64,000 nucleotides of DNA, taken from Thermoanaerobacter sp. Its GTDB lineage: Bacteria > Bacillota > Thermoanaerobacteria > Thermoanaerobacterales > Thermoanaerobacteraceae. Both the position numbers and the translations under genes were made by a program. Under the pieces are notes generated by a model that saw only the letters and a program-made list of their open reading frames with translations, was not told the origin of the DNA and did no database searches. Position 1 is the first letter of the stretch; the number at the start of each line of letters is the position of its first letter. Below are positions 1 through 64,000 of this stretch, in pieces. Location of the stretch: contig JADBKJ010000020.1 in assembly GCA_014896455.1 (NCBI GenBank), positions 248,001-312,000 of the forward strand, read 5' to 3'.

Positions 1-435
1 TGGGAAAGAATTAAAAATCCGCGAGAAGTAATGGAAATTGGAGATAAAGTCTCGGTTTATATATTAAATGTGGATGAAAAAAAAGAAAAAATTACTTTGA
101 GCCTGAGAAAAGTATTGCCAGATCCGTGGGAGAATGCAGAAACAAAATATCACGAAGGAGACGTGCTAAATGGAACTGTTACTAATATTACGCCTTTTGG
201 AGTATTTGTACAGCTAGAAGCAGGGATAGAAGGATTGATTCATAAAAATAATTTAGAAAATAGTATCAAAACATACAAAATAAATGATACTATAAAAGTA
301 GAAATATTGAATATAATCCAACAAGATAAAAAAATAAATCTTAAAGAAGTGCCTCTTGAAGAAGAAGATATTCCAGAATTAGAACCTCAAGAACTTAGAA
401 TCACCTTAGGAGAAATATTTAATAAAATTTTATAA
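1..435 (+). CDS. S1 RNA-binding domain protein, C-terminal part (cut by window edge)
   Basis: The reading frame is open from the first base and ends at TAA 433-435, so only the C-terminal 144 residues are present. The first stretch (to about residue 45) is the end of one S1 domain, finishing with the typical KITLSLR strand. A complete second S1 domain follows, with GTVTNITPFGVFVQL and GIEGLIHKNNL, and then an acidic tail. This is the architecture of ribosomal protein S1 and its relatives, which bind single-stranded RNA on the ribosome. In several clostridia this domain array is fused to IspH, the last enzyme of the MEP isoprenoid pathway. Whether that holds here cannot be seen, because the N-terminus is outside the window. 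The internal ATG at 31 is not a real start: conserved S1 sequence continues upstream of it. Confidence 0.8.
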   Translation, partial: WERIKNPREVMEIGDKVSVYILNVDEKKEKITLSLRKVLPDPWENAETKYHEGDVLNGTVTNITPFGVFVQLEAGIEGLIHKNNLENSIKTYKINDTIKVEILNIIQQDKKINLKEVPLEEEDIPELEPQELRITLGEIFNKIL

Positions 436-453
436 ACTGTCATGTAAAAAACC

Positions 454-481
454 TTGACAAAAGAAAAAAATCTGCTAAAAT
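454..481 (+). promoter_or_regulatory. Sigma-A-type promoter for speD
   Basis: TTGACA (454-459) and TAAAAT (476-481) are separated by 16 bases. Transcription would start near 488, about 45 bases before the speD start. The perfect -35 box and nothing but AT-rich DNA between it and the preceding gene's stop make this a good candidate. Confidence 0.6.
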
Positions 482-492
482 TAAAATCATTG

Positions 493-504
493 AATGTATA
501 CATT
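493..504. promoter_or_regulatory. 12-bp perfect palindrome in the speD leader
   Basis: AATGTATACATT is self-complementary and lies just after the expected transcription start of speD and before its ribosome binding site. A repressor site here would block early elongation or initiation. The binding protein is unknown, and chance occurrence in AT-rich DNA is possible. Confidence 0.3.
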
Positions 505-531
505 ATTTTAGTAAAGGAGGCACGATACAAA

Positions 532-906
532 ATGAATGCTTTGGGTCGCCACATTTTGGCAGAAATTTATGGGTGCGATAGCAATATTTTAGACAACTTG
601 GAATTAATCGAAGACATAATGGTTCAGTCTGCAATAGTGACAGGCGCAGAGATACGGGAAGTTGCTTTCCATAAATTTAATCCCCAGGGCGTAAGCGGAG
701 TAGTGGTCATATCAGAATCTCATATAACTATCCATACTTGGCCAGAACTGGGTTATGCCGCGGTTGATGTATTTACTTGTGGTGATGATGTCAATCCGTG
801 GGATGCCTGTAACTATATAGCGAAAATGTTAAGAGCACAAAACATGACTGCAACAGAGGTCAAACGTGGAGTCTTTGAAAAACCAGTGAAGGTGGTTAAT
901 TACTGA
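532..906 (+). CDS. speD: S-adenosylmethionine decarboxylase proenzyme (SpeD)
   Basis: This enzyme decarboxylates S-adenosylmethionine to give the aminopropyl donor for spermidine synthesis. The ATG at 532 is preceded by AAAGGAGG (513-520) and gives the usual 124-residue small bacterial proenzyme. An upstream in-frame TTG at 454 is part of the promoter and was rejected. The self-cleavage site is visible as Glu62-Ser63 in SESHITIHTWPE: Ser63 becomes the pyruvoyl cofactor of the alpha chain. His68 and Cys83 (VFTCGDD), the residues that assist processing and catalysis in the Thermotoga-type enzyme, are at their expected positions. The gene appears to be a single transcription unit, with its own promoter and a terminator at 941-963. 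No spermidine synthase gene is adjacent. Confidence 0.97.
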   Translation: MNALGRHILAEIYGCDSNILDNLELIEDIMVQSAIVTGAEIREVAFHKFNPQGVSGVVVISESHITIHTWPELGYAAVDVFTCGDDVNPWDACNYIAKMLRAQNMTATEVKRGVFEKPVKVVNY

Positions 907-940
907 TCAAACTTCAAAATATGATGGATCTGGCTTGTTT

Positions 941-963
941 GTGGCTTTTAAAGCCACTTTTTC
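941..963 (+). terminator. Rho-independent terminator of speD
   Basis: The arms GTGGCT and AGCCAC close a short loop (the stem can extend to 8 bp with a tight loop) and run directly into TTTTTCT. It lies 35 bases after the speD stop and before the cheR ribosome binding site. Confidence 0.85.
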
Positions 964-987
964 TATAATTAGGGGTGAACATAATTT

Positions 988-1767
988 ATGGTAGGTTATG
1001 AGGACTTTGTTAAAAAAATACATAAATTGACTGGAATAGATTTATCTTTATACAAAGAAAAACAGATGAAAAGAAGATTAGAATCTTTAATTACTAGTCA
1101 CAAATTTAGCTCTTATGAGGAATATTTTAATGAACTCTCTGTTAATAAGACATTATATGAAGAGTTTCTAAATTATATTACTATTAACGTGACAGAATTT
1201 TTTAGGAACCCTTCACAGTGGGAAATCTTAGAGAAAGACCTTTTGCCTTACATCATAAAAAAAAGTTTTAGAGTCTGGAGTGCAGCTTGTTCTACTGGAG
1301 AAGAACCTTATTCTGTAGCCATGCTTTTAACAAAGTTTATAGATTTAAAAGATGTGACAATTATTGCTACAGACATAGATGAAAGAGTATTGGAAAAAGC
1401 TAAAAAAGGTATATATTCGGCTGAGAGTGTAAAAAAAGTACCTCAAGAATATAAAAAAAAATTTTTTAGAAAAATTGATGACAAAAGTTATCAGATAAGT
1501 GAAGATATTAGAAAAAGCGTACAATTTGAAAAGCATGACTTGTTAAATGATGAATATCCTAAAAATATAGATTTATTAATTTGTAGAAATGTGTTAATAT
1601 ATTTTAATGACAGAGCTAAAGATAAAATATATAAAAAAATTTTTGAGTCTTTAAATGATAATGGTATATTTTTTGTGGGTAGTACAGAGCAGATAATATT
1701 GCCATATAGATACAATTTTGAACCAATTAAAACTTTTTTCTACAAAAAAATTATTCCACAGGGATAA
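988..1767 (+). CDS. cheR: Chemotaxis protein methyltransferase CheR
   Basis: CheR transfers methyl groups from S-adenosylmethionine to glutamates of chemoreceptors; CheB and CheD at the other end of the window act on the same sites. The protein has 259 residues. An N-terminal helical CheR domain (about 1-70) ends with NVTEFFR. The methyltransferase domain follows, with the SAM-binding [11 protein letters not shown] (97-107), the acidic ATDIDE (127-132) and the family motif CRNVLIYF (199-206). AGGGGTG at 971-977 supports the ATG at 988. The gene stands 5 bases before the miaB ribosome binding site region and may be co-transcribed with miaB. It is separated from the main che cluster, which is also common in other Firmicutes. 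Confidence 0.96.
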
Positions 1768-1784
1768 AAGAGGTGTTAATAGTA

Positions 1785-3200
1785 ATGCCTACCAATATTT
1801 ATGTAACCGAAGAAGAATTAAAAAAACAAGAAAAAATAATGAAAGAAATTGCAGAAGAAAATAAGGGTAAAAACCTTTATTATCACATTGAAACTTACGG
1901 CTGCCAAATGAATGTCCATGATTCGGAGAAATTGGCAGGTATGCTAGAAGAGATGGGATATAAACATACTGAAAATCTGGAACAAGCTGATGTTTTACTT
2001 TTTAACACTTGTGCTGTAAGAGAACATGCTGAAATAAGAGTATTGGGAAGAGTATCACAAATGAAAGAATTGAAGGCTAGAAATCCTAATTTAATTATTG
2101 GTGTATCTGGCTGTATGATGCAAGAAAAAAATGTAGTAGAAGCTATTAAAGAAAAATATTCCTATATAGATATTGTTTTTGGCACTCATAATATATATAA
2201 ATTTCCACAGCTTTTATGGGAGGCTTTGAACTCTCAAGATATAGTTATAGATATTATAGAAGATACAAAAAATGTCGTTGAAGAGTTACCTGTCAAAAGG
2301 GACAGCAATTTAAAGGCATGGGTTAATATTATTTATGGTTGCAATAATTTTTGCACCTATTGCATAGTACCCTATACAAGAGGCAGAGAAAAGAGCAGAA
2401 AGCCAGAAGATATAATAACAGAAGTAAAAGAATTAGCCCAAAAAGGGTATAAGGAAATCACTTTATTAGGGCAAAATGTAAATTCTTACGGAAAAGACCT
2501 TGATGAAGATATAACTTTTGCAAAACTACTTTACAAGCTAAATGATATTGAGGGAATTGAGAGAATAAGGTTTATGACCTCTCACCCTAAAGATATTTCC
2601 GATGAATTAATATATGCCATTAGGAATTTAGATAAAGTTTGTGAGCATTTGCATTTACCTGTACAAGCTGGTAGCAACAAGATTTTAAAAAAGATGAATA
2701 GAAAATACACTAAAGAACACTATTTAGAAATTATTGACAAAGTAAGAAGTAACATTCCAGATATTGCAATAACAACAGATATAATCGTAGGTTTTCCAGG
2801 TGAAACAGAAGAAGATTTTTTGGAGACATTGGATTTAGTAGAAAGAGTGCGATTTGATGCCGCTTATACTTTTATTTACTCTAAAAGAGCAGGGACTGTT
2901 GCGGCGAATATGCCAGACCAATTAGATGATGCTGTAAAACATGAGCGTTTAGAAAGACTAATAGAGTTGCAAAACAAAATCAGCTTAGAAAAAAGTGCAG
3001 AATTGAAAGGGAAAATTGTGGAAGTATTGATAGAAGGAATTAGTAAAAGAGACAGTAATAAATTAACCTCTCGAACTCGGACTAATAAAGTAGTCCACTT
3101 TGTGGGAGATGAAAGCCTTATCGGCAAACTTGCTAATGTTAAAATAACTGAAACAAAGGCTTGGACAATGCAGGGAGAATTAGTAGAAGTTATAAGATAA
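1785..3200 (+). CDS. miaB: tRNA-2-methylthio-N6-dimethylallyladenosine synthase MiaB
   Basis: This radical-SAM enzyme adds the methylthio group to i6A37 in tRNAs reading UNN codons; MiaA, which makes i6A, is encoded at 7706-8653. The protein has 471 residues. The N-terminal MTTase domain carries Cys40, Cys76 and Cys110 for the auxiliary iron-sulfur cluster. The radical-SAM motif is Cys186-x3-Cys190-x2-Cys193, and a C-terminal TRAM domain ends the protein. The ATG at 1785 is chosen over the in-frame GTG at 1773 because AGAGGTG (1769-1775), the ribosome binding site, overlaps that GTG. The order miaB-mutS-mutL matches other Firmicutes. The protein is distinguished from the paralog RimO at 24494 by its longer N-terminus and position. 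Confidence 0.96.
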
Positions 3201-3204
3201 AACT

Positions 3205-3229
3205 GCGCCTATATGGGCGCTAATTTTTA
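3205..3229 (+). terminator. Weak terminator or attenuator between miaB and mutS
   Basis: GCGCC and GGCGC form a 5-bp GC-only stem around a 6-base loop, followed by TAATTTTTAT. A TATAAT box at 3233-3238 follows closely and could be the -10 of a mutS promoter, but no convincing -35 box was found. Confidence 0.4.
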
Positions 3230-3263
3230 TGATATAATAAAGAGGAGCCGGAGGTGCAAAAAA

Positions 3264-5867
3264 ATGGCTGTCACTCCAATGATGGAACAATACCTTAAAA
3301 TAAAAGAAAAATATAAAGATGCAATACTCTTTTTCCGCCTAGGAGATTTTTATGAGATGTTTTACGAAGATGCGGAAATTGCTGCTAAAGAGCTTGAAAT
3401 AGCTTTGACAGGGAGAGACGCAGGAACGGAAGAAAAAGCCCCAATGGCTGGTGTTCCTTACCATGCAGCAGACTTTTATATAGACAAGTTGATAAAGAAA
3501 GGATATAAAGTTGCTATTTGTGAACAATTAGAAGACCCTGCAAAAGCAAAAGGATTGGTAAAAAGAGATGTAGTAAGAATATATACTCCGGGGACAATAA
3601 TAAATCCTGAATCAATGGATGAAAAAACAAATAACTACCTTGTGTCTGTTTTTAAAGGAAGGGACAATTATGGACTTTGTGCTGTTGATGTAACAACGGG
3701 AGATTTATACGCTACAGAACTTAAAAATTGTAAAGACATTAAAAGAGTTTATGATGAAATAACAAAGTATACTCCTTCGGAAATAATCGCTAATGAAGAT
3801 TTTTTAAAAAATAATAAATACGTAAAAATTTTCAAGAATAATAACTGTGCTGTAAATATCTATGAAAAGCAGCTTGACTTTGAAGAAAAAATTAAATTAA
3901 TAGAAACTCAATTTAATAAAGAATCCGAAGAATTAGGTATAAAAGATAAGCCTTATATGGCTAATTCGTTAGCAGCTCTTTTTAGCTATTTACAAGAATT
4001 ACAAAAAACTGCTTTAAAGCATATAAACAAATTGCTTATATATGAAGATAACTCCTATATGGGATTAGACAGCAATGCAATAAAAAATTTAGAAATATTA
4101 GAGTCTAATAGAAACAAGTCTAAAAAAGGCTCTTTATTAGGAGTTTTAGATAAAACTGTAACTCCTATGGGAGGAAGGCTTTTGAAAAAATGGCTGGAAG
4201 AACCTTTGCTTAACAAAAAGCACATTGATGCTCGACTGGAGGCAGTTGAAGAACTTTTTAATGATTATAAAAATCGCCAAGATTTAAAACAATTTTTAAA
4301 CAAAATATACGATTTGGAAAGATTGGCTAGCAAAATTGTCTACCAGAGTATTAATCCAAAAGATTTCATTTCTATAAAGCTATCTCTGCAAAATTTACCT
4401 TACATCAAAGAAATATTAGAAAAGTTCAATTCAAGGCTTTTAAAAGAGATATGTGAGAAATTTGATACTTTACATGATATATACGAATTAATAGATAAGT
4501 CGATAAAAGATGACCCTTCTACTCAATTAAAAGAAGGAAATATCATAAAAGACGGGTACAATGAAACAGTAGATAAGCTAAGAAAGGCTTCAATAGAAGG
4601 TAAAAATTGGATTCTAAATCTTGAGGCTGAAGAAAGAGAAAAAACAGGCATTAAGAACTTGAGAATAGGTTACAACAAAGTTTTTGGCTATTATATTGAA
4701 GTTACAAAATCTAATATACCACAGGTTCCTGAAAGATACATACGAAAACAAACTTTGGCAAATGCAGAAAGGTATGTGACACCTGAGCTTAAAGAAATAG
4801 AAGAGACTATATTAGGAGCAGAAGAAAAATTAATTGAGCTTGAATATCAGCTTTTTAACGAAATAAGAGAAAAAGTAGAACTACAAATTGTAAGAATACA
4901 AAACACAGCAAAATATATAGCCACAATAGATGTACTCATTTCCTTTGCAGAAGTTGCGGAAACAAATAGATATATAAAACCGATAGTAGATTATAGTGAC
5001 AGAATAGTCATCAAGGAAGGAAGACATCCAGTAATAGAGACTATTTCTGATGAATCTTATGTAGCAAATGATATAGATATTGGTCCTGAAAATCCTATCA
5101 TGATAATAACGGGACCTAATATGGCTGGTAAATCTACTTACATGAGACAGGTTGCTTTAATTGTACTGATGGCGCAGATAGGCTCTTTTGTCCCTGCTTC
5201 TTACGCTAAAATTGGAATTGTAGATAAGATCTTTACAAGAGTAGGAGCATCTGACGACATCTTTGCAGGACAGAGTACCTTTATGGTGGAAATGTCTGAA
5301 GTGGCAAATATATTAAAATCTGCCACTAGTAAAAGTTTGATAATACTAGATGAGGTAGGGAGAGGTACAAGCACTTATGATGGTATGAGTATAGCTCATG
5401 CAGTTATTGAATATATTCATGAAAAGATAAAGGCTAAAACTTTGTTCGCTACTCACTATCATGAATTGACAAAACTTGAAGGCAAGATGAAGGGAGTCAG
5501 GAATTATAATGTTTCAGTAGAAGAAAGAGAAGATGACATAATATTTTTACGGAAAATAGTACCTGGTGGCGCTGATAAAAGCTATGGAATACAAGTTTCA
5601 AAACTAGCAGGACTACCTTATAGCATTGTTGAAAGAGCAAAAGAGATATTAAACAGTTTGGAAAGTGATAAGGTCATAAAGTCCGAATTAGAAAATGCAT
5701 CACAGCAACTTGCCTTTACTCAAATAGATATTTTTTCTACGGCAAAGGATTCGCTAATTGATGATATAGCCAATTGCGATGTGGACAACATGACTCCTAT
5801 TCAAGCTCTAAATTATTTATATGAATTAAAGGAGAAGGCAATCTCCTTGAGGAGCGGAGTATTATGA
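3264..5867 (+). CDS. mutS: DNA mismatch repair protein MutS
   Basis: MutS recognises mispaired bases and small loops and recruits MutL. The protein has 867 residues, normal for bacterial MutS. The mismatch-recognition domain starts with the family's aromatic-x-Glu wedge in FFRLGDFYEMFYED (about residues 24-37). Connector, lever and clamp domains follow, then the ABC ATPase with Walker A GPNMAGKST (near residue 616), DEVGRGTST and FATHYHEL. The C-terminal helix region is present. The ATG at 3264 has GGAGGTG eight bases upstream; a longer frame from 3213 lacks a ribosome binding site and conserved sequence. The stop overlaps the mutL start by four bases (ATGA), so the two are translationally coupled. 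Confidence 0.98.
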   Translation: MAVTPMMEQYLKIKEKYKDAILFFRLGDFYEMFYEDAEIAAKELEIALTGRDAGTEEKAPMAGVPYHAADFYIDKLIKKGYKVAICEQLEDPAKAKGLVKRDVVRIYTPGTIINPESMDEKTNNYLVSVFKGRDNYGLCAVDVTTGDLYATELKNCKDIKRVYDEITKYTPSEIIANEDFLKNNKYVKIFKNNNCAVNIYEKQLDFEEKIKLIETQFNKESEELGIKDKPYMANSLAALFSYLQELQKTALKHINKLLIYEDNSYMGLDSNAIKNLEILESNRNKSKKGSLLGVLDKTVTPMGGRLLKKWLEEPLLNKKHIDARLEAVEELFNDYKNRQDLKQFLNKIYDLERLASKIVYQSINPKDFISIKLSLQNLPYIKEILEKFNSRLLKEICEKFDTLHDIYELIDKSIKDDPSTQLKEGNIIKDGYNETVDKLRKASIEGKNWILNLEAEEREKTGIKNLRIGYNKVFGYYIEVTKSNIPQVPERYIRKQTLANAERYVTPELKEIEETILGAEEKLIELEYQLFNEIREKVELQIVRIQNTAKYIATIDVLISFAEVAETNRYIKPIVDYSDRIVIKEGRHPVIETISDESYVANDIDIGPENPIMIITGPNMAGKSTYMRQVALIVLMAQIGSFVPASYAKIGIVDKIFTRVGASDDIFAGQSTFMVEMSEVANILKSATSKSLIILDEVGRGTSTYDGMSIAHAVIEYIHEKIKAKTLFATHYHELTKLEGKMKGVRNYNVSVEEREDDIIFLRKIVPGGADKSYGIQVSKLAGLPYSIVERAKEILNSLESDKVIKSELENASQQLAFTQIDIFSTAKDSLIDDIANCDVDNMTPIQALNYLYELKEKAISLRSGVL

Positions 5868-7690
5868 ATAAAATTCATCTTTTAGATGAAAAGACAATAA
5901 ATAAAATTTCTGCAGGAGAAGTTGTTGAAAGACCTGCCTCTATAGTGAAAGAATTAATTGAAAATTCTCTTGATGCTGGAAGCAAAAATATTACAGTTGA
6001 AATTTTAGAAGGTGGCATTCCTTATATAAAGGTATCTGACGACGGTTGTGGGATGAATGAAATAGACGCTATTTTAGCTTTTGAAAGGCACGCCACCAGC
6101 AAGATAAAATCTGACAATGACCTTTATAATATAGGGACATTAGGCTTTAGAGGAGAGGCTTTAGCTAGTATTGCGGCAGTTTCCCACGTAACTTTACAGA
6201 CTAAAGAAGAAGCAGCCTTATTTGGTACTAAAGTTGTTGTGGAGGGTGGAAAGATAGTAGAAAAAACCAATTGCGGTTGTGCAAAAGGATGTAGTATTGA
6301 AGTAAGAGATGTGTTTTTTAATACGCCGGCACGAAGGAAGTTTTTGAAACGTCCTTCAACAGAGACTATGTATATAACTGATGTTGTAATTAAATTGTGC
6401 CTTTCCCATCCTGAAGTTTCTTTTAAATATGTAAAAGACAAGAAATTGCAATTTATAACATCTGGCAATGGAAATATAGAAGATGTAATATTGAGGCTTT
6501 TTGGAAATGAAGTCTACTCTTCTCTTATGTCAGCTTCTTTTGAAAGTGAAGATTTGAAATTAAAGATTTTAGCAGGTAAAAATTCTTTAAATTATTCAAA
6601 TAGGAATATGCAATTTTTCTATGTAAATGGAAGATACGTAAAAAATAAAACCCTTTCAGCCGCTATCGATGAAGCTTTTAAAACTTATATACCTGTAAGT
6701 CGATATCCTGCCGTTTTTTTGTACATGGAAATAGACCCAAGGCAAATTGATGTGAATATACATCCTTCAAAATTAGAGATAAAATTTTCAGATGAAAGAA
6801 GAATTTTTGAAGCTGTTTATAAAACTATAAAGAATAGCCTTCATAAATACAACTTAATACCAGAAGTAAAAATTGACGAAAAAAAGAATATCTTTAAAAT
6901 TGAAACTCCAACCATTCCAGCTGAGCAGACGAAATTATACTTTACTTTTTCTGATAAAGAAGTAGAAAAGGGAATAAAGAAATTTGACAATGAATTTAAA
7001 GGTCAAAATGTATTTTTAAAAGATAATGTATTAAAAGAAAATAGTTTAGATAATCATTTGGCTGTTTATGAGGGGCATGAAAAAGAAGAAGTAAATAAAA
7101 ATGACCTTGCTAAAAAAATAAGTGACATAAAAATAGTGGGCACATTGTTTTCTACTTATATAATCGTAGAAAGGGAAGATGTATTCTATATAATTGACCA
7201 ACATGCTGCCCACGAAAGGATTTTATATGAAAAATTTACTTCCCAATATGAAAAAATTCAAACAAGGCAGGTAACATTTCCTATTGTAGTAGAATTACAA
7301 CCAGGAGATTTAGAACTTGTTCATCAAGAAAAAGAGCTTTTAAATAAATTAGGTTATGTATTTGAGGAATTTGGGAACAATTCTATAATATTAAGAGAGG
7401 TGCCTGTAATTTTAGGGCAGCCAGAAGCAAGGCAGTTATTTATAGATATAGTGGAAAAACTTAAAGATAAGGAACTTATCAATAAAATATCCTTAAAAGA
7501 AGAAAATATTATAATGATGGCTTGTAAAGCTGCAGTAAAAGCTATGGATAATTTATCTGAAAGAGAGATTTATAAACTCTTTGAAGATTTGAAGATTACA
7601 GAAAATCCTTACACCTGTCCTCACGGAAGACCTGTTATAATCGCTATAACAAAAACTCAGTTAGAAAAGATGTTTAAAAGAATTATGTAA
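5864..7690 (+). CDS. mutL: DNA mismatch repair protein MutL
   Basis: MutL couples MutS mismatch recognition to strand incision. The protein has 608 residues. The N-terminal GHKL ATPase contains ENSLDAGS, DDGCGM and GFRGEALASI. The linker (about 345-420) is poorly conserved, and the C-terminal domain carries the endonuclease motif DQHAAHERILYE plus the zinc-site motif CPHGRP near the end. This marks it as the nicking type of MutL found in bacteria without MutH. It starts inside the mutS stop (ATGA overlap) and is followed 15 bases later by miaA, forming a mutS-mutL-miaA-hfq unit. Confidence 0.98.
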   Translation: MNKIHLLDEKTINKISAGEVVERPASIVKELIENSLDAGSKNITVEILEGGIPYIKVSDDGCGMNEIDAILAFERHATSKIKSDNDLYNIGTLGFRGEALASIAAVSHVTLQTKEEAALFGTKVVVEGGKIVEKTNCGCAKGCSIEVRDVFFNTPARRKFLKRPSTETMYITDVVIKLCLSHPEVSFKYVKDKKLQFITSGNGNIEDVILRLFGNEVYSSLMSASFESEDLKLKILAGKNSLNYSNRNMQFFYVNGRYVKNKTLSAAIDEAFKTYIPVSRYPAVFLYMEIDPRQIDVNIHPSKLEIKFSDERRIFEAVYKTIKNSLHKYNLIPEVKIDEKKNIFKIETPTIPAEQTKLYFTFSDKEVEKGIKKFDNEFKGQNVFLKDNVLKENSLDNHLAVYEGHEKEEVNKNDLAKKISDIKIVGTLFSTYIIVEREDVFYIIDQHAAHERILYEKFTSQYEKIQTRQVTFPIVVELQPGDLELVHQEKELLNKLGYVFEEFGNNSIILREVPVILGQPEARQLFIDIVEKLKDKELINKISLKEENIIMMACKAAVKAMDNLSEREIYKLFEDLKITENPYTCPHGRPVIIAITKTQLEKMFKRIM

Positions 7691-7705
7691 TATAAGGGTG
7701 ATGGA

Positions 7706-8653
7706 ATGGCTATACAAATTGTGCTTATTGTTGGGCCCACAGCCTCTGGCAAGTCTAAATTAGCAGTAGACGTGGCAAAAGAATTTAATGGAGAAATCAT
7801 TTCTGCTGATTCTATGCAAGTTTATAAGTACATGGATGTTGGTACAGCAAAAATTACAAAGGAAGAAATGCAAGGCATCCCTCATTATTTGATAGATATT
7901 GTAGAGCCAAATCAAGAGTTTAGTGTAGCAGAATATGAAAAAAGAGCGAAAGAGATTATAAAGGATATTTACAAAAGAGGGAAACTTCCTATAATTGTAG
8001 GGGGAACTGGTTTATATATCAATTCAATAATTTACATCATGCACTTTTCTGATTTTGAAGGAAGCAAAGAATTTAGAGAGAAAATGAAAGAATTAGCAAA
8101 TACTTATGGCAGTCAATATCTTTATGAGAAGTTAAAAAGTGTGGACCCAGAGGCAGCAAAAAAAATACATTCAAATGATATTAGAAGAATCATAAGAGCT
8201 TTAGAAGTTTATGAATTTACAGGCAAACCTATTTCTTACTATCAAAAAATGAGTGGTATGCGTTTAAATCCAGAGTATCAGCCTATAATGATAGGGCTTA
8301 ATTTCAAAGACAGACAAATTTTATACGATAGAATTGATCAAAGAGTAGATGAAATGATAAAAAATAATTTGGTTGAAGAAGTGGTAAACTTACTAAAAAT
8401 CGGGTATAATAAAGACAGTACTGCTATGCAGGCTTTAGGATATAAAGAAATTGTAGAATATTTAAAAGGAGAGATTTCTTTAGAAAAAGCTGTTGAAAAG
8501 ATTAAGAAAGGGACAAGGAGGTATGCAAAAAGACAGATCACCTGGTTTAAGGGTTATAACTTTATCAAATGGTTTTTTGTAGATGACTATAAAAACTATG
8601 AAGAACTCAAAAAAAATATTATTAAATATTTAGCAGGAAAATTAAATTTTTGA
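7706..8653 (+). CDS. miaA: tRNA dimethylallyltransferase MiaA
   Basis: MiaA prenylates N6 of A37 in tRNAs for UNN codons, using dimethylallyl diphosphate; MiaB then methylthiolates it. The protein has 315 residues. The P-loop GPTASGKS (about 9-16), the DSMQVY motif, GGTGLYINS and the C-terminal YAKRQITWF are all characteristic. AAGGGTGATGG precedes the ATG at 7706. Substrate supply links it to the MEP pathway genes dxr and ispG in this window. Adjacent hfq 42 bases downstream matches the conserved miaA-hfq pair. Confidence 0.97.
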   Translation: MAIQIVLIVGPTASGKSKLAVDVAKEFNGEIISADSMQVYKYMDVGTAKITKEEMQGIPHYLIDIVEPNQEFSVAEYEKRAKEIIKDIYKRGKLPIIVGGTGLYINSIIYIMHFSDFEGSKEFREKMKELANTYGSQYLYEKLKSVDPEAAKKIHSNDIRRIIRALEVYEFTGKPISYYQKMSGMRLNPEYQPIMIGLNFKDRQILYDRIDQRVDEMIKNNLVEEVVNLLKIGYNKDSTAMQALGYKEIVEYLKGEISLEKAVEKIKKGTRRYAKRQITWFKGYNFIKWFFVDDYKNYEELKKNIIKYLAGKLNF

Positions 8654-8695
8654 TAGAATATAACTAATGATACATATTAAAGAAGGGGGATAAAG

Positions 8696-8956
8696 ATGGC
8701 AAGTTCAAAAGCAGCTATTAATTTACAGGATATCTTTTTAAATCAAGTGAGAAAAGAACATGTACCAGTAACTGTCTACTTAATCAATGGATTCCAATTA
8801 AAGGGTTTAGTGAAAGGATTTGACAATTTTACGGTGGTGTTGGAGTCAGAGAACAAACAGCAACTTCTTATTTACAAGCATGCTATTTCGACAATTACAC
8901 CCCAAAAGCCTGTAATCTTCTCTGCTTCTGATAAGGATGAGAAGAAAGAAGAGTAA
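8696..8956 (+). CDS. hfq: RNA chaperone Hfq
   Basis: Hfq is a hexameric Sm-like protein that binds A-rich and U-rich RNA. The 86-residue protein has the Sm1 segment ([20 protein letters not shown], residues about 7-26) and the Sm2 motif with the diagnostic YKHAIST (about 62-68). A short charged tail (SDKDEKKEE) ends the protein, as in Gram-positive Hfq. AGAAGGGGG precedes the ATG. The transcript originally ended at a hairpin now split by an inserted repeat element (8967-9286). Confidence 0.97.
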
Positions 8957-8966
8957 AAACAAAAAA

Positions 8967-8991
8967 ACAGTATTAGTTACCCTAATACTGT
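8967..8991 (+). repeat. Left copy of the duplicated hfq terminator hairpin
   Basis: Arms ACAGTATTAG and CTAATACTGT enclose the loop TTACC. An A-run precedes it, but no T-run follows; instead the repeat element starts with CAGTTTG. The same 25 bases recur at 9255-9279 in direct orientation, including the asymmetric loop. This shows a true target duplication, not just an inverted end. Confidence 0.85.
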
Positions 8992-9254
8992 CAGTTTGTT
9001 GACAAAGTTAAAAAATATTCAAAGGAGATATTTTGCATCGTCGCTCCGATGTTCCAAAGCGACAAAACTAAACTCGACTTTTCGGGTTCCGGCAGGGTAC
9101 CGGGCACAATCGACGTCCTGTCTCAGGTGCCCGCCTCCGCCCTCCTTGGCTTCGGCCCTGCCTCCACCCTCAGTCTCGCTAAGTTTTGTTGCCGCTTTGT
9201 CACAGTCGCTCCGATTGCAAAATATCTCCTTTACGAAAGTTTGTCTACAGTCTG
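8992..9254. mobile_element. 263-bp fold-back repeat element, copy 1, in the hfq terminator
   Basis: The element runs from CAGTTTGTTGACAAAG to AAGTTTGTCTACAGTCTG. A near-identical copy lies at 17838-18097 in the same orientation. The ends are imperfect inverted repeats extending about 75 bases inwards, including a perfect 17-bp pair at 9021-9037 and 9216-9232. The centre (about 9075-9180) is GC- and C-rich, unlike the surrounding AT-rich genome. Its first part (9087-9130) is the most divergent region between the two copies. Short open frames cross it, but the copies differ by indels and share no credible protein. This is a non-autonomous (MITE-like) element or a structured RNA; the mobilising enzyme is not in the window. 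It fills the 358-base gap between hfq and proC. Confidence 0.8.
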
Positions 9255-9286
9255 ACAGTATTAGTTACCCTAATACTGTTTTTTTG
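9255..9286 (+). terminator. Right copy of hfq terminator hairpin with T-run
   Basis: This has the same 10-bp stem and TTACC loop as at 8967-8991, followed directly by TTTTTTTG. It is the working half of the terminator: transcription from hfq must cross the whole repeat element before reaching it. Confidence 0.85.
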
Positions 9287-9314
9287 AAATAACAAAGTAA
9301 GGGAGTTTTTCAAG

Positions 9315-10109
9315 ATGAAAATCGGTTTTATAGGAGTCGGCAATATGGGACTTGCTCTTATAAAGGGCATATTAAAGTCGGATTTTATAGACGCTGAGGA
9401 TTTAATTCTTTATGACACGTTGAAAGAAAAAACAACGGGGTTAGAAAAAGAATTTGGTGTTATTGTTGCAAAAGACAATATTGACCTAACTGAAAAGTCA
9501 GATATTATTATTTTAGCAGTAAAACCTAATATTTACGATGCTGTATTAGAAGAAATAAAAGTAAAAGTAACTGATAAAAAAATAATAATTACTATAGCTC
9601 CGGGTATAACTATAAGTCATGTCAAAGATATTTTAAAAACGGGAAAAATAGTGAGGACAATACCTAATACTCCTGCTTTAATAGGAGAAGGTATTACTGC
9701 TATAAGTTATTCACAAGAGATACAGCGAGAAGATAAAGAGATTGTAGAGAAGATTTTTAAAACCTGTGGGGAAATTGTAGAAATAGAAGAAAAGTTAATT
9801 GATGCTGCAATGGCTGTCTCTAGTTGTAGTCCTGCTTTTGTGTACATGTTTATTGAAGCATTGGCAGATGGTGGTGTACTATTGGAATTACCAAGAGATG
9901 TTGCGTATAAATTAGCTTCAAAGGCTGTAGCTGGTGCAGGTAACATGGTATTAAAAACAGGTTTTCATCCTGGCCAATTAAAAGACATGGTAACATCTCC
10001 AGGTGGTACAACTATTGAAGGTATAAGAATTTTGGAAAAAAATGGTATGAGAAGTGCAGTGATTGAAGCAGTGGCTGCAGCATATCAAAAAACAAAGGGA
10101 TTGAAGTAA
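9315..10109 (+). CDS. proC: Pyrroline-5-carboxylate reductase ProC
   Basis: ProC performs the last step of proline synthesis, NAD(P)H-dependent reduction of 1-pyrroline-5-carboxylate. The protein has 264 residues. The N-terminal Rossmann motif is GVGNMGLALIKG (about 6-17). AVKPN and the RTIPNTPA segment follow, and the C-terminal dimerisation domain carries the family signature around DMVTSPGGTTIEGI. AAGGGAG lies about 9 bases upstream of the ATG. proA and proB are not in the window. The gene is followed two bases later by rnhA, so the pair is probably one transcript ending at 10578-10622. Confidence 0.96.
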   Translation: MKIGFIGVGNMGLALIKGILKSDFIDAEDLILYDTLKEKTTGLEKEFGVIVAKDNIDLTEKSDIIILAVKPNIYDAVLEEIKVKVTDKKIIITIAPGITISHVKDILKTGKIVRTIPNTPALIGEGITAISYSQEIQREDKEIVEKIFKTCGEIVEIEEKLIDAAMAVSSCSPAFVYMFIEALADGGVLLELPRDVAYKLASKAVAGAGNMVLKTGFHPGQLKDMVTSPGGTTIEGIRILEKNGMRSAVIEAVAAAYQKTKGLK

Positions 10110-10111
10110 AA

Positions 10112-10570
10112 ATGTCAAATAATAACGAAGTTGTTGAAATATACACAGATGGAGCTTGTAGCGGTAATCCTGGTCCAGGTGGCTGGGCAGCAGTTTTACT
10201 GTACAAAGGAACAAAAAAAGAAATATCAGGATTTGAAGAAAATACTACAAACAATAGAATGGAATTAAAAGCAGTAATAGAAGCTTTGAAAGCCTTAAAA
10301 AGGCCTTGTAAAGTTAATTTATATAGTGACAGTAGTTATGTAATAAATGCCTTTAAAGAAGGCTGGCTTGAAAAGTGGCAGAAAAACAATTGGCTAAAAT
10401 CAGATAAAACTCCAGTAGAAAATCAAGAGTTATGGAAGGAGCTTTTAAAGGTTTCAAAAAGACATCAAATCAATTGGATTAAAGTAAAAGGTCATGCAGA
10501 TAGTGAATACAATAATTTATGTGATAGACTGGCTACAGAGCAAATAAAAAGAAATACTAAAAAGTTATAA
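10112..10570 (+). CDS. rnhA: Ribonuclease HI
   Basis: RNase HI degrades the RNA strand of RNA-DNA hybrids. The protein has 152 residues with the complete catalytic set: Asp13 in YTDGACSGNPGPGGW, Glu51 in NNRMELKA, Asp73 in YSDSSYV and Asp138 in NNLCDRLA, with His128 in the flexible loop KVKGHADSE. The basic handle region (GWLEKWQKNNW) is present, as in the Escherichia coli-type enzyme. It starts two bases after the proC stop with only a weak ribosome binding site in the proC 3' end, which suggests translational coupling. Confidence 0.96.
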   Translation: MSNNNEVVEIYTDGACSGNPGPGGWAAVLLYKGTKKEISGFEENTTNNRMELKAVIEALKALKRPCKVNLYSDSSYVINAFKEGWLEKWQKNNWLKSDKTPVENQELWKELLKVSKRHQINWIKVKGHADSEYNNLCDRLATEQIKRNTKKL

Positions 10571-10577
10571 GAGTTTT

Positions 10578-10622
10578 AAGCTCAAGGAATCTTAGTTTAG
10601 TAAGGTTCTTTGAGCTTTTTAA
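10578..10622 (+). terminator. Terminator after proC-rnhA
   Basis: AGCTCAAGGAATC pairs with GGTTCTTTGAGCT (one G-T pair and one mismatch) around an A/T-rich loop and is followed by TTTTT. Confidence 0.8.
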
Positions 10623-10650
10623 TAATTTTGAACGCAGTCTCTAAAGTAGC

Positions 10651-10680
10651 TTGATTTAAGCATTATATGTATGGTATTAT
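10651..10680 (+). promoter_or_regulatory. Candidate promoter of the tyrosine recombinase gene
   Basis: TTGATT (10651-10656) and TATTAT (10675-10680) are 18 bases apart. The expected start near 10687 lies just before the large palindrome at 10692-10719. Confidence 0.4.
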
Positions 10681-10691
10681 ATATACAAGTA

Positions 10692-10719
10692 ATTATACGA
10701 AATAGTTATTTCGTATAAT
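10692..10719. promoter_or_regulatory. 28-bp palindrome upstream of the recombinase gene
   Basis: Two perfect 13-bp arms (left arm ATTATACGAAATA) flank the 2-base centre GT. It lies 35 bases before the recombinase start and just after its likely promoter, so it could be an operator or a binding site for the recombinase itself. There is no T-run after it, so it is not a terminator. Confidence 0.6.
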
Positions 10720-10753
10720 AAGATAATTAGAATTATAGAAAGGAGTTTTGAGA

Positions 10754-11740
10754 ATGTCTAATGAAATTTCTAATAATACTTCCAATAATGGTTCCATTAA
10801 ATATCCCCCTCTTCTTGAAGAATTTTTAAACTACTTCTCAACCGTAAAAGCCCGTTCTTATAATACTGTAAAAGCTTATGCTTATGATTTAGTTTTGTTT
10901 TTGCGCTTTTTAAAGCAAAGACGCGAAAAAGTTAGTCCTAATGTAGAATTTGATGAAATAGATATTTCTGATGTAGATGTTGATTTGATAGAATCTGTTG
11001 ATTTAAACGACTTATACGCCTACCTTAACTTTGTAGCTAACGAAAGGTCTAATACTCCCCCTGCTCGTGCTCGAAAAGTAGCAAGTTTAAGGTCTTTTTA
11101 TAATTATCTTTACAAAAAAGCGAAAGTCATAAGTAAAAATCCTACTCAAGAATTAGAGTCCCCAAAACTTTCTGTAAGACAGCCTATTTACCTCACCCTT
11201 GATGAAAGTAAAAAACTTTTAAATTCTATAGATGGGCCTTTTAAAGAAAGAGATTACGCTATTATAACTCTTTTTCTAAACTGTGGTTTAAGGGTTTCAG
11301 AGCTTGTAAATATAAATCTTGATGATATAAAAGAAGACAAATTGACTGTCATAGGAAAAGGAAATAAACAGCGGACTATCTACCTAAATGAGGCTTGTAT
11401 AAAGGCTATAAGCGATTACCTCAAAGTAAGGCCCAAAGAAGGTGTAAAGGACAAAAAGGCCCTGTTTTTGAGTAAAAGACTGAAGAGGATAAGCGTAAAA
11501 ACTGTTCAATACTTGGTTAAAAAGCATTTAAAACATGCTAATTTAGAAGGCAAGAAATACTCTGCTCACAAACTTCGCCACACAGCAGCTACTTTAATGT
11601 ACAGGTACGGAAACGTAGATATACGCACATTACAAAAGCTTTTGGGGCATTCTAACGTTTCAACCACGCAGATTTACACACATGTGGACGACTCACAGCT
11701 TAGAGAGGCTGTAAATAAAAACCCCTTATCTCAAGAATAA
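10754..11740 (+). CDS. Tyrosine recombinase (XerC/XerD-like)
   Basis: This is a site-specific DNA recombinase of the tyrosine (phage integrase) family with 328 residues. An N-terminal core-binding (SAM-like) domain spans about 18-130 and contains an unusual acidic, Asp-rich insert (about 65-85). The catalytic domain has the complete set Arg180, Lys202, His272, Arg275, His299 and nucleophile Tyr308 (QIYTHV). AAGGAG (10740-10745) supports the ATG at 10754. Size and motifs fit Xer-type housekeeping enzymes, but the long N-terminus and acidic insert, the private palindrome upstream and the position at a gene-order breakpoint leave a specialised role open. The last 10 bases overlap the end of the convergent gene at 11731. 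Confidence 0.9.
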   Translation: MSNEISNNTSNNGSIKYPPLLEEFLNYFSTVKARSYNTVKAYAYDLVLFLRFLKQRREKVSPNVEFDEIDISDVDVDLIESVDLNDLYAYLNFVANERSNTPPARARKVASLRSFYNYLYKKAKVISKNPTQELESPKLSVRQPIYLTLDESKKLLNSIDGPFKERDYAIITLFLNCGLRVSELVNINLDDIKEDKLTVIGKGNKQRTIYLNEACIKAISDYLKVRPKEGVKDKKALFLSKRLKRISVKTVQYLVKKHLKHANLEGKKYSAHKLRHTAATLMYRYGNVDIRTLQKLLGHSNVSTTQIYTHVDDSQLREAVNKNPLSQE

Positions 11741-12999
11741 ATTCTGCTGAGAGCTATGGATATGGCCAATTTAACTTGAGGATAACTCAAGCCTCCCTGT
11801 ACATAGGCAGTATAAGGTTCTCTTATAGGAGCATCGGCGCTTAGCTCTATAGAAGAACCCTGAATAAATCCGCCTGCTGCCATTATCACCTTGTCCTGAT
11901 AGCCTGGCATGTCCCAAGGTTCGGGAAGTACATGAGCATCAACATAAGAGCCCAACTGTATTCCTTGAATAAAGGATATGAGCTCTTTCTCTGTTCTAAA
12001 TTTTACAGCCTGTACTATATCTGTCCTCTCTTCATCATATTTAGGCAGTACTTCATAACCTAAATCCGACATGACTTTTGAAAGAAGTACTGCCCCTTTT
12101 AAAGCTTCTCCAACTACTTTTGGAGCAAAAAACAGGCCTTGAAGTATCAGTCTATTAAAGCCAAGGGAGGGGCCTACTTCTTTTCCTATTCCTGGAGCGT
12201 AAAGCTTATAAGAAGCATTTTCCACAAGCTCTTTTTTACCCACCACGTATCCTCCTGTAGGTGCAATCCCTCCTCCTATGTTTTTTATGAGAGAACCAGC
12301 TACGATATCTGCCCCTACCTCCGTAGGTTCTTTTTTTTCTGTGAACTCACCATAACAATTATCTACAAAGACTATTATGTCCTCTTTTACCTTTCTTATT
12401 TCTTTAATCACTTCCCCTATTTCCGCTATAGTAAAGGACTTTCTGTAGTCATACCCTTTTGACCTTTGAATCATTATCATCTTTGTTTTTGAAGTTATAG
12501 ATTTTTTTATACTTTCTACATCCATTTCCCCATTTTCAAGAAGAGGAACTTCCTTATAAATAATCCCGTACTCTCTTAAGCTTCCCCTCCCCTCCCCTTT
12601 TATACCTATAACTTCTTCCAATGTATCATAAGGCTTCCCAGAAGCCGAAATTAGCTCTTCATTTGGCTTTAAATTGCCGAAAAGTACAATTGATATGGCA
12701 TGAGTTCCAGAAACGATTTGAGGCCTTACTAAGGCGTCTTCAGTCCCAAAGATGCCAGCATATATTTTTTCTATCACGTCTCTTCCAATGTCGCCATATC
12801 CATAACCTGTGGTTCCATTAAAGTGAATATCGCTCAATTTATTCTTTTGAAAATGGTATATCACTTTGTACTGGTTGTACTCGACTATTTCATCAATTTT
12901 TTTAAATATATCTAAACAGCTCTTTTCAGCGCTTTCTATCAATTCAACGACTTTTGGCGGAATGTTAAAGTTGTTTTTTAAAAATTCCTGTGATGTCAT
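11731..12999 (-). CDS. ynbB: Methionine gamma-lyase-like PLP enzyme (YnbB / 'aluminium resistance' family)
   Basis: This is a fold-type I pyridoxal-phosphate enzyme of 422 residues, in the family annotated as methionine gamma-lyase-like or aluminium resistance protein; its physiological substrate is not settled. Visible features are the N-terminal GTTGYGYGDIGRD, the VSGTHAISIVLFG segment of the cofactor site, FVDNCYGEF (cofactor aspartate) and GSLIKNIGGGIAPTGGY (PLP lysine in SLIKN). The C-terminus ends in a glycine-rich segment and IREPYTAYVQGG. AGAGAGGTTGATAAA precedes the ATG at 12999. In Bacillus the gene follows spoVK and hflX; here spoVK lies just beyond a truncated gene, and hflX is missing. 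It is convergent with the recombinase gene, overlapping it by 10 bases. Confidence 0.88.
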   Translation of the reverse strand: MTSQEFLKNNFNIPPKVVELIESAEKSCLDIFKKIDEIVEYNQYKVIYHFQKNKLSDIHFNGTTGYGYGDIGRDVIEKIYAGIFGTEDALVRPQIVSGTHAISIVLFGNLKPNEELISASGKPYDTLEEVIGIKGEGRGSLREYGIIYKEVPLLENGEMDVESIKKSITSKTKMIMIQRSKGYDYRKSFTIAEIGEVIKEIRKVKEDIIVFVDNCYGEFTEKKEPTEVGADIVAGSLIKNIGGGIAPTGGYVVGKKELVENASYKLYAPGIGKEVGPSLGFNRLILQGLFFAPKVVGEALKGAVLLSKVMSDLGYEVLPKYDEERTDIVQAVKFRTEKELISFIQGIQLGSYVDAHVLPEPWDMPGYQDKVIMAAGGFIQGSSIELSADAPIREPYTAYVQGGLSYPQVKLAISIALSRIYS

Positions 13000-13040
13000 T
13001 TTATCAACCTCTCTCTAGTCCTAAGTTTACAAGCAATACT

Positions 13041-13069
13041 ATTATAGCACTTAAAAGAGTTTGTGAAAA
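13041..13069 (-). promoter_or_regulatory. Candidate promoter of the methionine gamma-lyase-like gene
   Basis: Read on the - strand, TTTTCA (13064-13069) and TATAAT (13041-13046) are 17 bases apart, and the start codon follows 41 bases later. The -35 box overlaps that of the divergent promoter at 13061-13088. Confidence 0.45.
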
Positions 13070-13088
13070 CACGAAAAGGTGATATAAT
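13061..13088 (+). promoter_or_regulatory. Candidate promoter of the truncated amidohydrolase gene
   Basis: TTGTGA (13061-13066) and TATAAT (13083-13088) are 16 bases apart, 43 bases before the GTG at 13132. It still looks intact although its gene is broken. Confidence 0.5.
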
Positions 13089-13131
13089 CTATCTATAAAA
13101 AGCAATTTACCAAGAAAAGAAGGTGTGCATT

Positions 13132-13296
13132 GTGAGAATAGATTCCCATGTACATATATTGCCTCCAGAATTTATAAAGAATATTGATAAAAACATGGAG
13201 AGGGATGAACATTTCAAACTGCTGCACTCAAGCCCTAAAGCAAAATTCGCAACAGCAGAAGGCGAAAATGCCTACAGGATCTTTTTTAAGACTTAA
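13132..13296 (+). pseudogene. Truncated amidohydrolase (metal-dependent TIM-barrel hydrolase), N-terminal fragment
   Basis: A GTG start preceded by AGAAGGTG opens a 54-codon frame. It begins RIDSHVHILPPEFI, the first beta strand and metal-binding His-x-His of amidohydrolases of the type often annotated as amidohydrolase 2. The similarity-like stretch runs to about residue 43 (KFATAE); the last 11 residues look unrelated and the frame stops at TAA 13294-13296, touching the end of convergent spoVK. Members of this family are normally around 250-300 residues, so most of the gene is gone. A deletion joining it to the spoVK end is the simplest explanation. The promoter and ribosome binding site remain. 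Confidence 0.65.
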
Positions 13297-14201
13297 TCTT
13301 CACGTATGTCAATGCTGTCTATTGTTATTAAATCTTCCTTTGTTATATTTACTTTATTCAAAACCCTCACAGCCTGCTTTCTTATTGCTTTTTCAATCAG
13401 GTTTCTCACCATTCTGGCATTTCCCATCTCTCTAGAGGCGTCATTTTTTATCAGTATCTTCATAAGCTTTCTTTTTGCACTTTCTGTAAGTTTGTACTGC
13501 CTATTTTTTACCATAACTTCAGCAATCTGCAGGAGTTCCTCAATTGTGTAATCTGGAAAATCTATTTGTATCGGGAATCTGGACCTTAAGCCCGGATTTG
13601 TGTTCAAAAAATATTCCATCTCATGTTTGTAACCTGCCAGAATTAAAATGAATTTGTTTCTATTGTCTTCCATTTCTTTTACCAAAGTATCTATGGCTTC
13701 TTTGCCAAAGTCTTTTTCTCCACCCCTTGCCAGAGAATAGGCTTCATCTACAAACAAAATGCCTCCCAAGGCTTTCTTCACATTTTCCCTCACCCTATGG
13801 GCTGTATGTCCTATGTACTCCCCCACAAGGTCTGCTCTTTCAACTTCTACCACATGCCCCTTCTCCAGCACACCCATGCCTTTTAAGAGTTTCCCAAGAA
13901 TCCTCGCCACAGTGGTCTTCCCTGTCCCAGGATTTCCTTTGAAAATCATATGAAGCACTATGGAGTCAGTGGCAAGGCCTTCTTTTTTGCGCTTCATCTG
14001 AAGTTGAGAAAAAGCGTAAATTTCATAAATAATCTCTTTCACTTTATGAAGCCCTATGAGAGAATTTAATTCTCTTAAAGCCTCTTCCTGCAGCTTTTTC
14101 TCATCCACCTGTTCCAATTCCTTAGATATCTCTTTTTCTGCCTTCTTTTCAAATCTATACCCTTCAAAAAATACGGGCCATATTCCCATATCACACCACA
14201 T
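13293..14201 (-). CDS. spoVK: Stage V sporulation protein K (AAA+ ATPase, CbxX/CfqX type)
   Basis: This is a AAA+ ATPase of the CbxX/CfqX group, known as SpoVK in spore formers and needed for late spore maturation. In the 302-residue frame, a coiled-coil-like N-terminal part (about 16-50, rich in Lys and Glu) precedes the ATPase. Walker A is GNPGTGKTT (89-97), Walker B LFVDEAY (149-155) and the arginine-finger region NPGLRSRFP; GNARMVRN lies in the lid. The start is uncertain: the ATG at 14201 lies inside an inverted repeat arm and has no ribosome binding site, and the ATG at 14189 has only a weak one. A better ribosome binding site (AGGA) before an ATG in another frame at about 14214 raises the possibility of a frameshift near the N-terminus. 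Bacillus SpoVK is about 320 residues. Confidence 0.85.
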   Translation of the reverse strand: MWCDMGIWPVFFEGYRFEKKAEKEISKELEQVDEKKLQEEALRELNSLIGLHKVKEIIYEIYAFSQLQMKRKKEGLATDSIVLHMIFKGNPGTGKTTVARILGKLLKGMGVLEKGHVVEVERADLVGEYIGHTAHRVRENVKKALGGILFVDEAYSLARGGEKDFGKEAIDTLVKEMEDNRNKFILILAGYKHEMEYFLNTNPGLRSRFPIQIDFPDYTIEELLQIAEVMVKNRQYKLTESAKRKLMKILIKNDASREMGNARMVRNLIEKAIRKQAVRVLNKVNITKEDLITIDSIDIRED

Positions 14202-14244
14202 CCCAATATCATTTTCAATCCTATTTTATGATATTGGGATGTGG
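14196..14244. repeat. 16-bp perfect inverted repeat at the spoVK start
   Basis: CCACATCCCAATATCA (14196-14211) is exactly complementary to 14229-14244, with a 17-base spacer. There is no T-run on either side, so it is not a standard terminator, although it lies directly after the purB end. The possible spoVK start codon at 14199-14201 is part of the left arm. Confidence 0.8.
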
Positions 14245-14257
14245 AAAGTGAAAGTTT

Positions 14258-15676
14258 TTAAACTTCTACTTTGACTTCTATGTCTTCTATCCCATCAAGA
14301 AGAGGTCTTACATGGTCTTCAATAAATTCCTTTACCTGATTTGCAGATCTGCCTGTAAACTTTCTTGGATCAGTAAGGTCAAGAATTTCCTCGTTAGAAA
14401 GGCCAAATCTTTTATCCTGCTTGATATACTCAAGCAGTCTATTGTCTTCGCCATTTTTTACTTCTTCAGCAGCCTTTAAGGAATATACTCTTATGGCTTC
14501 GTGCAATTCCTGTCTATCTCCGCCCTTTTTCACAGCCGCCATTAAAATTTTTTCTGTAGCCATAAATGGAAGTTCTCTTTTTACATTTTTCACAATCACT
14601 TTTTCATTTACTTTTAATCCAGAGGCTATGTTTATATAGAGGTTTAGAATAGCATCTGTAGCCAAAAACATTTCAGGGATTACAATTCTCCTATTAGCTG
14701 AATCATCCAAGGTCCTCTCAAACCACTGGTTGGAGGCCGTGATAGAAGAGTTTAATAATGTCACAATTACATACCTAGATAAAGCTGCCATTCTTTCACT
14801 TCTCATTGGGTTTCTTTTGTACGCCATAGCAGAGGAGCCAATCTGCTTTTCTTCAAAAGGCTCTTCAATTTCTCTCAAATGTTGCAAAAGCCTTATGTCG
14901 TTGCTAAACTTGTGGGCACTTTGAGCTATCCCACTTAACACAGATAAAATCATAAAATCGTACTTTCGAGTGTAAGTCTGACCTGTTACAGGAAAGGATT
15001 TTTTATATCCCATCTTTTCTACAACCAACCTGTCAAGCTCTTTTACCTTTTCCTCATCTCCATCAAAAAGTTCCATAAAGCTAGCTTGTGTACCTGTCGT
15101 CCCTTTTACTCCTCTCAGCATCATGTTTTGACGCCTGTATCTTAAATCCTGAAGATCAAGAATCAGGTCTTGTATCCATAGACAAGCTCTTTTGCCTACA
15201 GTTGTCAGCTGAGCAGGCTGAAAGTGAGTATAACCCAATGTTGGTAAATCTTTATATTTTAGTGCAAATTCAGAGAGGACTTTTATCGCTTTTAAAAGCT
15301 TTTTCTCAATTAGCTGAAGTCCTCTATCCATTAAAATAATATCCGTATTGTCATCTACAAACGCAGAAGTTGCCCCTAAGTGAATTATAGGCTTTGCTTT
15401 TGGGCATAAAAGACCATAAGCGTGTATATGAGCCATTACATCATGTCGAAATTTTCTTTCGAATTTTTCCGCATCTTCATAGTTTATGTTGTCTATATTT
15501 TCTTCCATTTCTTTAATCTGCTCATCTGTAATATTGAGCCCTAATTCTTTTTCGCTTTTTGCCAAAGCTACCCATAATCTTCGCCAAGTTTTAAATTTTT
15601 CATCGTCAGAGAAGATTTGAGCCATTTCTTTGCTAGCGTATCTTGTTATTAACGGATTCTGATAAGTATCTCGCAT
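14258..15676 (-). CDS. purB: Adenylosuccinate lyase
   Basis: This enzyme catalyses two steps of purine synthesis: release of fumarate from SAICAR and from adenylosuccinate. The protein has 472 residues, all-helical fumarase/aspartase superfamily. The signature [14 protein letters not shown] (281-294) carries the catalytic serine loop, with [10 protein letters not shown] (His151) and [10 protein letters not shown] upstream. The length and the YKRNP form fit the longer PurB subgroup. AGGAGGTAAAT precedes the ATG at 15676. No other pur genes are nearby. It follows the aminotransferase gene by 13 bases on the same strand and is probably co-transcribed with it. Confidence 0.95.
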
Positions 15677-15689
15677 ATTTACCTCCTCA

Positions 15690-16877
15690 TTATGCTTTAT
15701 TTAAAAATTCTTCGATTCTATTTAAGCCTTTTTCAATATTTTCAATGGAAGTAGCATAAGAAATCCTAATGTAATTGTCCATTCCGAAGGGCAAAGCAGG
15801 AACAACTGCTACATTTGCTCCTTCAATTAAAGCATTTGCAAAATCTATGGAACCTCTAATAATTTTTCCTTTTATCTCTTTCCCAATGTATTCGTCTATA
15901 TTTACCATTACATAAAAAGCCCCTTGAGGTTTATTTGATTTTAACCCCTTTATTTTATTTATCCTTTCAACCATATAAATTCTTCTTTTATTGAATTCTT
16001 CTGCCATTCTTTTAATAACAGTTTCATCTCCTGATAAAGCGGCTACACTGGCATATTGAGCGATTGAATTGGGATTTGAAGTGGTATGACTCTGAATATT
16101 TGACATAACCTTTGCAATTTCTAAAGAAGAAGCAGTATATCCAATTCTCCATCCTGTCATAGCATAAGCTTTAGACATACCGTTTACCAAAATTGTCAGT
16201 TCTTTAATTTTTTCATTTAAAGAGGCGATACTGATGTGACTGCCTTCGTAAATTAATTTTTCGTATATTTCATCTGAAATGACAAAAATATTTGCTTCTT
16301 CAATAATTTTTACAAGTTCTTCTAACTCTTCTTTAGTATACACTGAGCCAGTTGGATTGTTGGGGGTATTTAAAATTAAAGCTTTTGTCTTAGAGGTAAT
16401 AGCATTTTTTAATTCTTCGGCTGTAATTTTAAAGTCATTTTCTGCTTTTGTTTTTACAAAGACAGGTTTTCCATAAGCCAGCCTTACCATCTCAGGATAG
16501 CTTAACCAATAAGGTACAGGAATTATAACTTCATCGCCAGGATTTAAAATTGCACAAAGAGCGTTATATATAGAGTGTTTAGCACCATTTGATATGACAA
16601 TCTGTTCTGGTTGGTATTTAAGGCCATTATCTTTTAAAAGCTTGTCGCATACTGCTTTTTTTAATTCAGAAATGCCTGAAGAAGGGGTATATTTGGTGTA
16701 GCCTTTTTTTATAGCGTCAATTGCAGCTTCTTTTATGTAATCAGGTGTATCAAAATCTGGCTCTCCTACTCCGAAGTCTATAACGTCTATGCCTTGAGCT
16801 TTTAGCTGTTTTGCCTTTGCAGTTATTTCTAATGTCATAGAAGGGGTAATTTGTAAGGCATTTTGGGATAAATCCAA
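15690..16877 (-). CDS. aspB: Class I aminotransferase, probable aspartate aminotransferase
   Basis: This is a PLP-dependent transaminase of 395 residues, class I subgroup Ib, which typically exchanges amino groups between aspartate and 2-oxoglutarate. Visible are [11 protein letters not shown] (31-44 region), Asn174 in NTPNNPTG, Asp202 and Tyr205 in SDEIYE, the Schiff-base Lys236 in [16 protein letters not shown] and Arg244. The start is TTG at 16877, supported by GGAGGTG seven bases upstream and by the correct N-terminal length. Substrate preference cannot be proved from motifs: related enzymes also use aromatic amino acids. Coupled location with purB would fit aspartate as a shared purine precursor. 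Confidence 0.88.
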
Positions 16878-16932
16878 TTTTTACACCTCCAGAGGGTTTT
16901 GTTATATGAATCACAATATTATTTTAACTTAA

Positions 16933-17769
16933 TTATTTTGATATTTCTACAAAATTTTTAGTTTTACTTTTTAATATTTTTACATATTCATAGTCCAACT
17001 TTATTGTTCCCAAAAGGTCTCTGCCATCTACTTCTATACCGTGAAAATCTGAACCTCCCGTGATGATTAAATTGTATTTTTTAGCTTTGTTTAAATACTT
17101 TTTTATATCTTTGGCAGTGTGTTTTGAATGGTAAACTTCTATTCCGATTAAACCTTTTGAGGCTAATTCCTCAATAATACTATCATCTTGAAGTAACCCG
17201 GGATGAGCTAAAACAGGAACACCTCCATTTTCTAAAATAAGGTTTATTGCTTCAAAAGGAGTGATTCTGTATCTTTCTACATAAGCAGGAGCCCCCACTC
17301 CTATGTACTTCTCAAAAGCTTCTTTTACACTTTCTACATAATTCTTTTTTACCATGGCTCTTGCTATATGAGGTCTTCCTATGAATTTTTCACTTGTGAA
17401 TTCCAATACGTCTTCTATAGAAATATCAATTCCTAATTCATTTAATTTTTTTAAAATCGCTTTGGCTCTGTCATTTCTAAGCTTTTTCATCTCTTTTAAT
17501 TTTTCAGTAAAATTTTTATCGTGATAATTTATAAAATAACCTAAAATGTGAATTTCTTGATCTTGATAATAACAATTAAATTCAATTCCAGGGATAACTT
17601 CTATTTCATATCTTGAAGAAGCTCCTATGGCTTCCTCTAATCCATCAATCGTATCATGGTCTGTCAGAGAAATACAACTAAGTCCGTGTTCTTTCGCCAA
17701 TCGAACTACTTCAGAAGGTGAATTAGTTCCATCAGAAGCTCTTGAATGCATGTGAAGGTCTGCAAGCAT
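16933..17769 (-). CDS. PHP-domain phosphoesterase (TrpH/RNase AM-like)
   Basis: This is a stand-alone PHP (polymerase and histidinol phosphatase) metalloenzyme of 278 residues. Metal ligands are visible in DLHMHSRASDG (residues 4-14), SLTDHDT, PGIEFN, GRPHIARAM, VLAHPGLL and GGSDFHG. Related proteins (YciV/TrpH) remove 5' nucleotides from RNA or dephosphorylate 3',5'-bisphosphates; the exact substrate here is unknown. The ATG at 17769 starts the conserved domain directly. A frame extending to 17826 runs into the duplicated hairpin next to the repeat element and was rejected. The ribosome binding site is weak (AAAGG about 13 bases upstream). It lies downstream of spoVS on the same strand, now separated from it by the inserted repeat. 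Confidence 0.85.
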   Translation of the reverse strand: MLADLHMHSRASDGTNSPSEVVRLAKEHGLSCISLTDHDTIDGLEEAIGASSRYEIEVIPGIEFNCYYQDQEIHILGYFINYHDKNFTEKLKEMKKLRNDRAKAILKKLNELGIDISIEDVLEFTSEKFIGRPHIARAMVKKNYVESVKEAFEKYIGVGAPAYVERYRITPFEAINLILENGGVPVLAHPGLLQDDSIIEELASKGLIGIEVYHSKHTAKDIKKYLNKAKKYNLIITGGSDFHGIEVDGRDLLGTIKLDYEYVKILKSKTKNFVEISK

Positions 17770-17816
17770 TATATCATCCCAACCTTTCTTCTGAATTTTA
17801 CCTTTACAATTTAAAA

Positions 17817-17837
17817 TAGCCTGCAAAATGCAGGTTA
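17817..17837 (-). terminator. Left copy of the duplicated spoVS terminator hairpin
   Basis: On the - strand CCTGC and GCAGG close a 5-base loop and are followed by TATTTTAAA, so this copy keeps the T-rich tract for transcription coming from spoVS. It differs from the right copy (18098-18118) by one base. Confidence 0.65.
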
Positions 17838-18097
17838 CAGTTTGTTGACAAAGTTAAAAAATATTCAAAGGAGATATTTTGCATCGTCGCTCCGATGTTC
17901 CAAAGCGACAAAACTAAACTCGACTTTCGGGCTCTGGCAGGGTACCCCGTCAGGCAACGTCCTGTCTTAGTGCCCGCCTCCGCCCTCCTTGGCTTCGGCC
18001 CTGCCTCCACCCTCAGTCTCGCTAAGTTTTGTTACCGCTTTGTAACAGTCGCACCGATTGCAAAATATCTCCTTTACGAAAGTTTGTCTACAGTCTG
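17838..18097. mobile_element. 260-bp fold-back repeat element, copy 2, in the spoVS terminator
   Basis: This is the same element as 8992-9254: it begins CAGTTTGTTGACAAAG and ends TACAGTCTG. The first 87 bases are identical to copy 1. The block around 17925-17975 is divergent, with small indels. The rest differs by a few single bases. The 17-bp internal inverted repeat is at 17867-17883 and 18059-18075. The orientation on the chromosome is the same as copy 1, but the interrupted gene is on the other strand, so insertion did not depend on transcription direction. It accounts for most of the 353-base gap between the PHP gene and spoVS. Confidence 0.8.
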
Positions 18098-18118
18098 TAA
18101 CCTGCAAAATGCAGGTTA
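18098..18118. repeat. Right copy of the duplicated spoVS terminator hairpin
   Basis: The unit TAACCTGC-loop-GCAGGTTA (8-bp arms, loop AAAAT) lies five bases after the spoVS stop. It has the A-run of the original terminator on its spoVS side, but the element in place of the T-run. It repeats 17817-17837 with one mismatch. Confidence 0.75.
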
Positions 18119-18122
18119 TTTT

Positions 18123-18383
18123 TTATCGTGGCTCTACAATTAACTTTATTGCTGTCCTTTCTTCACCGTCTATTTCAATGTCTGTAAAAGCAGGAATGCA
18201 AATTAAGTCAATCCCGCTTGGTGCTACAAAACCCCTCGCAATTGCAACAGCTTTTACAGCTTGATTTATTGCACCTGCACCTATTGCTTGTACTTCTGCA
18301 CCTCCACGCTCCCTTAACACCCCTGCCAACGCTCCTGCTACAGCGTTTGGATTAGATTTTGCTGAAACTTTTAACACTTCCAT
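18123..18383 (-). CDS. spoVS: Stage V sporulation protein S
   Basis: SpoVS is a small Alba-like protein that affects sporulation timing and coat assembly. The 86-residue sequence MEVLKVSAKSNPNAVAGALA and the tail IEIDGEERTAIKLIVEP are near-invariant in the family. AAGGGGGAAAAAC precedes the ATG. A sigma-H-like promoter lies at 18424-18452, matching the known sigma-H control of Bacillus spoVS. Neighbours ymdB and rny upstream are the same as in Bacillus. Its terminator is interrupted by the repeat element. Confidence 0.97.
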   Translation of the reverse strand: MEVLKVSAKSNPNAVAGALAGVLRERGGAEVQAIGAGAINQAVKAVAIARGFVAPSGIDLICIPAFTDIEIDGEERTAIKLIVEPR

Positions 18384-18423
18384 TGTTTTTCCCCCTTAAA
18401 AACAAATGATTTTCTCTTTGTTA

Positions 18424-18452
18424 ATATTCTACATTTGTTTTAAAAATCCTCC
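18424..18452 (-). promoter_or_regulatory. Sigma-H-like promoter for spoVS
   Basis: On the - strand GGAGGATTT (18444-18452) and GTAGAATAT (18424-18432) are 11 bases apart. This fits the sigma-H form RnAGGAwWW-N11/12-RnnGAATww. It begins just after the ymdB stop, about 40 bases before the spoVS start. Confidence 0.65.
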
Positions 18453-18455
18453 TTT

Positions 18456-19235
18456 TTATGCATAAATTTTATTAATCCGTTCTATGCTATAGCATTTTCC
18501 TGTTATTTCATTAACAGAAATTACAATGGCATTTATTTGGGCAGGACCTTTTGCAACTTCAAAGCGTACAGGTACAGAAGATGTAAATTTTTTAATTATT
18601 AATTCTTTATCTATTCCCAATATAGAATCACTAGGACCTGTCATGCCAACATCAGTTATGTAAGCTGTCCCATTTTGTAATATTTTCTCATCTGCCGTTT
18701 GTACATGAGTATGAGTGCCAAAAACACAACTTACTTTTCCGTCTAAAAAATATCCCATTGCTATTTTTTCAGAAGTAGCTTCTGCATGAAAATCTACGAG
18801 GATTATATTCGTCTCTTTTTTTAACTTTTCTATTTCTTCTAAGGCGACAAAGAAAGGATTTCTATTGCAAGGCATAAAGGTAGTTCCCTGCAAATTTATA
18901 ATACCAATTTTTGTATTTTTAAAATTAAGTGCTATAGATCCTCTGCCAGGTGTTTCCTCTAAATAATTGGCAGGTCTTACAATTCGCATTTCTTCATCAA
19001 TAAATTTTAATATTTCTTTTTGATCCCACACGTGATTTCCCATTGTTAATGCAGAAATTCCTATTTCAAAAAGTTCATCAGCAACTTTGCGAGTCAGTCC
19101 ATTTCCTCCGGCAGCATTTTCTCCATTCGCTATAACTATGTCAATATTGTATTCTGATATTAATTCTTGTAAATGCTCTTTTAATATGTTTCTACCTGGT
19201 CTTCCAACTATATCGCCGATGATAAGTATCTTCAT
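18456..19235 (-). CDS. ymdB: YmdB family metallophosphodiesterase
   Basis: YmdB proteins are calcineurin-like phosphodiesterases acting on 2',3'-cyclic nucleotides; in Bacillus YmdB influences RNA levels, biofilm and motility states. The protein has 259 residues. Metal-site motifs are GDIVGRPGRN (about 7-16), NGENAAGG, MGNHVWDQKE, VDFHAEATSEK and FGTHTHVQTADE. GGAGGTTAAGA precedes the ATG at 19235; a longer frame to 19280 has no ribosome binding site and adds non-conserved sequence. It is encoded downstream of rny as in Bacillus, though a hairpin at 19326-19354 separates them here. Confidence 0.94.
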   Translation of the reverse strand: MKILIIGDIVGRPGRNILKEHLQELISEYNIDIVIANGENAAGGNGLTRKVADELFEIGISALTMGNHVWDQKEILKFIDEEMRIVRPANYLEETPGRGSIALNFKNTKIGIINLQGTTFMPCNRNPFFVALEEIEKLKKETNIILVDFHAEATSEKIAMGYFLDGKVSCVFGTHTHVQTADEKILQNGTAYITDVGMTGPSDSILGIDKELIIKKFTSSVPVRFEVAKGPAQINAIVISVNEITGKCYSIERINKIYA

Positions 19236-19325
19236 TCTTAACCTCCAAAAAATAATTTTCTTAAACTTATTATTGCACAAACCTGGCTATTAAAACAATA
19301 GCTAATAAAAATTTATGATGAAACT

Positions 19326-19354
19326 TTTAAAGCGTGCTTATCGCACGCTTTTTT
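19326..19354 (-). terminator. Hairpin terminator after rny
   Basis: AAGCGTGC (19330-19337) and GCACGCTT (19343-19350) form a perfect stem with a 5-base loop. The A-run is on the rny side and only TTTAAAAG follows on the - strand. The T-run is stronger on the + strand, so termination of rny may be partial. Confidence 0.65.
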
Positions 19355-19362
19355 TCAATCCT

Positions 19363-20904
19363 TTATTTTGCATAATCTATAGCTACTGTCTCTCTTATGA
19401 CAGTCACTTTGATTTGACCTGGATATTCAACTTCTTCCTCAATTTTTTTACTTATATTTCGCGCTAAAATGACAATATCATCATCATTGACAATTTCAGG
19501 TTTTACCATTATTCTGATTTCTCTTCCTGCTTGTATAGCATAAGACTTTTCTACACCTTCAAAAGAATTAGCAATTTGTTCTAACTTATCTAAACGCTTA
19601 ATATAGGCTTCTAATGCTTCCCGCCTTGCGCCTGGCCTTGCAGCAGAGATAGCATCTGCCGCTTGTACTAATACTGCCTCAACAGTCTGAGGCTCTACAT
19701 CATTATGATGAGCCATTATGGCATGAATGACAGAATCAGACTCATGATATCTTTTAGCTAGTTCTGCACCTATCATTACATGAGGGCCTTCCACCTCATG
19801 GTCTACGGCCTTACCTATATCGTGTAAAAGTCCTGCTCTTTTGGCAACTAGGGCATCTGCACCTAATTCATAAGCCATAAGTCCTGCCAAATGAGCTACT
19901 TCGATTGAATGCTTTAAGACATTTTGCCCGTAGCTAGTTCTAAATTTAAGTCTTCCTAATAACTTAATCAGCTCGGGATGCAAACCGTGAATCCCTACTT
20001 CAAAAGCCGCTTCTTCTCCTGCTTTGATTATCATGTTGTCTACTTCTTTTTTAGCCTTTTCCACCATTTCCTCTATTCTTGCGGGATGTATTCGTCCATC
20101 TTCAATTAATTTTTCCAGCGCAATCCGCGCAACTTCTCTTCGTATAGGGTCAAAGCCTGAAATAACAACCGCCTCAGGGGTATCATCTATTATAAGGTCA
20201 ATTCCCGTCAATGTCTCTATTGTCCTTATATTTCTACCTTCCCTACCTATTATGCGACCTTTCATTTCATCATTAGGAAGGGTAACAACAGACACAGTTG
20301 TTTCTGCAGCATGGTCAGCCGCACAACGTTGAATGGCATTGCTAATTATTTCCCTTGCTTTCATTTCTGCTTCTTCTTTAGCTTTGTTTTCCATTTCTTT
20401 AATCATTACAGCCATTTCATGTTGTATATCTTTTTGAACACTTTCTAATAAAATAGTTTTTGCTTCTTCACGGCTTAGTCCCGAAATTCTTTCTAATTCT
20501 TCTATTTCTTTTTGATGGAGTAAAGAAATTTGTTCTTCCAATTGTTGAATTTCTTTTTGTTTTTCTTCTAGAAGATTTTCTCTTTGTTCTAAAGTTTCGG
20601 CTCTTTTATCCAGGGTTTCTTCTTTTTGAAGGAGTCTTTTTTCTAAACGCTGTAATTCACCTCTGCGATCCCTTATCTCTTTTTCTAAATCAGTTCGCAT
20701 GCGGTGAATTTCTTCTTTAGCTTCTAATAAGAGCTCCCTTTTTTTATTTTCAGCGTCTCTTTTTGCACTTTCTAATATGGTACGTGCTAAATTTTCTGCG
20801 CTTTTTATTTTAGATTCTGCAATAATCTTTCTTGCAAAATAACCAATTAGAAAGCCGACTGCTATTGCAATAAGTGCTGTGATTATCAATTCAACATTGC
20901 TAAT
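19363..20904 (-). CDS. rny: Ribonuclease Y
   Basis: RNase Y is the membrane-bound endoribonuclease that initiates mRNA decay in Firmicutes. One N-terminal membrane segment (about residues 7-25) precedes a long coiled coil (about 30-200, Glu/Lys/Arg heptads). A KH domain with [15 protein letters not shown] and an HD phosphohydrolase domain with [12 protein letters not shown] follow. The start is most likely ATT at 20904: AAGGAGGTG lies nine bases upstream and the frame then reads [11 protein letters not shown]. The next in-frame candidate, TTG at 20889, is 24 bases from the ribosome binding site, and the nearby ATG at 20895-20897 leads into a TGA. The protein would have 513 residues. It has its own promoter at 20939-20967. 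Confidence 0.95.
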
Positions 20905-20938
20905 ACTCTTACACCTCCTTAGTAGTTATTCATATTTT

Positions 20939-20967
20939 ATTTTAGACCCTTTTCAAAATTATGTCAA
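20939..20967 (-). promoter_or_regulatory. Sigma-A-type promoter of rny
   Basis: On the - strand TTGACA (20962-20967) and TAAAAT (20939-20944) are 17 bases apart. The -35 box starts immediately after the recX stop. Confidence 0.75.
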
Positions 20968-20968
20968 G

Positions 20969-21571
20969 TTATAAATCCTTTTCTTTCAAGGCATCGCTAA
21001 TGTTTTCAATTTGAAAACCATTGTTGTAAAGATAGTTTTTTAATTTTTTAGTTTCTTCTTGGAATTTTAATTTTTTTTCAATTATTTTTTTTATTATTTC
21101 AACTTCTTTTTCTTCAGGATAAAAATTGTTTAAACTTTTTTGGATCAATTCTTTACTAATTCCTTTTTTTACAAGTTCGTAATAAATTTTTCGCCTGCTA
21201 TACAATTGGTTTATTCTTTGTTCTATAAATAATTTGGTATAAACTTCGTCATTGATATAGTTATAGCTTTTCAGCTTTTCAATAACACTTTTTATAATAT
21301 TCTCTTCAAAACCTTTTATTTCAAGCTTTTGAGAGAGTTCTTTTTCTGTTAACATTTTTCTTGATAAAAGTTTAAATGCGTAGTCACTCGCTTGTCTTGT
21401 TGCAGTATAGTTTACATAATAATTATACTGTTCATTATCTAGTTCTTTCCCTTCCTCTATGCCTAAATAGGTCAAATCTTCTAAATTGCAACTAAAGGCA
21501 TATTCTCCATCTATATAAACATTATATCGCGTTTTATTTTTTTTCTGCTTTTCTATTGTAGTTATTATCAT
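20969..21571 (-). CDS. recX: Regulatory protein RecX
   Basis: RecX modulates RecA filaments. The 200-residue protein is Lys/Glu-rich with three-helix RecX repeats: KLLSRKMLTEKELSQKL, INDEVYTKLFIEQRI and SRRKIYYELVKKGIS are the typical segments. It is divergent, as the family usually is, but its position 44 bases after recA is strong support. AAGGAGAAATAAGC precedes the ATG at 21571. A small GC hairpin (21599-21615) sits between recA and recX and may reduce recX expression. Confidence 0.9.
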   Translation of the reverse strand: MIITTIEKQKKNKTRYNVYIDGEYAFSCNLEDLTYLGIEEGKELDNEQYNYYVNYTATRQASDYAFKLLSRKMLTEKELSQKLEIKGFEENIIKSVIEKLKSYNYINDEVYTKLFIEQRINQLYSRRKIYYELVKKGISKELIQKSLNNFYPEEKEVEIIKKIIEKKLKFQEETKKLKNYLYNNGFQIENISDALKEKDL

Positions 21572-21598
21572 GCTTATTTCTCCTTTTGCAATAAAATA

Positions 21599-21615
21599 AC
21601 CCCACAATAAGGGGT
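21599..21615 (-). terminator. Weak terminator/attenuator between recA and recX
   Basis: On the - strand ACCCC and GGGGT flank a 7-base loop right at the recA stop codon, followed by TATTTTATT. The stem is only 5 bp, so partial readthrough into recX is expected. Confidence 0.45.
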
Positions 21616-22640
21616 CATTCTACCATTGTATCAGGGGAGGATTTTATTTTATTATAAGCTAGATTGAAATTTTCTCTAATTTTTCTTTCAATTTCATCTG
21701 CGATTTCTTTGTTTTCTTTTAAAAATTGCTTCGCGTTTTCTCTTCCTTGCCCTAATCGTATATCTCCATAGGAATACCAAGCACCACTTTTTTCAATTAT
21801 GTCTATACTTGCGCCAATATCCAAAATACTTCCTTCTCTTGAAATACCTTCTCCATACATTATATCGAATTCTGCTTGCTTAAAAGGCGGAGCAATTTTG
21901 TTTTTTACAACTTTGACGCGCGTTCTATTGCCGATTATCTCATTTCCCTGCTTTATTGCATCTACTTTTCTCACATCTAGTCTTATTGTGGCATAAAATT
22001 TCAGTGCTCTTCCTCCAGGGGTTGTTTCAGGGTTTCCAAACATAACACCTACTTTTTCTCTAAGCTGGTTTATAAAGACCACAATGGTTTTAGACTTACT
22101 AGTAACCCCTGCTAATTTTCTCAAAGCTTGAGACATCAGTCTTGCTTGAAGCCCTACATGACTATCTCCCATTTCACCATCAATTTCCGCCTTAGGTACT
22201 AAAGCAGCAACAGAGTCTATCACAATTATGTCAACAGCACCACTTCTAACAAGGGCTTCTGCAATTTCTAAGGCTTGTTCTCCCGTATCAGGCTGCGCCA
22301 CCAATAAATCCTCAATATTGACCCCAAGATTTTTTGCATATACAGGATCAAGAGCATGTTCTGCATCTATAAAAGCACCCGTTCCTCCCATCTTTTGTGC
22401 TTCTGCTATCATATGTAGCGCTAAGGTAGTTTTTCCTGAAGACTCAGGACCAAAAATTTCTATTATCCTTCCCCTTGGAATCCCTCCGACTCCTAAAGCT
22501 ATATCTAATTCAAGAGAACCTGTAGGTATTACTTCTACATTCAATTTTGCAGTATCTCCCAATCTCATGATAGAGCCCTTGCCAAACTGCCTCTCTATCT
22601 GACTTATAGCCATTTCTAAAGCCTTTTGTTTTTCTATCAT
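21615..22640 (-). CDS. recA: Recombinase RecA
   Basis: RecA drives homologous strand exchange and the SOS response. The protein has 341 residues. Walker A is GPESSGKTT (64-72), followed by the [27 protein letters not shown] and [25 protein letters not shown] signatures of the core. TTGGGAGGAATAATAA precedes the ATG. A good sigma-A promoter lies at 22682-22710. A GAAC half-site is near the -10 box, but no complete LexA box of the GAAC-N4-GTTC type was seen. Confidence 0.99.
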
Positions 22641-22681
22641 TTATTATTCCTCCCAAGAATACAAGGTATTGTATTAAATTA

Positions 22682-22710
22682 ATTATATATTAACGAACAT
22701 AACTAGTCAA
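22682..22710 (-). promoter_or_regulatory. Sigma-A-type promoter of recA
   Basis: On the - strand TTGACT (22705-22710) and TATAAT (22682-22687) are 17 bases apart. The -35 box overlaps the last codons of cinA. Confidence 0.75.
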
Positions 22711-23944
22711 TTTTTATTCCCAGAAGATATCTTCTTACAATGTCTAAAGCATGTAGTACTGTCCTTGTCCTTATTTTACTTCTATCACCACTTAACATTA
22801 GTTTTTTTACATAGACTTTTTCATTGGTAGCAAAACCCACATACACTAATCCTACGGGCTTTTCAGGTGTCCCACCTGTAGGTCCTGCAATTCCAGTAGT
22901 AGACAAACCAAAATCAGCATTAGCCAATTTTCTTATATTTTCTGCCATTTCTTTTGCTGTCTCATGACTTACTGCTCCATAAGACTCTAAAGTAGATTTT
23001 TTAATTCCTAAAATTTTTTCTTTAGCTTCGTCGCTGTAAGAAACAACACCCAAATTAAAGACTTTTGAAGCCCCTGATACATCTGTTATCTTTTTTGCCA
23101 ATAAACCACCTGTACAAGACTCAGAGACAGCAAGAGTTAATTTGTTTTTCTGCAGTAATTTTATTACAACTTCTTCCATTTCTTCCTCATCTATAGCGTA
23201 TATATAGTCACCTATGATACCTCTAATCCTTGATTCCATATCCTCAATCATTTCTAAAATTTCTTTGTCATCATGTCCTTTTGCAGTTATTCTCAAAGTT
23301 ACGTAACCATCACCTACTAAAGGAGCAACAGTAGGATTAGAATTAAATAAAAGAGGTTTTACCATTTCCTCTACTTTTGATTCACCTAAGCCAAATATTT
23401 TGATTACTCGAGACTTTATAGTTTCATTAGCTTTGCTTTTAAGATAAGGATATACATATTCCTCAAACATTGGAATTAGCTCAGAAGGTGGGCCAGGCAA
23501 AATTATGGTAGTTTTGTTATCTTTTTCTATTATACAGCCAGGAGCTGTTCCATTTTTATTTGGCAAGATTTTTGCACCTTCTGGGAAAAAGGCTTGTTTG
23601 AAGTTGTTCATGGTAGGGTTTTGTCCTATTTTTTCAAAAAATCTTATTATTTGTTCTTTTGCTTCTATGTTTTCTACAAGAGGAAGACCTAAAAAAGAAG
23701 CCACAGTCTCTTTTGTAATGTCATCGACAGTAGGGCCTAATCCACCTGTTGTTATTATAAGGTCAGAGCGGTTAAAAGCGATATTTAAACATTCTTTTAA
23801 TCTTTCTTCGTTATCTCCAACGTTAGTATGGAAATATATATCTATACCTAAAAGAGCCAATTTTTCAGATAAATATTTGGCGTTAGTATTTAAAATTTGT
23901 CCTAATAAAAGCTCTGTGCCAACAGAAATAATTTCTCCCCTCAA
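22703..23944 (-). CDS. cinA: Competence/damage-inducible protein CinA (NMN deamidase type)
   Basis: The protein has two parts in 413 residues. An N-terminal MoCF-like domain with TTGGLGPTVDDITKE and LPGPPSELIPMFE is associated with pyrophosphatase activity. A C-terminal PncC domain with VSESCTGGLLAKKIT and STTGIAGPTGGTPEKPVG deamidates nicotinamide mononucleotide in related proteins, recycling NAD. The start is TTG at 23944 with AGAGGTG six bases upstream; no ATG is available at the conserved N-terminus. The order pgsA-cinA-recA is conserved in Firmicutes, and recA now has its own promoter in the cinA tail. Confidence 0.95.
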   Translation of the reverse strand: MRGEIISVGTELLLGQILNTNAKYLSEKLALLGIDIYFHTNVGDNEERLKECLNIAFNRSDLIITTGGLGPTVDDITKETVASFLGLPLVENIEAKEQIIRFFEKIGQNPTMNNFKQAFFPEGAKILPNKNGTAPGCIIEKDNKTTIILPGPPSELIPMFEEYVYPYLKSKANETIKSRVIKIFGLGESKVEEMVKPLLFNSNPTVAPLVGDGYVTLRITAKGHDDKEILEMIEDMESRIRGIIGDYIYAIDEEEMEEVVIKLLQKNKLTLAVSESCTGGLLAKKITDVSGASKVFNLGVVSYSDEAKEKILGIKKSTLESYGAVSHETAKEMAENIRKLANADFGLSTTGIAGPTGGTPEKPVGLVYVGFATNEKVYVKKLMLSGDRSKIRTRTVLHALDIVRRYLLGIKID

Positions 23945-23957
23945 TTAAAACACCTCT

Positions 23958-24494
23958 TTAATCTTTGAATAAATTTTTAGATTTTATAATATAATCTACA
24001 CCCGAATAAATTGTCAAAATTAAGGCTATATACACCATTATAGTGTCGAAAGGAAAATTTATAAGGCTAAAAGGGTAATTATTAAGCATCAGTGCAATTA
24101 CTGCTATCACTTGAAAAGTAGTTTTGTATTTGCCGTAATTGCTAGCAGCAATGACAATTCCCTTATCAGCAGCAACTGTCCTAATACCTGTTATTAAAAA
24201 TTCCCTTGCTAATATAACTACTACAATCCAACTTTGAATGCGTCCCATTTGCACTAAGACTATTAGAGCAGAAGAAACCATTATTTTGTCTACCAGTGGG
24301 TCCATAAATTTCCCAAAATTAGTTATTTGATTAAATTTTCTTGCCACATATCCATCAAATTTGTCGGTCAATGCTGCAAGTGAAAATATTCCTGCAGCTA
24401 TAAAATCGTTGTAGGGACCTCTGACAAGCATAAAAAACATAAAAATAGGTATTAAAAAAAGTCTTAACATTGTAAGTTTGTTTGCTAAATTCAT
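23958..24494 (-). CDS. pgsA: CDP-diacylglycerol-glycerol-3-phosphate 3-phosphatidyltransferase
   Basis: This integral membrane enzyme makes phosphatidylglycerol phosphate, the committed step to phosphatidylglycerol and cardiolipin. The protein has 178 residues and several hydrophobic segments. The CDP-alcohol phosphotransferase motif runs from DKFDGYVAR to GKFMDPLVDK, with all aspartates in place. The ATG overlaps the last base of the rimO stop (TAATG), which implies translational coupling. Substrate CDP-diacylglycerol comes from CdsA at 51211-51990. Confidence 0.95.
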   Translation of the reverse strand: MNLANKLTMLRLFLIPIFMFFMLVRGPYNDFIAAGIFSLAALTDKFDGYVARKFNQITNFGKFMDPLVDKIMVSSALIVLVQMGRIQSWIVVVILAREFLITGIRTVAADKGIVIAASNYGKYKTTFQVIAVIALMLNNYPFSLINFPFDTIMVYIALILTIYSGVDYIIKSKNLFKD

Positions 24495-25804
24495 TAATAT
24501 TCCCCCACCAAATCGTATTCATAGGCATCTGTTATAGTTGCTACCACAAAATCTCCAGCTTTGAGTTTTTTGTTGCTTTTTACATAAACAACACCATCAA
24601 TCTCAGGGGCATCCATATAACTTCTGCCATAATATATTCCATCTTCAAAGCCTTCAATTAGTACCTCTAACTGCTTCCCCACTTTTGAAAGATTATGCTG
24701 ATAAGAAATTTCTTTTTGCATCTCCATCAATTCTTGTTGTCTTTTAATTTTTACGCTCTTTTTAATTTGAGGCTTCATATAATACGCTTTAGTTCCCTCT
24801 TCTTGAGAATATGTGAAAACTCCTACTCTCTCAAATTTTTTTTCTTTTATGAACTGTTTTAAATCCTCAAATTCTTCTTCTGTCTCTCCAGGAAAGCCTA
24901 CCATAAAAGTAGTGCGTATTACCATGTTTGGAATGCTACGCAATCTACTTATAACCTCTTCTATTTTTTGTTTATTAGTATTTCTATTCATTCTTTTTAG
25001 AACTTCATCATGAGAATGTTGTAACGGAATATCAATATATTTTACTATTTTTTCATTGTTTTTTATCTCTTCAACAAGTTCTTCTGTTACACTATCAGGA
25101 TATGCATAAAGTAACCTAATCCACTTTAAACCATCAATCTTAGAAATTTCTTTTAAAAGTTGGGGCAGCATAAATTTTTTATAAACGTCTACTCCATATT
25201 TTGTAGTGTCTTGAGCAATGAGTATAAGTTCTTTTGCACCTTTTTTGACGAGTTCCTCGGCTTCTCTAAGTATGTCCTCCATTTTGCGACTTCTGTATCT
25301 TCCTCTAATCTTTGGAATTATGCAAAAAGAACAAGCATTGCTGCAACCTTCTGCAATTTTTAAATAGGCGTAATAATTTGGCGTAGTTAAAATGCGCTGT
25401 ATTCCTTCATCATTTAGTAAATTAGCGTGTCCATATTCTAAAACAGTTTTTCCTTTTTCTATTTCTTCTATTACTTTTGCAATTTTGGGGAAATCTCCAG
25501 TGCCAATTACTGCATCTAGTTCGGGAAGTTCTTTTAATAATTCTTTATTATATCTTTCAGACAAGCAACCAGTTGCAATAAGGTATTTTAGCCTGCGGTT
25601 TTTGAGTTTTCCCATCTCAATGATACATTCTATCGACTCTCTTTTTGCATCCTCTATAAAGCCACAAGTATTTATAATGAGTATGTCAGCTTTATTTTTA
25701 TCATTTACTATGTTATAACCTTTTTCTTTTAAAATTGCTAACATTTTTTCCGAATCAACTGTGTTTTTGGGACATCCAAGGGATATAATTCCTACATTTT
25801 TCAT
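24494..25804 (-). CDS. rimO: Ribosomal protein S12 methylthiotransferase RimO
   Basis: This radical-SAM methylthiotransferase modifies the conserved aspartate of ribosomal protein S12. The protein has 436 residues. The N-terminal cluster cysteines are Cys11 (SLGCPKN), Cys47 and Cys80, and the radical-SAM triad is Cys154-x3-Cys158-x2-Cys161 ([14 protein letters not shown]); a TRAM domain ends the protein. [12 protein letters not shown] is diagnostic for RimO against MiaB. The ATG at 25804 is preferred because AAAGGA is 8 bases upstream; the ATG at 25810 abuts the ribosome binding site. Confidence 0.95.
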
Positions 25805-25822
25805 CTGCATTTCCTTTCTATT

Positions 25823-27949
25823 TTAAGATTCTTCTAATATTTTTTTTATTTCTTCTTTTGATAGAAGAATTTGCCTTGGCTTAGAACCATCATAACCGCT
25901 TATAATACCTTTTTGCTCTAATTGATCTATAATTCGGGCAGCTCTCGCGTACCCAATTCTTAATCTTCTTTGTAACATTGAAATAGAAGCTTGCCCTGTT
26001 TCTAAAATTACAGAAATAGCATCTTCTAATAACTCATCCTCTTGTTGTTCAAAAATTTTTCCATTTGTCTTTTCCTCAATTTCTATTTCTTCGTACTGAG
26101 GTTTAGAATGATTTTTTAAGAAATTTACTACAGCTTCTACTTCTTCTTCAGAGATAAAAGCTCCTTGAATTCGCATAGGTTTTGCTGCTCCTATTGGGTT
26201 AAAAAGCATATCGCCTTTTCCTAAAAGTTTTTCTGCACCTGTCATATCCAAGATTGTTCTTGAGTCAATTTGAGAAGATACAGCAAAAGAAATCCTTGAA
26301 GGGATGTTGGCTTTAATAACTCCCGTTATTACATCAACAGAGGGTCTTTGGGTAGCAATGACCAAATGAATGCCAGCTGCTCTTGCCATTTGAGCTAACC
26401 TAAATATATATTCTTCTACTTCTGCAGGAGAGACCATCATCAAGTCAGAAAGCTCATCAATTATGATTACAATTTTATATAAGCTGTTTTCTTTGTATTT
26501 TTCGTTATAGCTGTCTATATCTCTAACTCCATATTGGGCAAATAAATTATAACGCTTAGTCATTTCTTGTACTGCCCAATTTAAGACACCGGCTGCCTTT
26601 TTAGGGTCTGTGACAACCGGAGTCAAGAGATGAGGGATGCCATTGTAAATATTAAGTTCTACTACTTTTGGATCTATCAATATCATTTTTACCTGTTGTG
26701 GAGGGGCTTTGTATAACAAACTCACTATAAGAGAATTTATACAAACACTTTTACCAGAACCTGTCGCACCTGCAATGAGCAAATGAGGCATTTTAGATAA
26801 ATCTGCTATGACAATATTACCAGCGATATCCTTTCCTAAACCAATTGCTAAGCCTGATTTAAAATTTCTAAACTTTTTGCTATCTATTACTTCTCTCAAA
26901 TATACTGGAGCTATTTTATCATTTGGAACTTCTATTCCAATAGCAGATTTACCAGGAATCGGCGCTTCTATTCTCACAGAAGGCGCAGCTAGACTTAAAG
27001 CAATGTCATCTGTTAGACTCACAATTCTGCTAACTTTGACTCCTGCACTAGGTTGCAATTCAAAACGAGTAATTGCAGGCCCTTTTGTCACTTGGATGAC
27101 TTTTGCATCAACTCCGAAGTTTTTAAGGGTGTCTTCTATTTTTTTTACTTTCTCCATTAACACTTCATTTTTTATTTTTGGTGGGGGAATTGCCTCTTTT
27201 AAAAGGGTTATAGGAGGAGGAAGATACTCGCTTTCTATAACCTCTTCTCTATCTTTTGTACCTTTTTCATAGATTTTTCTTTCTTCTCCTACATGTTCAA
27301 TTATATCGATTGTTCTATTCTTTTCTGTCATATTTTCTTCAATTAAAGGTGTAAAATCCTCTTGAGAAGTAGAAGTGGAAATTACTTCCTTCTCATCGTC
27401 TGTTTTTTTTATCTTTTTTTTACGTTGTTTAAACTTCTGATAGGAAGATTCCATCAGGTTTACGATAGATACATTTGTAATAAGCACTATAAAAATTGCC
27501 AAAGAAGAAAACAATAATATATAGCTTCCTGTGATACCCAAAAGTTTTACTAGCAAATATACCAGTAAGGCAGCAACAACTCCTCCACCAATATTGTTTA
27601 TACCATTAGTGTAAGCAGCTAAAATATAATTTTTTAATCCTTCATTAGAAGGGAAATAATACAAATGATCTAAACTTATAAGGGTTAAAAAAAGTCCAAA
27701 AAGTGCTGCAGCTTTATGTAATTTTATAAACTCTTGATTATTAAAAAGAAACATCAACGCAAATACTAAAAGTAAAGCAGATACAACATAAGAACCTATC
27801 CCAAAAGAACCCTTTAAAAAAATTCCTATGTTTTTACCTATAGCACCAGTTGTATCTGTATAAAGGCTTAAAAAAGAAATAAGTGTAAAAGCCGAAAATA
27901 TAATTCCAATGATTTCGTTTTTGAGAGACTTTTGCTTTTTATCAATCAT
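25823..27949 (-). CDS. spoIIIE: DNA translocase FtsK/SpoIIIE
   Basis: This membrane-anchored DNA pump moves chromosome DNA through the division septum, and in spore formers into the forespore. The protein has 708 residues. About four membrane segments occupy residues 15-170, and a charged linker follows. The motor domain has Walker A GATGSGKSV and Walker B IIIIDELSDLMM. A C-terminal gamma winged-helix domain (LQRRLRIGYARAARIIDQLE) reads SRS/KOPS-like DNA signals. AGGTGG precedes the ATG at 27949. The neighbouring ylzJ and tepA are the same as in Bacillus, which favours the SpoIIIE name, but the same protein may also serve as FtsK. Confidence 0.95.
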   Translation of the reverse strand: MIDKKQKSLKNEIIGIIFSAFTLISFLSLYTDTTGAIGKNIGIFLKGSFGIGSYVVSALLLVFALMFLFNNQEFIKLHKAAALFGLFLTLISLDHLYYFPSNEGLKNYILAAYTNGINNIGGGVVAALLVYLLVKLLGITGSYILLFSSLAIFIVLITNVSIVNLMESSYQKFKQRKKKIKKTDDEKEVISTSTSQEDFTPLIEENMTEKNRTIDIIEHVGEERKIYEKGTKDREEVIESEYLPPPITLLKEAIPPPKIKNEVLMEKVKKIEDTLKNFGVDAKVIQVTKGPAITRFELQPSAGVKVSRIVSLTDDIALSLAAPSVRIEAPIPGKSAIGIEVPNDKIAPVYLREVIDSKKFRNFKSGLAIGLGKDIAGNIVIADLSKMPHLLIAGATGSGKSVCINSLIVSLLYKAPPQQVKMILIDPKVVELNIYNGIPHLLTPVVTDPKKAAGVLNWAVQEMTKRYNLFAQYGVRDIDSYNEKYKENSLYKIVIIIDELSDLMMVSPAEVEEYIFRLAQMARAAGIHLVIATQRPSVDVITGVIKANIPSRISFAVSSQIDSRTILDMTGAEKLLGKGDMLFNPIGAAKPMRIQGAFISEEEVEAVVNFLKNHSKPQYEEIEIEEKTNGKIFEQQEDELLEDAISVILETGQASISMLQRRLRIGYARAARIIDQLEQKGIISGYDGSKPRQILLSKEEIKKILEES

Positions 27950-28010
27950 ATATACCACCTGTTTATAATTTCTTCTATAAAAATTTTAGTATTAATTATG
28001 TAAAATAGCA

Positions 28011-28050
28011 ACAAAAAAATAGATGCGCTAATTTTTTAAACACATCTATT
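28011..28050 (-). terminator. Terminator after ylzJ
   Basis: AATAGATGTG and CGCATCTATT pair on the - strand (one T-G pair) around an AT loop and are followed by TTTTTTG. It closes the dapG-tepA-ylzJ transcript and separates it from spoIIIE. Confidence 0.8.
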
Positions 28051-28067
28051 ATAACACAAAAATTTTT

Positions 28068-28277
28068 CTAATAAATACTTATCATGCTTCCTGGAGTATA
28101 TTTTGCGTCTAGGTAATCAAAAGGATTAGTAGAATACATTCTTTGAATTATATAATTTCCATTTGAGAGTTTTTCTACTACTAACTGTTTATTCCCCATC
28201 TTTAGTTCTATGTAATTGGTGGGTATATCTTCCCTTTTTTCAAAAATTAATTCATAGGGAATTATTGTATATAACAT
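28068..28277 (-). CDS. ylzJ: YlzJ-like small protein
   Basis: This 69-residue protein starts [13 protein letters not shown] and contains a short beta-rich core (VEKLSNGNYIIQRMYSTNP) typical of the YlzJ-like family, whose function is unknown. The start codon overlaps the last base of the tepA stop (TAATG). The tepA-ylzJ-spoIIIE order is the same as in Bacillus, which is the best support for the name. There is no signal peptide or membrane segment. Confidence 0.8.
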   Translation of the reverse strand: MLYTIIPYELIFEKREDIPTNYIELKMGNKQLVVEKLSNGNYIIQRMYSTNPFDYLDAKYTPGSMISIY

Positions 28278-28993
28278 TATTCCTCACCTTTCTTTTTTTC
28301 TCTTTCTTCTATCATATTGTGTAAACTCTTTAAAGCTTCTTTAATACCCCCTATTTCGTCAATCAAACCGTAATCTACTGCTTCTTTCCCAACTAAGATT
28401 GTTCCTATGTCATTGGCTAATTCTCCAGTTTTAAGCATAAGTTTCATAAAAGTATCTCTTTTTATTTTTGAATTTCGCACAATAAACTCTACTATTCTAT
28501 CTTGCATTTTGTTGAAATAATCAAAAGTTTGGGGAACTCCTACTATTAATCCTGTCATTCTGATAGGGTGTATTGTCATAGTAGCACTTGGCACTATGTA
28601 AGAATAATTTGCTGAAACTGCTAAAGGCACCCCGATACTGTGACCTCCACCTAATACTATAGATACAGTAGGTTTAGAAAGGCTTGCTATCATTTCTGCA
28701 ATAGCAAGACCTGCTTCCACATCTCCTCCTACAGTATTTAATAAAATCAAAACTCCTTTTATATTAGGGTTCTCTTCTATTGCCACCAATTGTGGTATTA
28801 TATGTTCATATTTTGTGGTTTTGTTTTGTGGAGGCAGTATCATGTGGCCTTCAATTTGCCCTATTATAGTAAGACAATGAATATTGCTTTCAAAATTAGG
28901 TACGTTTGTCTGGCCTAAATTTTTTAAATTCTCCTGAACATGTGGTAAAGTCTGAGGTTGTTCTGTTTCTTCATTTTTTAAAAAATTTCTCAT
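28277..28993 (-). CDS. tepA: ClpP-like protease TepA (translocation-enhancing protein)
   Basis: This is a cytoplasmic ClpP-fold serine peptidase. In Bacillus it was linked to protein export and to degradation of spore proteins during germination. The frame has 238 residues from the ATG at 28993. The [13 protein letters not shown] start of the fold, [16 protein letters not shown], the [11 protein letters not shown] serine motif and [11 protein letters not shown] (histidine region) are clear. No proper ribosome binding site exists: upstream is a hairpin followed by CAGTTTGTTGACAAA, which matches the left end of the window's repeat element. An in-frame GTG nine bases upstream (29002) is an alternative start. 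Confidence 0.9.
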
Positions 28994-29003
28994 CTTTATC
29001 ACG

Positions 29004-29039
29004 TTTGTCAACAAACTGAAGCGCAATAGTATGCGCTTC
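29004..29039 (-). repeat. Hairpin joined to 15 nt of the repeat element's left end
   Basis: On the - strand a perfect 8-bp stem (arms GAAGCGCA and TGCGCTTC, 29018-29039) is followed by CAGTTTGTTGACAAA, the exact start of the elements at 8992 and 17838, and in the same arrangement as there. Nothing else of the element is present. It lies between dapG and tepA where a terminator or ribosome binding site would be expected. It may be a deletion remnant or coincidence. Confidence 0.5.
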
Positions 29040-29043
29040 CCTT

Positions 29044-30240
29044 TTAAAGATTAAATTCGTCATGTAAAACTCTAACTGCTTCTTCAGCTTTATCTTGACT
29101 TACAAGGCAAGAAATAGTATTATGGGAGTCAGCTGTTTGATAAATTTCTATATTATGCCTTGATAATGCCTTTATTACTCTTGCCATTACTCCTGGAACG
29201 CCTCTTATTCTATTACCAATTATAGAGACTTTTGAGCAATTAGTTCTGTAGGAATATTTTATATTGTTTTCTTCAAGAAGTTTTTGTAACTTTTTAAAAT
29301 CCATCTCTGATATTGTAAAAACTTGTTTTTCAGGGAAAATATTAATAAGGTCAATGCTTATTTTTTCTTCTGCAATTTTTTCGAATATACTTTCTGTATT
29401 TTCACTGTTTTCTAGCAGGATTTGAACTCTATGGTCCATATTGGCAATTCCAGTGACTAATTTGTCTATATCGTAAATATTATCGTAAGCCTCATTATAT
29501 TGAGTTATAATGGTACCTGGACTGTCTGACATGGTATTTTTTATAACAAGGGGTATATTACCTCTCATTGCTATTTCTACTGCTCTAGGATGTACTACCT
29601 TTGCTCCTTGTTCTGCAAATTGGAATACTTCATTATAACTTATTTTTCTCAAAATATGCGCTTTTGAAACAATGCGCGGATCTGCTGTCATTATTCCATC
29701 TACATCTGTATATATTTCTACTGCGGAAGCTTTTAAAGCTTCACCTAAAAGAGCAGCAGTTGTATCACTGCCTCCTCGCCCTAACGTAGTTAAATCTCCT
29801 TCTTCTGTGATACCTTGAAAACCTGCTACTACAGGAATAATTCCCTCTTTTAAACTTTCTAAAAGTCTTGTTGGTTCTACTTTTATAATTTCCGCATTGC
29901 CAAAATTATCATCTGTTATAATGCCTGCTTGTCCTCCGGTAAATACTTTTGCTTTATAATCCTTCTTTGATAGGGTTGCAGCAAAAGTCACGCTGGAGAT
30001 TATTTCACCACAATTCATCAATAAATCTAATTCTCGTTTTGAAATATTGCTATCTATTGATTTAACCATGTTTATTAGAGTGTCTGTAGCATAAGGGTCT
30101 CCATTTCTTCCCATTGCAGAAACTACTACTACCACGCTAAAACCGTTTTTAACTGCCTCAATTACTTTTGAGGCAGCCTTCTCTCTTATCTCAGGTGTTG
30201 ATACAGAAGTTCCACCAAATTTTTGTACCAATATTTTCAC
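29044..30240 (-). CDS. dapG: Aspartate kinase (DapG/LysC type)
   Basis: Aspartate kinase opens the aspartate pathway to lysine, diaminopimelate, threonine and methionine. The protein has 398 residues. The catalytic domain begins [11 protein letters not shown] and contains [16 protein letters not shown] and [13 protein letters not shown]. Two C-terminal ACT domains (about 260-398) include [13 protein letters not shown] and bind inhibitory amino acids. The start is GTG at 30240 with AAAGGATGA upstream. Size and location between ymxH and tepA match the DapG isozyme, inhibited by diaminopimelate in Bacillus; the inhibitor here is not known. Confidence 0.93.
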
Positions 30241-30327
30241 GTTCTCATCCTTTCCTTTTGAAGGTATCTAAGTTGAGACATTTTATATTATTATACTTCA
30301 TTAAAGTGATAAAGAAAAGTAATATTT

Positions 30328-30579
30328 TTAATAAAACCGTCTTTTCTTTTCTTCGAATTCCACAATAAGCATATCGTCACCAATTTTTCTTATAGAGTCC
30401 CAACTTATTTCAATATAGTTTGTCTTTCCTCTAAATAAACCTTTTGATTCATATGCTATTATTGAATGAATCCTTCCTGTTTCTTCATCAATAACTAAAT
30501 CTGAATCTTCTACTAATCCCCATCTTCTGCCATCCGTTAAATTTACAATTTCCTTATTTCCAAATTCGCTTAACCGCAT
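30328..30579 (-). CDS. ymxH: YlmC/YmxH family PRC-barrel protein
   Basis: This 83-residue protein opens MRLSEFGNKEIVNL and has the PRC-barrel pattern DGRRWGLVEDSDLVID and IEISWDSIRKIGDDMLIVE. The family is common in spore formers and has no firm function; some members are sporulation-associated. AGGAGGGGTTC precedes the ATG. It lies between dut and dapG; in Bacillus the same gene follows mlpA. Confidence 0.88.
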   Translation of the reverse strand: MRLSEFGNKEIVNLTDGRRWGLVEDSDLVIDEETGRIHSIIAYESKGLFRGKTNYIEISWDSIRKIGDDMLIVEFEEKKRRFY

Positions 30580-30590
30580 AGAACCCCTCC

Positions 30591-31037
30591 TTATATACCG
30601 GTATGGCCAAATCCTCCTTCATCTCTTTTAGTTTCTGAAAGTATTTCTGCCTCTACTATTGTTGGTCTTACTATTTGATTGATTACCATTTGAGCAATTC
30701 TTTGTCCCCTTGCGATTTTGACTGCTTCTTTTCCTAAATTGATGACTATCAATTTTATTTCTCCTCTGTAATCGGAATCAATTGTACCAGGAGTATTTAA
30801 AAGAGTTATTCCGTAGTTTAAAGCTAGGCCGCTTCTTGGCCTTATTTGGGCCTCAAAATTTGGAGGAAGTTCAATTTGTATACCTGTTGGAATTAGTTTT
30901 ATTTCGCCAGGTTGTAATATGACTTCCTCTTTAACATTAGCATATAAATCCATGCCAGCGGCTCCTTCACTCATATAAGCAGGCAAAGGTAAGTCTTTAG
31001 CATCATCAGTTTTTTTAATCTTAAGTATTATGGACAT
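30591..31037 (-). CDS. dut: Deoxyuridine 5'-triphosphate nucleotidohydrolase
   Basis: This enzyme hydrolyses dUTP to dUMP, keeping uracil out of DNA and feeding thymidylate synthesis. The 148-residue protein shows all five trimeric dUTPase motifs: [33 protein letters not shown] and the C-terminal [10 protein letters not shown] that closes over the substrate. Its start overlaps the 3' end of mlpA by 17 bases, so expression is coupled. Bacillus lacks this gene in the corresponding cluster. Confidence 0.97.
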
Positions 31038-32277
31038 TTTCTAACCACCCTTTATCTCTTTTGTTTAGTTTTCCAACCACGGCTATGCTCATGTCATCAG
31101 GATTTATAATTTTTTTAGCTAAGTCATTTATTTCCTCGTAAGTTAAGTTATCTATTGTTTGGAGTATTTCCTCTACAGTATGCACTTTATTAAATAAAAG
31201 CATGGATTTTCCTATTGTGCTCATTCTACTGCTCATACTGTCTAAATCCATTAATACATTTATGCGAAGTTGCTCTTTAAATTTATCAATCTCTTCTTTT
31301 GCTAAACCTTTTGAATACACCTCTTCTATTTCTTGCAAAATTAAGTCATATACCTTTCTAAAATTATTAGCGTTCATACTAGCAAAAATAGAAAAAACCC
31401 CAGCATGGTGATAGGTAGAAGGATAAGAATAAATCGAGTAAACTAATCCCTTATCTTCTCTTATTTTTTGAAATAGTCTTGAACTCATTCCTCCACCAAA
31501 AGCATTATTAATGACGGCTAAAGCATATACTTTCCTTAAGTCATAAGTTATTCCAGGTAAACCAATACATAAATTTACCTGTTCAAAATCTTTTTCATAA
31601 AAAGCTTTGTTTTTATGCCAAACTGGAGAAGTTAATTGAGAAATAACATTAGTTTTTTGAATTTTTGATAAATATTTTTGCAGTATTTCATGGATATCAT
31701 CGTCAAAATTTCCTGCTATAGAAATGACTATGTTATCTTTGTTATAATGGGCATTATAATAATTTACAATTTGTTCTTTGCTTATCTTTTTAATAGTAGA
31801 AAAAGTACCAAGTATAGGGAAAGATAAGGGATGTCCTTTCCATATTGTTTTTGCTAAAAGATTATAAGCTACGTCTTCAGGAGAATCTAATTCTGTCAAT
31901 ATTTCTTCAAAGATGACTTGCCTTTCCTTTTCTATGTCTTCTTCTTTAAAGGCAGGGTTAAATACCATATCAAAAAGTATATCAAGACCTTGTTTTACGT
32001 GAGTATTTAAGACTTTTATATAAAAACAGGTACTTTCTTTTTCAGTAAAACCGTTTAACTGCCCACCAATACTATCCATTTCTTCTGCAATTTGCTTTGC
32101 ATTTCTTAGCTTAGAACCTTTAAAAACCATATGTTCTATAAAATGAGATATTCCGTTTATAGCTTTATGTTCGTACATAGAACCTGCTTTAATCCATATC
32201 CCTATGTATACAGAATATGCGTGAGGAATTTTACAAGTTACAACTTTTACTCCTTCAATAATCTTTTGTTCGTACAT
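31021..32277 (-). CDS. mlpA: M16 family zinc peptidase (MlpA/YmxG)
   Basis: This is an insulinase-like (M16B) protease of 418 residues. The inverted zinc motif HFIEH (about 47-51) is followed by the downstream glutamate in [11 protein letters not shown]. The C-terminal half contains the conserved [27 protein letters not shown] region that completes the active site. It lies directly after ylxY and pnp as in Bacillus, where MlpA affects protease gene expression. AAAGGAGGATAAA precedes the ATG at 32277. No signal peptide is seen, so it is probably cytoplasmic. Confidence 0.93.
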
Positions 32278-32316
32278 TTTATCCTCCTTTGCAAATTTAA
32301 TTATATTATAGCAAAT

Positions 32317-33033
32317 TTAATTGTTATCTACAATTACTTCCGATACTTTAGTTATTTTATAACCTTTTTCTTTAAGTTGTTTTATTATCTGTGGCAATGC
32401 TTCCACAGTATTTTGAGTAGGGTGCATTAACACAATAGCACCGTTGTGATATTTAGTCATAACTCTATCTACAATTGTTTGAGGACTTGGATTATTCCAA
32501 TCTATGGTGTCCAAACTCCATAGAATAACTTTATATCCTAATTGTTCTGCTACTTTTACTACTTCATCATTGAAATCACCATACGGTGGTGCAAAAAGGG
32601 TAGGTTTTGTTCCTGTAATTTTTTCTAAAATTTCACCGTTTTTTTTAATATCTTCTTCATATTGTTGCCGACTTAAATTTGTATACTTTACATGTGTGTA
32701 TCCATGACTTCCGATTTCATGGCCTTTTTGATAAATATCTTTTATAACATCAGGATTTTTTTCTGCCCATTTTCCTTCAAAAAAAAATGTAATATGGATA
32801 TTGTTATCTTTAAAAATATCTAACATTTTTGGTATGTACTCATCTCCCCATGCGACGTTGCAAGCAAAGGCAATCTTTTTTTCCTTTGTATCTCCTTTAT
32901 AAATAGGTTCATTGCTGTTAAAAACAGAAACACTGCGTGTAATTATGTAAATTAAAAAGATGAGCAGTAATATTGTTAAGGAAAAAATAATCCAAAAGCT
33001 TTTTTTAGGATATTTTATATAAAATATTTTCAT
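32317..33033 (-). CDS. ylxY: YlxY-type polysaccharide deacetylase-like protein, probably without catalytic Asp pair
   Basis: The 238-residue protein has an N-terminal membrane anchor (about 11-32) and an extracellular NodB-homology domain. The usual first motif TFDDG is replaced by the region IAFACNVAWGDEYIP, as in Bacillus YlxY, so the normal catalytic and metal aspartates are missing. HEIGSHGYTH, APPYGDF and the C-terminal GAIVLMHPT remain. Its location after pnp and before mlpA is the Bacillus order. GGGTGGTG supports the ATG at 33033; a longer frame from 33075 lacks a ribosome binding site. Function is unknown: possibly wall glycan binding or an altered deacetylase. Confidence 0.88.
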   Translation of the reverse strand: MKIFYIKYPKKSFWIIFSLTILLLIFLIYIITRSVSVFNSNEPIYKGDTKEKKIAFACNVAWGDEYIPKMLDIFKDNNIHITFFFEGKWAEKNPDVIKDIYQKGHEIGSHGYTHVKYTNLSRQQYEEDIKKNGEILEKITGTKPTLFAPPYGDFNDEVVKVAEQLGYKVILWSLDTIDWNNPSPQTIVDRVMTKYHNGAIVLMHPTQNTVEALPQIIKQLKEKGYKITKVSEVIVDNN

Positions 33034-33095
33034 TATAACACCACCCGTTGATATTCTCACTTTAATTTTATTCAAACAGGCGGCGAATATATTAC

Positions 33096-33132
33096 TAAAA
33101 AATAAAAAACATAAACCGTGGGTCGGTTTATG
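33096..33132 (-). terminator. Strong terminator after pnp
   Basis: CATAAACCG and CGGTTTATG form a 9-bp perfect stem with a 5-base loop, followed on the - strand by TTTTTTATTTTTT. It starts 4 bases after the pnp stop. Confidence 0.92.
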
Positions 33133-33135
33133 CCT

Positions 33136-35238
33136 TTAGTTTCTGTCTTCTTCCTCTTCATCAGGCAATGCGTCTTTTCTTGAAAGGCTTATTCTTCCGA
33201 GTTTGTCTATATCTGTGACTTTTACCAATATGTCATCGCCAATTTTTACTACATCTTCTACTTTTTGTACCCGTTTTTTTGATAGCTTAGAAATGTGGAC
33301 AAGTCCTTCTTTACCAGGAGCAATTTCTACAAAAGCTCCAAAGGGTGTTATTCTAAGCACTTTTCCTAAATAAATTTCTCCTACTGCTATATCTTTTGTT
33401 ATAGCCTCAATCATTTGCTTAGCTCTTTCGCCAGATCTCAAATCAGAAGCAGTAATATATAACCTGCCATCTTCTTCAATATCAATTTTTACTCCCGTTT
33501 CTGCAATAATTTTACTTATGGTTTTGCCACCAGGTCCGATTATTTCTCTAATTTTTTCAGGGTCAACTACCATCCTTATAACACGAGGTGCGTATACTGA
33601 TAACTGTTTTCTCGGTTCTTTTATAACTTCTAACATTTTGCTGAGAATGTATAGTCTACCCCTTCGGGCCTTTTCTAGAGCCATTTTCAAAATTTCTTTG
33701 TCAATTCCAGGAATTTTTATATCCATTTGTATCGCTGTGATTCCTTTTTCTGTGCCTGCTACTTTGAAGTCCATATCCCCTAAAAAGTCTTCAATTCCTT
33801 GTATATCAGTGAGTACAGAAACTACATCTCCTTCTTTGATAAGCCCCATAGCAACTCCTGCAACTGGAGCTTTTATTGGAACTCCTGCATCCATTAAAGC
33901 TAAAGTACTGCCACAAACACTAGCTTGAGAAGTAGAACCATTGGAACTTAAAACTTCTGACACTAATCTTATAGTATAGGGAAATTCCTCTTCAGAAGGG
34001 ATCACCGGTTCTAAAGCCCTTTCTGCTAAAGCTCCATGACCAATTTCCCTTCTACCAGGACCTCTTAGAGGCCTTACTTCTCCAACACTGTAGGGTGGAA
34101 AATTATAATGATGCATATATCTTTTTGCTTCTTCATCTCCTATGCCATCTAAAATCTGAATATCTCCTAATGCACCTAATGTTGCTACTGTAAGCACTTG
34201 AGTTTGTCCTCTTGTGAAAATCGCAGAACCGTGAGTTCTGGGTAGAACTCCTACTTCGCACCATATTGGTCTTATGTCGTCAAGTCCCCTGCCATCTACT
34301 CTTATTCTTTCCTCTGTTATCATTTTTCGCATTTGTTCTTTCATTATATTGTACAGTACTTCATCTATATCAGAAAGATTATCAGGATATTCTTCTTTAA
34401 AGTGCTCTAAAACTTCTTGTTCAACTTTATCTAAGTTGTCGTTTCTCTCTTTCTTTTCTGCTGTTCTTAACGCATTGTATATTTTTTCTGTTGCATAGGC
34501 TCTTACTTTTTCTTCTATGTCTTTGTCTATTTCATGTAAAATTACTTCGCTTTTCGGAACACCTACTTCTTTAACTATCCCTTCTATAAACTCTACAATC
34601 TGTTTGATATATTCGTGAGCATACATTATAGCATCTAGCATAGTTTCTTCAGGAATCTCTTTTGCTCCTGCTTCTACCATTACAATGGCATCTTTCGTTC
34701 CTGAAACCACTAAATGCATTAAGCTTTTTTCTCTTTGCTCATGGTTAGGATTAATTATAAATTGTCCATCGACTAATCCTACTGCTACCGCTCCTGTAGG
34801 ACCATTAAAAGGAATATCAGAAATTGAAAGAGCAACAGACGAACCAATCATTGCGACTATTTCTGGTTGTACGTCAGGGTCAACAGATAAAACTGTAGCT
34901 ATAATTTGTACATCATTTCTATAACCATGGGGAAATAAAGGCCTAATTGGTCTGTCAATTAACCGAGCAGAGAGAATTGCCTTTTCACTAGGTTTCCCTT
35001 CTCTTTTTATGAAACCACCAGGAATTTTACCGACAGAGTACAATCTTTCTTCATACTCAACAGTTAAAGGGAAAAAGTCAATTCCTTCTCGGGGTTCTTT
35101 GGAAGCACAGGCAGTAACTAGAACGACAGTGTCACCGTATTTTACCCAAGCTGCTCCATTTGCTTGTTGAGCTACTTTTCCTACCTGGACTAACAACTTT
35201 CTCCCGGCTAGTTCCATTTCAAAAGTTCGTTCTTCCAT
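33136..35238 (-). CDS. pnp: Polyribonucleotide nucleotidyltransferase (PNPase)
   Basis: This trimeric phosphorolytic 3'-5' exoribonuclease is a partner of RNase Y in decay. The protein has 700 residues. Two RNase PH domains contain [20 protein letters not shown] and [13 protein letters not shown], with an all-helical region between them (about 215-310). A KH domain ([15 protein letters not shown]) and an S1 domain ([21 protein letters not shown]) lie at the C-terminus. AAAGGAGGATAAC precedes the ATG. A large stem-loop separates it from rpsO, which could allow pnp autoregulation by processing, as known for enterobacteria. Confidence 0.98.
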
Positions 35239-35263
35239 GTTATCCTCCTTTCGTAAAATTTTA

Positions 35264-35299
35264 TAGAAAATAGAGCGAGGTATCTCGCTCTATTTTCTT
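35264..35299 (-). terminator. Long stem-loop between rpsO and pnp
   Basis: Arms 35265-35279 and 35284-35298 are perfectly complementary over 15 bp (core GAGCGAG/CTCGCTC) with a 4-base loop. The rpsO stop codon lies at its edge. Only TATAAAATTTT follows on the - strand, so it may act as a partial terminator and mRNA 3' end for rpsO, or as an RNase target upstream of pnp. Confidence 0.7.
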
Positions 35300-35556
35300 A
35301 AATCTAATTTTTCGATAATGGCACGATACCTCTCCATGTCTGTTTTCATTAAATAATTTAACAGTGCCCTTCTTTGCCCAACCATTTTAAGAAGACCTCT
35401 TCTTGAATGATGGTCTTTTTTATGAACTTGCAAATGAGCATTTAAGTTATTTATTCTCTCAGTTAAAAGGGCAATTTGAACTTCTGGAGAACCTGTGTCA
35501 GTATCGTGGAGCTTGAACTTATTGATTATTTCTGCCTTTTTTTCTTTGTCCAGCAC
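35290..35556 (-). CDS. rpsO: 30S ribosomal protein S15
   Basis: S15 binds the central domain of 16S rRNA early in 30S assembly. The true start is GTG at 35556: GGAGGTG lies 6 bases upstream, and the resulting 88 residues ([18 protein letters not shown]) match the standard S15 length. The ATG at 35571 would place the ribosome binding site inside the coding region. [35 protein letters not shown] and LLNYL are family signatures. A structured leader lies at 35585-35631 and a long stem-loop follows the gene. Confidence 0.97.
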
Positions 35557-35584
35557 TTTTTTCACCTCCATATTTTAGAATACG

Positions 35585-35631
35585 CCTTATGCATAGAATA
35601 CCGCCGGAGATACGGGTATCAAAGCATAAGG
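35585..35631 (-). promoter_or_regulatory. Structured rpsO leader, candidate S15 autoregulatory element
   Basis: CCTTATGC (35624-35631 on the - strand) pairs perfectly with GCATAAGG (35585-35592). Inside, GATAC/GTATC or ATACC/GGTAT can form alternative short stems around GCGGT-type sequence. The GTG start of rpsO follows 29 bases later. S15 leaders with closing stem and inner junction that bind S15 are known in several bacterial phyla; this one is inferred by position and structure. Confidence 0.55.
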
Positions 35632-35644
35632 TAAATTTGCTATT

Positions 35645-36595
35645 TTATTTTATCACATAATGTTTTTGTTGTAAAATATTTTTAAAGTTTTTAGCATAAT
35701 TAATATCTTTAAAAACTTGTTCTTTTAAGGCTTCTAAATTTTGAAATTTAATTTCATCTCTTATTCTTGTTATAAATTCAACTTCTAAATATTTATCATA
35801 TAAATTTTCATCGAAATCTAAAATGTAAGATTCGACAGAAATGCTTTTGCCACCAAAAGTAGGCTTCGAGCCAACATTTGTGACACCTATATAAAATTTG
35901 TCTTCTATTTTTACTTGCGTCACATATACTCCTGCTTTTGGCAAAACTAAATCTTCTGATATTTGTAGATTAGCAGTAGGAAAACCTAATTTTCGCCCAA
36001 TTTCTTGTCCATGAATCACCTTTCCCTGCAAGGAAAAAAAACGTCCTAATAAACTATTTGCTTCTTCAACTTTACCTGATTTTATTAATTCCCTGATATA
36101 GCTGCTACTTACTACAATACCCTCTCTTATAACTGGTTGGACAACATAAACTTTATATGAATATATTTTGGAATATTTTTTTAATGTATCTACATTTCCT
36201 AAAGCTTTGTAGCCAAATCTATAATTATGTCCCACCACTGCTATTTTAATGTTTAATAGCTCTACTAAAATTTTTTTTATAAATTCTTCAGCAGTTAATT
36301 TAGAAAAACTTTCAGTAAAGTCAAAAAATATTCCGTAATCAAGGTTAAATTGCTTTAAAATTTCTACCTTTTTTTGATAAGTAGTTATAAGCTCTGGTTG
36401 CTTGTCAGGGGTTAAAATTTTTGAAGTATGCTGTTTAAAAGTGAAAACAGCGCTCGCTAAGTTATTCTCTTTAGAAAGAGCTATTGCTTGCTTAATTAAT
36501 TCCTGGTGACCTATATGAACTCCATCAAAATTGCCTAAAGCTATTGCTTTGGCCTCTTTGTATTTTGATGCATTGCTTTCATAAACAATCTGCAA
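35645..36595 (-). CDS. ribF: Bifunctional riboflavin kinase/FAD synthetase
   Basis: RibF converts riboflavin to FMN and then to FAD. The protein has 316 residues. The N-terminal nucleotidyltransferase domain has ALGNFDGVHIGHQEL (about 18-32) and VGHNYRFG. The C-terminal flavokinase domain has GRKLGFPTANL and GVTNVGSKPTFGG. It is preceded by truB with 15 bases between them, in the conserved truB-ribF-rpsO order. GAGGGGGAAATGATAATTTG upstream supports the ATG at 36595. Confidence 0.96.
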   Translation of the reverse strand: MQIVYESNASKYKEAKAIALGNFDGVHIGHQELIKQAIALSKENNLASAVFTFKQHTSKILTPDKQPELITTYQKKVEILKQFNLDYGIFFDFTESFSKLTAEEFIKKILVELLNIKIAVVGHNYRFGYKALGNVDTLKKYSKIYSYKVYVVQPVIREGIVVSSSYIRELIKSGKVEEANSLLGRFFSLQGKVIHGQEIGRKLGFPTANLQISEDLVLPKAGVYVTQVKIEDKFYIGVTNVGSKPTFGGKSISVESYILDFDENLYDKYLEVEFITRIRDEIKFQNLEALKEQVFKDINYAKNFKNILQQKHYVIK

Positions 36596-36610
36596 ATTAT
36601 CATTTCCCCC

Positions 36611-37462
36611 TCAAAGAAGTCTTTTGGGACGGATTTTATTTCGCTCTAAAATCCCAATGCCGAGAAATTTACCATTATTATCATATAACTTCAAAAGTGA
36701 AGTTTCAATAGGATATCTATTTTGAATAAATTGGCCTTTTAAAATTTTTTCAGCTTCCATTTTGTTTAATTGTACAGAAGGTAATTCAATAAACTTATCT
36801 ATTGGCTGCAATAATACTTTCTTTTCCTTTATTTCTTCAAGAGTATAAGCATCTTCTATTTTAAAAGCACCAACCTCTGTTCTTATCAACATAGACATAT
36901 ATCCCGGCATGTTTAATTTTTCGCATATATCTCTTACTAAAGCTCTCACATAGGTGCCTTTAGAACATTTCACATCTATTAATACCCGATAAGGTGGTTC
37001 ATATTCAACTAATTCAATATCATATATGGTAACCTCAATAGGTGGAATATCTATTGTCTTTCCTTCTCTTGCATATTCGTATAGCTTTTTTCCTTTTATT
37101 TTCTTTGCAGAATACATTGGAGGAATTTGTTTTATTTTACCTTTAAATTCATTTAATACTTGCCTTAATTCTTCTTCCCTCAGAATCCTTACAGGTCCGC
37201 CTTTCACAATTTTGCCGCTTTTATCCAAAGTGTCTGTAGTAAAGCCAAAGGTTATTTCAAATCTATACCTTTTGTCGTGCTCAAGAAGATAAGAGACAAA
37301 TTTAGTGGCATTCCCTACACAGACAGGCAGTATTCCTGCTGCATCTGGGTCTAAAGTTCCTGTATGCCCTACTTTTCGTATATTATAGATTTTCCTAATA
37401 AAATTTACAACATCGTGAGAAGTCATACCAGGGGGTTTTAAAATATTGAGCATTCCCTCCAA
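36611..37462 (-). CDS. truB: tRNA pseudouridine(55) synthase TruB
   Basis: TruB makes pseudouridine 55 in the T loop of tRNAs and acts as a tRNA chaperone. The protein has 283 residues. The catalytic aspartate is Asp38 in GHTGTLDPDAAG, after KPPGMTSHDVV. YSAKKIKGKKLYEYAREG and CSKGTYVRALVRDI follow, with a short C-terminal PUA-like part. A TTG start at 37462 is preferred: GAGGGATAAAAA precedes it, while the ATG at 37453 sits only two bases from a GGAGG. It follows nrnA by three bases. Confidence 0.95.
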   Translation of the reverse strand: MEGMLNILKPPGMTSHDVVNFIRKIYNIRKVGHTGTLDPDAAGILPVCVGNATKFVSYLLEHDKRYRFEITFGFTTDTLDKSGKIVKGGPVRILREEELRQVLNEFKGKIKQIPPMYSAKKIKGKKLYEYAREGKTIDIPPIEVTIYDIELVEYEPPYRVLIDVKCSKGTYVRALVRDICEKLNMPGYMSMLIRTEVGAFKIEDAYTLEEIKEKKVLLQPIDKFIELPSVQLNKMEAEKILKGQFIQNRYPIETSLLKLYDNNGKFLGIGILERNKIRPKRLL

Positions 37463-37465
37463 TTT

Positions 37466-38419
37466 TTATCCCTCTAATTCTTTGAATATTGTCTGTAAAA
37501 TTTTTTCTTTGGCTTCTTGAATATTTCCTTTGATGCTACATCCAGCAGCTCTTACATGGCCTCCACCGTCAAAAATATTTGCAATTTTATTTACATCTAT
37601 TTTTTCTTTTGACCTTAAACTAATTTTTATCTCTCCTTCTTTTTCAACTAAAAGTACCGCTACTTCTACTCCTTCAATATTTCTAGCATAAGTGATAATA
37701 TTTTCTATATGTGAAAGGTTTGTGTTTGTTTCTTGGAAGTCTTTTTTTAAAATTTCCATATAAGCAACTTTTCCATCTTTATATAATGTAAGGCTATTTA
37801 AGGCTCTTCCTAAAAGTTTTGCTTTGTTGAATTTGAGAGTATTAAAAACTTTATCTCCTATTTCTTTGAATTTAGCGCCATTGTTTATTAAGTCTCCAGC
37901 TATTTGATGAGTTATAGAAGTAGTTGATTCGTACATAAATCCACCACTATCTGTCAAAATCGCTGTATAGAAACTTGTAGCTATTTCTTCATCAAATTCT
38001 ACTCCTAACAATTTAACAATTTGATAGGCTATTTCTGCTGACGCTGCTGCGTTAGTATCTACATAATTTAATTTGGCATACAAAGTATTTGAAATGTGAT
38101 GGTCAATATTAATAGTTACAGCAGAAGTTTTCAAAAGTTCTTTGGCACTGCCCAATCTCTCTTCGTCAGCACAGTCAAAAATCAAAACCACGTCTGCCTC
38201 TTTATAAAATGGTCTTGATATTTTCTCTACATTAGGAACAAAGTAGTACATTTCAGGGATTTCGTCATCTATGAATACATCTACTTCTTTTCCCATTTTT
38301 TTTAATACTTTATACATTCCTGTAACAGTACCTATAGCATCTCCATCGGGTGCAATGTGAGATACTACAATTACACTTTTAGCATCTTTTATGTGATTTA
38401 TTGCATCAATTAATATCAA
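37466..38419 (-). CDS. nrnA: DHH family phosphoesterase NrnA (nanoRNase/pAp phosphatase)
   Basis: NrnA proteins degrade 2-5 nt RNA fragments and dephosphorylate 3'-phosphoadenosine-5'-phosphate. The protein has 317 residues. DHH motifs are VVSHIAPDGDAIG, FDCADEERLG, INIDHHISNT and a C-terminal DHHA1 domain with GGGHVRAAGCSI. A TTG start overlaps the rbfA stop by three bases, with AGGTGATGG upstream. The rbfA-nrnA-truB order is common in clostridia; Bacillus has nrnA elsewhere. It would finish the RNA decay begun by RNase Y and PNPase. Confidence 0.94.
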   Translation of the reverse strand: MILIDAINHIKDAKSVIVVSHIAPDGDAIGTVTGMYKVLKKMGKEVDVFIDDEIPEMYYFVPNVEKISRPFYKEADVVLIFDCADEERLGSAKELLKTSAVTINIDHHISNTLYAKLNYVDTNAAASAEIAYQIVKLLGVEFDEEIATSFYTAILTDSGGFMYESTTSITHQIAGDLINNGAKFKEIGDKVFNTLKFNKAKLLGRALNSLTLYKDGKVAYMEILKKDFQETNTNLSHIENIITYARNIEGVEVAVLLVEKEGEIKISLRSKEKIDVNKIANIFDGGGHVRAAGCSIKGNIQEAKEKILQTIFKELEG

Positions 38420-38775
38420 TTACCATCACCTTCTTGCTTGTTTAGTTCTTTTAATATTTCAGAAATGTGAGCTCCGTATTCTATTGATCGATCTAATTCA
38501 AAGATAATTTCAGGAGTATATCTCATTTTTATTCTTCTTCCAATTTCGTGTCTGATGTAGCCAGCTGCACTTTTTAGCCCTTCAAAAGTTTCTTGTTTAT
38601 CTTCTTCACTTCCATAAATACTTACATAAACTTTAGCATATCTCAAATCTTTAGTAACTTCTATGTCAGTTATACTAACCATTGCTTTAATTCTTGGGTC
38701 TTTAATTTCTTCTAAAATCATTTTACTTATTTCTCTTTTCATTTCTTCTGAAAGTCGACTATTCCTGTACTGCAT
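38416..38775 (-). CDS. rbfA: Ribosome-binding factor A
   Basis: RbfA is a small KH-like 30S maturation factor acting on the 16S 5' domain. The 119-residue protein contains SRLSEEMKREISKMI, KDPRIKAMVSITDIEVTKDL and the C-terminal RYTPEIIFELDRSIEYG, all typical. The ATG at 38775 is chosen because AAAGGA is 8 bases upstream; the ATG at 38784 lies against the ribosome binding site. It follows infB directly. The small ylxP gene found between them in Bacillus is absent. Confidence 0.95.
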   Translation of the reverse strand: MQYRNSRLSEEMKREISKMILEEIKDPRIKAMVSITDIEVTKDLRYAKVYVSIYGSEEDKQETFEGLKSAAGYIRHEIGRRIKMRYTPEIIFELDRSIEYGAHISEILKELNKQEGDGN

Positions 38776-38788
38776 TATACTCATCCTT

Positions 38789-40867
38789 TCAGCGAGGAAT
38801 TTCTTCCATTTGGTAAGCTTCTATTATATCCCCCTCTTTAATGTCATTGAACCTATCTATACCTATCCCACATTCAAATCCTTGTTGTACTTCTCTTACG
38901 TCGTCTTTAAACCTCTTTAAAGAAGCAATTTTACCTTCATAAACTACAATACCATCCCTTACTACACGTATATCAGAATTCCTTAAAATCTTACCACTTA
39001 ACACATAGCATCCAGCTACATTTCCTACACCAGGTACTCTGAAAACAGCTCTAACTTCTGCTCTTCCTAGCTCTACTTCTTTATATTTTGGCTCCAACAG
39101 ACCTTTCATAGCAGCTTTGATATCTTCAATAGCCTCATATATAATTCGATAAAGCTTTATATCTACCTTTTCTTTTTCTGCGAGATTTTTAGCATTAGTC
39201 TCTGGTCTTACATTGAAACCTATTATTATGGCATTAGAAGCTGATGCAAGCATAACATCCGTTTCAGTTATTGCACCTACTGCTCCGTGTATTACCTTTA
39301 TTCTAACTTCTTCATTGCTTAAGTCTTCAATGGATTTTTTTAGTGCTTCTACTGAACCTTGAACATCCGCTTTTATGATAATATTTAACTCTTTTACACT
39401 ACCTTCCTGTATTTGACTAAATAAGTCCTCTAATGAAACTTTTTGCTTGCGTTTAAGTTCCATTTCTTTTTGAAGTTCTTTACGTCTTTCTGCTAATTCT
39501 CTTGCTTTTTTCTCGTCCTCTACTGCTATGAGCTTATCTCCGGCTTCTGGTACTTCAGAAAAGCCCAAAACCTCCACTGGCATAGAAGGTCCTGCTTTTT
39601 TAATTCTTCTGCCTCTATCGTCAAACATTGCCCTTACTTTTCCATAAACAGTACCTGCTAAAATAGCATCTCCTATTTGCAAAGTTCCATTTTGCACAAT
39701 GACAGTTGCAACAGGACCCTTTCCTTTTTCTAACTTTGCTTCTATTATAGTACCTCTTGCTGGCTTATTCGGATTAGCTTTTAAATCTTCCATTTCAGCT
39801 ACCAACAAAATCATTTCTAAAAGATTATCTATACCTATATTTTTCTTAGCAGAAACAGGTACACAAATTGTATTTCCCCCCCATTCTTCTGGCACTAAAC
39901 CTAACTCACTTAGCTCTGTCTTTACTCTATCTGGATTTGCAGTCGGCAAATCTATTTTGTTTATGGCTACAATCATGGGTACGTTGGCGGCTTTCACGTG
40001 GTTTATTGCTTCTACTGTTTGAGGCATAACACCGTCATCTGCGGCTACTACCAGCACGACAATATCTGTGATGCTGGCTCCCCTTGCTCTCATAGCAGTA
40101 AAAGCTTCGTGGCCGGGTGTATCTAAAAAGACAATTTTTTTATCTTTTATCTCAACTACAGAAGCTCCTATGTGCTGTGTAATTCCTCCCGTTTCCTTCA
40201 TAGTGACATTTGTATTTCTGATGGCATCCAATAAAGAAGTTTTACCGTGGTCTACATGTCCCATTACAGTGACAATAGGAGGACGAGGTTGCAAATCTTT
40301 TTCATCATCAGGCGTTTCTTCTAATAGTATTTCTAATTCATCCTTTACTTCCTCTTTATCTACTAAAAATCCATATTCTTCAGCAATTTTAACTGCATTT
40401 TCAAAGTCAATTTGTTGATTTACTGTAACCATTATTCCTTTTGCAATTAACTTTTTAATTATCTCTGTAGGATTGACTTTCATCTTTTCTGCTAATTCTT
40501 TTACAGTCAAAAACTCAGGAATAGTGATTATTTTAATTTCGTCCTCTTTTTTTTCTTCTGTTAAAACCGCTTTTTTGTTACTCTTCTTATTTTTTTTACC
40601 ACCTTTTTTAAAACTCTTTTTATAAACTCTTTCTTCTTCTATGTCTTCTAGATTGTCCTCAAGTATATCTTCTTCCTCTTTTTGATTGACTTCTTCTGTT
40701 TGTTGTGGTTTGTCTCTTAATAAATCCATTATCAGCTCTACTTCTTCATCTTCCAACGTGCTCATATGATTTTTAACTTTTATATCCAAATCGTTTAATT
40801 TAGATATAAGGTCCTTACTAGATAAGTTTAATTCTTTTGCTAATTCATAAACTCTTGTTCTAGACAT
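38789..40867 (-). CDS. infB: Translation initiation factor IF-2
   Basis: IF-2 brings initiator fMet-tRNA to the ribosome. The protein has 692 residues. An IF2_N module ([15 protein letters not shown]) opens the protein, then a highly charged linker (about 60-120) and a second IF2_N module. The GTPase domain has [18 protein letters not shown] and NKIDL, and domains II-IV follow to [14 protein letters not shown]. The ATG at 40867 has GGAGGTGAATAAT upstream; upstream codons to 40903 overlap the preceding gene's end and are not conserved. The N-terminal part is short compared with proteobacterial IF-2, as usual in Firmicutes. Confidence 0.98.
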
Positions 40868-40868
40868 A

Positions 40869-41192
40869 TTATTCACCTCCATAATTTTCCTCCTTTGCAG
40901 CATCTAATAATACATTTGCTAGTCCTTCGTCTGTAATACCAATTACCCCGACCATTTCTCTTCCTATAGCTTTTGCCAATAACTCTTTTGTGGAATATAC
41001 AATGTAGGGAACTTTATTTCGTTCACACATTGTAGCAAACCTTTTAAAAGTATTTTTTGACACATCGGTAGCCAATACGACTAAAAAGACTTTCTTAAGT
41101 TTAAGGTATTTATCCACACTATAATTGCCGGAGACAAGTTTACCCGCTTTTTTACTTATTCCGAGCATAGAATGAAATCTGTCATTCTTCAT
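40869..41192 (-). CDS. ylxQ: L7Ae-family RNA-binding protein YlxQ
   Basis: This 107-residue protein has the L7Ae/L30e/Gadd45 fold and probably binds kink-turn [22 protein letters not shown] at the N-terminus and [11 protein letters not shown] with the [14 protein letters not shown] segment are typical. Its start overlaps the end of rnpM by 11 bases, and its stop is one base before the infB start. This is the nusA-rnpM-ylxQ-infB order of Firmicutes. Confidence 0.93.
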
Positions 41193-41454
41193 CCTCTATC
41201 TCCCTCTTTAATTGTTCGTAAATTTCATCAGAGATCGGTACTTCTAGCGCTTTCTCTAACCTTTTGTTTTTAAAAGCTTTTTCAAGACAATTTATATCTT
41301 TGCAAATATAGCAACCTCTTCCCGGCACTTTACCTGTTAAATCTACCTGTACCACTGAATCTTTCGCTCGTCTTACAATGCGTATTAATTCCTTTTTTGG
41401 TTTCATCTGCTGACAGCCTAAGCACATTCTCATTGGAACCTTTTTCGTCTTCAT
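41182..41454 (-). CDS. rnpM: YlxR family RNA-binding protein (RnpM)
   Basis: This 90-residue protein of the DUF448/YlxR family has the signature RMCLGCQQMKPKKELIRIVR and GKVPGRGCYICKD. Recent work on Bacillus describes YlxR/RnpM as an RNase P modulator, although the role here is by homology only. The cysteine pairs suggest a metal or structural site. It lies 13 bases after nusA and overlaps ylxQ. Confidence 0.93.
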   Translation of the reverse strand: MKTKKVPMRMCLGCQQMKPKKELIRIVRRAKDSVVQVDLTGKVPGRGCYICKDINCLEKAFKNKRLEKALEVPISDEIYEQLKREIEDEE

Positions 41455-41467
41455 CTTTTCACCTCAC

Positions 41468-42508
41468 TTAACTTTTTACCATTGATTCGCTTTTTATGTC
41501 TATTTTCCAACCGGTGAGCTTTGCCGCCAGCCTCGCATTTTGTCCTTCTTTTCCAATTGCTAAAGACAATTGATAATCAGGCACAATTACTCTTGCTACT
41601 TTTTCCTTTTCGTCTAAAATTTCTATACTCAAAGCCTTTGCTGGACTTAAAGCATTCATTATAAATTCTTGAGGTTTTGAACTCCACTTGACTATATCTA
41701 TTTTTTCTCCTTTTAGTTCATTGACAACAGCTTGTACTCTTGCCCCTTTATATCCAACACAAGCTCCTACAGGGTCCACATTTTCATCCCTGCTAAAAAC
41801 CGCCATTTTTGTCCGTGAACCAGCTTCTCGAGCAATACTCCGTATTTCCACTATCCCTTGTTGAATTTCTGGGGATTCTAGTTCAAACAATCTTTTTACA
41901 AGTCCTGGATGAGAACGAGAAATTAAAATCTGAGGTCCTTTAGTAGTCTTTTTTACTTCGACAATATACACCTTAACTCTGTCTCCCGGCGCAAAAGTTT
42001 CCCCCGGAATTTGTTCTGATGGGCCTAATATAGCCTCTACTCTTCCTAAATTAATTAACAAATTTTTTTTGTCAACCCTGGTTACAATACCTGTTACTAC
42101 TTCTGTTTCTTTGGCTAAAAACTCTTCATAAATTACATTTCTTTCAGCTTCTCTAATCCTTTGAATTACAACTTGTTTTGCGTTTTGTGCTGCAATTCTG
42201 CCAAAGTTTTTAGGAGTTACTTCTATATCAACTATATCTCCTATCTGGTATTTTTTATTTATTTTTCTCGCTTCTTCTAAACTTATTTCTAGTAGGTCAT
42301 TGTAGACCTCTTCTACTACCGTTTTTTGTGCATAAACTTTAACATCTCCTGTTTCTCTATCCATGACAATTTTAACATTTTGAGAAGTTCCATAATTTTT
42401 CTTATAAGCAGAAACTAAAGCAGCTTCTATTGCTTCAAACATTGTATCTTTTGGGATACCTTTTTCCTCACAGATAGAATTTAAAGCTTCTATGAATTCT
42501 GCGTTCAT
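41468..42508 (-). CDS. nusA: Transcription termination/antitermination protein NusA
   Basis: NusA binds RNA polymerase and modulates pausing, termination and antitermination. The protein has 346 residues. The N-terminal RNA polymerase-binding domain (about 1-125) is followed by an S1 domain (VVTGIVTRVDKKNLLINLG), KH1 (DPVGACVGYKGARVQAVVNEL) and KH2 (LAIGKEGQNARLAAKLTGWKI). It ends after KH2, as in Bacillus, without the acidic repeats of enterobacteria. GGAGGGAGAATAATA precedes the ATG. It lies 21 bases after rimP, with the shared promoter at 43080-43108. Confidence 0.98.
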   Translation of the reverse strand: MNAEFIEALNSICEEKGIPKDTMFEAIEAALVSAYKKNYGTSQNVKIVMDRETGDVKVYAQKTVVEEVYNDLLEISLEEARKINKKYQIGDIVDIEVTPKNFGRIAAQNAKQVVIQRIREAERNVIYEEFLAKETEVVTGIVTRVDKKNLLINLGRVEAILGPSEQIPGETFAPGDRVKVYIVEVKKTTKGPQILISRSHPGLVKRLFELESPEIQQGIVEIRSIAREAGSRTKMAVFSRDENVDPVGACVGYKGARVQAVVNELKGEKIDIVKWSSKPQEFIMNALSPAKALSIEILDEKEKVARVIVPDYQLSLAIGKEGQNARLAAKLTGWKIDIKSESMVKS

Positions 42509-42529
42509 TATTATTCTCCCTCCTTAATT

Positions 42530-42985
42530 TTAAAACTTTATTACTGGTTTAACAAGACTTACATTCTTCATATCAAATTCCTTTCTTTCTCCATTATAGA
42601 GAATAATTATTTTATCACCAGTAAACTCTATAAGTTCACCTTCAAACTTTTTTCTCTTATCAATAGGGGCATATAGGGAGATTTCTATTTCTTTTCCGAT
42701 ATTTCTTTCAAAATCTCGAGGCTTCTTAAGAGGTCTATCGAGACCGGGAGAAGATACTTCTAAAATATAACTGTGTTCTATTGGGTCTACTTCATCTAAT
42801 CTATCGCTTAAATACTCGCTAACCAATTGACAATCATCTAAAGTAATACCTCCTTCTTTATCTATATAGACTCTCAAATACCAGTGGCTTCCTTCCTTTT
42901 TGTATTCTACATCTACCAGTTCAAAATTATTTTTTTCTAAAACAGGCATTACTAAATCCTTTGCAATCTGTTCTATTTTAGACAT
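42530..42985 (-). CDS. rimP: Ribosome maturation factor RimP
   Basis: RimP assists late 30S assembly. The 151-residue protein shows VDVEYKKEGSHWYLRVYIDKEGG, DDCQLVSEYLSDRLDEVDP and YILEVSSPGLDRPLK, which are the family core motifs, and an Sm-like C-terminal domain. AGGAGGAGAAGGAT precedes the ATG. It is the first gene of the rimP-nusA-rnpM-ylxQ-infB-rbfA operon. Confidence 0.96.
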   Translation of the reverse strand: MSKIEQIAKDLVMPVLEKNNFELVDVEYKKEGSHWYLRVYIDKEGGITLDDCQLVSEYLSDRLDEVDPIEHSYILEVSSPGLDRPLKKPRDFERNIGKEIEISLYAPIDKRKKFEGELIEFTGDKIIILYNGERKEFDMKNVSLVKPVIKF

Positions 42986-43028
42986 ATCCTTCTCCTCCTA
43001 AAACTTTTTATTTTTCATTATATAAACT

Positions 43029-43052
43029 AAAGAGTGGGAAAACCCACTCTTT
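43029..43052 (-). terminator. Perfect 10-bp hairpin in the rimP leader
   Basis: AAAGAGTGGG and CCCACTCTTT flank a 4-base loop. On the - strand it lies after polC and after the rimP promoter, so it may terminate polC readthrough, attenuate rimP-nusA transcription, or both. Only AGTTTATATAATG follows, a poor T-tract. Confidence 0.6.
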
Positions 43053-43079
43053 GTGCAAAAAATCTATGTTGACATAACA

Positions 43080-43108
43080 ATTATAGCATACACCTTTTAC
43101 CAACGCAA
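43080..43108 (-). promoter_or_regulatory. Sigma-A-type promoter of the rimP-nusA-infB operon
   Basis: On the - strand TTGCGT (43103-43108) and a perfect TATAAT (43080-43085) are 17 bases apart, starting three bases after the polC stop. The leader to the rimP start is about 90 bases and contains the 43029-43052 hairpin. Confidence 0.75.
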
Positions 43109-43110
43109 CA

Positions 43111-46100
43111 CTAAAATAAACTTAATTGATTAGATTCCGGCAAATCGATTAAGCAGCCATACTGTTTTAATATTTCTATAACTGTTTTACTAACCTTTGT
43201 TCTGTTTCTAAAATCCTCAACAGATAGAAATTTGCCATTTTCTCTTTCTTGTGCAATTGTTTTGGCTGCTTGTATTCCTACTCCCTCTAAAGAATTTAAA
43301 GGTGGTAGCAATCCTTTTTCAGTAATCAAAAATTTGACTGCATCAGATTTATATAAGTCTACATTTATAAACTTAAATCCTCTTAGGTACATCTCTAAAG
43401 CTACTTCTAATACTGTTAAGAGGCTTTTTTCTTTAGGACTAGCATTATTTCCTTTCGCTTCTATCTCTTTTATAGCATTTTTTATGCCGTCTTTCCCTTT
43501 TAATACAATATCCAAATTAAAGTCATCTGCTCTAACGGTAAAGTAAGTAGCATAAAAGGCTTCTGGATAATGAACTTTAAAATAAGCAATTCGAAATGCC
43601 ATTATTACGTATGCCACAGCATGGGCTTTAGGAAACATATATTTTATTTTTTGGCAAGACTCAATAAACCAATTTGGAACACCGTGTTTTCTCATTTCAT
43701 CTATTTCTTCTTGTGTTACACCTTTGCCTTTTCTCACATTTTCCATTATTTTAAAAGACAATTTTTTGCCCATACCTTTGCTTATCAAATAAAGCATTAT
43801 GTCATCTCTTGTAGATATTACTTCTTTTAATGTAGCTATTCCTTCTCTTATAATATCCTGAGCATTGTTAAGCCATACATCAGTGCCGTGAGAAAGTCCA
43901 CTTATGCGTACTAGTTCTGCAAAAGTAGTAGGACGAGTGTCAATAAGCATTTGTCTTACAAACTTCGTACCAAACTCAGGTAATCCTAAAGTACCCACAG
44001 GAGTATTTAGCTCTTCAGGGTCTATTCCCAATGCTTCTACACTGGTAAATAAACTCATAGTTTTTTTATCATCTAAAGGAATTTCTCTTGCATTAATGCC
44101 GGTTAAATCCTCCAGCATTTTTATAACTGTAGGGTCATCATGCCCTAAAATATCCAGTTTTAAAAGCCTTCCACTTATTGAATGGTAGTCAAAATGAGTT
44201 GTTATAACATCGGTGTCTTCTGCATCAGCAGGATGCTGTATTGGAGTAAAGTCATAAATACTCTTGTCTTTTGGCACTACCATTATTCCACCTGGATGTT
44301 GCCCTGTGGTTCTTTTCACTCCTGTACAACCTATGGTGAGTCTTTTGATTTCTGATTTATGAACTATTAAATTGCGCTCTTCAAAATATTTTTTGACATA
44401 TCCATAAGCAGTTTTATCTGCTAAAGTTCCAATAGTACCTGCTCTAAAAACATGGCCTTTTCCGAAAAGTTCTTCTGTATACTTATGAGCAATAGGTTGG
44501 TATTCTCCAGAAAAATTAAGGTCTATATCTGGTTCTTTATCCCCTTCAAAACCTAAAAAAACTTCAAAGGGTATATCAAAACCATCTTTCCTCATCAAAG
44601 TTCCACAGTGAGGACAAGTCTTATCCGGCATGTCTACACCACAACCATAGCTTCCATCAGTTATAAACTCAGAATACTTACAATTTGGACAAACATAATG
44701 AGGCGGCAAAGGATTTACTTCTGTTATTCCACTCATAGTGGCTACTAAAGAAGAGCCTACAGAACCTCTAGAACCAACCAAATACCCATCTTTTAAAGAC
44801 TTAGACACTAATTTTTGAGCTATAATATACATAACTGCATATCCATTGTTAATTATAGAATTTAATTCTCTATCTAAGCGATTTTGTACTATTTCCGGCA
44901 AAGGGTCACCGTATATTTCATGGGCTTTATCTAAAGTAAGCCTTCTTAATTCTTCTTCAGCTCCCTCTATCACAGGAGGGAATGTTCCATCTGGTATAGG
45001 TTTTACTTCTTCTACAAGGTCAGCAATTTTATTAGGATTATCAATTACAATCTCTTTCGCTACTTCTTCTCCTAAATATTCGAATTCTTTTAGCATCTCA
45101 TCAGTTGTTTTAAAATAAAGAGGCGGCTGCCTATCTGCATCCTTATATCCTTTTCCTGCCATTAAAATTTTTCTGTATATATCATCCCATGGATCTAAAA
45201 AGTGCACATCTCCTGTTGCCACTACTAATTTGTTGTATTTTTTACCCAAAAGATAAATTTTTTGAGTAATTTCTTTTAATTCTTCTACGCTTTTTACTTC
45301 TCCTTTTTCAATTAAAAACTCATTATTACCAACAGGTTGTACTTCTAAGTAATCGTAAAAAGAAATGATATTTTCTAGTTTCTTTTCTTCTAAGTTAGAT
45401 ACAATCGCCCTAAAAACTTCCCCTTGTTCGCAAGCAGAACCAATGATAAGACCTTCTCTCATACTAATAAGTAAACTTTTGGGAATACGAGGTGTTCTAT
45501 GAAAATATTCCAAATTGGATTTAGAGATTATTTCGTATAAATTTCTCAATCCTTTTTGGTCTTTTACCAAAATCGTGACATGATAGACAGGAAGTTTCCG
45601 TATGTCAACTTCACTTTCTTTTAATATAGCATTTATATCTTTTACCTTTTCTACTCCTAATTTCTTTAACCTATCAATAGTTTTCATAAATATTTCAGCT
45701 GTAGCCATAGCATCGTCTACTGCTCTGTGGTGATGTTCCAATTTTACTTGTAAATGGTCAGCCAGTGTGTCTAGCTTGTAATTTTTCAAGTCCTTATATA
45801 AATGTCTACTTAGTTCTAAGGTATCTAAAACTGCATTGTTTACATTTAAATTAAATTTTTTAGCTTTAGATTTTATAAAAGACACATCAAAATTTGCATT
45901 ATGAGCTACTAAAACACTGTTAGAAGCAAACTCCAAGAATTTAGGTAATATTTCTTCTAAAGAAGGAGCATCTTTAACCATAGATTCGTCAATTCCAGTA
46001 AGTTTTGTTATAAAAGAAGAAATAGGAATTTGGGGATTAACAAAGGTTTCAAAAGTATCTATTATTTTGCCTTCTTTTATTTTTACTGCACCAATTTCAA

Positions 46101-47334
46101 TTATTTCATCATTTATATTGGAAAGACCCGTCGTCTCTATATCAAAAACAGTAAATTCATCTTCTAAAGTGGCTTCTGTATCTCCTGTTACAATAGGTAC
46201 ACCATCATCCACTAAATAACCTTCTACGCCGTATATGACTTTTACACCATATTTAGAAGATGCTTCCATCGCTTCAGGAAATGCCTGTACAACTGCATGG
46301 TCTGTTATAGCAATGGCTTTATGTCCCCATTTTGCTGCTCTTTTAATCACTTCTGTTGCAGAGGCTACTGCATCCATACTGCTCATTTGAGTGTGTAAGT
46401 GAAGTTCCACTCTTTTTTCTTCACTTAAATCTTTTCTTTCTCTTGGAGATATCAACTGGAGGTCTTTTAGACTTATTACTAAGTCTCCTTCATATTTGTC
46501 GTAGAAAACTTTCCCTCTTAATTTTACAAAACTGCCTTCTTGAATATTTTCTTTCAAATAATTATACTTTTCCTCAGTTAAAAAGGCTTTTACAAGTATT
46601 GATGAAGTATAATCAGTTATATCAAAAGTCATTAAAATTTTAGACTTTAATTCCTTAAATTCTAGAGAAAAGATTTCACCTTCAATTACCGCTTCTTCTG
46701 TTTCTGCAGTAATATCTTTGATAGATATCGCTTCAGCCTTTATTTCTTTTCCTAAAAGTACTTGGGAGTCTTCTTTATCCTCCATTTTTTCTGTTGTTTT
46801 GCCGGATTCTTGCTTCTGCCCGCTTTTAGTGATTTCTTCAATAACTTTTATATCTTCCTCCATTATCATTTTTCCCATTGTATCTTCAAACTCTTCTAAA
46901 AGGACTACATCTATTTCTGTTTTAAACCCATATTTATCCTTTAGAAATTTCTTAAGAACAAAATCAATTTTATTGCTTTTAATAAATTGATAGACTACTT
47001 CGTTGGGAGCTTTAATTATTATCTTTTGATTTTCTGTTACTACATCACAGGTTTTTAAAAAACTAAGAGAAGCAGGGTATTCTTCGCTTATTTTTAAGAT
47101 TATTTCCTCAAAATTGTCTATTATGTCTTGAAGACTATTAAATTCTTTCTCCTGTTCTACTACGACTTCTACTTCTTTAATTAAAGGAAATTTATTAAGC
47201 AAAAAATCCTGGAATTTTCTTATCTGAGAATTTATGTTATTATTGGAAGATATGCTTACAATTAATTTTCTCTCTTTTTTTAATAGTTTTACTTTTTTTA
47301 TTTTAAATTCCTGCGGAAAAGATGCTGGAATCAT
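43111..47334 (-). CDS. polC: DNA polymerase III alpha subunit, Gram-positive type (PolC)
   Basis: PolC is the main replicative polymerase of low-GC Gram-positives. The protein has 1407 residues. An N-terminal domain (about 1-220) and an OB fold (about 220-310) precede the PHP domain, which starts HLHTQMSSMDA and is split by the proofreading exonuclease (VFDIETTGLSN to HRAVDDAMATAE). The polymerase core contains a zinc-binding insert (CPNCKYSEF to TCPHCGTL), PDIDLNFSGEYQ and FPKAHAVAYV. The ATG at 47334 has GAGGG upstream; a TTG one codon earlier is too close to it. proS, the usual gene before polC in Bacillus, is replaced here by a glycosyltransferase gene. Confidence 0.98.
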   Translation of the reverse strand: MIPASFPQEFKIKKVKLLKKERKLIVSISSNNNINSQIRKFQDFLLNKFPLIKEVEVVVEQEKEFNSLQDIIDNFEEIILKISEEYPASLSFLKTCDVVTENQKIIIKAPNEVVYQFIKSNKIDFVLKKFLKDKYGFKTEIDVVLLEEFEDTMGKMIMEEDIKVIEEITKSGQKQESGKTTEKMEDKEDSQVLLGKEIKAEAISIKDITAETEEAVIEGEIFSLEFKELKSKILMTFDITDYTSSILVKAFLTEEKYNYLKENIQEGSFVKLRGKVFYDKYEGDLVISLKDLQLISPRERKDLSEEKRVELHLHTQMSSMDAVASATEVIKRAAKWGHKAIAITDHAVVQAFPEAMEASSKYGVKVIYGVEGYLVDDGVPIVTGDTEATLEDEFTVFDIETTGLSNINDEIIEIGAVKIKEGKIIDTFETFVNPQIPISSFITKLTGIDESMVKDAPSLEEILPKFLEFASNSVLVAHNANFDVSFIKSKAKKFNLNVNNAVLDTLELSRHLYKDLKNYKLDTLADHLQVKLEHHHRAVDDAMATAEIFMKTIDRLKKLGVEKVKDINAILKESEVDIRKLPVYHVTILVKDQKGLRNLYEIISKSNLEYFHRTPRIPKSLLISMREGLIIGSACEQGEVFRAIVSNLEEKKLENIISFYDYLEVQPVGNNEFLIEKGEVKSVEELKEITQKIYLLGKKYNKLVVATGDVHFLDPWDDIYRKILMAGKGYKDADRQPPLYFKTTDEMLKEFEYLGEEVAKEIVIDNPNKIADLVEEVKPIPDGTFPPVIEGAEEELRRLTLDKAHEIYGDPLPEIVQNRLDRELNSIINNGYAVMYIIAQKLVSKSLKDGYLVGSRGSVGSSLVATMSGITEVNPLPPHYVCPNCKYSEFITDGSYGCGVDMPDKTCPHCGTLMRKDGFDIPFEVFLGFEGDKEPDIDLNFSGEYQPIAHKYTEELFGKGHVFRAGTIGTLADKTAYGYVKKYFEERNLIVHKSEIKRLTIGCTGVKRTTGQHPGGIMVVPKDKSIYDFTPIQHPADAEDTDVITTHFDYHSISGRLLKLDILGHDDPTVIKMLEDLTGINAREIPLDDKKTMSLFTSVEALGIDPEELNTPVGTLGLPEFGTKFVRQMLIDTRPTTFAELVRISGLSHGTDVWLNNAQDIIREGIATLKEVISTRDDIMLYLISKGMGKKLSFKIMENVRKGKGVTQEEIDEMRKHGVPNWFIESCQKIKYMFPKAHAVAYVIMAFRIAYFKVHYPEAFYATYFTVRADDFNLDIVLKGKDGIKNAIKEIEAKGNNASPKEKSLLTVLEVALEMYLRGFKFINVDLYKSDAVKFLITEKGLLPPLNSLEGVGIQAAKTIAQERENGKFLSVEDFRNRTKVSKTVIEILKQYGCLIDLPESNQLSLF

Positions 47335-47347
47335 CAAATCCCTCTTT

Positions 47348-47968
47348 CTAAATCCACATTTTTAAAATATCAAAATACATTTTTAATCGCGCATAAAATC
47401 CTCTAATTAATCCCAGCTTTTCTTCTTTCATGACATGACTCATATTCTCAAGAGGCACATTTACCACTCTTAACTTATTCTTTTCAGCATGTCTATTTAA
47501 AGCGATTTCTACTCCGAATCTACTGATTTCCATCTCTTCAATGTTTTCTAAAAACTGCCTTTTTATTGCCCTTTGTCCTGACAAAAAAGGTGCTATTTTT
47601 TGCGCAAAATCTGTAGATTTTCTTCCACCAGAAAAAATTCCAATTGTCATATCTGCTTCATTTTTTAATACAGGAGATACGAGATTTACAAAATGTTTCT
47701 CAGTAAGTCCAATTAAATCGGCATCTAACATAACGATAATATCACCTTTAGAATTATCTATTCCTGCTTTTAACGCTTTTCCTTTCCCTTGATTTTTTTC
47801 TAAATCAACAAGTTTTACATTGTATTTTAGAGCTTGTTCTTTAGTGTCATCTGTAGAACCATCATTGACAACTATGATTTCATCAATCAGGTCTATTGTT
47901 TTTAAGGCTGACAAAACTCTCCCAATATTTTTTCCTTCATTAAAAGCTGGGATTACAACAGAAATCAT
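47348..47968 (-). CDS. Family 2 glycosyltransferase
   Basis: This 206-residue GT-A fold protein starts VVIPAFNEGKNIG and has VVNDGSTDDT and the metal-binding MLDADLIGL in place of a DxD motif. It lacks membrane segments of dolichol-phosphate type synthases, though the short C-terminus (ARLKMYFDILKMWI) is amphipathic or hydrophobic and may touch the membrane. The ATG overlaps the last base of the ispG stop. The acceptor and sugar are unknown; the isoprenoid/undecaprenol neighbourhood suggests a lipid carrier substrate, which is inference only. Confidence 0.85.
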   Translation of the reverse strand: MISVVIPAFNEGKNIGRVLSALKTIDLIDEIIVVNDGSTDDTKEQALKYNVKLVDLEKNQGKGKALKAGIDNSKGDIIVMLDADLIGLTEKHFVNLVSPVLKNEADMTIGIFSGGRKSTDFAQKIAPFLSGQRAIKRQFLENIEEMEISRFGVEIALNRHAEKNKLRVVNVPLENMSHVMKEEKLGLIRGFYARLKMYFDILKMWI

Positions 47969-49029
47969 TAAGAATCCTCCTCAAGTAATTTTTCAATTTC
48001 TTTCATCAATTCTTCTACTAACTCTTCTTCCTTAACTTTTTTATAAACTTTTCCTTTTTTAAAAATGATTCCTTCTCCATCTCCACCTGCTATTCCTATA
48101 TCCGCTTCTTTTGCTTCCCCTGGTCCATTTACAACACATCCCATAACAGCAACTTTTAAAGGCTTTTTAATATGCTTCGTCCTTTTTTCTACTTCTTCTG
48201 CTAACCTTATCAAGTCAATTTTTGTTCTGCCGCAGGTAGGGCAGGAAATAATTTCGACTCCTTCTTTTAAAAGACCTAAAGAGCGTAAAATCTGTCTTCC
48301 TACCCTCACTTCATGGACTGGGTCACCTGTTAGAGAAACTCGTATTGTGTCTCCTATCCCTAAATAAAGTAATGTTCCTATTCCTATAGCAGATTTTATA
48401 GTACCAGCTTCAATAGTCCCCGCCTCCGTTATACCTACGTGCAATGGATAATTTACTTTTGAAGAAGCAAGTTTATAAGCTTCTATAGTAAGTGGTACAT
48501 TTGGAGTTTTAAGCGAAATAACTATATCATAAAAGCCTAACTTTTCTAAAATTAAAACATTTTTTAAAGCGCTTTCCACAACTGCTTCGGCAGTTACTCC
48601 CTTGTATTTATGTAATATTTCTTTTTCTAAAGAACCAGAATTTACTCCTATTCTAATAGGAATGCCTCTTTCCTTTGCTATTTCTACCACTTTTTTGATA
48701 TTTTCTTCTCTTCCTATATTTCCGGGATTAATTCTTATTTTGTCTGCTCCATTTTCAATTGATTTTATAGCTAATCGATAATCAAAATGAATATCTGCTA
48801 CCAAAGGAATATTTATATTTTTCTTTATTTCTTTTATTGCTTCAGCCGCTTTAATATCTGGAACAGCAACTCTTATAATATCGCAGCCTTCAGCTTCTAG
48901 CCTTTTTATCTGCTCAATTGTTTTTCCAATATCGTGGGTATCAGTGTTAGTCATAGACTGAACCAAAATTGGATTATTTCCTCCAATTTTTTTATTGCCT
49001 ATTTTGACCTCATAAGTAATTTTTTTCAT
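47968..49029 (-). CDS. ispG: 4-hydroxy-3-methylbut-2-enyl diphosphate synthase IspG
   Basis: IspG reduces MEcPP to HMBPP in the MEP isoprenoid pathway. The protein has 353 residues. [11 protein letters not shown] opens the TIM barrel, and the iron-sulfur domain has [12 protein letters not shown] and [18 protein letters not shown], giving the three cluster cysteines plus the glutamate ligand. AAGGTGATAAAA precedes the ATG at 49029; the GTG at 49038 is inside the ribosome binding site. It lies in a run with dxr, rseP, cdsA and uppS, joining precursor synthesis to lipid carrier synthesis. Confidence 0.96.
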
Positions 49030-49041
49030 TTTTATCACCTT

Positions 49042-50040
49042 TTAAAAAATACGTAAAATATCCCTATAGGTTACAAAAATCAACAAAGCAATCAACAGTA
49101 AAAAACCTAAATAATGAATATAGCCTTCTTTTTCAGGTGGCAATGGTTTACCTCTTACTGCCTCTGCTAACACAAACAAAATCCTTCCACCGTCTAAAGC
49201 TGGTAGTGGCAATAGATTAAGAAGGCCTAAATTTACGCTTATAAGAGCGGAAAAAGCTAGTAAATTTATAACACCTGTTTTAGCGACTGTTCCAACAGCT
49301 TGAACAATTCCCACAGGTCCCATAATATCATTGACAGAGGCTTTTCCGGTTACTAACATTACAAGAGACAAAATAATAAGCTTCGAGAAATATATTGTCT
49401 GATTGATGGCAGTTTTAAAGGCAAGAGAGATAGAACGCTCATAGTCTGGAACAATTCCTATCATTACCTTTGAAGCGTTTTTATCAAAAATTGGTTTTAC
49501 TTGTTTTTGTAAAATTTGATTTCCCCTTTGAATTTCAATTGTCAATACTCGCTCTCTATTAGAACTTATGGCTTTCTCTAACTCCTCCCATGTATTTATC
49601 TTTGTATTATTTACCATTACAATTTTGTCCCCCGGCAAAATTCCTGCTTTTTCAGCGGGATAGCCTTCCATTACGGATTTTACCTGTGGTATCGGACTTC
49701 CTATATTAAAAAATACAATAAAAAGCAATAAAAAAGCTAATAGTATATTCATTAAAGGACCTGCAGCAAAGACAGCTAACCTTACAGGCCAAGGCTTATT
49801 TACTATAGCCCGCGGGTCATTAGATTTTTCATCTTCACCTTCTAAAGCAACATAACCACCGAATAGCAATGCTCTAAAAGAATACTCTGTTTCTCCGTAT
49901 TTCTTTTTAAAAAGTCGTGGACCAAAGCCAATAGAAAATTCATTTACTCTAGCTCCAGAAAGTTTTGCAACGATAAAATGTCCAAATTCGTGAAACATTA
50001 CTAAAACGCTTAAAACAATTATACTTATCAATATTGTCAA
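49042..50040 (-). CDS. rseP: Site-2 zinc metalloprotease RseP/RasP
   Basis: This intramembrane protease of the S2P family cleaves anti-sigma factors and remnant signal peptides. The protein has 332 residues. The zinc motif HEFGH lies in the first membrane segment (FHEFGHFIVAKLSG, about 17-30), a PDZ domain occupies about 115-185 (AGILPGDKIVMVNNTKI), and NLLPLPALDGGR gives the third zinc ligand. The start is TTG at 50040, with GAGGTGATACATT upstream. Position between dxr and the ispG/polC side matches RasP in Bacillus. Confidence 0.94.
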   Translation of the reverse strand: MTILISIIVLSVLVMFHEFGHFIVAKLSGARVNEFSIGFGPRLFKKKYGETEYSFRALLFGGYVALEGEDEKSNDPRAIVNKPWPVRLAVFAAGPLMNILLAFLLLFIVFFNIGSPIPQVKSVMEGYPAEKAGILPGDKIVMVNNTKINTWEELEKAISSNRERVLTIEIQRGNQILQKQVKPIFDKNASKVMIGIVPDYERSISLAFKTAINQTIYFSKLIILSLVMLVTGKASVNDIMGPVGIVQAVGTVAKTGVINLLAFSALISVNLGLLNLLPLPALDGGRILFVLAEAVRGKPLPPEKEGYIHYLGFLLLIALLIFVTYRDILRIF

Positions 50041-50046
50041 AATGTA

Positions 50047-51195
50047 TCACCTCATATATTTTTTTGCTATTTTTTCCTTAACCTCTTTATCTACATTTAT
50101 TATATCATCTAAAGTGGGATTTTGTATATTATTATGTTCTTTCATGCTCTCCTCTATGATTTCAGCTATTTGTAAAAATTCTATTTTTTTATTTAAAAAC
50201 AGTGACACAGCTATTTCATCAGCCGCATTTAACACTGTAGTCATCGTGCCGCCAATTTTTAAAGCCTCATATGCCAACGACAAACATTTAAAAGTTTCTA
50301 AATCGGGTTTTTCAAAAGTTAGCTGAGTTGTAATAGAAAAATCCAAAAAATTTATTCCATTTATGTAATTGCGAGTAGGATAATTTAATGCATACTGAAT
50401 AGGTATCCTCATATCGGCAGTAGCCAATTGTGCAATTACACTACCATCTATATATTCTACCATTGAGTGAATTATACTCTGTGGATGCACAATCACATCA
50501 ATTTTATCTTCAGAAATGTCAAAGAGCCATTTTGCTTCTATTACTTCAAACCCTTTATTCATCAAAGTGGCAGAATCTATCGTGATTTTTTTCCCCATTT
50601 TCCAATTAGGATGATTTAGAGCCTCATTTACAGTTACTTTTTTTAAATCTTCTTTTTTCTTCCCCCTAAAAGGACCTCCAGAGGCTGTTAAAATCAATCG
50701 AGATACTTCTTTTTTGTCATTTCCTCTTAAACATTGGAGTATAGCAGAGTGCTCACTATCCACAGGTAAAAGAGTTATATCTTTCTTTTTTACCAAATCC
50801 ATCACAATTTGTCCAGCTGTTACAAGTACTTCTTTATTCGCTAAAGCAATATCTTTTCCCCTCTGGATAGCTGTAACTGTTGGAACAAGGCCAGCAATTC
50901 CTTCTACGGCTATCACAACTAAATCGGCATCGTACTTCACAATTTCTTGAAGCCCTTTGCTGCCAGTTAGAATTTCGACATTTTTCTTTAGATTCTCCCT
51001 TAATTGGTTAGCTTTATCTTCATCTTTTACTGCTACAACTTTAGGATTAAATTCTCTAATTTGTTTTGATAAAAGTTCTACATTGTTATAAGCTGTAAGT
51101 CCTACTATTTCAAAATTTTCTCTAAAATTTTTTATTACGTCTAAGGTTTGTGTACCGATAGAACCAGTTGAGCCGAGAATTATTACCTTTTTCAT
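50047..51195 (-). CDS. dxr: 1-deoxy-D-xylulose 5-phosphate reductoisomerase
   Basis: Dxr converts DXP to MEP, the first committed step of the MEP pathway. The protein has 382 residues. NADPH-binding GSTGSIGTQTLDVI is at the N-terminus. ALANKEVLVTAG, PVDSEHSAI and the catalytic loop NHPNWKMGKKITIDSATLMNKGFE region (about 195-220) follow. AAGGGATGTACTTC supports the ATG at 51195; the ATG at 51204 is part of the ribosome binding region. It lies between cdsA and rseP as in most Firmicutes. Confidence 0.97.
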   Translation of the reverse strand: MKKVIILGSTGSIGTQTLDVIKNFRENFEIVGLTAYNNVELLSKQIREFNPKVVAVKDEDKANQLRENLKKNVEILTGSKGLQEIVKYDADLVVIAVEGIAGLVPTVTAIQRGKDIALANKEVLVTAGQIVMDLVKKKDITLLPVDSEHSAILQCLRGNDKKEVSRLILTASGGPFRGKKKEDLKKVTVNEALNHPNWKMGKKITIDSATLMNKGFEVIEAKWLFDISEDKIDVIVHPQSIIHSMVEYIDGSVIAQLATADMRIPIQYALNYPTRNYINGINFLDFSITTQLTFEKPDLETFKCLSLAYEALKIGGTMTTVLNAADEIAVSLFLNKKIEFLQIAEIIEESMKEHNNIQNPTLDDIINVDKEVKEKIAKKYMR

Positions 51196-51210
51196 GAAGT
51201 ACATCCCTTT

Positions 51211-51990
51211 CTAAATTAAGTACTGAAAAATAAAGTATATAAAAGGGGAAACAAATAAAATACTATCAAATCTATCTAAAATTCCTCCATGGCCAGGAAT
51301 TGTATTTCCAAAGTCTTTAATGTAACAATTTCTTTTTATAAAGGAGGCAATTAAATCTCCACATTGAGCGATTATACTTCCGAATAAACCTATAATTACA
51401 GAAAGATATATACTGACATTCGATTGAGGAAATAACCAAACAAATACAGCACAGCTTATGGTAGAACCTATGATTCCCCCAATCGCTCCTTCTATCGTCT
51501 TTTTGGGACTGATTGTAGGAGCAAGTTTGTGCTTTCCAAAAAATCTACCGGTAAAATAGGCAAAAGTATCTGTCATCCAAGAGACTATAAAAACAAACCA
51601 TACTATGTACATTCCTGCAGGCATTTCTCTAAGCTTTTGTATGTACAAAAAGAAAAGAGGTATATAAATAATTCCCATTAAAGTTAGAGCGTAATCTTTG
51701 AGATTATATTTTTTATTAGTCAAAAACAGCAAAAAAAGCATCATTGTGATTATAACTAATACATCTACTTTTGCGATTTTACTTTCCCAAAAATATAAAA
51801 GGATTGCTGACAAGTATCCAAAAAATTTTACAGGCCGCACCCCAATATTTTTTGTAGCATTATAAAATTCATTAAGTCCTAATATGCTTACTAAAACTAA
51901 TGTAATTTTAAGCACATTTCCCCCTTTTATTAAAATGAAAAATAAAATAGGCAAGCCTACTATCGCACTTATAACTCTTGTTTTTAGCAT
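51211..51990 (-). CDS. cdsA: Phosphatidate cytidylyltransferase CdsA
   Basis: CdsA makes CDP-diacylglycerol from phosphatidate, the branch point for phospholipids and the substrate of PgsA. The protein has 259 residues and seven or eight hydrophobic segments. The family signature near the C-terminus runs through KRNCYIKDFGNTIPGHGG and ILDRFDS. AAGGAGTGG precedes the ATG. It follows uppS and precedes dxr, in the conserved uppS-cdsA-dxr order. Confidence 0.95.
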   Translation of the reverse strand: MLKTRVISAIVGLPILFFILIKGGNVLKITLVLVSILGLNEFYNATKNIGVRPVKFFGYLSAILLYFWESKIAKVDVLVIITMMLFLLFLTNKKYNLKDYALTLMGIIYIPLFFLYIQKLREMPAGMYIVWFVFIVSWMTDTFAYFTGRFFGKHKLAPTISPKKTIEGAIGGIIGSTISCAVFVWLFPQSNVSIYLSVIIGLFGSIIAQCGDLIASFIKRNCYIKDFGNTIPGHGGILDRFDSILFVSPFIYFIFQYLI

Positions 51991-52009
51991 ATTTATTTAC
52001 CACTCCTTA

Positions 52010-52759
52010 CTATACTCCCCCAAATCTTCTTTGGCGAGTTTGGTAATACAATATTGCTTCAATAAGATGTTCTTTGCTAAAATCCGGCCACAGTACCTCT
52101 GTAAACCAAAGCTCAGAATAAGCAGATTGCCATAATAAGAAATTGCTCAATCTTTTTTCTCCACTTGTTCTTATTATAAGATCTGGATCCGGCTGGTTTT
52201 TAGTATACAAATTTTCACTTATAGTTTGTTCTGTAATTTCCTCAATGGACAATTCATTATTTAAAATCTTTGTGCAAATTTTTTTCACAGCCTTTATTAT
52301 TTCATCTCTTCCGCCATAATTTAACGCTATATTAAGTACAAGGCCAGAGTTGTTTTTTGTTACATTTTGCGCCCGATCTATTTCAATTTTACACTTCTGT
52401 GGTAAAACAGAAATATCCCCTATGAAGTTAATCAATACATTATTTTTATTCAATTCATCTACTTCTTTAGAGAGATATTCAACGAGTAAATCCATTAAAA
52501 AATTTACTTCTTCTTTAGGTCTTTTCCAGTTTTCAGTTGAAAAAGCGTATAAAGTTAAATATTTTATCCCTAATTCTCTAGAGGCTTTTACAACCTCTCT
52601 TACAGCATTAACACCAGCTTTATGGCCATAAAATCTCATCATTCCTCTTTTTTGAGCCCATCTTCCATTTCCATCCATGATAATACCTATGTGAATAGGC
52701 AATTTATTTTTATCAATCTTGTCACTCAAGTCTCTATTTTTTTGTCTAAAAAACACCAT
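52010..52759 (-). CDS. uppS: Undecaprenyl diphosphate synthase
   Basis: This cis-prenyltransferase makes the C55 lipid carrier for peptidoglycan and other wall polymers. The protein has 249 residues. [15 protein letters not shown] holds the catalytic aspartate, GVNAVREVV and [12 protein letters not shown] follow, and [20 protein letters not shown] is the diphosphate-binding end. GAGGAGGAAAATAA precedes the ATG. Its precursors come from the Dxr/IspG pathway. Confidence 0.97.
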
Positions 52760-52787
52760 TTATTTTCCTCCTCATTTTATAAGGGCA

Positions 52788-52805
52788 CCCCCTCGTCAGA
52801 GGGGG
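52788..52805 (-). terminator. GC-rich hairpin between the small gene and uppS
   Basis: CCCCCTC and GAGGGGG pair perfectly over 7 bp with a 4-base loop, 2 bases after the small gene's stop. GCCCTTATAAAATG follows on the - strand, without a real T-run, so attenuation or mRNA stabilisation is more likely than full termination. Confidence 0.55.
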
Positions 52806-52806
52806 A

Positions 52807-52992
52807 TTAAATTCTAATAACAGTAATTTCAAGAATGTTATTTTGTTCTTTTATCCTGGCAACTTTTAAACGAGAACCCTCATATTTAAAAATAGATTTT
52901 GTCTCTACAACGTTAAATTTTAAGTCCTTAGGTAATTTTTCTATTATTTTATGTAAATCCATTCCTATAAAATTATTATAATAATCTGTCAA
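52807..52992 (-). CDS. Small protein of unknown function between frr and uppS
   Basis: A 61-residue frame begins with an ATG that overlaps the frr stop by four bases (ATGA), a sign of translational coupling. The product is charged ([19 protein letters not shown], then a beta-rich ILEITVIRI end), with no membrane segment or recognised motif. It lies between frr and uppS, where Bacillus has no gene. The tight overlap and following hairpin support it as a real gene, but function is unknown. Confidence 0.6.
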
Positions 52993-53543
52993 ATTTCCAT
53001 TATCTCCTTTTCTTTAGCTTCCACCGCTTTGTCTATCTCTTTAATATATTTGTCAGTTAATTTTTGAATTTCTTCTTCTCTCTTTTTTCTTTCATCTTCC
53101 GAAATTTCGCCGTTTTTTTCCATCTTTTTTACAGCATCATTAGCATCTCTTCTTATTTGTCTCACTGCTACTTTTGCCTCTTCTGCTTTTTTATGAACTA
53201 ACTTTACCAATTCTTTTCTTCTTTCTTCAGTCAATTCAGGAAAAACTAATCTTAACACTTTACCGTCAGAAACTGGATTAATTCCTAAATCTGATTTCTG
53301 TATTGCTTTTTCAATATCGCTTATTTTTGAAACATCCCACGGTTGTACAATTAATACTCTTGGTTCCGGAGCTGTAATGGTGGCTAATCTGTTAAGAGGA
53401 GTTGGAGTGCCATAATAATCTACCATAATTCGGTCAAGTAGTGCAGGATTTGCTCTACCTGCTCTTATAGCAGCTAATTCGTTTTTTAAAACGCTCAAAG
53501 ATTTTTGCATTTTTTCTTCGCTAGCTTTTAAATAATCACTCAT
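52989..53543 (-). CDS. frr: Ribosome recycling factor
   Basis: RRF splits post-termination ribosomes together with EF-G. The 184-residue protein has the family core: [45 protein letters not shown] and the long helical Lys/Glu-rich C-terminus. It starts 2 bases after pyrH in the conserved rpsB-tsf-pyrH-frr order. AAGGAGGTTTAAGT precedes the ATG. Confidence 0.98.
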
Positions 53544-53545
53544 AC

Positions 53546-54274
<729 letters not shown>

Positions 54275-54325
54275 TTAATAAGTTCTATAAAAATTTTAAA
54301 AATCCTTCTTAATCTTTTAAGTAAT

Positions 54326-54353
54326 TTATAAAAATGGGACACAACCGTGTCCC
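54326..54353 (-). terminator. Terminator after tsf
   Basis: GGGACAC (- strand) and GTGTCCC form a 7-bp stem with loop GGTT, followed by ATTTTTATAAATT. It lies 25 bases after the tsf stop. Confidence 0.8.
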
Positions 54354-54377
54354 TATGTGGTTGCCTATTTAATTTTA

Positions 54378-54992
54378 TTACTCATTTGAGAAAGTTTCAA
54401 TACCTTCTCCTCTTTCAAATCTGACAAATCTTCTTATTACAATGTTTTCTCCTAATTTTGCAATCGTCTCATTTAACAAATCTTTCACTGTTTTTTCTTG
54501 GTCTCTAATGTATTCTTGTTCTAACAAGCAATTCTCTTTGTAAAATTTTTCAATGCGTCCTTCAACTATTCTATCTACGACATTTTGGGGTTTCCCTTCA
54601 TTTAACGCCTGTGCTTTTAAAATTTCTCTTTCTTTTTCCAAAACAGCTTGTGGCACATCTTCACGAGAAATATACCTTGGATTTGCGGCAGCAATTTGCA
54701 TGCATATTTCTTTAACAAAATTTTTAAATTCATCAGTATTTGCAACAAAATCTGTCTCACAATTTACTTCTACCAAAACCCCTATTCTCCCACCACTGTG
54801 TATGTAGGCATCAACTAAGCCTTCCTTAGCAACTCTACCTGCTTTTTTAGCGGCAGCAGCTAATCCCTTCTCTCTTAAAATATCTATGGCCTTTTCCATA
54901 TCTCCATTTGCTTCCATTAAAGCTTTTTTACAATCCATCATTCCAGCGCCAGTTCGTTCTCTTAATTCTTTAACAGCTTGTGCTGATATCAT
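54378..54992 (-). CDS. tsf: Elongation factor Ts
   Basis: EF-Ts exchanges GDP for GTP on EF-Tu. The protein has 204 residues from the ATG at 54992, which has AAGGAGG upstream; the longer frame to 55064 enters the rpsB-tsf spacer. [19 protein letters not shown] is the N-terminal UBA-like domain and [17 protein letters not shown] the core. This is a short form, ending soon after the single core domain and a helical C-terminus, as in Thermus-like EF-Ts, and shorter than the roughly 290 residues of Bacillus. Confidence 0.96.
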
Positions 54993-55077
54993 TAGAAAAA
55001 CCTCCTTAGATAATGATAAATGATATACAATAGTGGTAAGGAGCTTTGCCTTTTTCCTTACCACTAGACCAAAATTT

Positions 55078-55785
55078 TCACACTTCTGAAGCAGCTAATT
55101 GTTCACCCTGATTGCCTTCAATTACTGCATCTGCAATCTTGGAAGTAATAAGCTTGACAGCTCTTATAGCATCATCATTTCCTGGAATAGGATAATCGAT
55201 TAGCTCAGGATCGCAATTGGTATCTACAATAGCTACAATTGGTATTTCCAAGCTTCGAGCTTCTGCCACGGCGATAGCTTCTTTTTTGGGGTCAACTATG
55301 AATAAAGCAGAAGGCAGAGACTGCATATTCTCTATTCCGCCCAAAAATTTCTGCAATCTTTCCTTTTCTTTCCTAAGTTTTATTACCTCTTTTTTAGGAA
55401 GAACATCAAAAGTTCCATCTTCCTCCATTTTTTTGAGTTCTTTTAATCGTTGGATTCTTCCTCTAATTGTTTTAAAATTAGTTAGAGTTCCACCTAACCA
55501 TCTTTGATTTACATAAAACATACCACATCTTTCTGCCTCTTCCTTAATAGAATCCTGAGCCTGTTTCTTGGTCCCAACAAAAAGAATAGTGCCCCCTTCA
55601 ATAGCCAATTTTTTTACAAATTCATAAGCTTGTTCCAGTTTTTCTACCGTTTGTTGTAAATCAATGATGTAAATTCCATTTCTTTCTGTAAAAATATAAG
55701 GAGCCATTTTAGGGTTCCATCTTCTTGTTTGATGACCAAAATGTACCCCTGCCTCTAATAACTGCTTCATTGAAATTACCGACAT
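55078..55785 (-). CDS. rpsB: 30S ribosomal protein S2
   Basis: S2 joins the 30S subunit late, together with S1. The protein has 235 residues from the ATG at 55785, which has AGGAGGTG upstream. [30 protein letters not shown] and [20 protein letters not shown] are family signatures. The open frame upstream to 55887 is not coding; it is the structured leader at 55812-55869. The sigma-A promoter at 55893-55921 serves rpsB-tsf. Confidence 0.98.
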
Positions 55786-55811
55786 ACCTACACCTCCTGT
55801 GGTTATTCCTC

Positions 55812-55869
55812 CGCCTAAATCCTCTTGCAAAAAGACCTTTTCAGGCACCCTTTTTGCAATCATTAGGCG
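55812..55869 (-). promoter_or_regulatory. Structured rpsB leader, candidate S2 autoregulatory element
   Basis: Two nested perfect stems are visible: an outer CGCCTAA (55863-55869) with TTAGGCG (55812-55818), and an inner TTGCAAAAAG (55850-55859) with CTTTTTGCAA (55825-55834). A 15-base apical part between them contains CCTGAAAAGG. It ends 27 bases before the rpsB start and begins about 17 bases after the expected transcription start. Position and compact fold fit a ribosomal protein leader; binding of S2 is inferred. Confidence 0.6.
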
Positions 55870-55892
55870 TGCGTTATTGACTGACAATGAAT

Positions 55893-55921
55893 ACTATATT
55901 ATATATTTTGCTAAATGTCAA
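55893..55921 (-). promoter_or_regulatory. Sigma-A-type promoter of rpsB-tsf
   Basis: On the - strand TTGACA (55916-55921) and TATAGT (55893-55898) are 17 bases apart. It follows the end of the fla/che operon and precedes the rpsB leader. Confidence 0.8.
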
Positions 55922-55928
55922 TATATCA

Positions 55929-56213
55929 TCACACTTTTATATCTAGATGGCCTATGTTTTTTTTACGTTTTTTATCCTTATTTTTTTCCTGCTTATTTTT
56001 TTGTTCAAATTTTTGGCGATCTTTTATAAGGGTTTTTTCTGTTTTCTCGAGTTCATTAGGCTTTGTCTTTTTTATTTCATTTTCTCTATTAGAAAAGGTT
56101 GTTATTTGCTGAGAATAAATGATAGGCTTTTGAAGGTCAATTTGTTTTAAATTTCCTACCTCTACAGTACGGGGTAGAATAGATTTTAAATCAATAGGAG
56201 CATTGGAGGACAT
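55929..56213 (-). CDS. Small basic protein of unknown function at the fla/che operon end
   Basis: This 94-residue protein starts MSSNAPIDLKSILPRTVEVG and ends in a very Lys/Glu/Asn-rich, probably disordered stretch (about 45-90). AAGGAG is nine bases before the ATG at 56213; the ATG at 56222 abuts it. The position between the DUF342 gene and rpsB is where Bacillus has swrB, but there is no SwrB membrane segment or sequence likeness. It may be a flagellar or DUF342-associated accessory protein; function unknown. Confidence 0.7.
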   Translation of the reverse strand: MSSNAPIDLKSILPRTVEVGNLKQIDLQKPIIYSQQITTFSNRENEIKKTKPNELEKTEKTLIKDRQKFEQKNKQEKNKDKKRKKNIGHLDIKV

Positions 56214-56226
56214 AAAATTCATCTCC

Positions 56227-57591
56227 TTATTTTAGAGGAAAAAATTTTATTTCTTCCTCATTTTTTATAAACATGGCATTTTTAATAGGTTCTTGTATTT
56301 TTAAAGTCACGTCATCAATGACGAGTTTGGTTCCTGGAAATATCGTATCAAAAACTTTTATAATTCCAATACTAGAACTTTTTATTTCTTCCTTTAAAGC
56401 ATTTAATTCCTGACTCAGACGATGATTTAAAGAAATTAAATCTTGGAAAGATTTTTTAGCTTTATGATAAATTTCTTCTTTATCAGGAGGTAAGTTTTCG
56501 ATTTTTTCTATGTACTTAAGAATTTTCCCTATTTTTTCTAATTGGGCATTGTTTTGTTCTATTTGACAAGTTAATTCCGCTATTTTCAGTCTCTTTTGAG
56601 GCAATATACCTGCTTGTAATTCTGTATACGTTCCCATTTTTGAACCAATATTTGCCGCCGAAATTTCTCTTGCAGCTACAATTTTACTGCCAAGAATTTG
56701 GCTTTTATTTCCTAAAAGTTTTACACTTCCTCCTGCTTTTACATCGCAATAAATTATCGCTTCACTGTATATATCTTCTCCGGCTTCTACACTGCAGTTT
56801 TGTAAATACTTTGCTGTAATATTTCCTTCTGCGACAATTTTTGCTCTTCCAGCGCCCTGTACTCCTTTATGAATGCTTATACTCCCTTTTGCCATTATTG
56901 TGGCTGCTTCCACTACTCCAAAAATTTCTACATTACCTTCACTTTCAACAGAAAAACCCGACTTAACATTTCCAGTAATTTTTACACTTGCTACCGTTTT
57001 TATGTTTCCTATAGAAGTGTCGACTTCTTTTACTTCCAAAAGGGTATGTACTTCTATTTTGTTGTTTAAAACCACAATATGGCCATCTACAGCAGCCACA
57101 AGCTTATCCTCATCAATATAAGTATTTTTTCCAAGAGGAAGTCTTACCTCTTTGCCGCCTAAAGCATCAACTTTTTGTCCAAAAACATTAATTCCTGGTT
57201 GCCCTTCAGTAGGATTTATTTTTCGAGCTATTATTTGGCCCTTTTTAACGTTTTTAAACAAGTCCAAATTTTTATAGTCTACACTTCCGTCCTCCAAAAT
57301 TTTTGGGGTTGCAGCCCTTTCTACGTCTATCTCAAAAATTATCTTTCCATCTTCTCCATTTATAGGCTTTTTGCCTTCTGCAATTAATACACCTTTTACC
57401 TTTTTTAAATCTTTACAAATATTATCTATGACATCGAATTTTATTCCATATACTATATTATGTTTTGCTATTTCTTGTAATAAAACTTCTTTATTAATAT
57501 TAATGCCATTGGGGTCTTCAATTAAACTCAAATAAGCTTGTTGTTTATCTCTTGATACGTCAACAAGTACTTTATACTTTTTTTCATCCAT
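56227..57591 (-). CDS. fapA: DUF342/FapA family protein
   Basis: The 454-residue protein has an N-terminal part with a conserved GINV-type segment (GQPGINVFGQKV, about 132-143). A central beta-helix follows, rich in short repeats such as GNVKSGFSVESEGNVEIFG and AGRAKIVAEGNITAKYLQNC, then a C-terminal coiled coil (about 340-405). Members are called FapA (flagellar assembly protein A) or polymerin-like; they occur widely in flagellar and pilus regions, and their role is poorly known. It sits between sigD and the small protein at the operon end. It is probably cytoplasmic. Confidence 0.88.
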   Translation of the reverse strand: MDEKKYKVLVDVSRDKQQAYLSLIEDPNGININKEVLLQEIAKHNIVYGIKFDVIDNICKDLKKVKGVLIAEGKKPINGEDGKIIFEIDVERAATPKILEDGSVDYKNLDLFKNVKKGQIIARKINPTEGQPGINVFGQKVDALGGKEVRLPLGKNTYIDEDKLVAAVDGHIVVLNNKIEVHTLLEVKEVDTSIGNIKTVASVKITGNVKSGFSVESEGNVEIFGVVEAATIMAKGSISIHKGVQGAGRAKIVAEGNITAKYLQNCSVEAGEDIYSEAIIYCDVKAGGSVKLLGNKSQILGSKIVAAREISAANIGSKMGTYTELQAGILPQKRLKIAELTCQIEQNNAQLEKIGKILKYIEKIENLPPDKEEIYHKAKKSFQDLISLNHRLSQELNALKEEIKSSSIGIIKVFDTIFPGTKLVIDDVTLKIQEPIKNAMFIKNEEEIKFFPLK

Positions 57592-57606
57592 TTTAAAGCC
57601 CCCATT

Positions 57607-58350
57607 TTAAAAGTATTCGCCTAACATTTCCCTTATCCTTTTAATAGCTTTTGTATGAATTTGTGATATTCTAGATTCTGTTAAATTCAAAATTTTGCTT
57701 ATGTCTTTGTAGTTTAAATCTTCATAATAATACAATGTTATAACTAATCTTTCCTTATTTGGTAAACTCTCAATAGCACTCGCTAGCTTCCTTTTTAGTT
57801 CTTTGTACAATACTTCTTCTTCTGGATTTTTTAATTCTACATTATTTGAAATAGCATGTAATTTAAAATTATTTTCAATAGCTTCCTCTAAAGAGTTAAT
57901 GTTAGAAACATTGATATAGCTTAAAGTCTTTAAAACATCTGTTTCGTTTAAACCGCAAGCTTCTGTTATTTCTTCAACTGTAGGTTCTCTATTATATTTT
58001 TGTTGAAGTGTTTCTACGGTTTTTTCTATTTTTTTGTACTTTTTTTTGAGGCTTCGAGGCATCCAATCTTTTCTTCGCAAATAGTCTATTATTTCTCCTC
58101 TTATTCTTAAAGTAGCGTAAGTTTCAAATTTTACACCTTTACTGGGCTGATATTTTTCAATTGCATCGATAAGGCCAATTACTCCTTGATTTATTAAGTC
58201 TTCATATTCAGATTGAGTAATATCAGAAATAATGAGTTTTTTGACAATATGTTTGACAAGTGGCATATACTTGATTATTATTTCATTTCGTAAATTTGGG
58301 TCTTTATTAGAATTATAAGTTTTCCATATATCCTCCTCCGCTAATGACAT
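57607..58350 (-). CDS. sigD: RNA polymerase sigma-28 factor (SigD/FliA)
   Basis: This sigma factor is for late flagellar, chemotaxis and autolysin genes. The protein has 247 residues. Region 2 contains EYEDLINQGVIGLIDAIEKYQPSKGVKFETYATLRIRG-like sequence (about 54-90), region 3 WMPRSLKKKYKKIE and region 4 LPNKERLVITLYYYEDLNYKDIS with the TESRISQIHTKAIKR helix-turn-helix. The ATG at 58350 follows GGGGG at 8 bases. The location at the end of fla/che after cheD is the Bacillus arrangement. The anti-sigma FlgM is not in the window. Confidence 0.96.
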   Translation of the reverse strand: MSLAEEDIWKTYNSNKDPNLRNEIIIKYMPLVKHIVKKLIISDITQSEYEDLINQGVIGLIDAIEKYQPSKGVKFETYATLRIRGEIIDYLRRKDWMPRSLKKKYKKIEKTVETLQQKYNREPTVEEITEACGLNETDVLKTLSYINVSNINSLEEAIENNFKLHAISNNVELKNPEEEVLYKELKRKLASAIESLPNKERLVITLYYYEDLNYKDISKILNLTESRISQIHTKAIKRIREMLGEYF

Positions 58351-58368
58351 ACAAAATTCCCCCAATTT

Positions 58369-58857
58369 TTAAATGTATTTAATTCCATAGCCAATAGTTT
58401 TAACTAACAGTCTTCCATCTTCAGAATAAAACTCAATAGTCCTTCCATAATTTCCACCTATATCTTCCGCAACGATTGGTATACCAAGTTTTCCTAGCAC
58501 TTCTTTAGTAGCAATAGCATTTCTTTCCCCTATGTTCATAATGTCAGAATTTATTTTAGAAGAAAACATTTGTGCTCCTCCAGCAATTTTACTAATCAAC
58601 CTTTTAGGATTAGCACCTATTTTTACCATTTCTTCAATCAAAATTTGGATTCCGGTGTCGGCAAATTTAAGTTTGTTGGAATTATCAGACATTTTGTTAC
58701 TATAAGGTAACATAATATGTACTAGTCCTGATACTTTTGTAATAGGGTCATAAAGAACGATTCCGACACAAGACCCCAGCCCAATAGTTGTAAGAATTCC
58801 TGGGCTTTGTGTGACCTTCGCATCTGCCATTCCAACCCTGTAAATTTTATTTTCCAT
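58369..58857 (-). CDS. cheD: Chemoreceptor glutamine deamidase CheD
   Basis: CheD deamidates receptor glutamines and, with CheC, forms an adaptation feedback loop. The protein has 162 residues. The catalytic pair is Cys30 (TIGLGSCVGIVLYD) and His47 (GLVHIMLPYS), with Thr24 near it as in Thermotoga CheD. ERNAIATKEVL is the region near the CheC interface. Its start overlaps the cheC 3' end by 11 bases. Confidence 0.96.
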   Translation of the reverse strand: MENKIYRVGMADAKVTQSPGILTTIGLGSCVGIVLYDPITKVSGLVHIMLPYSNKMSDNSNKLKFADTGIQILIEEMVKIGANPKRLISKIAGGAQMFSSKINSDIMNIGERNAIATKEVLGKLGIPIVAEDIGGNYGRTIEFYSEDGRLLVKTIGYGIKYI

Positions 58858-59473
58858 TCACTTCAACTCCAAGCGCTTTTAGTATTAAATCGAAAGAGTT
58901 AATATCTGGTATTAAGAAAAAATCACCTTTTATAAGTTTTTCACCCTCTATAAATTGGGTCTCAATAAACAAAATTTTATCAGAAATTTCTCCATATTTA
59001 ATAGCCGGAACACTTAAAATTGCTCCTGCCATATCTATACTTATTGCGGGAGGTGAAATTTTCATATTTAAAGAAGTAAGAGTAGATAATGAGGCTACAT
59101 AGCTACCCGCCATAATATTTCCTATTTCTTCTAAAGCGGATTTTTCTAACTCATCAAATTCTTCTTTTACTTCCAGTCCCATGAGGCTCCAAATAAGAGA
59201 AGCGGCACTTTTTATATCAAGCGCAAAAAGAATATTACCCTTTACATCTCCATCTAGATCGAAATAAATACCAACAATTATCGTATCAGCAGAGCCAAAT
59301 ATATCTGATACTTCTTGAAAATCTAGAATTTTTACCTTTGGCACTTGCATGTTCACTTTTTTGCCAATCATTGTTGAAAGAGCAGTTATGGCATTTCCTG
59401 CTCCAATATTTCCTAATTCTTTTAAAATGTCTAAATACATTTCATTTAATCGGTTAATATCCACATCTCTCAC
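58847..59473 (-). CDS. cheC: CheY-P phosphatase CheC
   Basis: CheC removes phosphate from CheY-P, and its activity rises when CheD is bound. The protein has 208 residues. Both phosphatase helices are present: DILKELGNIGAGNAITALS (about 14-32) and SALEEIGNIMAGSYVASLS (about 112-130), each with the Glu and Asn pair. The length and two active sites identify CheC rather than CheX. A GTG start at 59473 overlaps the cheW stop by four bases. CheY is not encoded in the window. Confidence 0.95.
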   Translation of the reverse strand: MRDVDINRLNEMYLDILKELGNIGAGNAITALSTMIGKKVNMQVPKVKILDFQEVSDIFGSADTIIVGIYFDLDGDVKGNILFALDIKSAASLIWSLMGLEVKEEFDELEKSALEEIGNIMAGSYVASLSTLTSLNMKISPPAISIDMAGAILSVPAIKYGEISDKILFIETQFIEGEKLIKGDFFLIPDINSFDLILKALGVEVNGK

Positions 59474-59895
59474 ACCCTGATATCTAATAATTTTTTTAAA
59501 TCTAGAATGAGAAACACCTTATCTTTAATTTTTCCTACTTTGCTAACGAATTTTCCAAATTCGTCAGAAGCCTCATTAAAAACCAAATTATCAATATCTT
59601 CTTCTGCAATATCAACCACTTCATTAGCATTATCTACAATCATGCCTACTAACATATCGTAAGCCTTTAAAACCACAATTCTTGTATCTTCATCGTACTC
59701 TTTTTCTGCTAAGCCCAACTTTGCTCTTAAAGAAATCACAGGAATTATTTCTCCTCTTAAATTTATAACGCCTTTTACATGACTTTCAGTCTGAGGAACT
59801 CTTGTTATAGGCATTACTTTTTCTATAGTCAGTACTTTTTCAATGTTTATTGCATATTCTTCCTCATCAATTTTAGCGATAACATATAGGCTCAA
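59470..59895 (-). CDS. cheW: Chemotaxis coupling protein CheW
   Basis: CheW bridges chemoreceptors and the CheA kinase. The protein has 141 residues, one CheW domain: EEYAINIEKVLTIEKVMPITRVP, HVKGVINLRGEIIPVISLR and VGMIVDNANEVVDI. The start is TTG at 59895, with GGGAGGGAGAATT upstream. It is coupled to cheC and lies 15 bases after cheA. Confidence 0.96.
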   Translation of the reverse strand: MSLYVIAKIDEEEYAINIEKVLTIEKVMPITRVPQTESHVKGVINLRGEIIPVISLRAKLGLAEKEYDEDTRIVVLKAYDMLVGMIVDNANEVVDIAEEDIDNLVFNEASDEFGKFVSKVGKIKDKVFLILDLKKLLDIRV

Positions 59896-59910
59896 AATTC
59901 TCCCTCCCTG

Positions 59911-61893
59911 TTAAAACAAATTGTTGGCATCGACAATCAAGGCCACTTGGCCATCTCCCAATATTGTAGCTCCTGCAATAACTTTGACGTTAGAAAGATA
60001 CTTCCCTAATGGTTTTATTACTATCTCTTGCTGACCAATTAATTCATCTACAGTACAGCATGCTAAATTCTCGCCTTTTTTGATTATTACACACATCAAA
60101 TTTCCATTATTAGAAATCTTTTTAGTTTCTAATACTTCATTTAATCTTATTATTGGAATTACCTTTCCTCTAAAAAGAACTACTTCCTTTCCTTGAACAT
60201 TGTGTATTTCTTCCTCTTTTTTATGAACTATTTCTGAAATTGAATTAAGGGGAATTGCAAATTTTTCATCTCCTACTTTTACTAATAAAGCTTGTATAAT
60301 TGCTAAAGTAAGAGGAAGTTTAATTATAAATTTTGTTCCCTTGTTTATTTCTGATAATATTTCAATTGAGCCGTTTAAGGATTCGATTTTATTTTTTACT
60401 ACATCTAATCCTATGCCTCGGCCAGAAATATCTGTAACTTTGTCAGTAGTGCTAAAACCTGGCCTAAATAAAAGGTCTAAAATTTTATCTTTGGAAAGGT
60501 CATTTACTTGCTCAGCGGTGTAAATGCCTTTCTCTACTGCTTTTGCTTTGACTTTTTCTATATCAATTCCTCTTCCATCATCACTAACTTCTATTATGAC
60601 ATTATTACCTTCATGATAAGCTCTCAAATTAATGGTACCTTGTTCTGGTTTTCCGTTTTGCAACCTTTCTTGCGGTATTTCGATACCATGATCAATGGAA
60701 TTTCTTATCAAATGAACTAAAGGATCACCAATTTCATCTATGACAGTTCTATCTACTTCTGTATCTTGCCCATACATATTGAGAACAATTTTTTTGCCTA
60801 ACTCATAGGATAAATCCCTTACCATTCTTGGAAACCTGTTGAATACTCTTTCAACTGGTACCATTCTTACCTTCATAACAGCATCATGTAAATTAGTAGT
60901 TATTCTCTCTAAATATTCAATTGCACTTACAGTTTCAGAGTTTTTATTATCTGCCTCTAAGCCTTCAAGACGGGTTTTTATGATTATAAGCTCACTTACT
61001 AAATTCATTAAATTATCCAATCTGTCTATATCTACTCTTACACTTTTTGAAGTTTTATTATTGCTTTGAGATTTTTTTATGTTCTCAAAACTTTGAGATT
61101 GTAAAGAAGATGCTTCTTTTACAAATTTCTCCTCTTCTTTATTTAAATCAATGTTTATTAGTTCCACTTCCACGTTGTTGACCTCAGCAATAGACAATAA
61201 TCTTTTTTCAATACTTTCTTTATCCTCTTTTGTAATGATATGAACAGTGAAACTATCCTCAAATTTTTCATCTTCAATGTCTTCTACAGAGGGAGAAGAA
61301 TTTATTATGTCACCTATTTCATCTAAACTATTAAAGATTATAAAGGCACGAGCGGATTTCATAACACACCCTTTGTCAATATGTACTGTTATTTTATAGG
61401 CTTTGTAATTATCTTTTGCTGCCTCTCTTATTATATCTTCTTCGTATACATTTAGTAGAGTATCCTTCCCAGAAGCATTATTTTCCTTTTGTACAATATT
61501 TTCTTTGTTTCCAGGTTTAGAACTAACACCCGAAAGTAAAAATATCAACTCATCAATAGGTACATTATCTTCTCCTGTTTGTGATATTGAATCCAGCATT
61601 TCACTTAAAGTATCTACACACTTAAAAAGAATATCCATGATCGCATGAGAAATATGCAATTGACCATTTTTTACCTCTTGTAATACATCCTCCATTTTAT
61701 GAGATAATTTATTCATGTTTTCAAAGCCCATAGTAGCAGCCATGCCTTTTAAAGTATGGGCAGACCTAAAAATCTCATCGATTACTTGCCTATTTTCAGG
61801 GTCATTTTCTAAAAGCAATAAATTGCTATTTAAATTTTCTATATGCTCTTGTGATTCTTCAATAAATATATCGATGTATTGATTATTTCCCAT
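59911..61893 (-). CDS. cheA: Chemotaxis histidine kinase CheA
   Basis: CheA autophosphorylates in response to receptors and passes phosphate to CheY. The protein has 660 residues. The Hpt domain carries His46 in FRSAHTLKGMAATMGF. A P2-like region (about 165-250) and a linker follow. The dimerisation P3 domain starts near 290 (DRLDNLMNLVSELII). The ATPase has HLIRNSIDHGIEIP (N box), DDGRGIDIEKV (G1) and GRGIGLDVVKN (G2), and a C-terminal CheW-like domain ends the protein. Its ATG overlaps the cheB 3' end by 11 bases. Confidence 0.97.
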   Translation of the reverse strand: MGNNQYIDIFIEESQEHIENLNSNLLLLENDPENRQVIDEIFRSAHTLKGMAATMGFENMNKLSHKMEDVLQEVKNGQLHISHAIMDILFKCVDTLSEMLDSISQTGEDNVPIDELIFLLSGVSSKPGNKENIVQKENNASGKDTLLNVYEEDIIREAAKDNYKAYKITVHIDKGCVMKSARAFIIFNSLDEIGDIINSSPSVEDIEDEKFEDSFTVHIITKEDKESIEKRLLSIAEVNNVEVELINIDLNKEEEKFVKEASSLQSQSFENIKKSQSNNKTSKSVRVDIDRLDNLMNLVSELIIIKTRLEGLEADNKNSETVSAIEYLERITTNLHDAVMKVRMVPVERVFNRFPRMVRDLSYELGKKIVLNMYGQDTEVDRTVIDEIGDPLVHLIRNSIDHGIEIPQERLQNGKPEQGTINLRAYHEGNNVIIEVSDDGRGIDIEKVKAKAVEKGIYTAEQVNDLSKDKILDLLFRPGFSTTDKVTDISGRGIGLDVVKNKIESLNGSIEILSEINKGTKFIIKLPLTLAIIQALLVKVGDEKFAIPLNSISEIVHKKEEEIHNVQGKEVVLFRGKVIPIIRLNEVLETKKISNNGNLMCVIIKKGENLACCTVDELIGQQEIVIKPLGKYLSNVKVIAGATILGDGQVALIVDANNLF

Positions 61894-62467
61894 AAAATTC
61901 CCTCACCTTCTCAATTATTTCTACTGGAATTTTATCCAAAGGAAGGACTTTGTCAACAAATCCTGTTTTTATAGCATTGTAAGGCATTCCTTTCGCTAAA
62001 GAAGAATTGATATCCTGACATATAATAAAACTTCCTCTCTCTTTTAAAAACTTAAGTCCTTTCGAACCATCACTTCCCATACCTGTCAAAATAACAGCTA
62101 TTATGCAAGCATTTATTTGGGAAGCACTTATGAAAGTAGCATCAATGGAAGGTTTATAAACAGATTCAAAATCAGTAGAAAGTTTAATTTTTACTTTATC
62201 ATTCTCTTCAATTAATAATAAATTTTTATCGCCAGGTGCAATATAAGCTACATTTTTCAAAATTTCCTCTCCATCTACTGCTTCTTTTACTTTGAGATTA
62301 CAACTTTGGTCTAATCTTTCTGCCATCATTTTAGTAAACTTTTCTGGCATATGTTGTACTACAATTACTGAAGCGAAAAGGTCCTTTGGTAAATTTGTTA
62401 ATATATATTGCAGTGCTTTAGGCCCCCCAGTAGAAGCCCCAATTATAACAAGACAATCATTTTTCAT
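61883..62467 (-). CDS. cheB: CheB methylesterase domain protein lacking the receiver domain
   Basis: This protein hydrolyses receptor glutamyl methyl esters, reversing CheR. It has only 194 residues, all methylesterase domain: catalytic Ser12 (GASTGGPK), His39 (VVQHMPEKF) and Asp133 (LTGMGSDGSKG) are present. Canonical CheB is about 350 residues with an N-terminal CheY-like receiver. Here the preceding gene stops 4 bases before the cheB start and codes for a PilZ protein, so there is no nearby receiver. Activity would therefore not be controlled by CheA phosphorylation in cis. AAAGGG lies 13 bases upstream. Confidence 0.93.
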   Translation of the reverse strand: MKNDCLVIIGASTGGPKALQYILTNLPKDLFASVIVVQHMPEKFTKMMAERLDQSCNLKVKEAVDGEEILKNVAYIAPGDKNLLLIEENDKVKIKLSTDFESVYKPSIDATFISASQINACIIAVILTGMGSDGSKGLKFLKERGSFIICQDINSSLAKGMPYNAIKTGFVDKVLPLDKIPVEIIEKVREFYGK

Positions 62468-62470
62468 AAA

Positions 62471-63100
62471 TCATTCAATCCCTTTTTGTCTACTTTTTCT
62501 CTGTTCTTCAAAGATATAGCTTATAATTTTTTCTCTTACTTTTTCATCAATGTCCACATAACAGAGACCAATTTCATATCCTTTTTCTAATAATTCTTCA
62601 TATCTCACTACTTTTCCGCTTACTGTTACCTCTTGGTCTAATGTAAAAACACAATTTATGATAGTTCCTACCTCTAATTTTTTATCTACCTTACATCTTA
62701 ATCCTCCACCGCTTATATCTTGAATAACGCCTTTATAAACCCTATCTTCATCTCCACCACTAATAGTATAAGTAAAAGGAATCACTTTTTCTAATCTAAA
62801 ATACTGTCTCCTTTGCAATCTTTCTACGCTGCTTATAGGCATTATTTCTAAAAGAGCAAGTTTTCCAGAAAATCTATTTAAAACCTTGGCATAAAAGGTA
62901 AATAAACCTTGTTTTGTAAAATAAATTATTTGAACTATAGAACCTATTCTCACAGGAACTAAATGTCCACTGTATACTGGAGTATCAATTAATATAGTTC
63001 CATTTTTAGAAATATCCTGTACTTGAGATGAGTACATATTTTGACTATTGTTTAACCCTAACCTTAATTTCTGCCCTGGTTGTAAATTTATCTGATTCAT
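62471..63100 (-). CDS. YcgR-like PilZ domain protein (c-di-GMP flagellar brake type)
   Basis: The 209-residue protein has an N-terminal YcgR-type domain (about 1-90) and a C-terminal PilZ domain. The c-di-GMP-binding residues are present: Arg98 and Arg102 in RRQYFRLE, and Asp128, Ser130 and Gly133 in DISGGGLR. Relatives (YcgR, Bacillus MotI/YpfA) slow or stop flagellar rotation when bound to c-di-GMP. It lies between flhG and cheB, overlapping flhG by four bases. The location ties c-di-GMP signalling to this motility operon. Confidence 0.92.
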   Translation of the reverse strand: MNQINLQPGQKLRLGLNNSQNMYSSQVQDISKNGTILIDTPVYSGHLVPVRIGSIVQIIYFTKQGLFTFYAKVLNRFSGKLALLEIMPISSVERLQRRQYFRLEKVIPFTYTISGGDEDRVYKGVIQDISGGGLRCKVDKKLEVGTIINCVFTLDQEVTVSGKVVRYEELLEKGYEIGLCYVDIDEKVREKIISYIFEEQRKSRQKGIE

Positions 63101-63951
63101 CTAAATCCTCCTCTATTTATAAGTCTAGAAAAAATACCCCACAACCCCTTGTTTTCTATAGGAGGAGGTTGATTAGCTATTTGAGCTGCAATTTGCAATA
63201 TCCTTTTTGAGGTTTTACTATTTTCATATTTAAGAACAATGGGATGTTGCTCAATTATACATTCCATCATCTTTTCGTCATTTTCCAAATAACCCAAATC
63301 AATCAAAGGAACACCTAAATAGTTTTTAACTACTGCTTCAAACCTCTCATAAATTTTTTTGTATTCATTAAAATTTTTTACCTTATTTATCAGCACATTA
63401 ATCTTTTTATCTTCACCTACCAGTGAATACTTAATAAGAGTATATGCATCCATAATAGACGTGGGTTCAGGAGTTACTATGAGTAAAACTTCATCGGCCG
63501 CTTTCAAAAAATTGCTAATTACGTTATTGAGCCCTGCACCCGTATCTATAATAATAAAATCGGAATAATAGTCTAAAATTTTAATGTTGTTTAGAAAAAG
63601 GCTTAAATCTACTCCTTCATTGATAAGGTTGAAATCTCCACCAGAAGATATGTATTTTATGCCTAAAGGTCCTTCGCTTATGACTTCTGTTATCATTTTG
63701 TTGTTGTATAAAACATCTAATAAAGTATATTTAGAAGTAACTCCTAATTCAATTTCGACATTTGAAAATCCCAAATCTGCATCAATAATCGTAACATTAT
63801 AGCCCAATTTTTTAAGCCCTAAAGAAAGATTTACTGAGATACATGTTTTGCCAATGCCGCCTTTTCCGCCTGTAATTGTAATAACCCTGCTTCTTTTTAT
63901 TTTATTTTTTTGGGAAACCAGTTTTCTTAAACTTTCAGCCTGGTCCATCAT
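63097..63951 (-). CDS. flhG: Flagellar number regulator FlhG (MinD-like ATPase, YlxH)
   Basis: FlhG is a ParA/MinD-type ATPase that controls flagellar number and placement through FlhF. The protein has 284 residues. The N-terminal FlhF-activating motif is visible as MDQAESLRKLV, with the deviant Walker A GGKGGIGKT (28-36), DADLGFSNVEIELG and IDTGAGL for Walker B. The C-terminus is basic. AAAGGGG lies 9 bases before the ATG at 63951. It is probably preceded by flhF at the window edge. Confidence 0.95.
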   Translation of the reverse strand: MMDQAESLRKLVSQKNKIKRSRVITITGGKGGIGKTCISVNLSLGLKKLGYNVTIIDADLGFSNVEIELGVTSKYTLLDVLYNNKMITEVISEGPLGIKYISSGGDFNLINEGVDLSLFLNNIKILDYYSDFIIIDTGAGLNNVISNFLKAADEVLLIVTPEPTSIMDAYTLIKYSLVGEDKKINVLINKVKNFNEYKKIYERFEAVVKNYLGVPLIDLGYLENDEKMMECIIEQHPIVLKYENSKTSKRILQIAAQIANQPPPIENKGLWGIFSRLINRGGFR

Positions 63952-63954
63952 ATA

Positions 63955-63999
63955 TTAATTCCCCTTTACTATACTTGAGGCGATAATTTCACTTCCTGC
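63955..63999 (-). CDS. flhF: Possible C-terminus of FlhF (cut by window edge)
   Basis: On the - strand one frame is open from the window edge to TAA at 63955-63957 and reads AGSEIIASSIVKGN, similar in style to the ends of FlhF GTPases. The expected neighbour of flhG is flhF. Another frame also stays open to 63970, so the assignment rests mainly on context. Confidence 0.35.
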   Translation of the reverse strand, partial: AGSEIIASSIVKGN

Positions 64000-64000
64000 T

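Follow-up and report, generated by a model that had tools for sequence, protein, structure and literature searches.

Whole-hairpin target duplication at intrinsic terminators by a Thermoanaerobacter MITE and its likely IS1182-family partner

A 263-bp MITE of Thermoanaerobacter lies within the terminator downstream of hfq, between two exact copies of the complete terminator hairpin. This duplication is real, and the same pattern recurs across the genus. Our main reading, to which we assign a probability of about 0.86, is that the transposase-less MITE would be moved in trans by a DDE transposase of the IS1182 family, which would attack the 5' feet of the stem-loop and leave a target duplication of stem-loop size. 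The hairpin duplications point to an enzyme that recognises the folded shape of DNA over its sequence.

The hfq-proC site and other copies of the MITE

The window is the whole stretch of DNA that was analysed, 64,000 nucleotides in length. In it, hfq occupies 8696..8956 (+), upstream of the target terminator; its protein matches annotated Hfq, with 99-100% identity to those of T. wiegelii, T. thermocopriae and a Thermoanaerobacter MAG. The ORF list places the downstream gene, labelled proC in the preliminary description, at 9315..10109 (+). That description had reported a 263-bp element between exact 25-bp hairpin copies, with an A-run on the left and a T-run on the right, and exact matching agreed with it in every respect: ACAGTATTAGTTACCCTAATACTGT is found at 8967-8991 and again at 9255-9279, with 263 bp between the two. 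The left copy (8967..8991, +) folds into a 10-bp stem and a 5-nt loop (z -6.1 for the 25-mer), and only this copy keeps beside it the A-run of the original bidirectional terminator (8961..8966, +). The right copy (9255..9279, +) matches the left exactly and is the only one to keep the original T-run of six T (9280..9285, +).

The element itself (8992..9254, +) has an imperfect inverted repeat at its ends. The left terminal repeat, CAGTTTGTTGACAAAG (8992..9007, +), matches the end CAGTTTGTTGACAAAGC of an autonomous IS, and the right one, GTTTGTCTACAGTCTG (9239..9254, +), is comparable to the IS end ...TTTGTCAACAGTCTG. The element is thus short and multicopy, shares its terminal inverted repeats with an autonomous IS and has no transposase gene inside, as is characteristic of a MITE; the only ORFs overlapping it (at least 60 aa listed) are of 98 and 68 aa, and both are predicted. 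Three terminator-like sites were found in the MITE region, compared with a mean of 0.6 in shuffled sequences. The scan places a + strand site with its own T tail at 9254-9280 and a - strand site with a T tail at 8992-8966, and the left hairpin at 8967-8991 also passes on the + strand, with the weaker tail CAGTTTGTTG. Judged from this arrangement, termination would be preserved on both strands, and an hfq transcript not stopped at the first hairpin would extend across the structured MITE as far as the second. The predicted RNA fold of the MITE is strong (-101 kcal/mol, z -8.8), as expected of inverted repeats, and no function is claimed for it. An identity as an RNA element was considered and dropped: the sole Rfam match up to E 1 in window positions 8600-9700 was to an unrelated RNA at E 0.17, below the gathering score, and no group II intron catalytic domain reached the gathering score in the same interval.

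The hfq-proC site is empty in all nine congeners (9/9, G001-G009), each of which has a single hairpin and no element. Since these nine sites are empty and none of 400 random flank pairs gave a duplication (0/400), a chance origin of the hfq duplication is excluded.

A second copy of the MITE is present in the window at 17838..18097 (+). It stands between a left hairpin (17817..17837, +) and a right hairpin (18098..18118, +) that differ by one mismatch, the right one being followed by a T-run, and this 21-bp flanking hairpin differs from that of hfq. In addition, a lone element-like end, CAGTTTGTTGACAAAC, is seen at window positions 29003-29018 (-), directly adjoining the hairpin AAGCGCAATAGTATGCGCTT; no right end with two or fewer mismatches was found near it.

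In the assembled genome from which the window derives (G000), near-full-length copies number at least 40, the scoring having covered 40 of 126 candidates. A duplication was found in 18 of 30 fetched copies, and the other 12 had mismatched flanks. Seven of the 30 (among L022-L030) are identical, 265 bp long, and have a common left flank of 33-102 bp; their right flanks differ, except for those of L023 and L024, which are alike over about 38 bp. Five of these seven fall among the 12 copies without duplication. The shared left flank probably reflects gap-closing errors in the draft, and assembly probably accounts for at least part of the 12 copies with mismatched flanks. Because the flanks in this draft are unreliable, the duplication counts were taken from four complete genomes.

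Matches to the MITE were obtained in 14 of the 61 genomes searched. It was present in all ten genomes of the genus (weakly in G003), and weak, partial matches were seen in four of the ten genomes assigned to the same family. G009 also has other MITE subfamilies that share the left end (L141, L144, L149, L155); among them are forms of about 330 bp bearing an additional CCCGGCA...TGCCGGG-like hairpin, and a type marked by 'GTTCTATTTTTGTTGGCATTTTG'. A search of plasmids with the MITE returned one partial match, in Klebsiella NZ_CP061968.1 (19565-19689), a record without annotation, in which 124 bp of the MITE core are matched at 74%. A search of phages returned no match to the MITE.

Hairpin duplication in complete genomes and at empty sites

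The complete Thermoanaerobacter genomes counted were G001, G006, G008 and G009. We examined 98 of the 101 listed end matches, leaving out three without a locus, and 80 of the 98 belonged to two-ended copies. The 18 that were dropped, which include the IS ends L134 and L138, had no partner end, spanned more than 600 bp, or had a partner end of poor quality together with a low duplication score. A direct duplication, defined by a direct-repeat score of at least 9, was found in 66 of the 80 copies and in 0/400 random flank pairs, a null that did not copy the choice of the partner end among alternatives, made partly by duplication score. A hairpin of at least 6 bp was present on both sides in 60/80 copies and on at least one side in 80/80 (null 17% per boundary), and the hairpins are specific to the locus and differ between loci. 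The proposal that copies elsewhere are bounded by duplicated hairpins was therefore upheld, with exceptions that include the 14/80 copies without a direct duplication.

The duplication itself is a hairpin in 59 of the 66 cases (null 417/3300, 12.6%), in line with the earlier proposal of a structure-sized target duplication. Its length ranges from 10 to 40 bp, with 64/66 between 17 and 33 bp, and the 66 lengths gave no sign of phasing with the DNA helix (R 0.16, p about 0.19). At 60/66 sites the duplication is preceded by an A-run or followed by a T-run (null 20.6%). Only 4/66 sites are inside an ORF of at least 80 codons, compared with a null of 76%, and this avoidance fits the suggestion that insertion at a terminator would be nearly harmless to the neighbours. 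Cutting is nearly symmetric around the dyad: neither side has an overhang in 39/66. When 30 distinct near-perfect hairpins were compared (stem filter, 6 bp), their stems measured 6-18 bp and their sequences were unrelated, the first base being A in 20/30 and the last base T in 22/30. The target is accordingly an inverted repeat without primary-sequence consensus, the hallmark of IS1272-type structure targeting. At some sites further A:T pairs could form outside the stem, and the outermost pair available is therefore not always where the cut falls. The preliminary description had spoken of a folded terminator as the target; the palindrome is well supported, and its folded state at the time of insertion is presumed.

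No direct duplication reached the threshold in 14 of the 80 copies. Their median score to the window element was 140 bits, compared with 330 for the rest, and many were diverged or shortened; the lower scores suggest age. Five of the 14 (L310, L323, L342, L360 and L366), however, are well conserved.

Filled and empty sites were compared at 19 loci, comprising hfq and 18 of 31 listed copies, chosen for clear duplication and each having at least one empty orthologue. A 20th locus, L036, was set aside since no empty site was obtained for it. The gap at the empty site was within 2 bp of the duplication length in 74 of 88 empty orthologues across the 19 loci, the 88 including two named records that are possibly equal to genomes of the G set and four divergent orthologues at L008. 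Together with the single hairpin at the nine empty hfq sites, these gaps support the preliminary description, which had proposed a comparison of empty and filled hfq-proC sites, and the hairpins, being locus-specific and single in empty orthologues, are not fixed parts of the repeat. Several terminators have been struck more than once, and the ruvC terminator carries elements in opposite orientations in G000 and G009 (L006 versus L140).

The loop of the hfq hairpin is reverse-complemented relative to eight of the nine congeners, reading GGTAA-like in these and TTACC in G000 and G004 (L119-L128). Across the 88 empty orthologues, the orientation was the same in 70, flipped in 15 and ambiguous in three, with 10 of the 15 flips at hfq. 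An inverting mechanism was considered and rejected on the grounds that 70/88 have the same orientation and that G004 is flipped while empty. Because the empty G004 site is flipped too, and because loops are mainly unflipped at 17 of 18 other loci (the exception, L008, has divergent orthologues), the hfq flip is read as background variation. A loop inversion apparently also separates the two flanking copies of an IS in L299/L389, and likewise in L300/L394.

The IS1182-family partner and the mode of insertion

Two element ends in G009 adjoin a transposase ORF of 493 to 518 aa. The ORF at L134 matched the IS1182-family model NF033551 at 490.5 bits (cut-off 270) and the Pfam families DDE_Tnp_1_6, DUF772 and DDE_Tnp_1. 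Complete IS copies in G008 and G006 are 1560-1568 bp (about 1.56 kb) long, with the ends CAGACTGTTGACAAAA / CTTTGTCAACAAACTG, and consist of terminal inverted repeats around a single transposase gene, as expected of the family. The IS1634 and IS4 families, suggested as the source by the long duplications, were dropped when the adjoining transposase matched IS1182. Full-length open copies of the IS occur in G006, G008 and G009. No intact transposase was found in the 90%-complete genome of the window, and no intact IS1182 copy in the MITE-bearing assemblies G000, G005 and G007; the MITE may be stranded in G000, or the transposase gene may lie in the missing part of that genome.

Of eighteen fetched IS loci examined, 12 allowed both ends to be located. 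Among these 12 copies, 10 are flanked by hairpin duplications of 19-28 bp; at L396 the duplication is 6 bp long and lacks a hairpin, and L400 has none. The MITE and the IS have nearly identical ends on both sides, of about 16 bp each, and nothing more in common. Given these shared ends and the shared outcome at the target, the IS1182-family IS is the likely source of transposase for the MITE, which would be moved in trans. In two of four G009 IS1182 copies, L191 and L200, the left terminal repeat is interrupted by an insert, with CAGACTGT on one side and TGACAAAA on the other. The L191 insert matches the group II intron models RF02001, RF01998 and RF00029. L191 and L200 sit in different terminators, and a group II intron may for this reason be using the IS end as a homing site.

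In the mechanism that we propose, the transposase would pick the inverted repeats of intrinsic terminators, with no visible sequence rule beyond A/T-rich edges. The transposon would then be joined through its two 3' ends to opposite strands, one at each 5' foot of the stem-loop, and gap repair would copy the whole stem-loop onto both sides. The duplication length would equal the hairpin length, and on either strand one hairpin would still be followed by its T-run. The scheme presumes that the target is extruded, as a cruciform or a hairpin, when insertion takes place. A more specific version, which we consider somewhat better than an even proposition, is that this IS1182 subgroup targets the four-way junction of an extruded cruciform at its two 5' feet, so that DNA shape would set the length of the duplication as a counterpart to the deletion made by IS1272, and that MITEs would have spread in this way through the terminators of the genus, each of which would work in both directions.

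Similar products might arise if a transposase dimer bound the half-sites of a linear palindrome and cut symmetrically, with no extrusion. A palindrome does offer two identical half-sites even in duplex DNA, and the near-symmetric cuts, 39/66 of them without overhang, agree with such binding. However, a rigid complex should prefer particular phases or sequences, whereas the stems of 6-18 bp are unrelated in sequence and the lengths are nearly continuous from 17 to 33 bp without helical phasing. Because the lengths are unphased and continuous and the sequences unrelated, structure is favoured over a duplex dimer site, and binding to linear DNA seems unlikely, although it keeps some weight. More doubtful is the idea that pausing or termination of RNA polymerase marks the target, through exposed DNA, an R-loop or contact with the polymerase, and that the opened region sets the duplication. 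The terminator-like A- or T-runs at 60/66 sites would suit it, but the ends of the duplication follow the stem-loop, with the same 39/66 lacking an overhang, and IS1272 also strikes palindromes inside coding genes (PMC5678879, PMC4923244).

Movement of the MITE by a transposase of another family, with its IS1182-like ends being coincidental, appears very improbable. Only about 16 bp per end are common to MITE and IS, and three assemblies (G000, G005, G007) have MITEs and no intact IS1182 copy; yet both ends are nearly identical, and the unusual hairpin duplication is seen also in 10/12 resolvable IS copies. The view that the repeat itself includes the flanking hairpins, or that they existed beforehand as tandem terminators, can be practically dismissed. 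It would account for the one left hairpin common to the seven identical copies of the draft genome, but the variable length of their shared flank is as expected of assembly gap closing, hairpins vary by locus, empty orthologues have one hairpin, and at hfq the nine congeners refute it. We therefore retain insertion at the 5' feet of a terminator stem-loop by an IS1182-family transposase as the preferred reading.

Range within the IS1182 family and comparison with known systems

Hairpin duplication extends to relatives whose ends are similar, namely those from Sutcliffiella (63% identity) and from Acetoanaerobium (49%). Among plasmid-borne relatives, 2/12 had hairpin duplications, the ends of several others being uncertain, and in ISEfa7 just one of the two sides has a hairpin. 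A rhizobial set of more distant relatives comprised 13 copies, namely 12 new loci and L373, one of them with unresolved ends. The 12 with resolved ends gave nine duplications of 4 bp, one of 3 bp, one case with none, and 8 bp in L373; L413 and L417, which have the same flanks, are both among the 4-bp duplications. Published 4-bp repeats of ISPse1 and ISCaa15 (PMC3281130, PMC3196728) agree with the rhizobial copies. L373, on a Sinorhizobium numidicum plasmid, is a single case in which the IS1182 copy lies at the centre of a palindrome and 8 bp are duplicated at the loop, and it resembles the loop-duplication pathway c of Wan et al. (PMC5678879). With 10/12 rhizobial duplications being 3-4 bp and 2/12 plasmid relatives positive, hairpin duplication as a rule for the whole IS1182 family was rejected. 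When the Sutcliffiella transposase was compared with phages, 24 records matched.

With many DDE transposases the target duplication is short and its length depends on the enzyme. Where length follows the hairpin, the insertion products themselves report the structure of the target, and dozens of natural insertions, compared with their empty orthologues, serve much as an experiment would. With the stop signal remade on both strands, such a repeat could spread and do little harm. Cruciform targeting is open to direct biochemical testing with a thermophilic enzyme whose hosts grow in the laboratory. Group IIC introns insert after terminators and resemble the Thermoanaerobacter elements in having terminator hairpins as landing sites; they are otherwise different, being RNA-based, with no terminal inverted repeats and no target duplication.

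Within the genus, an IS1182-like element is behind the TnCO-1 megatransposon of T. kivui, for which the excision of one junction has been called elusive (PMC12056078). That element belongs to the same genus and transposase family as the IS described here, and the hairpin-target rule is absent from the passages of PMC12056078 concerned. An intact IS1182 copy of G006 (L193/L298, about 1,841,600-1,843,150) lies less than 2 kb from the reported start of the TnCO-1 duplication, which was given for another assembly (PMC12056078). The T. kivui element is probably the same IS as in G006, and the hairpin-target rule might help to explain TnCO-1 excision.

Palindrome targeting by some IS1182 members was noted by Siguier et al. 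(cited in PMC4923244 and PMC5678879), and the direct repeats listed for IS1182 in ISfinder range from 2 to 60 bp (quoted in PMC7335449). This range leaves the length unexplained, whereas in the Thermoanaerobacter subgroup the length follows the hairpin, so hairpin-sized duplication may be one reason for it. The staphylococcal IS1182-family elements IS1272 and TnSha1 use stem-loop targets, a good part of them terminators, with no primary-sequence consensus (PMC4923244, PMC5678879), and are like the Thermoanaerobacter elements in having an IS1182-family transposase and targeting stem-loops. Terminators struck by IS1272 elements lose part of their hairpin (Furi et al. 2016, PMC4923244). The outcomes differ: IS1272 takes away the stem-loop in part or whole and no duplication of the target results, whereas the Thermoanaerobacter elements duplicate the whole stem-loop, so that a terminator would be left on each strand. 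The stem-loop replacement (RST) typical of IS1272 does not describe our copies, in which 66/80 MITEs have a duplication and 10/12 ISs have one of hairpin type.

Terminator targeting by IS1182 was thus already known, and whole-hairpin duplication had been foreseen as a possibility. What seems new is the large-scale demonstration, a MITE family that uses hairpin duplication, and the match between duplication and stem-loop; among the papers listed in searches of openly readable full texts, none was seen to report whole-hairpin duplication. In pathway b of Wan et al. (2017, PMC5678879, Fig 13), the 3' ends attack the 5' feet of a cruciform and the whole stem-loop is duplicated. This pathway was drawn as a possible alternative beside the IS1272 deletion, with no example named in the passages that present it (PMC5678879). 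The Thermoanaerobacter products fit pathway b, in dozens of natural cases and with empty sites at 19 loci.
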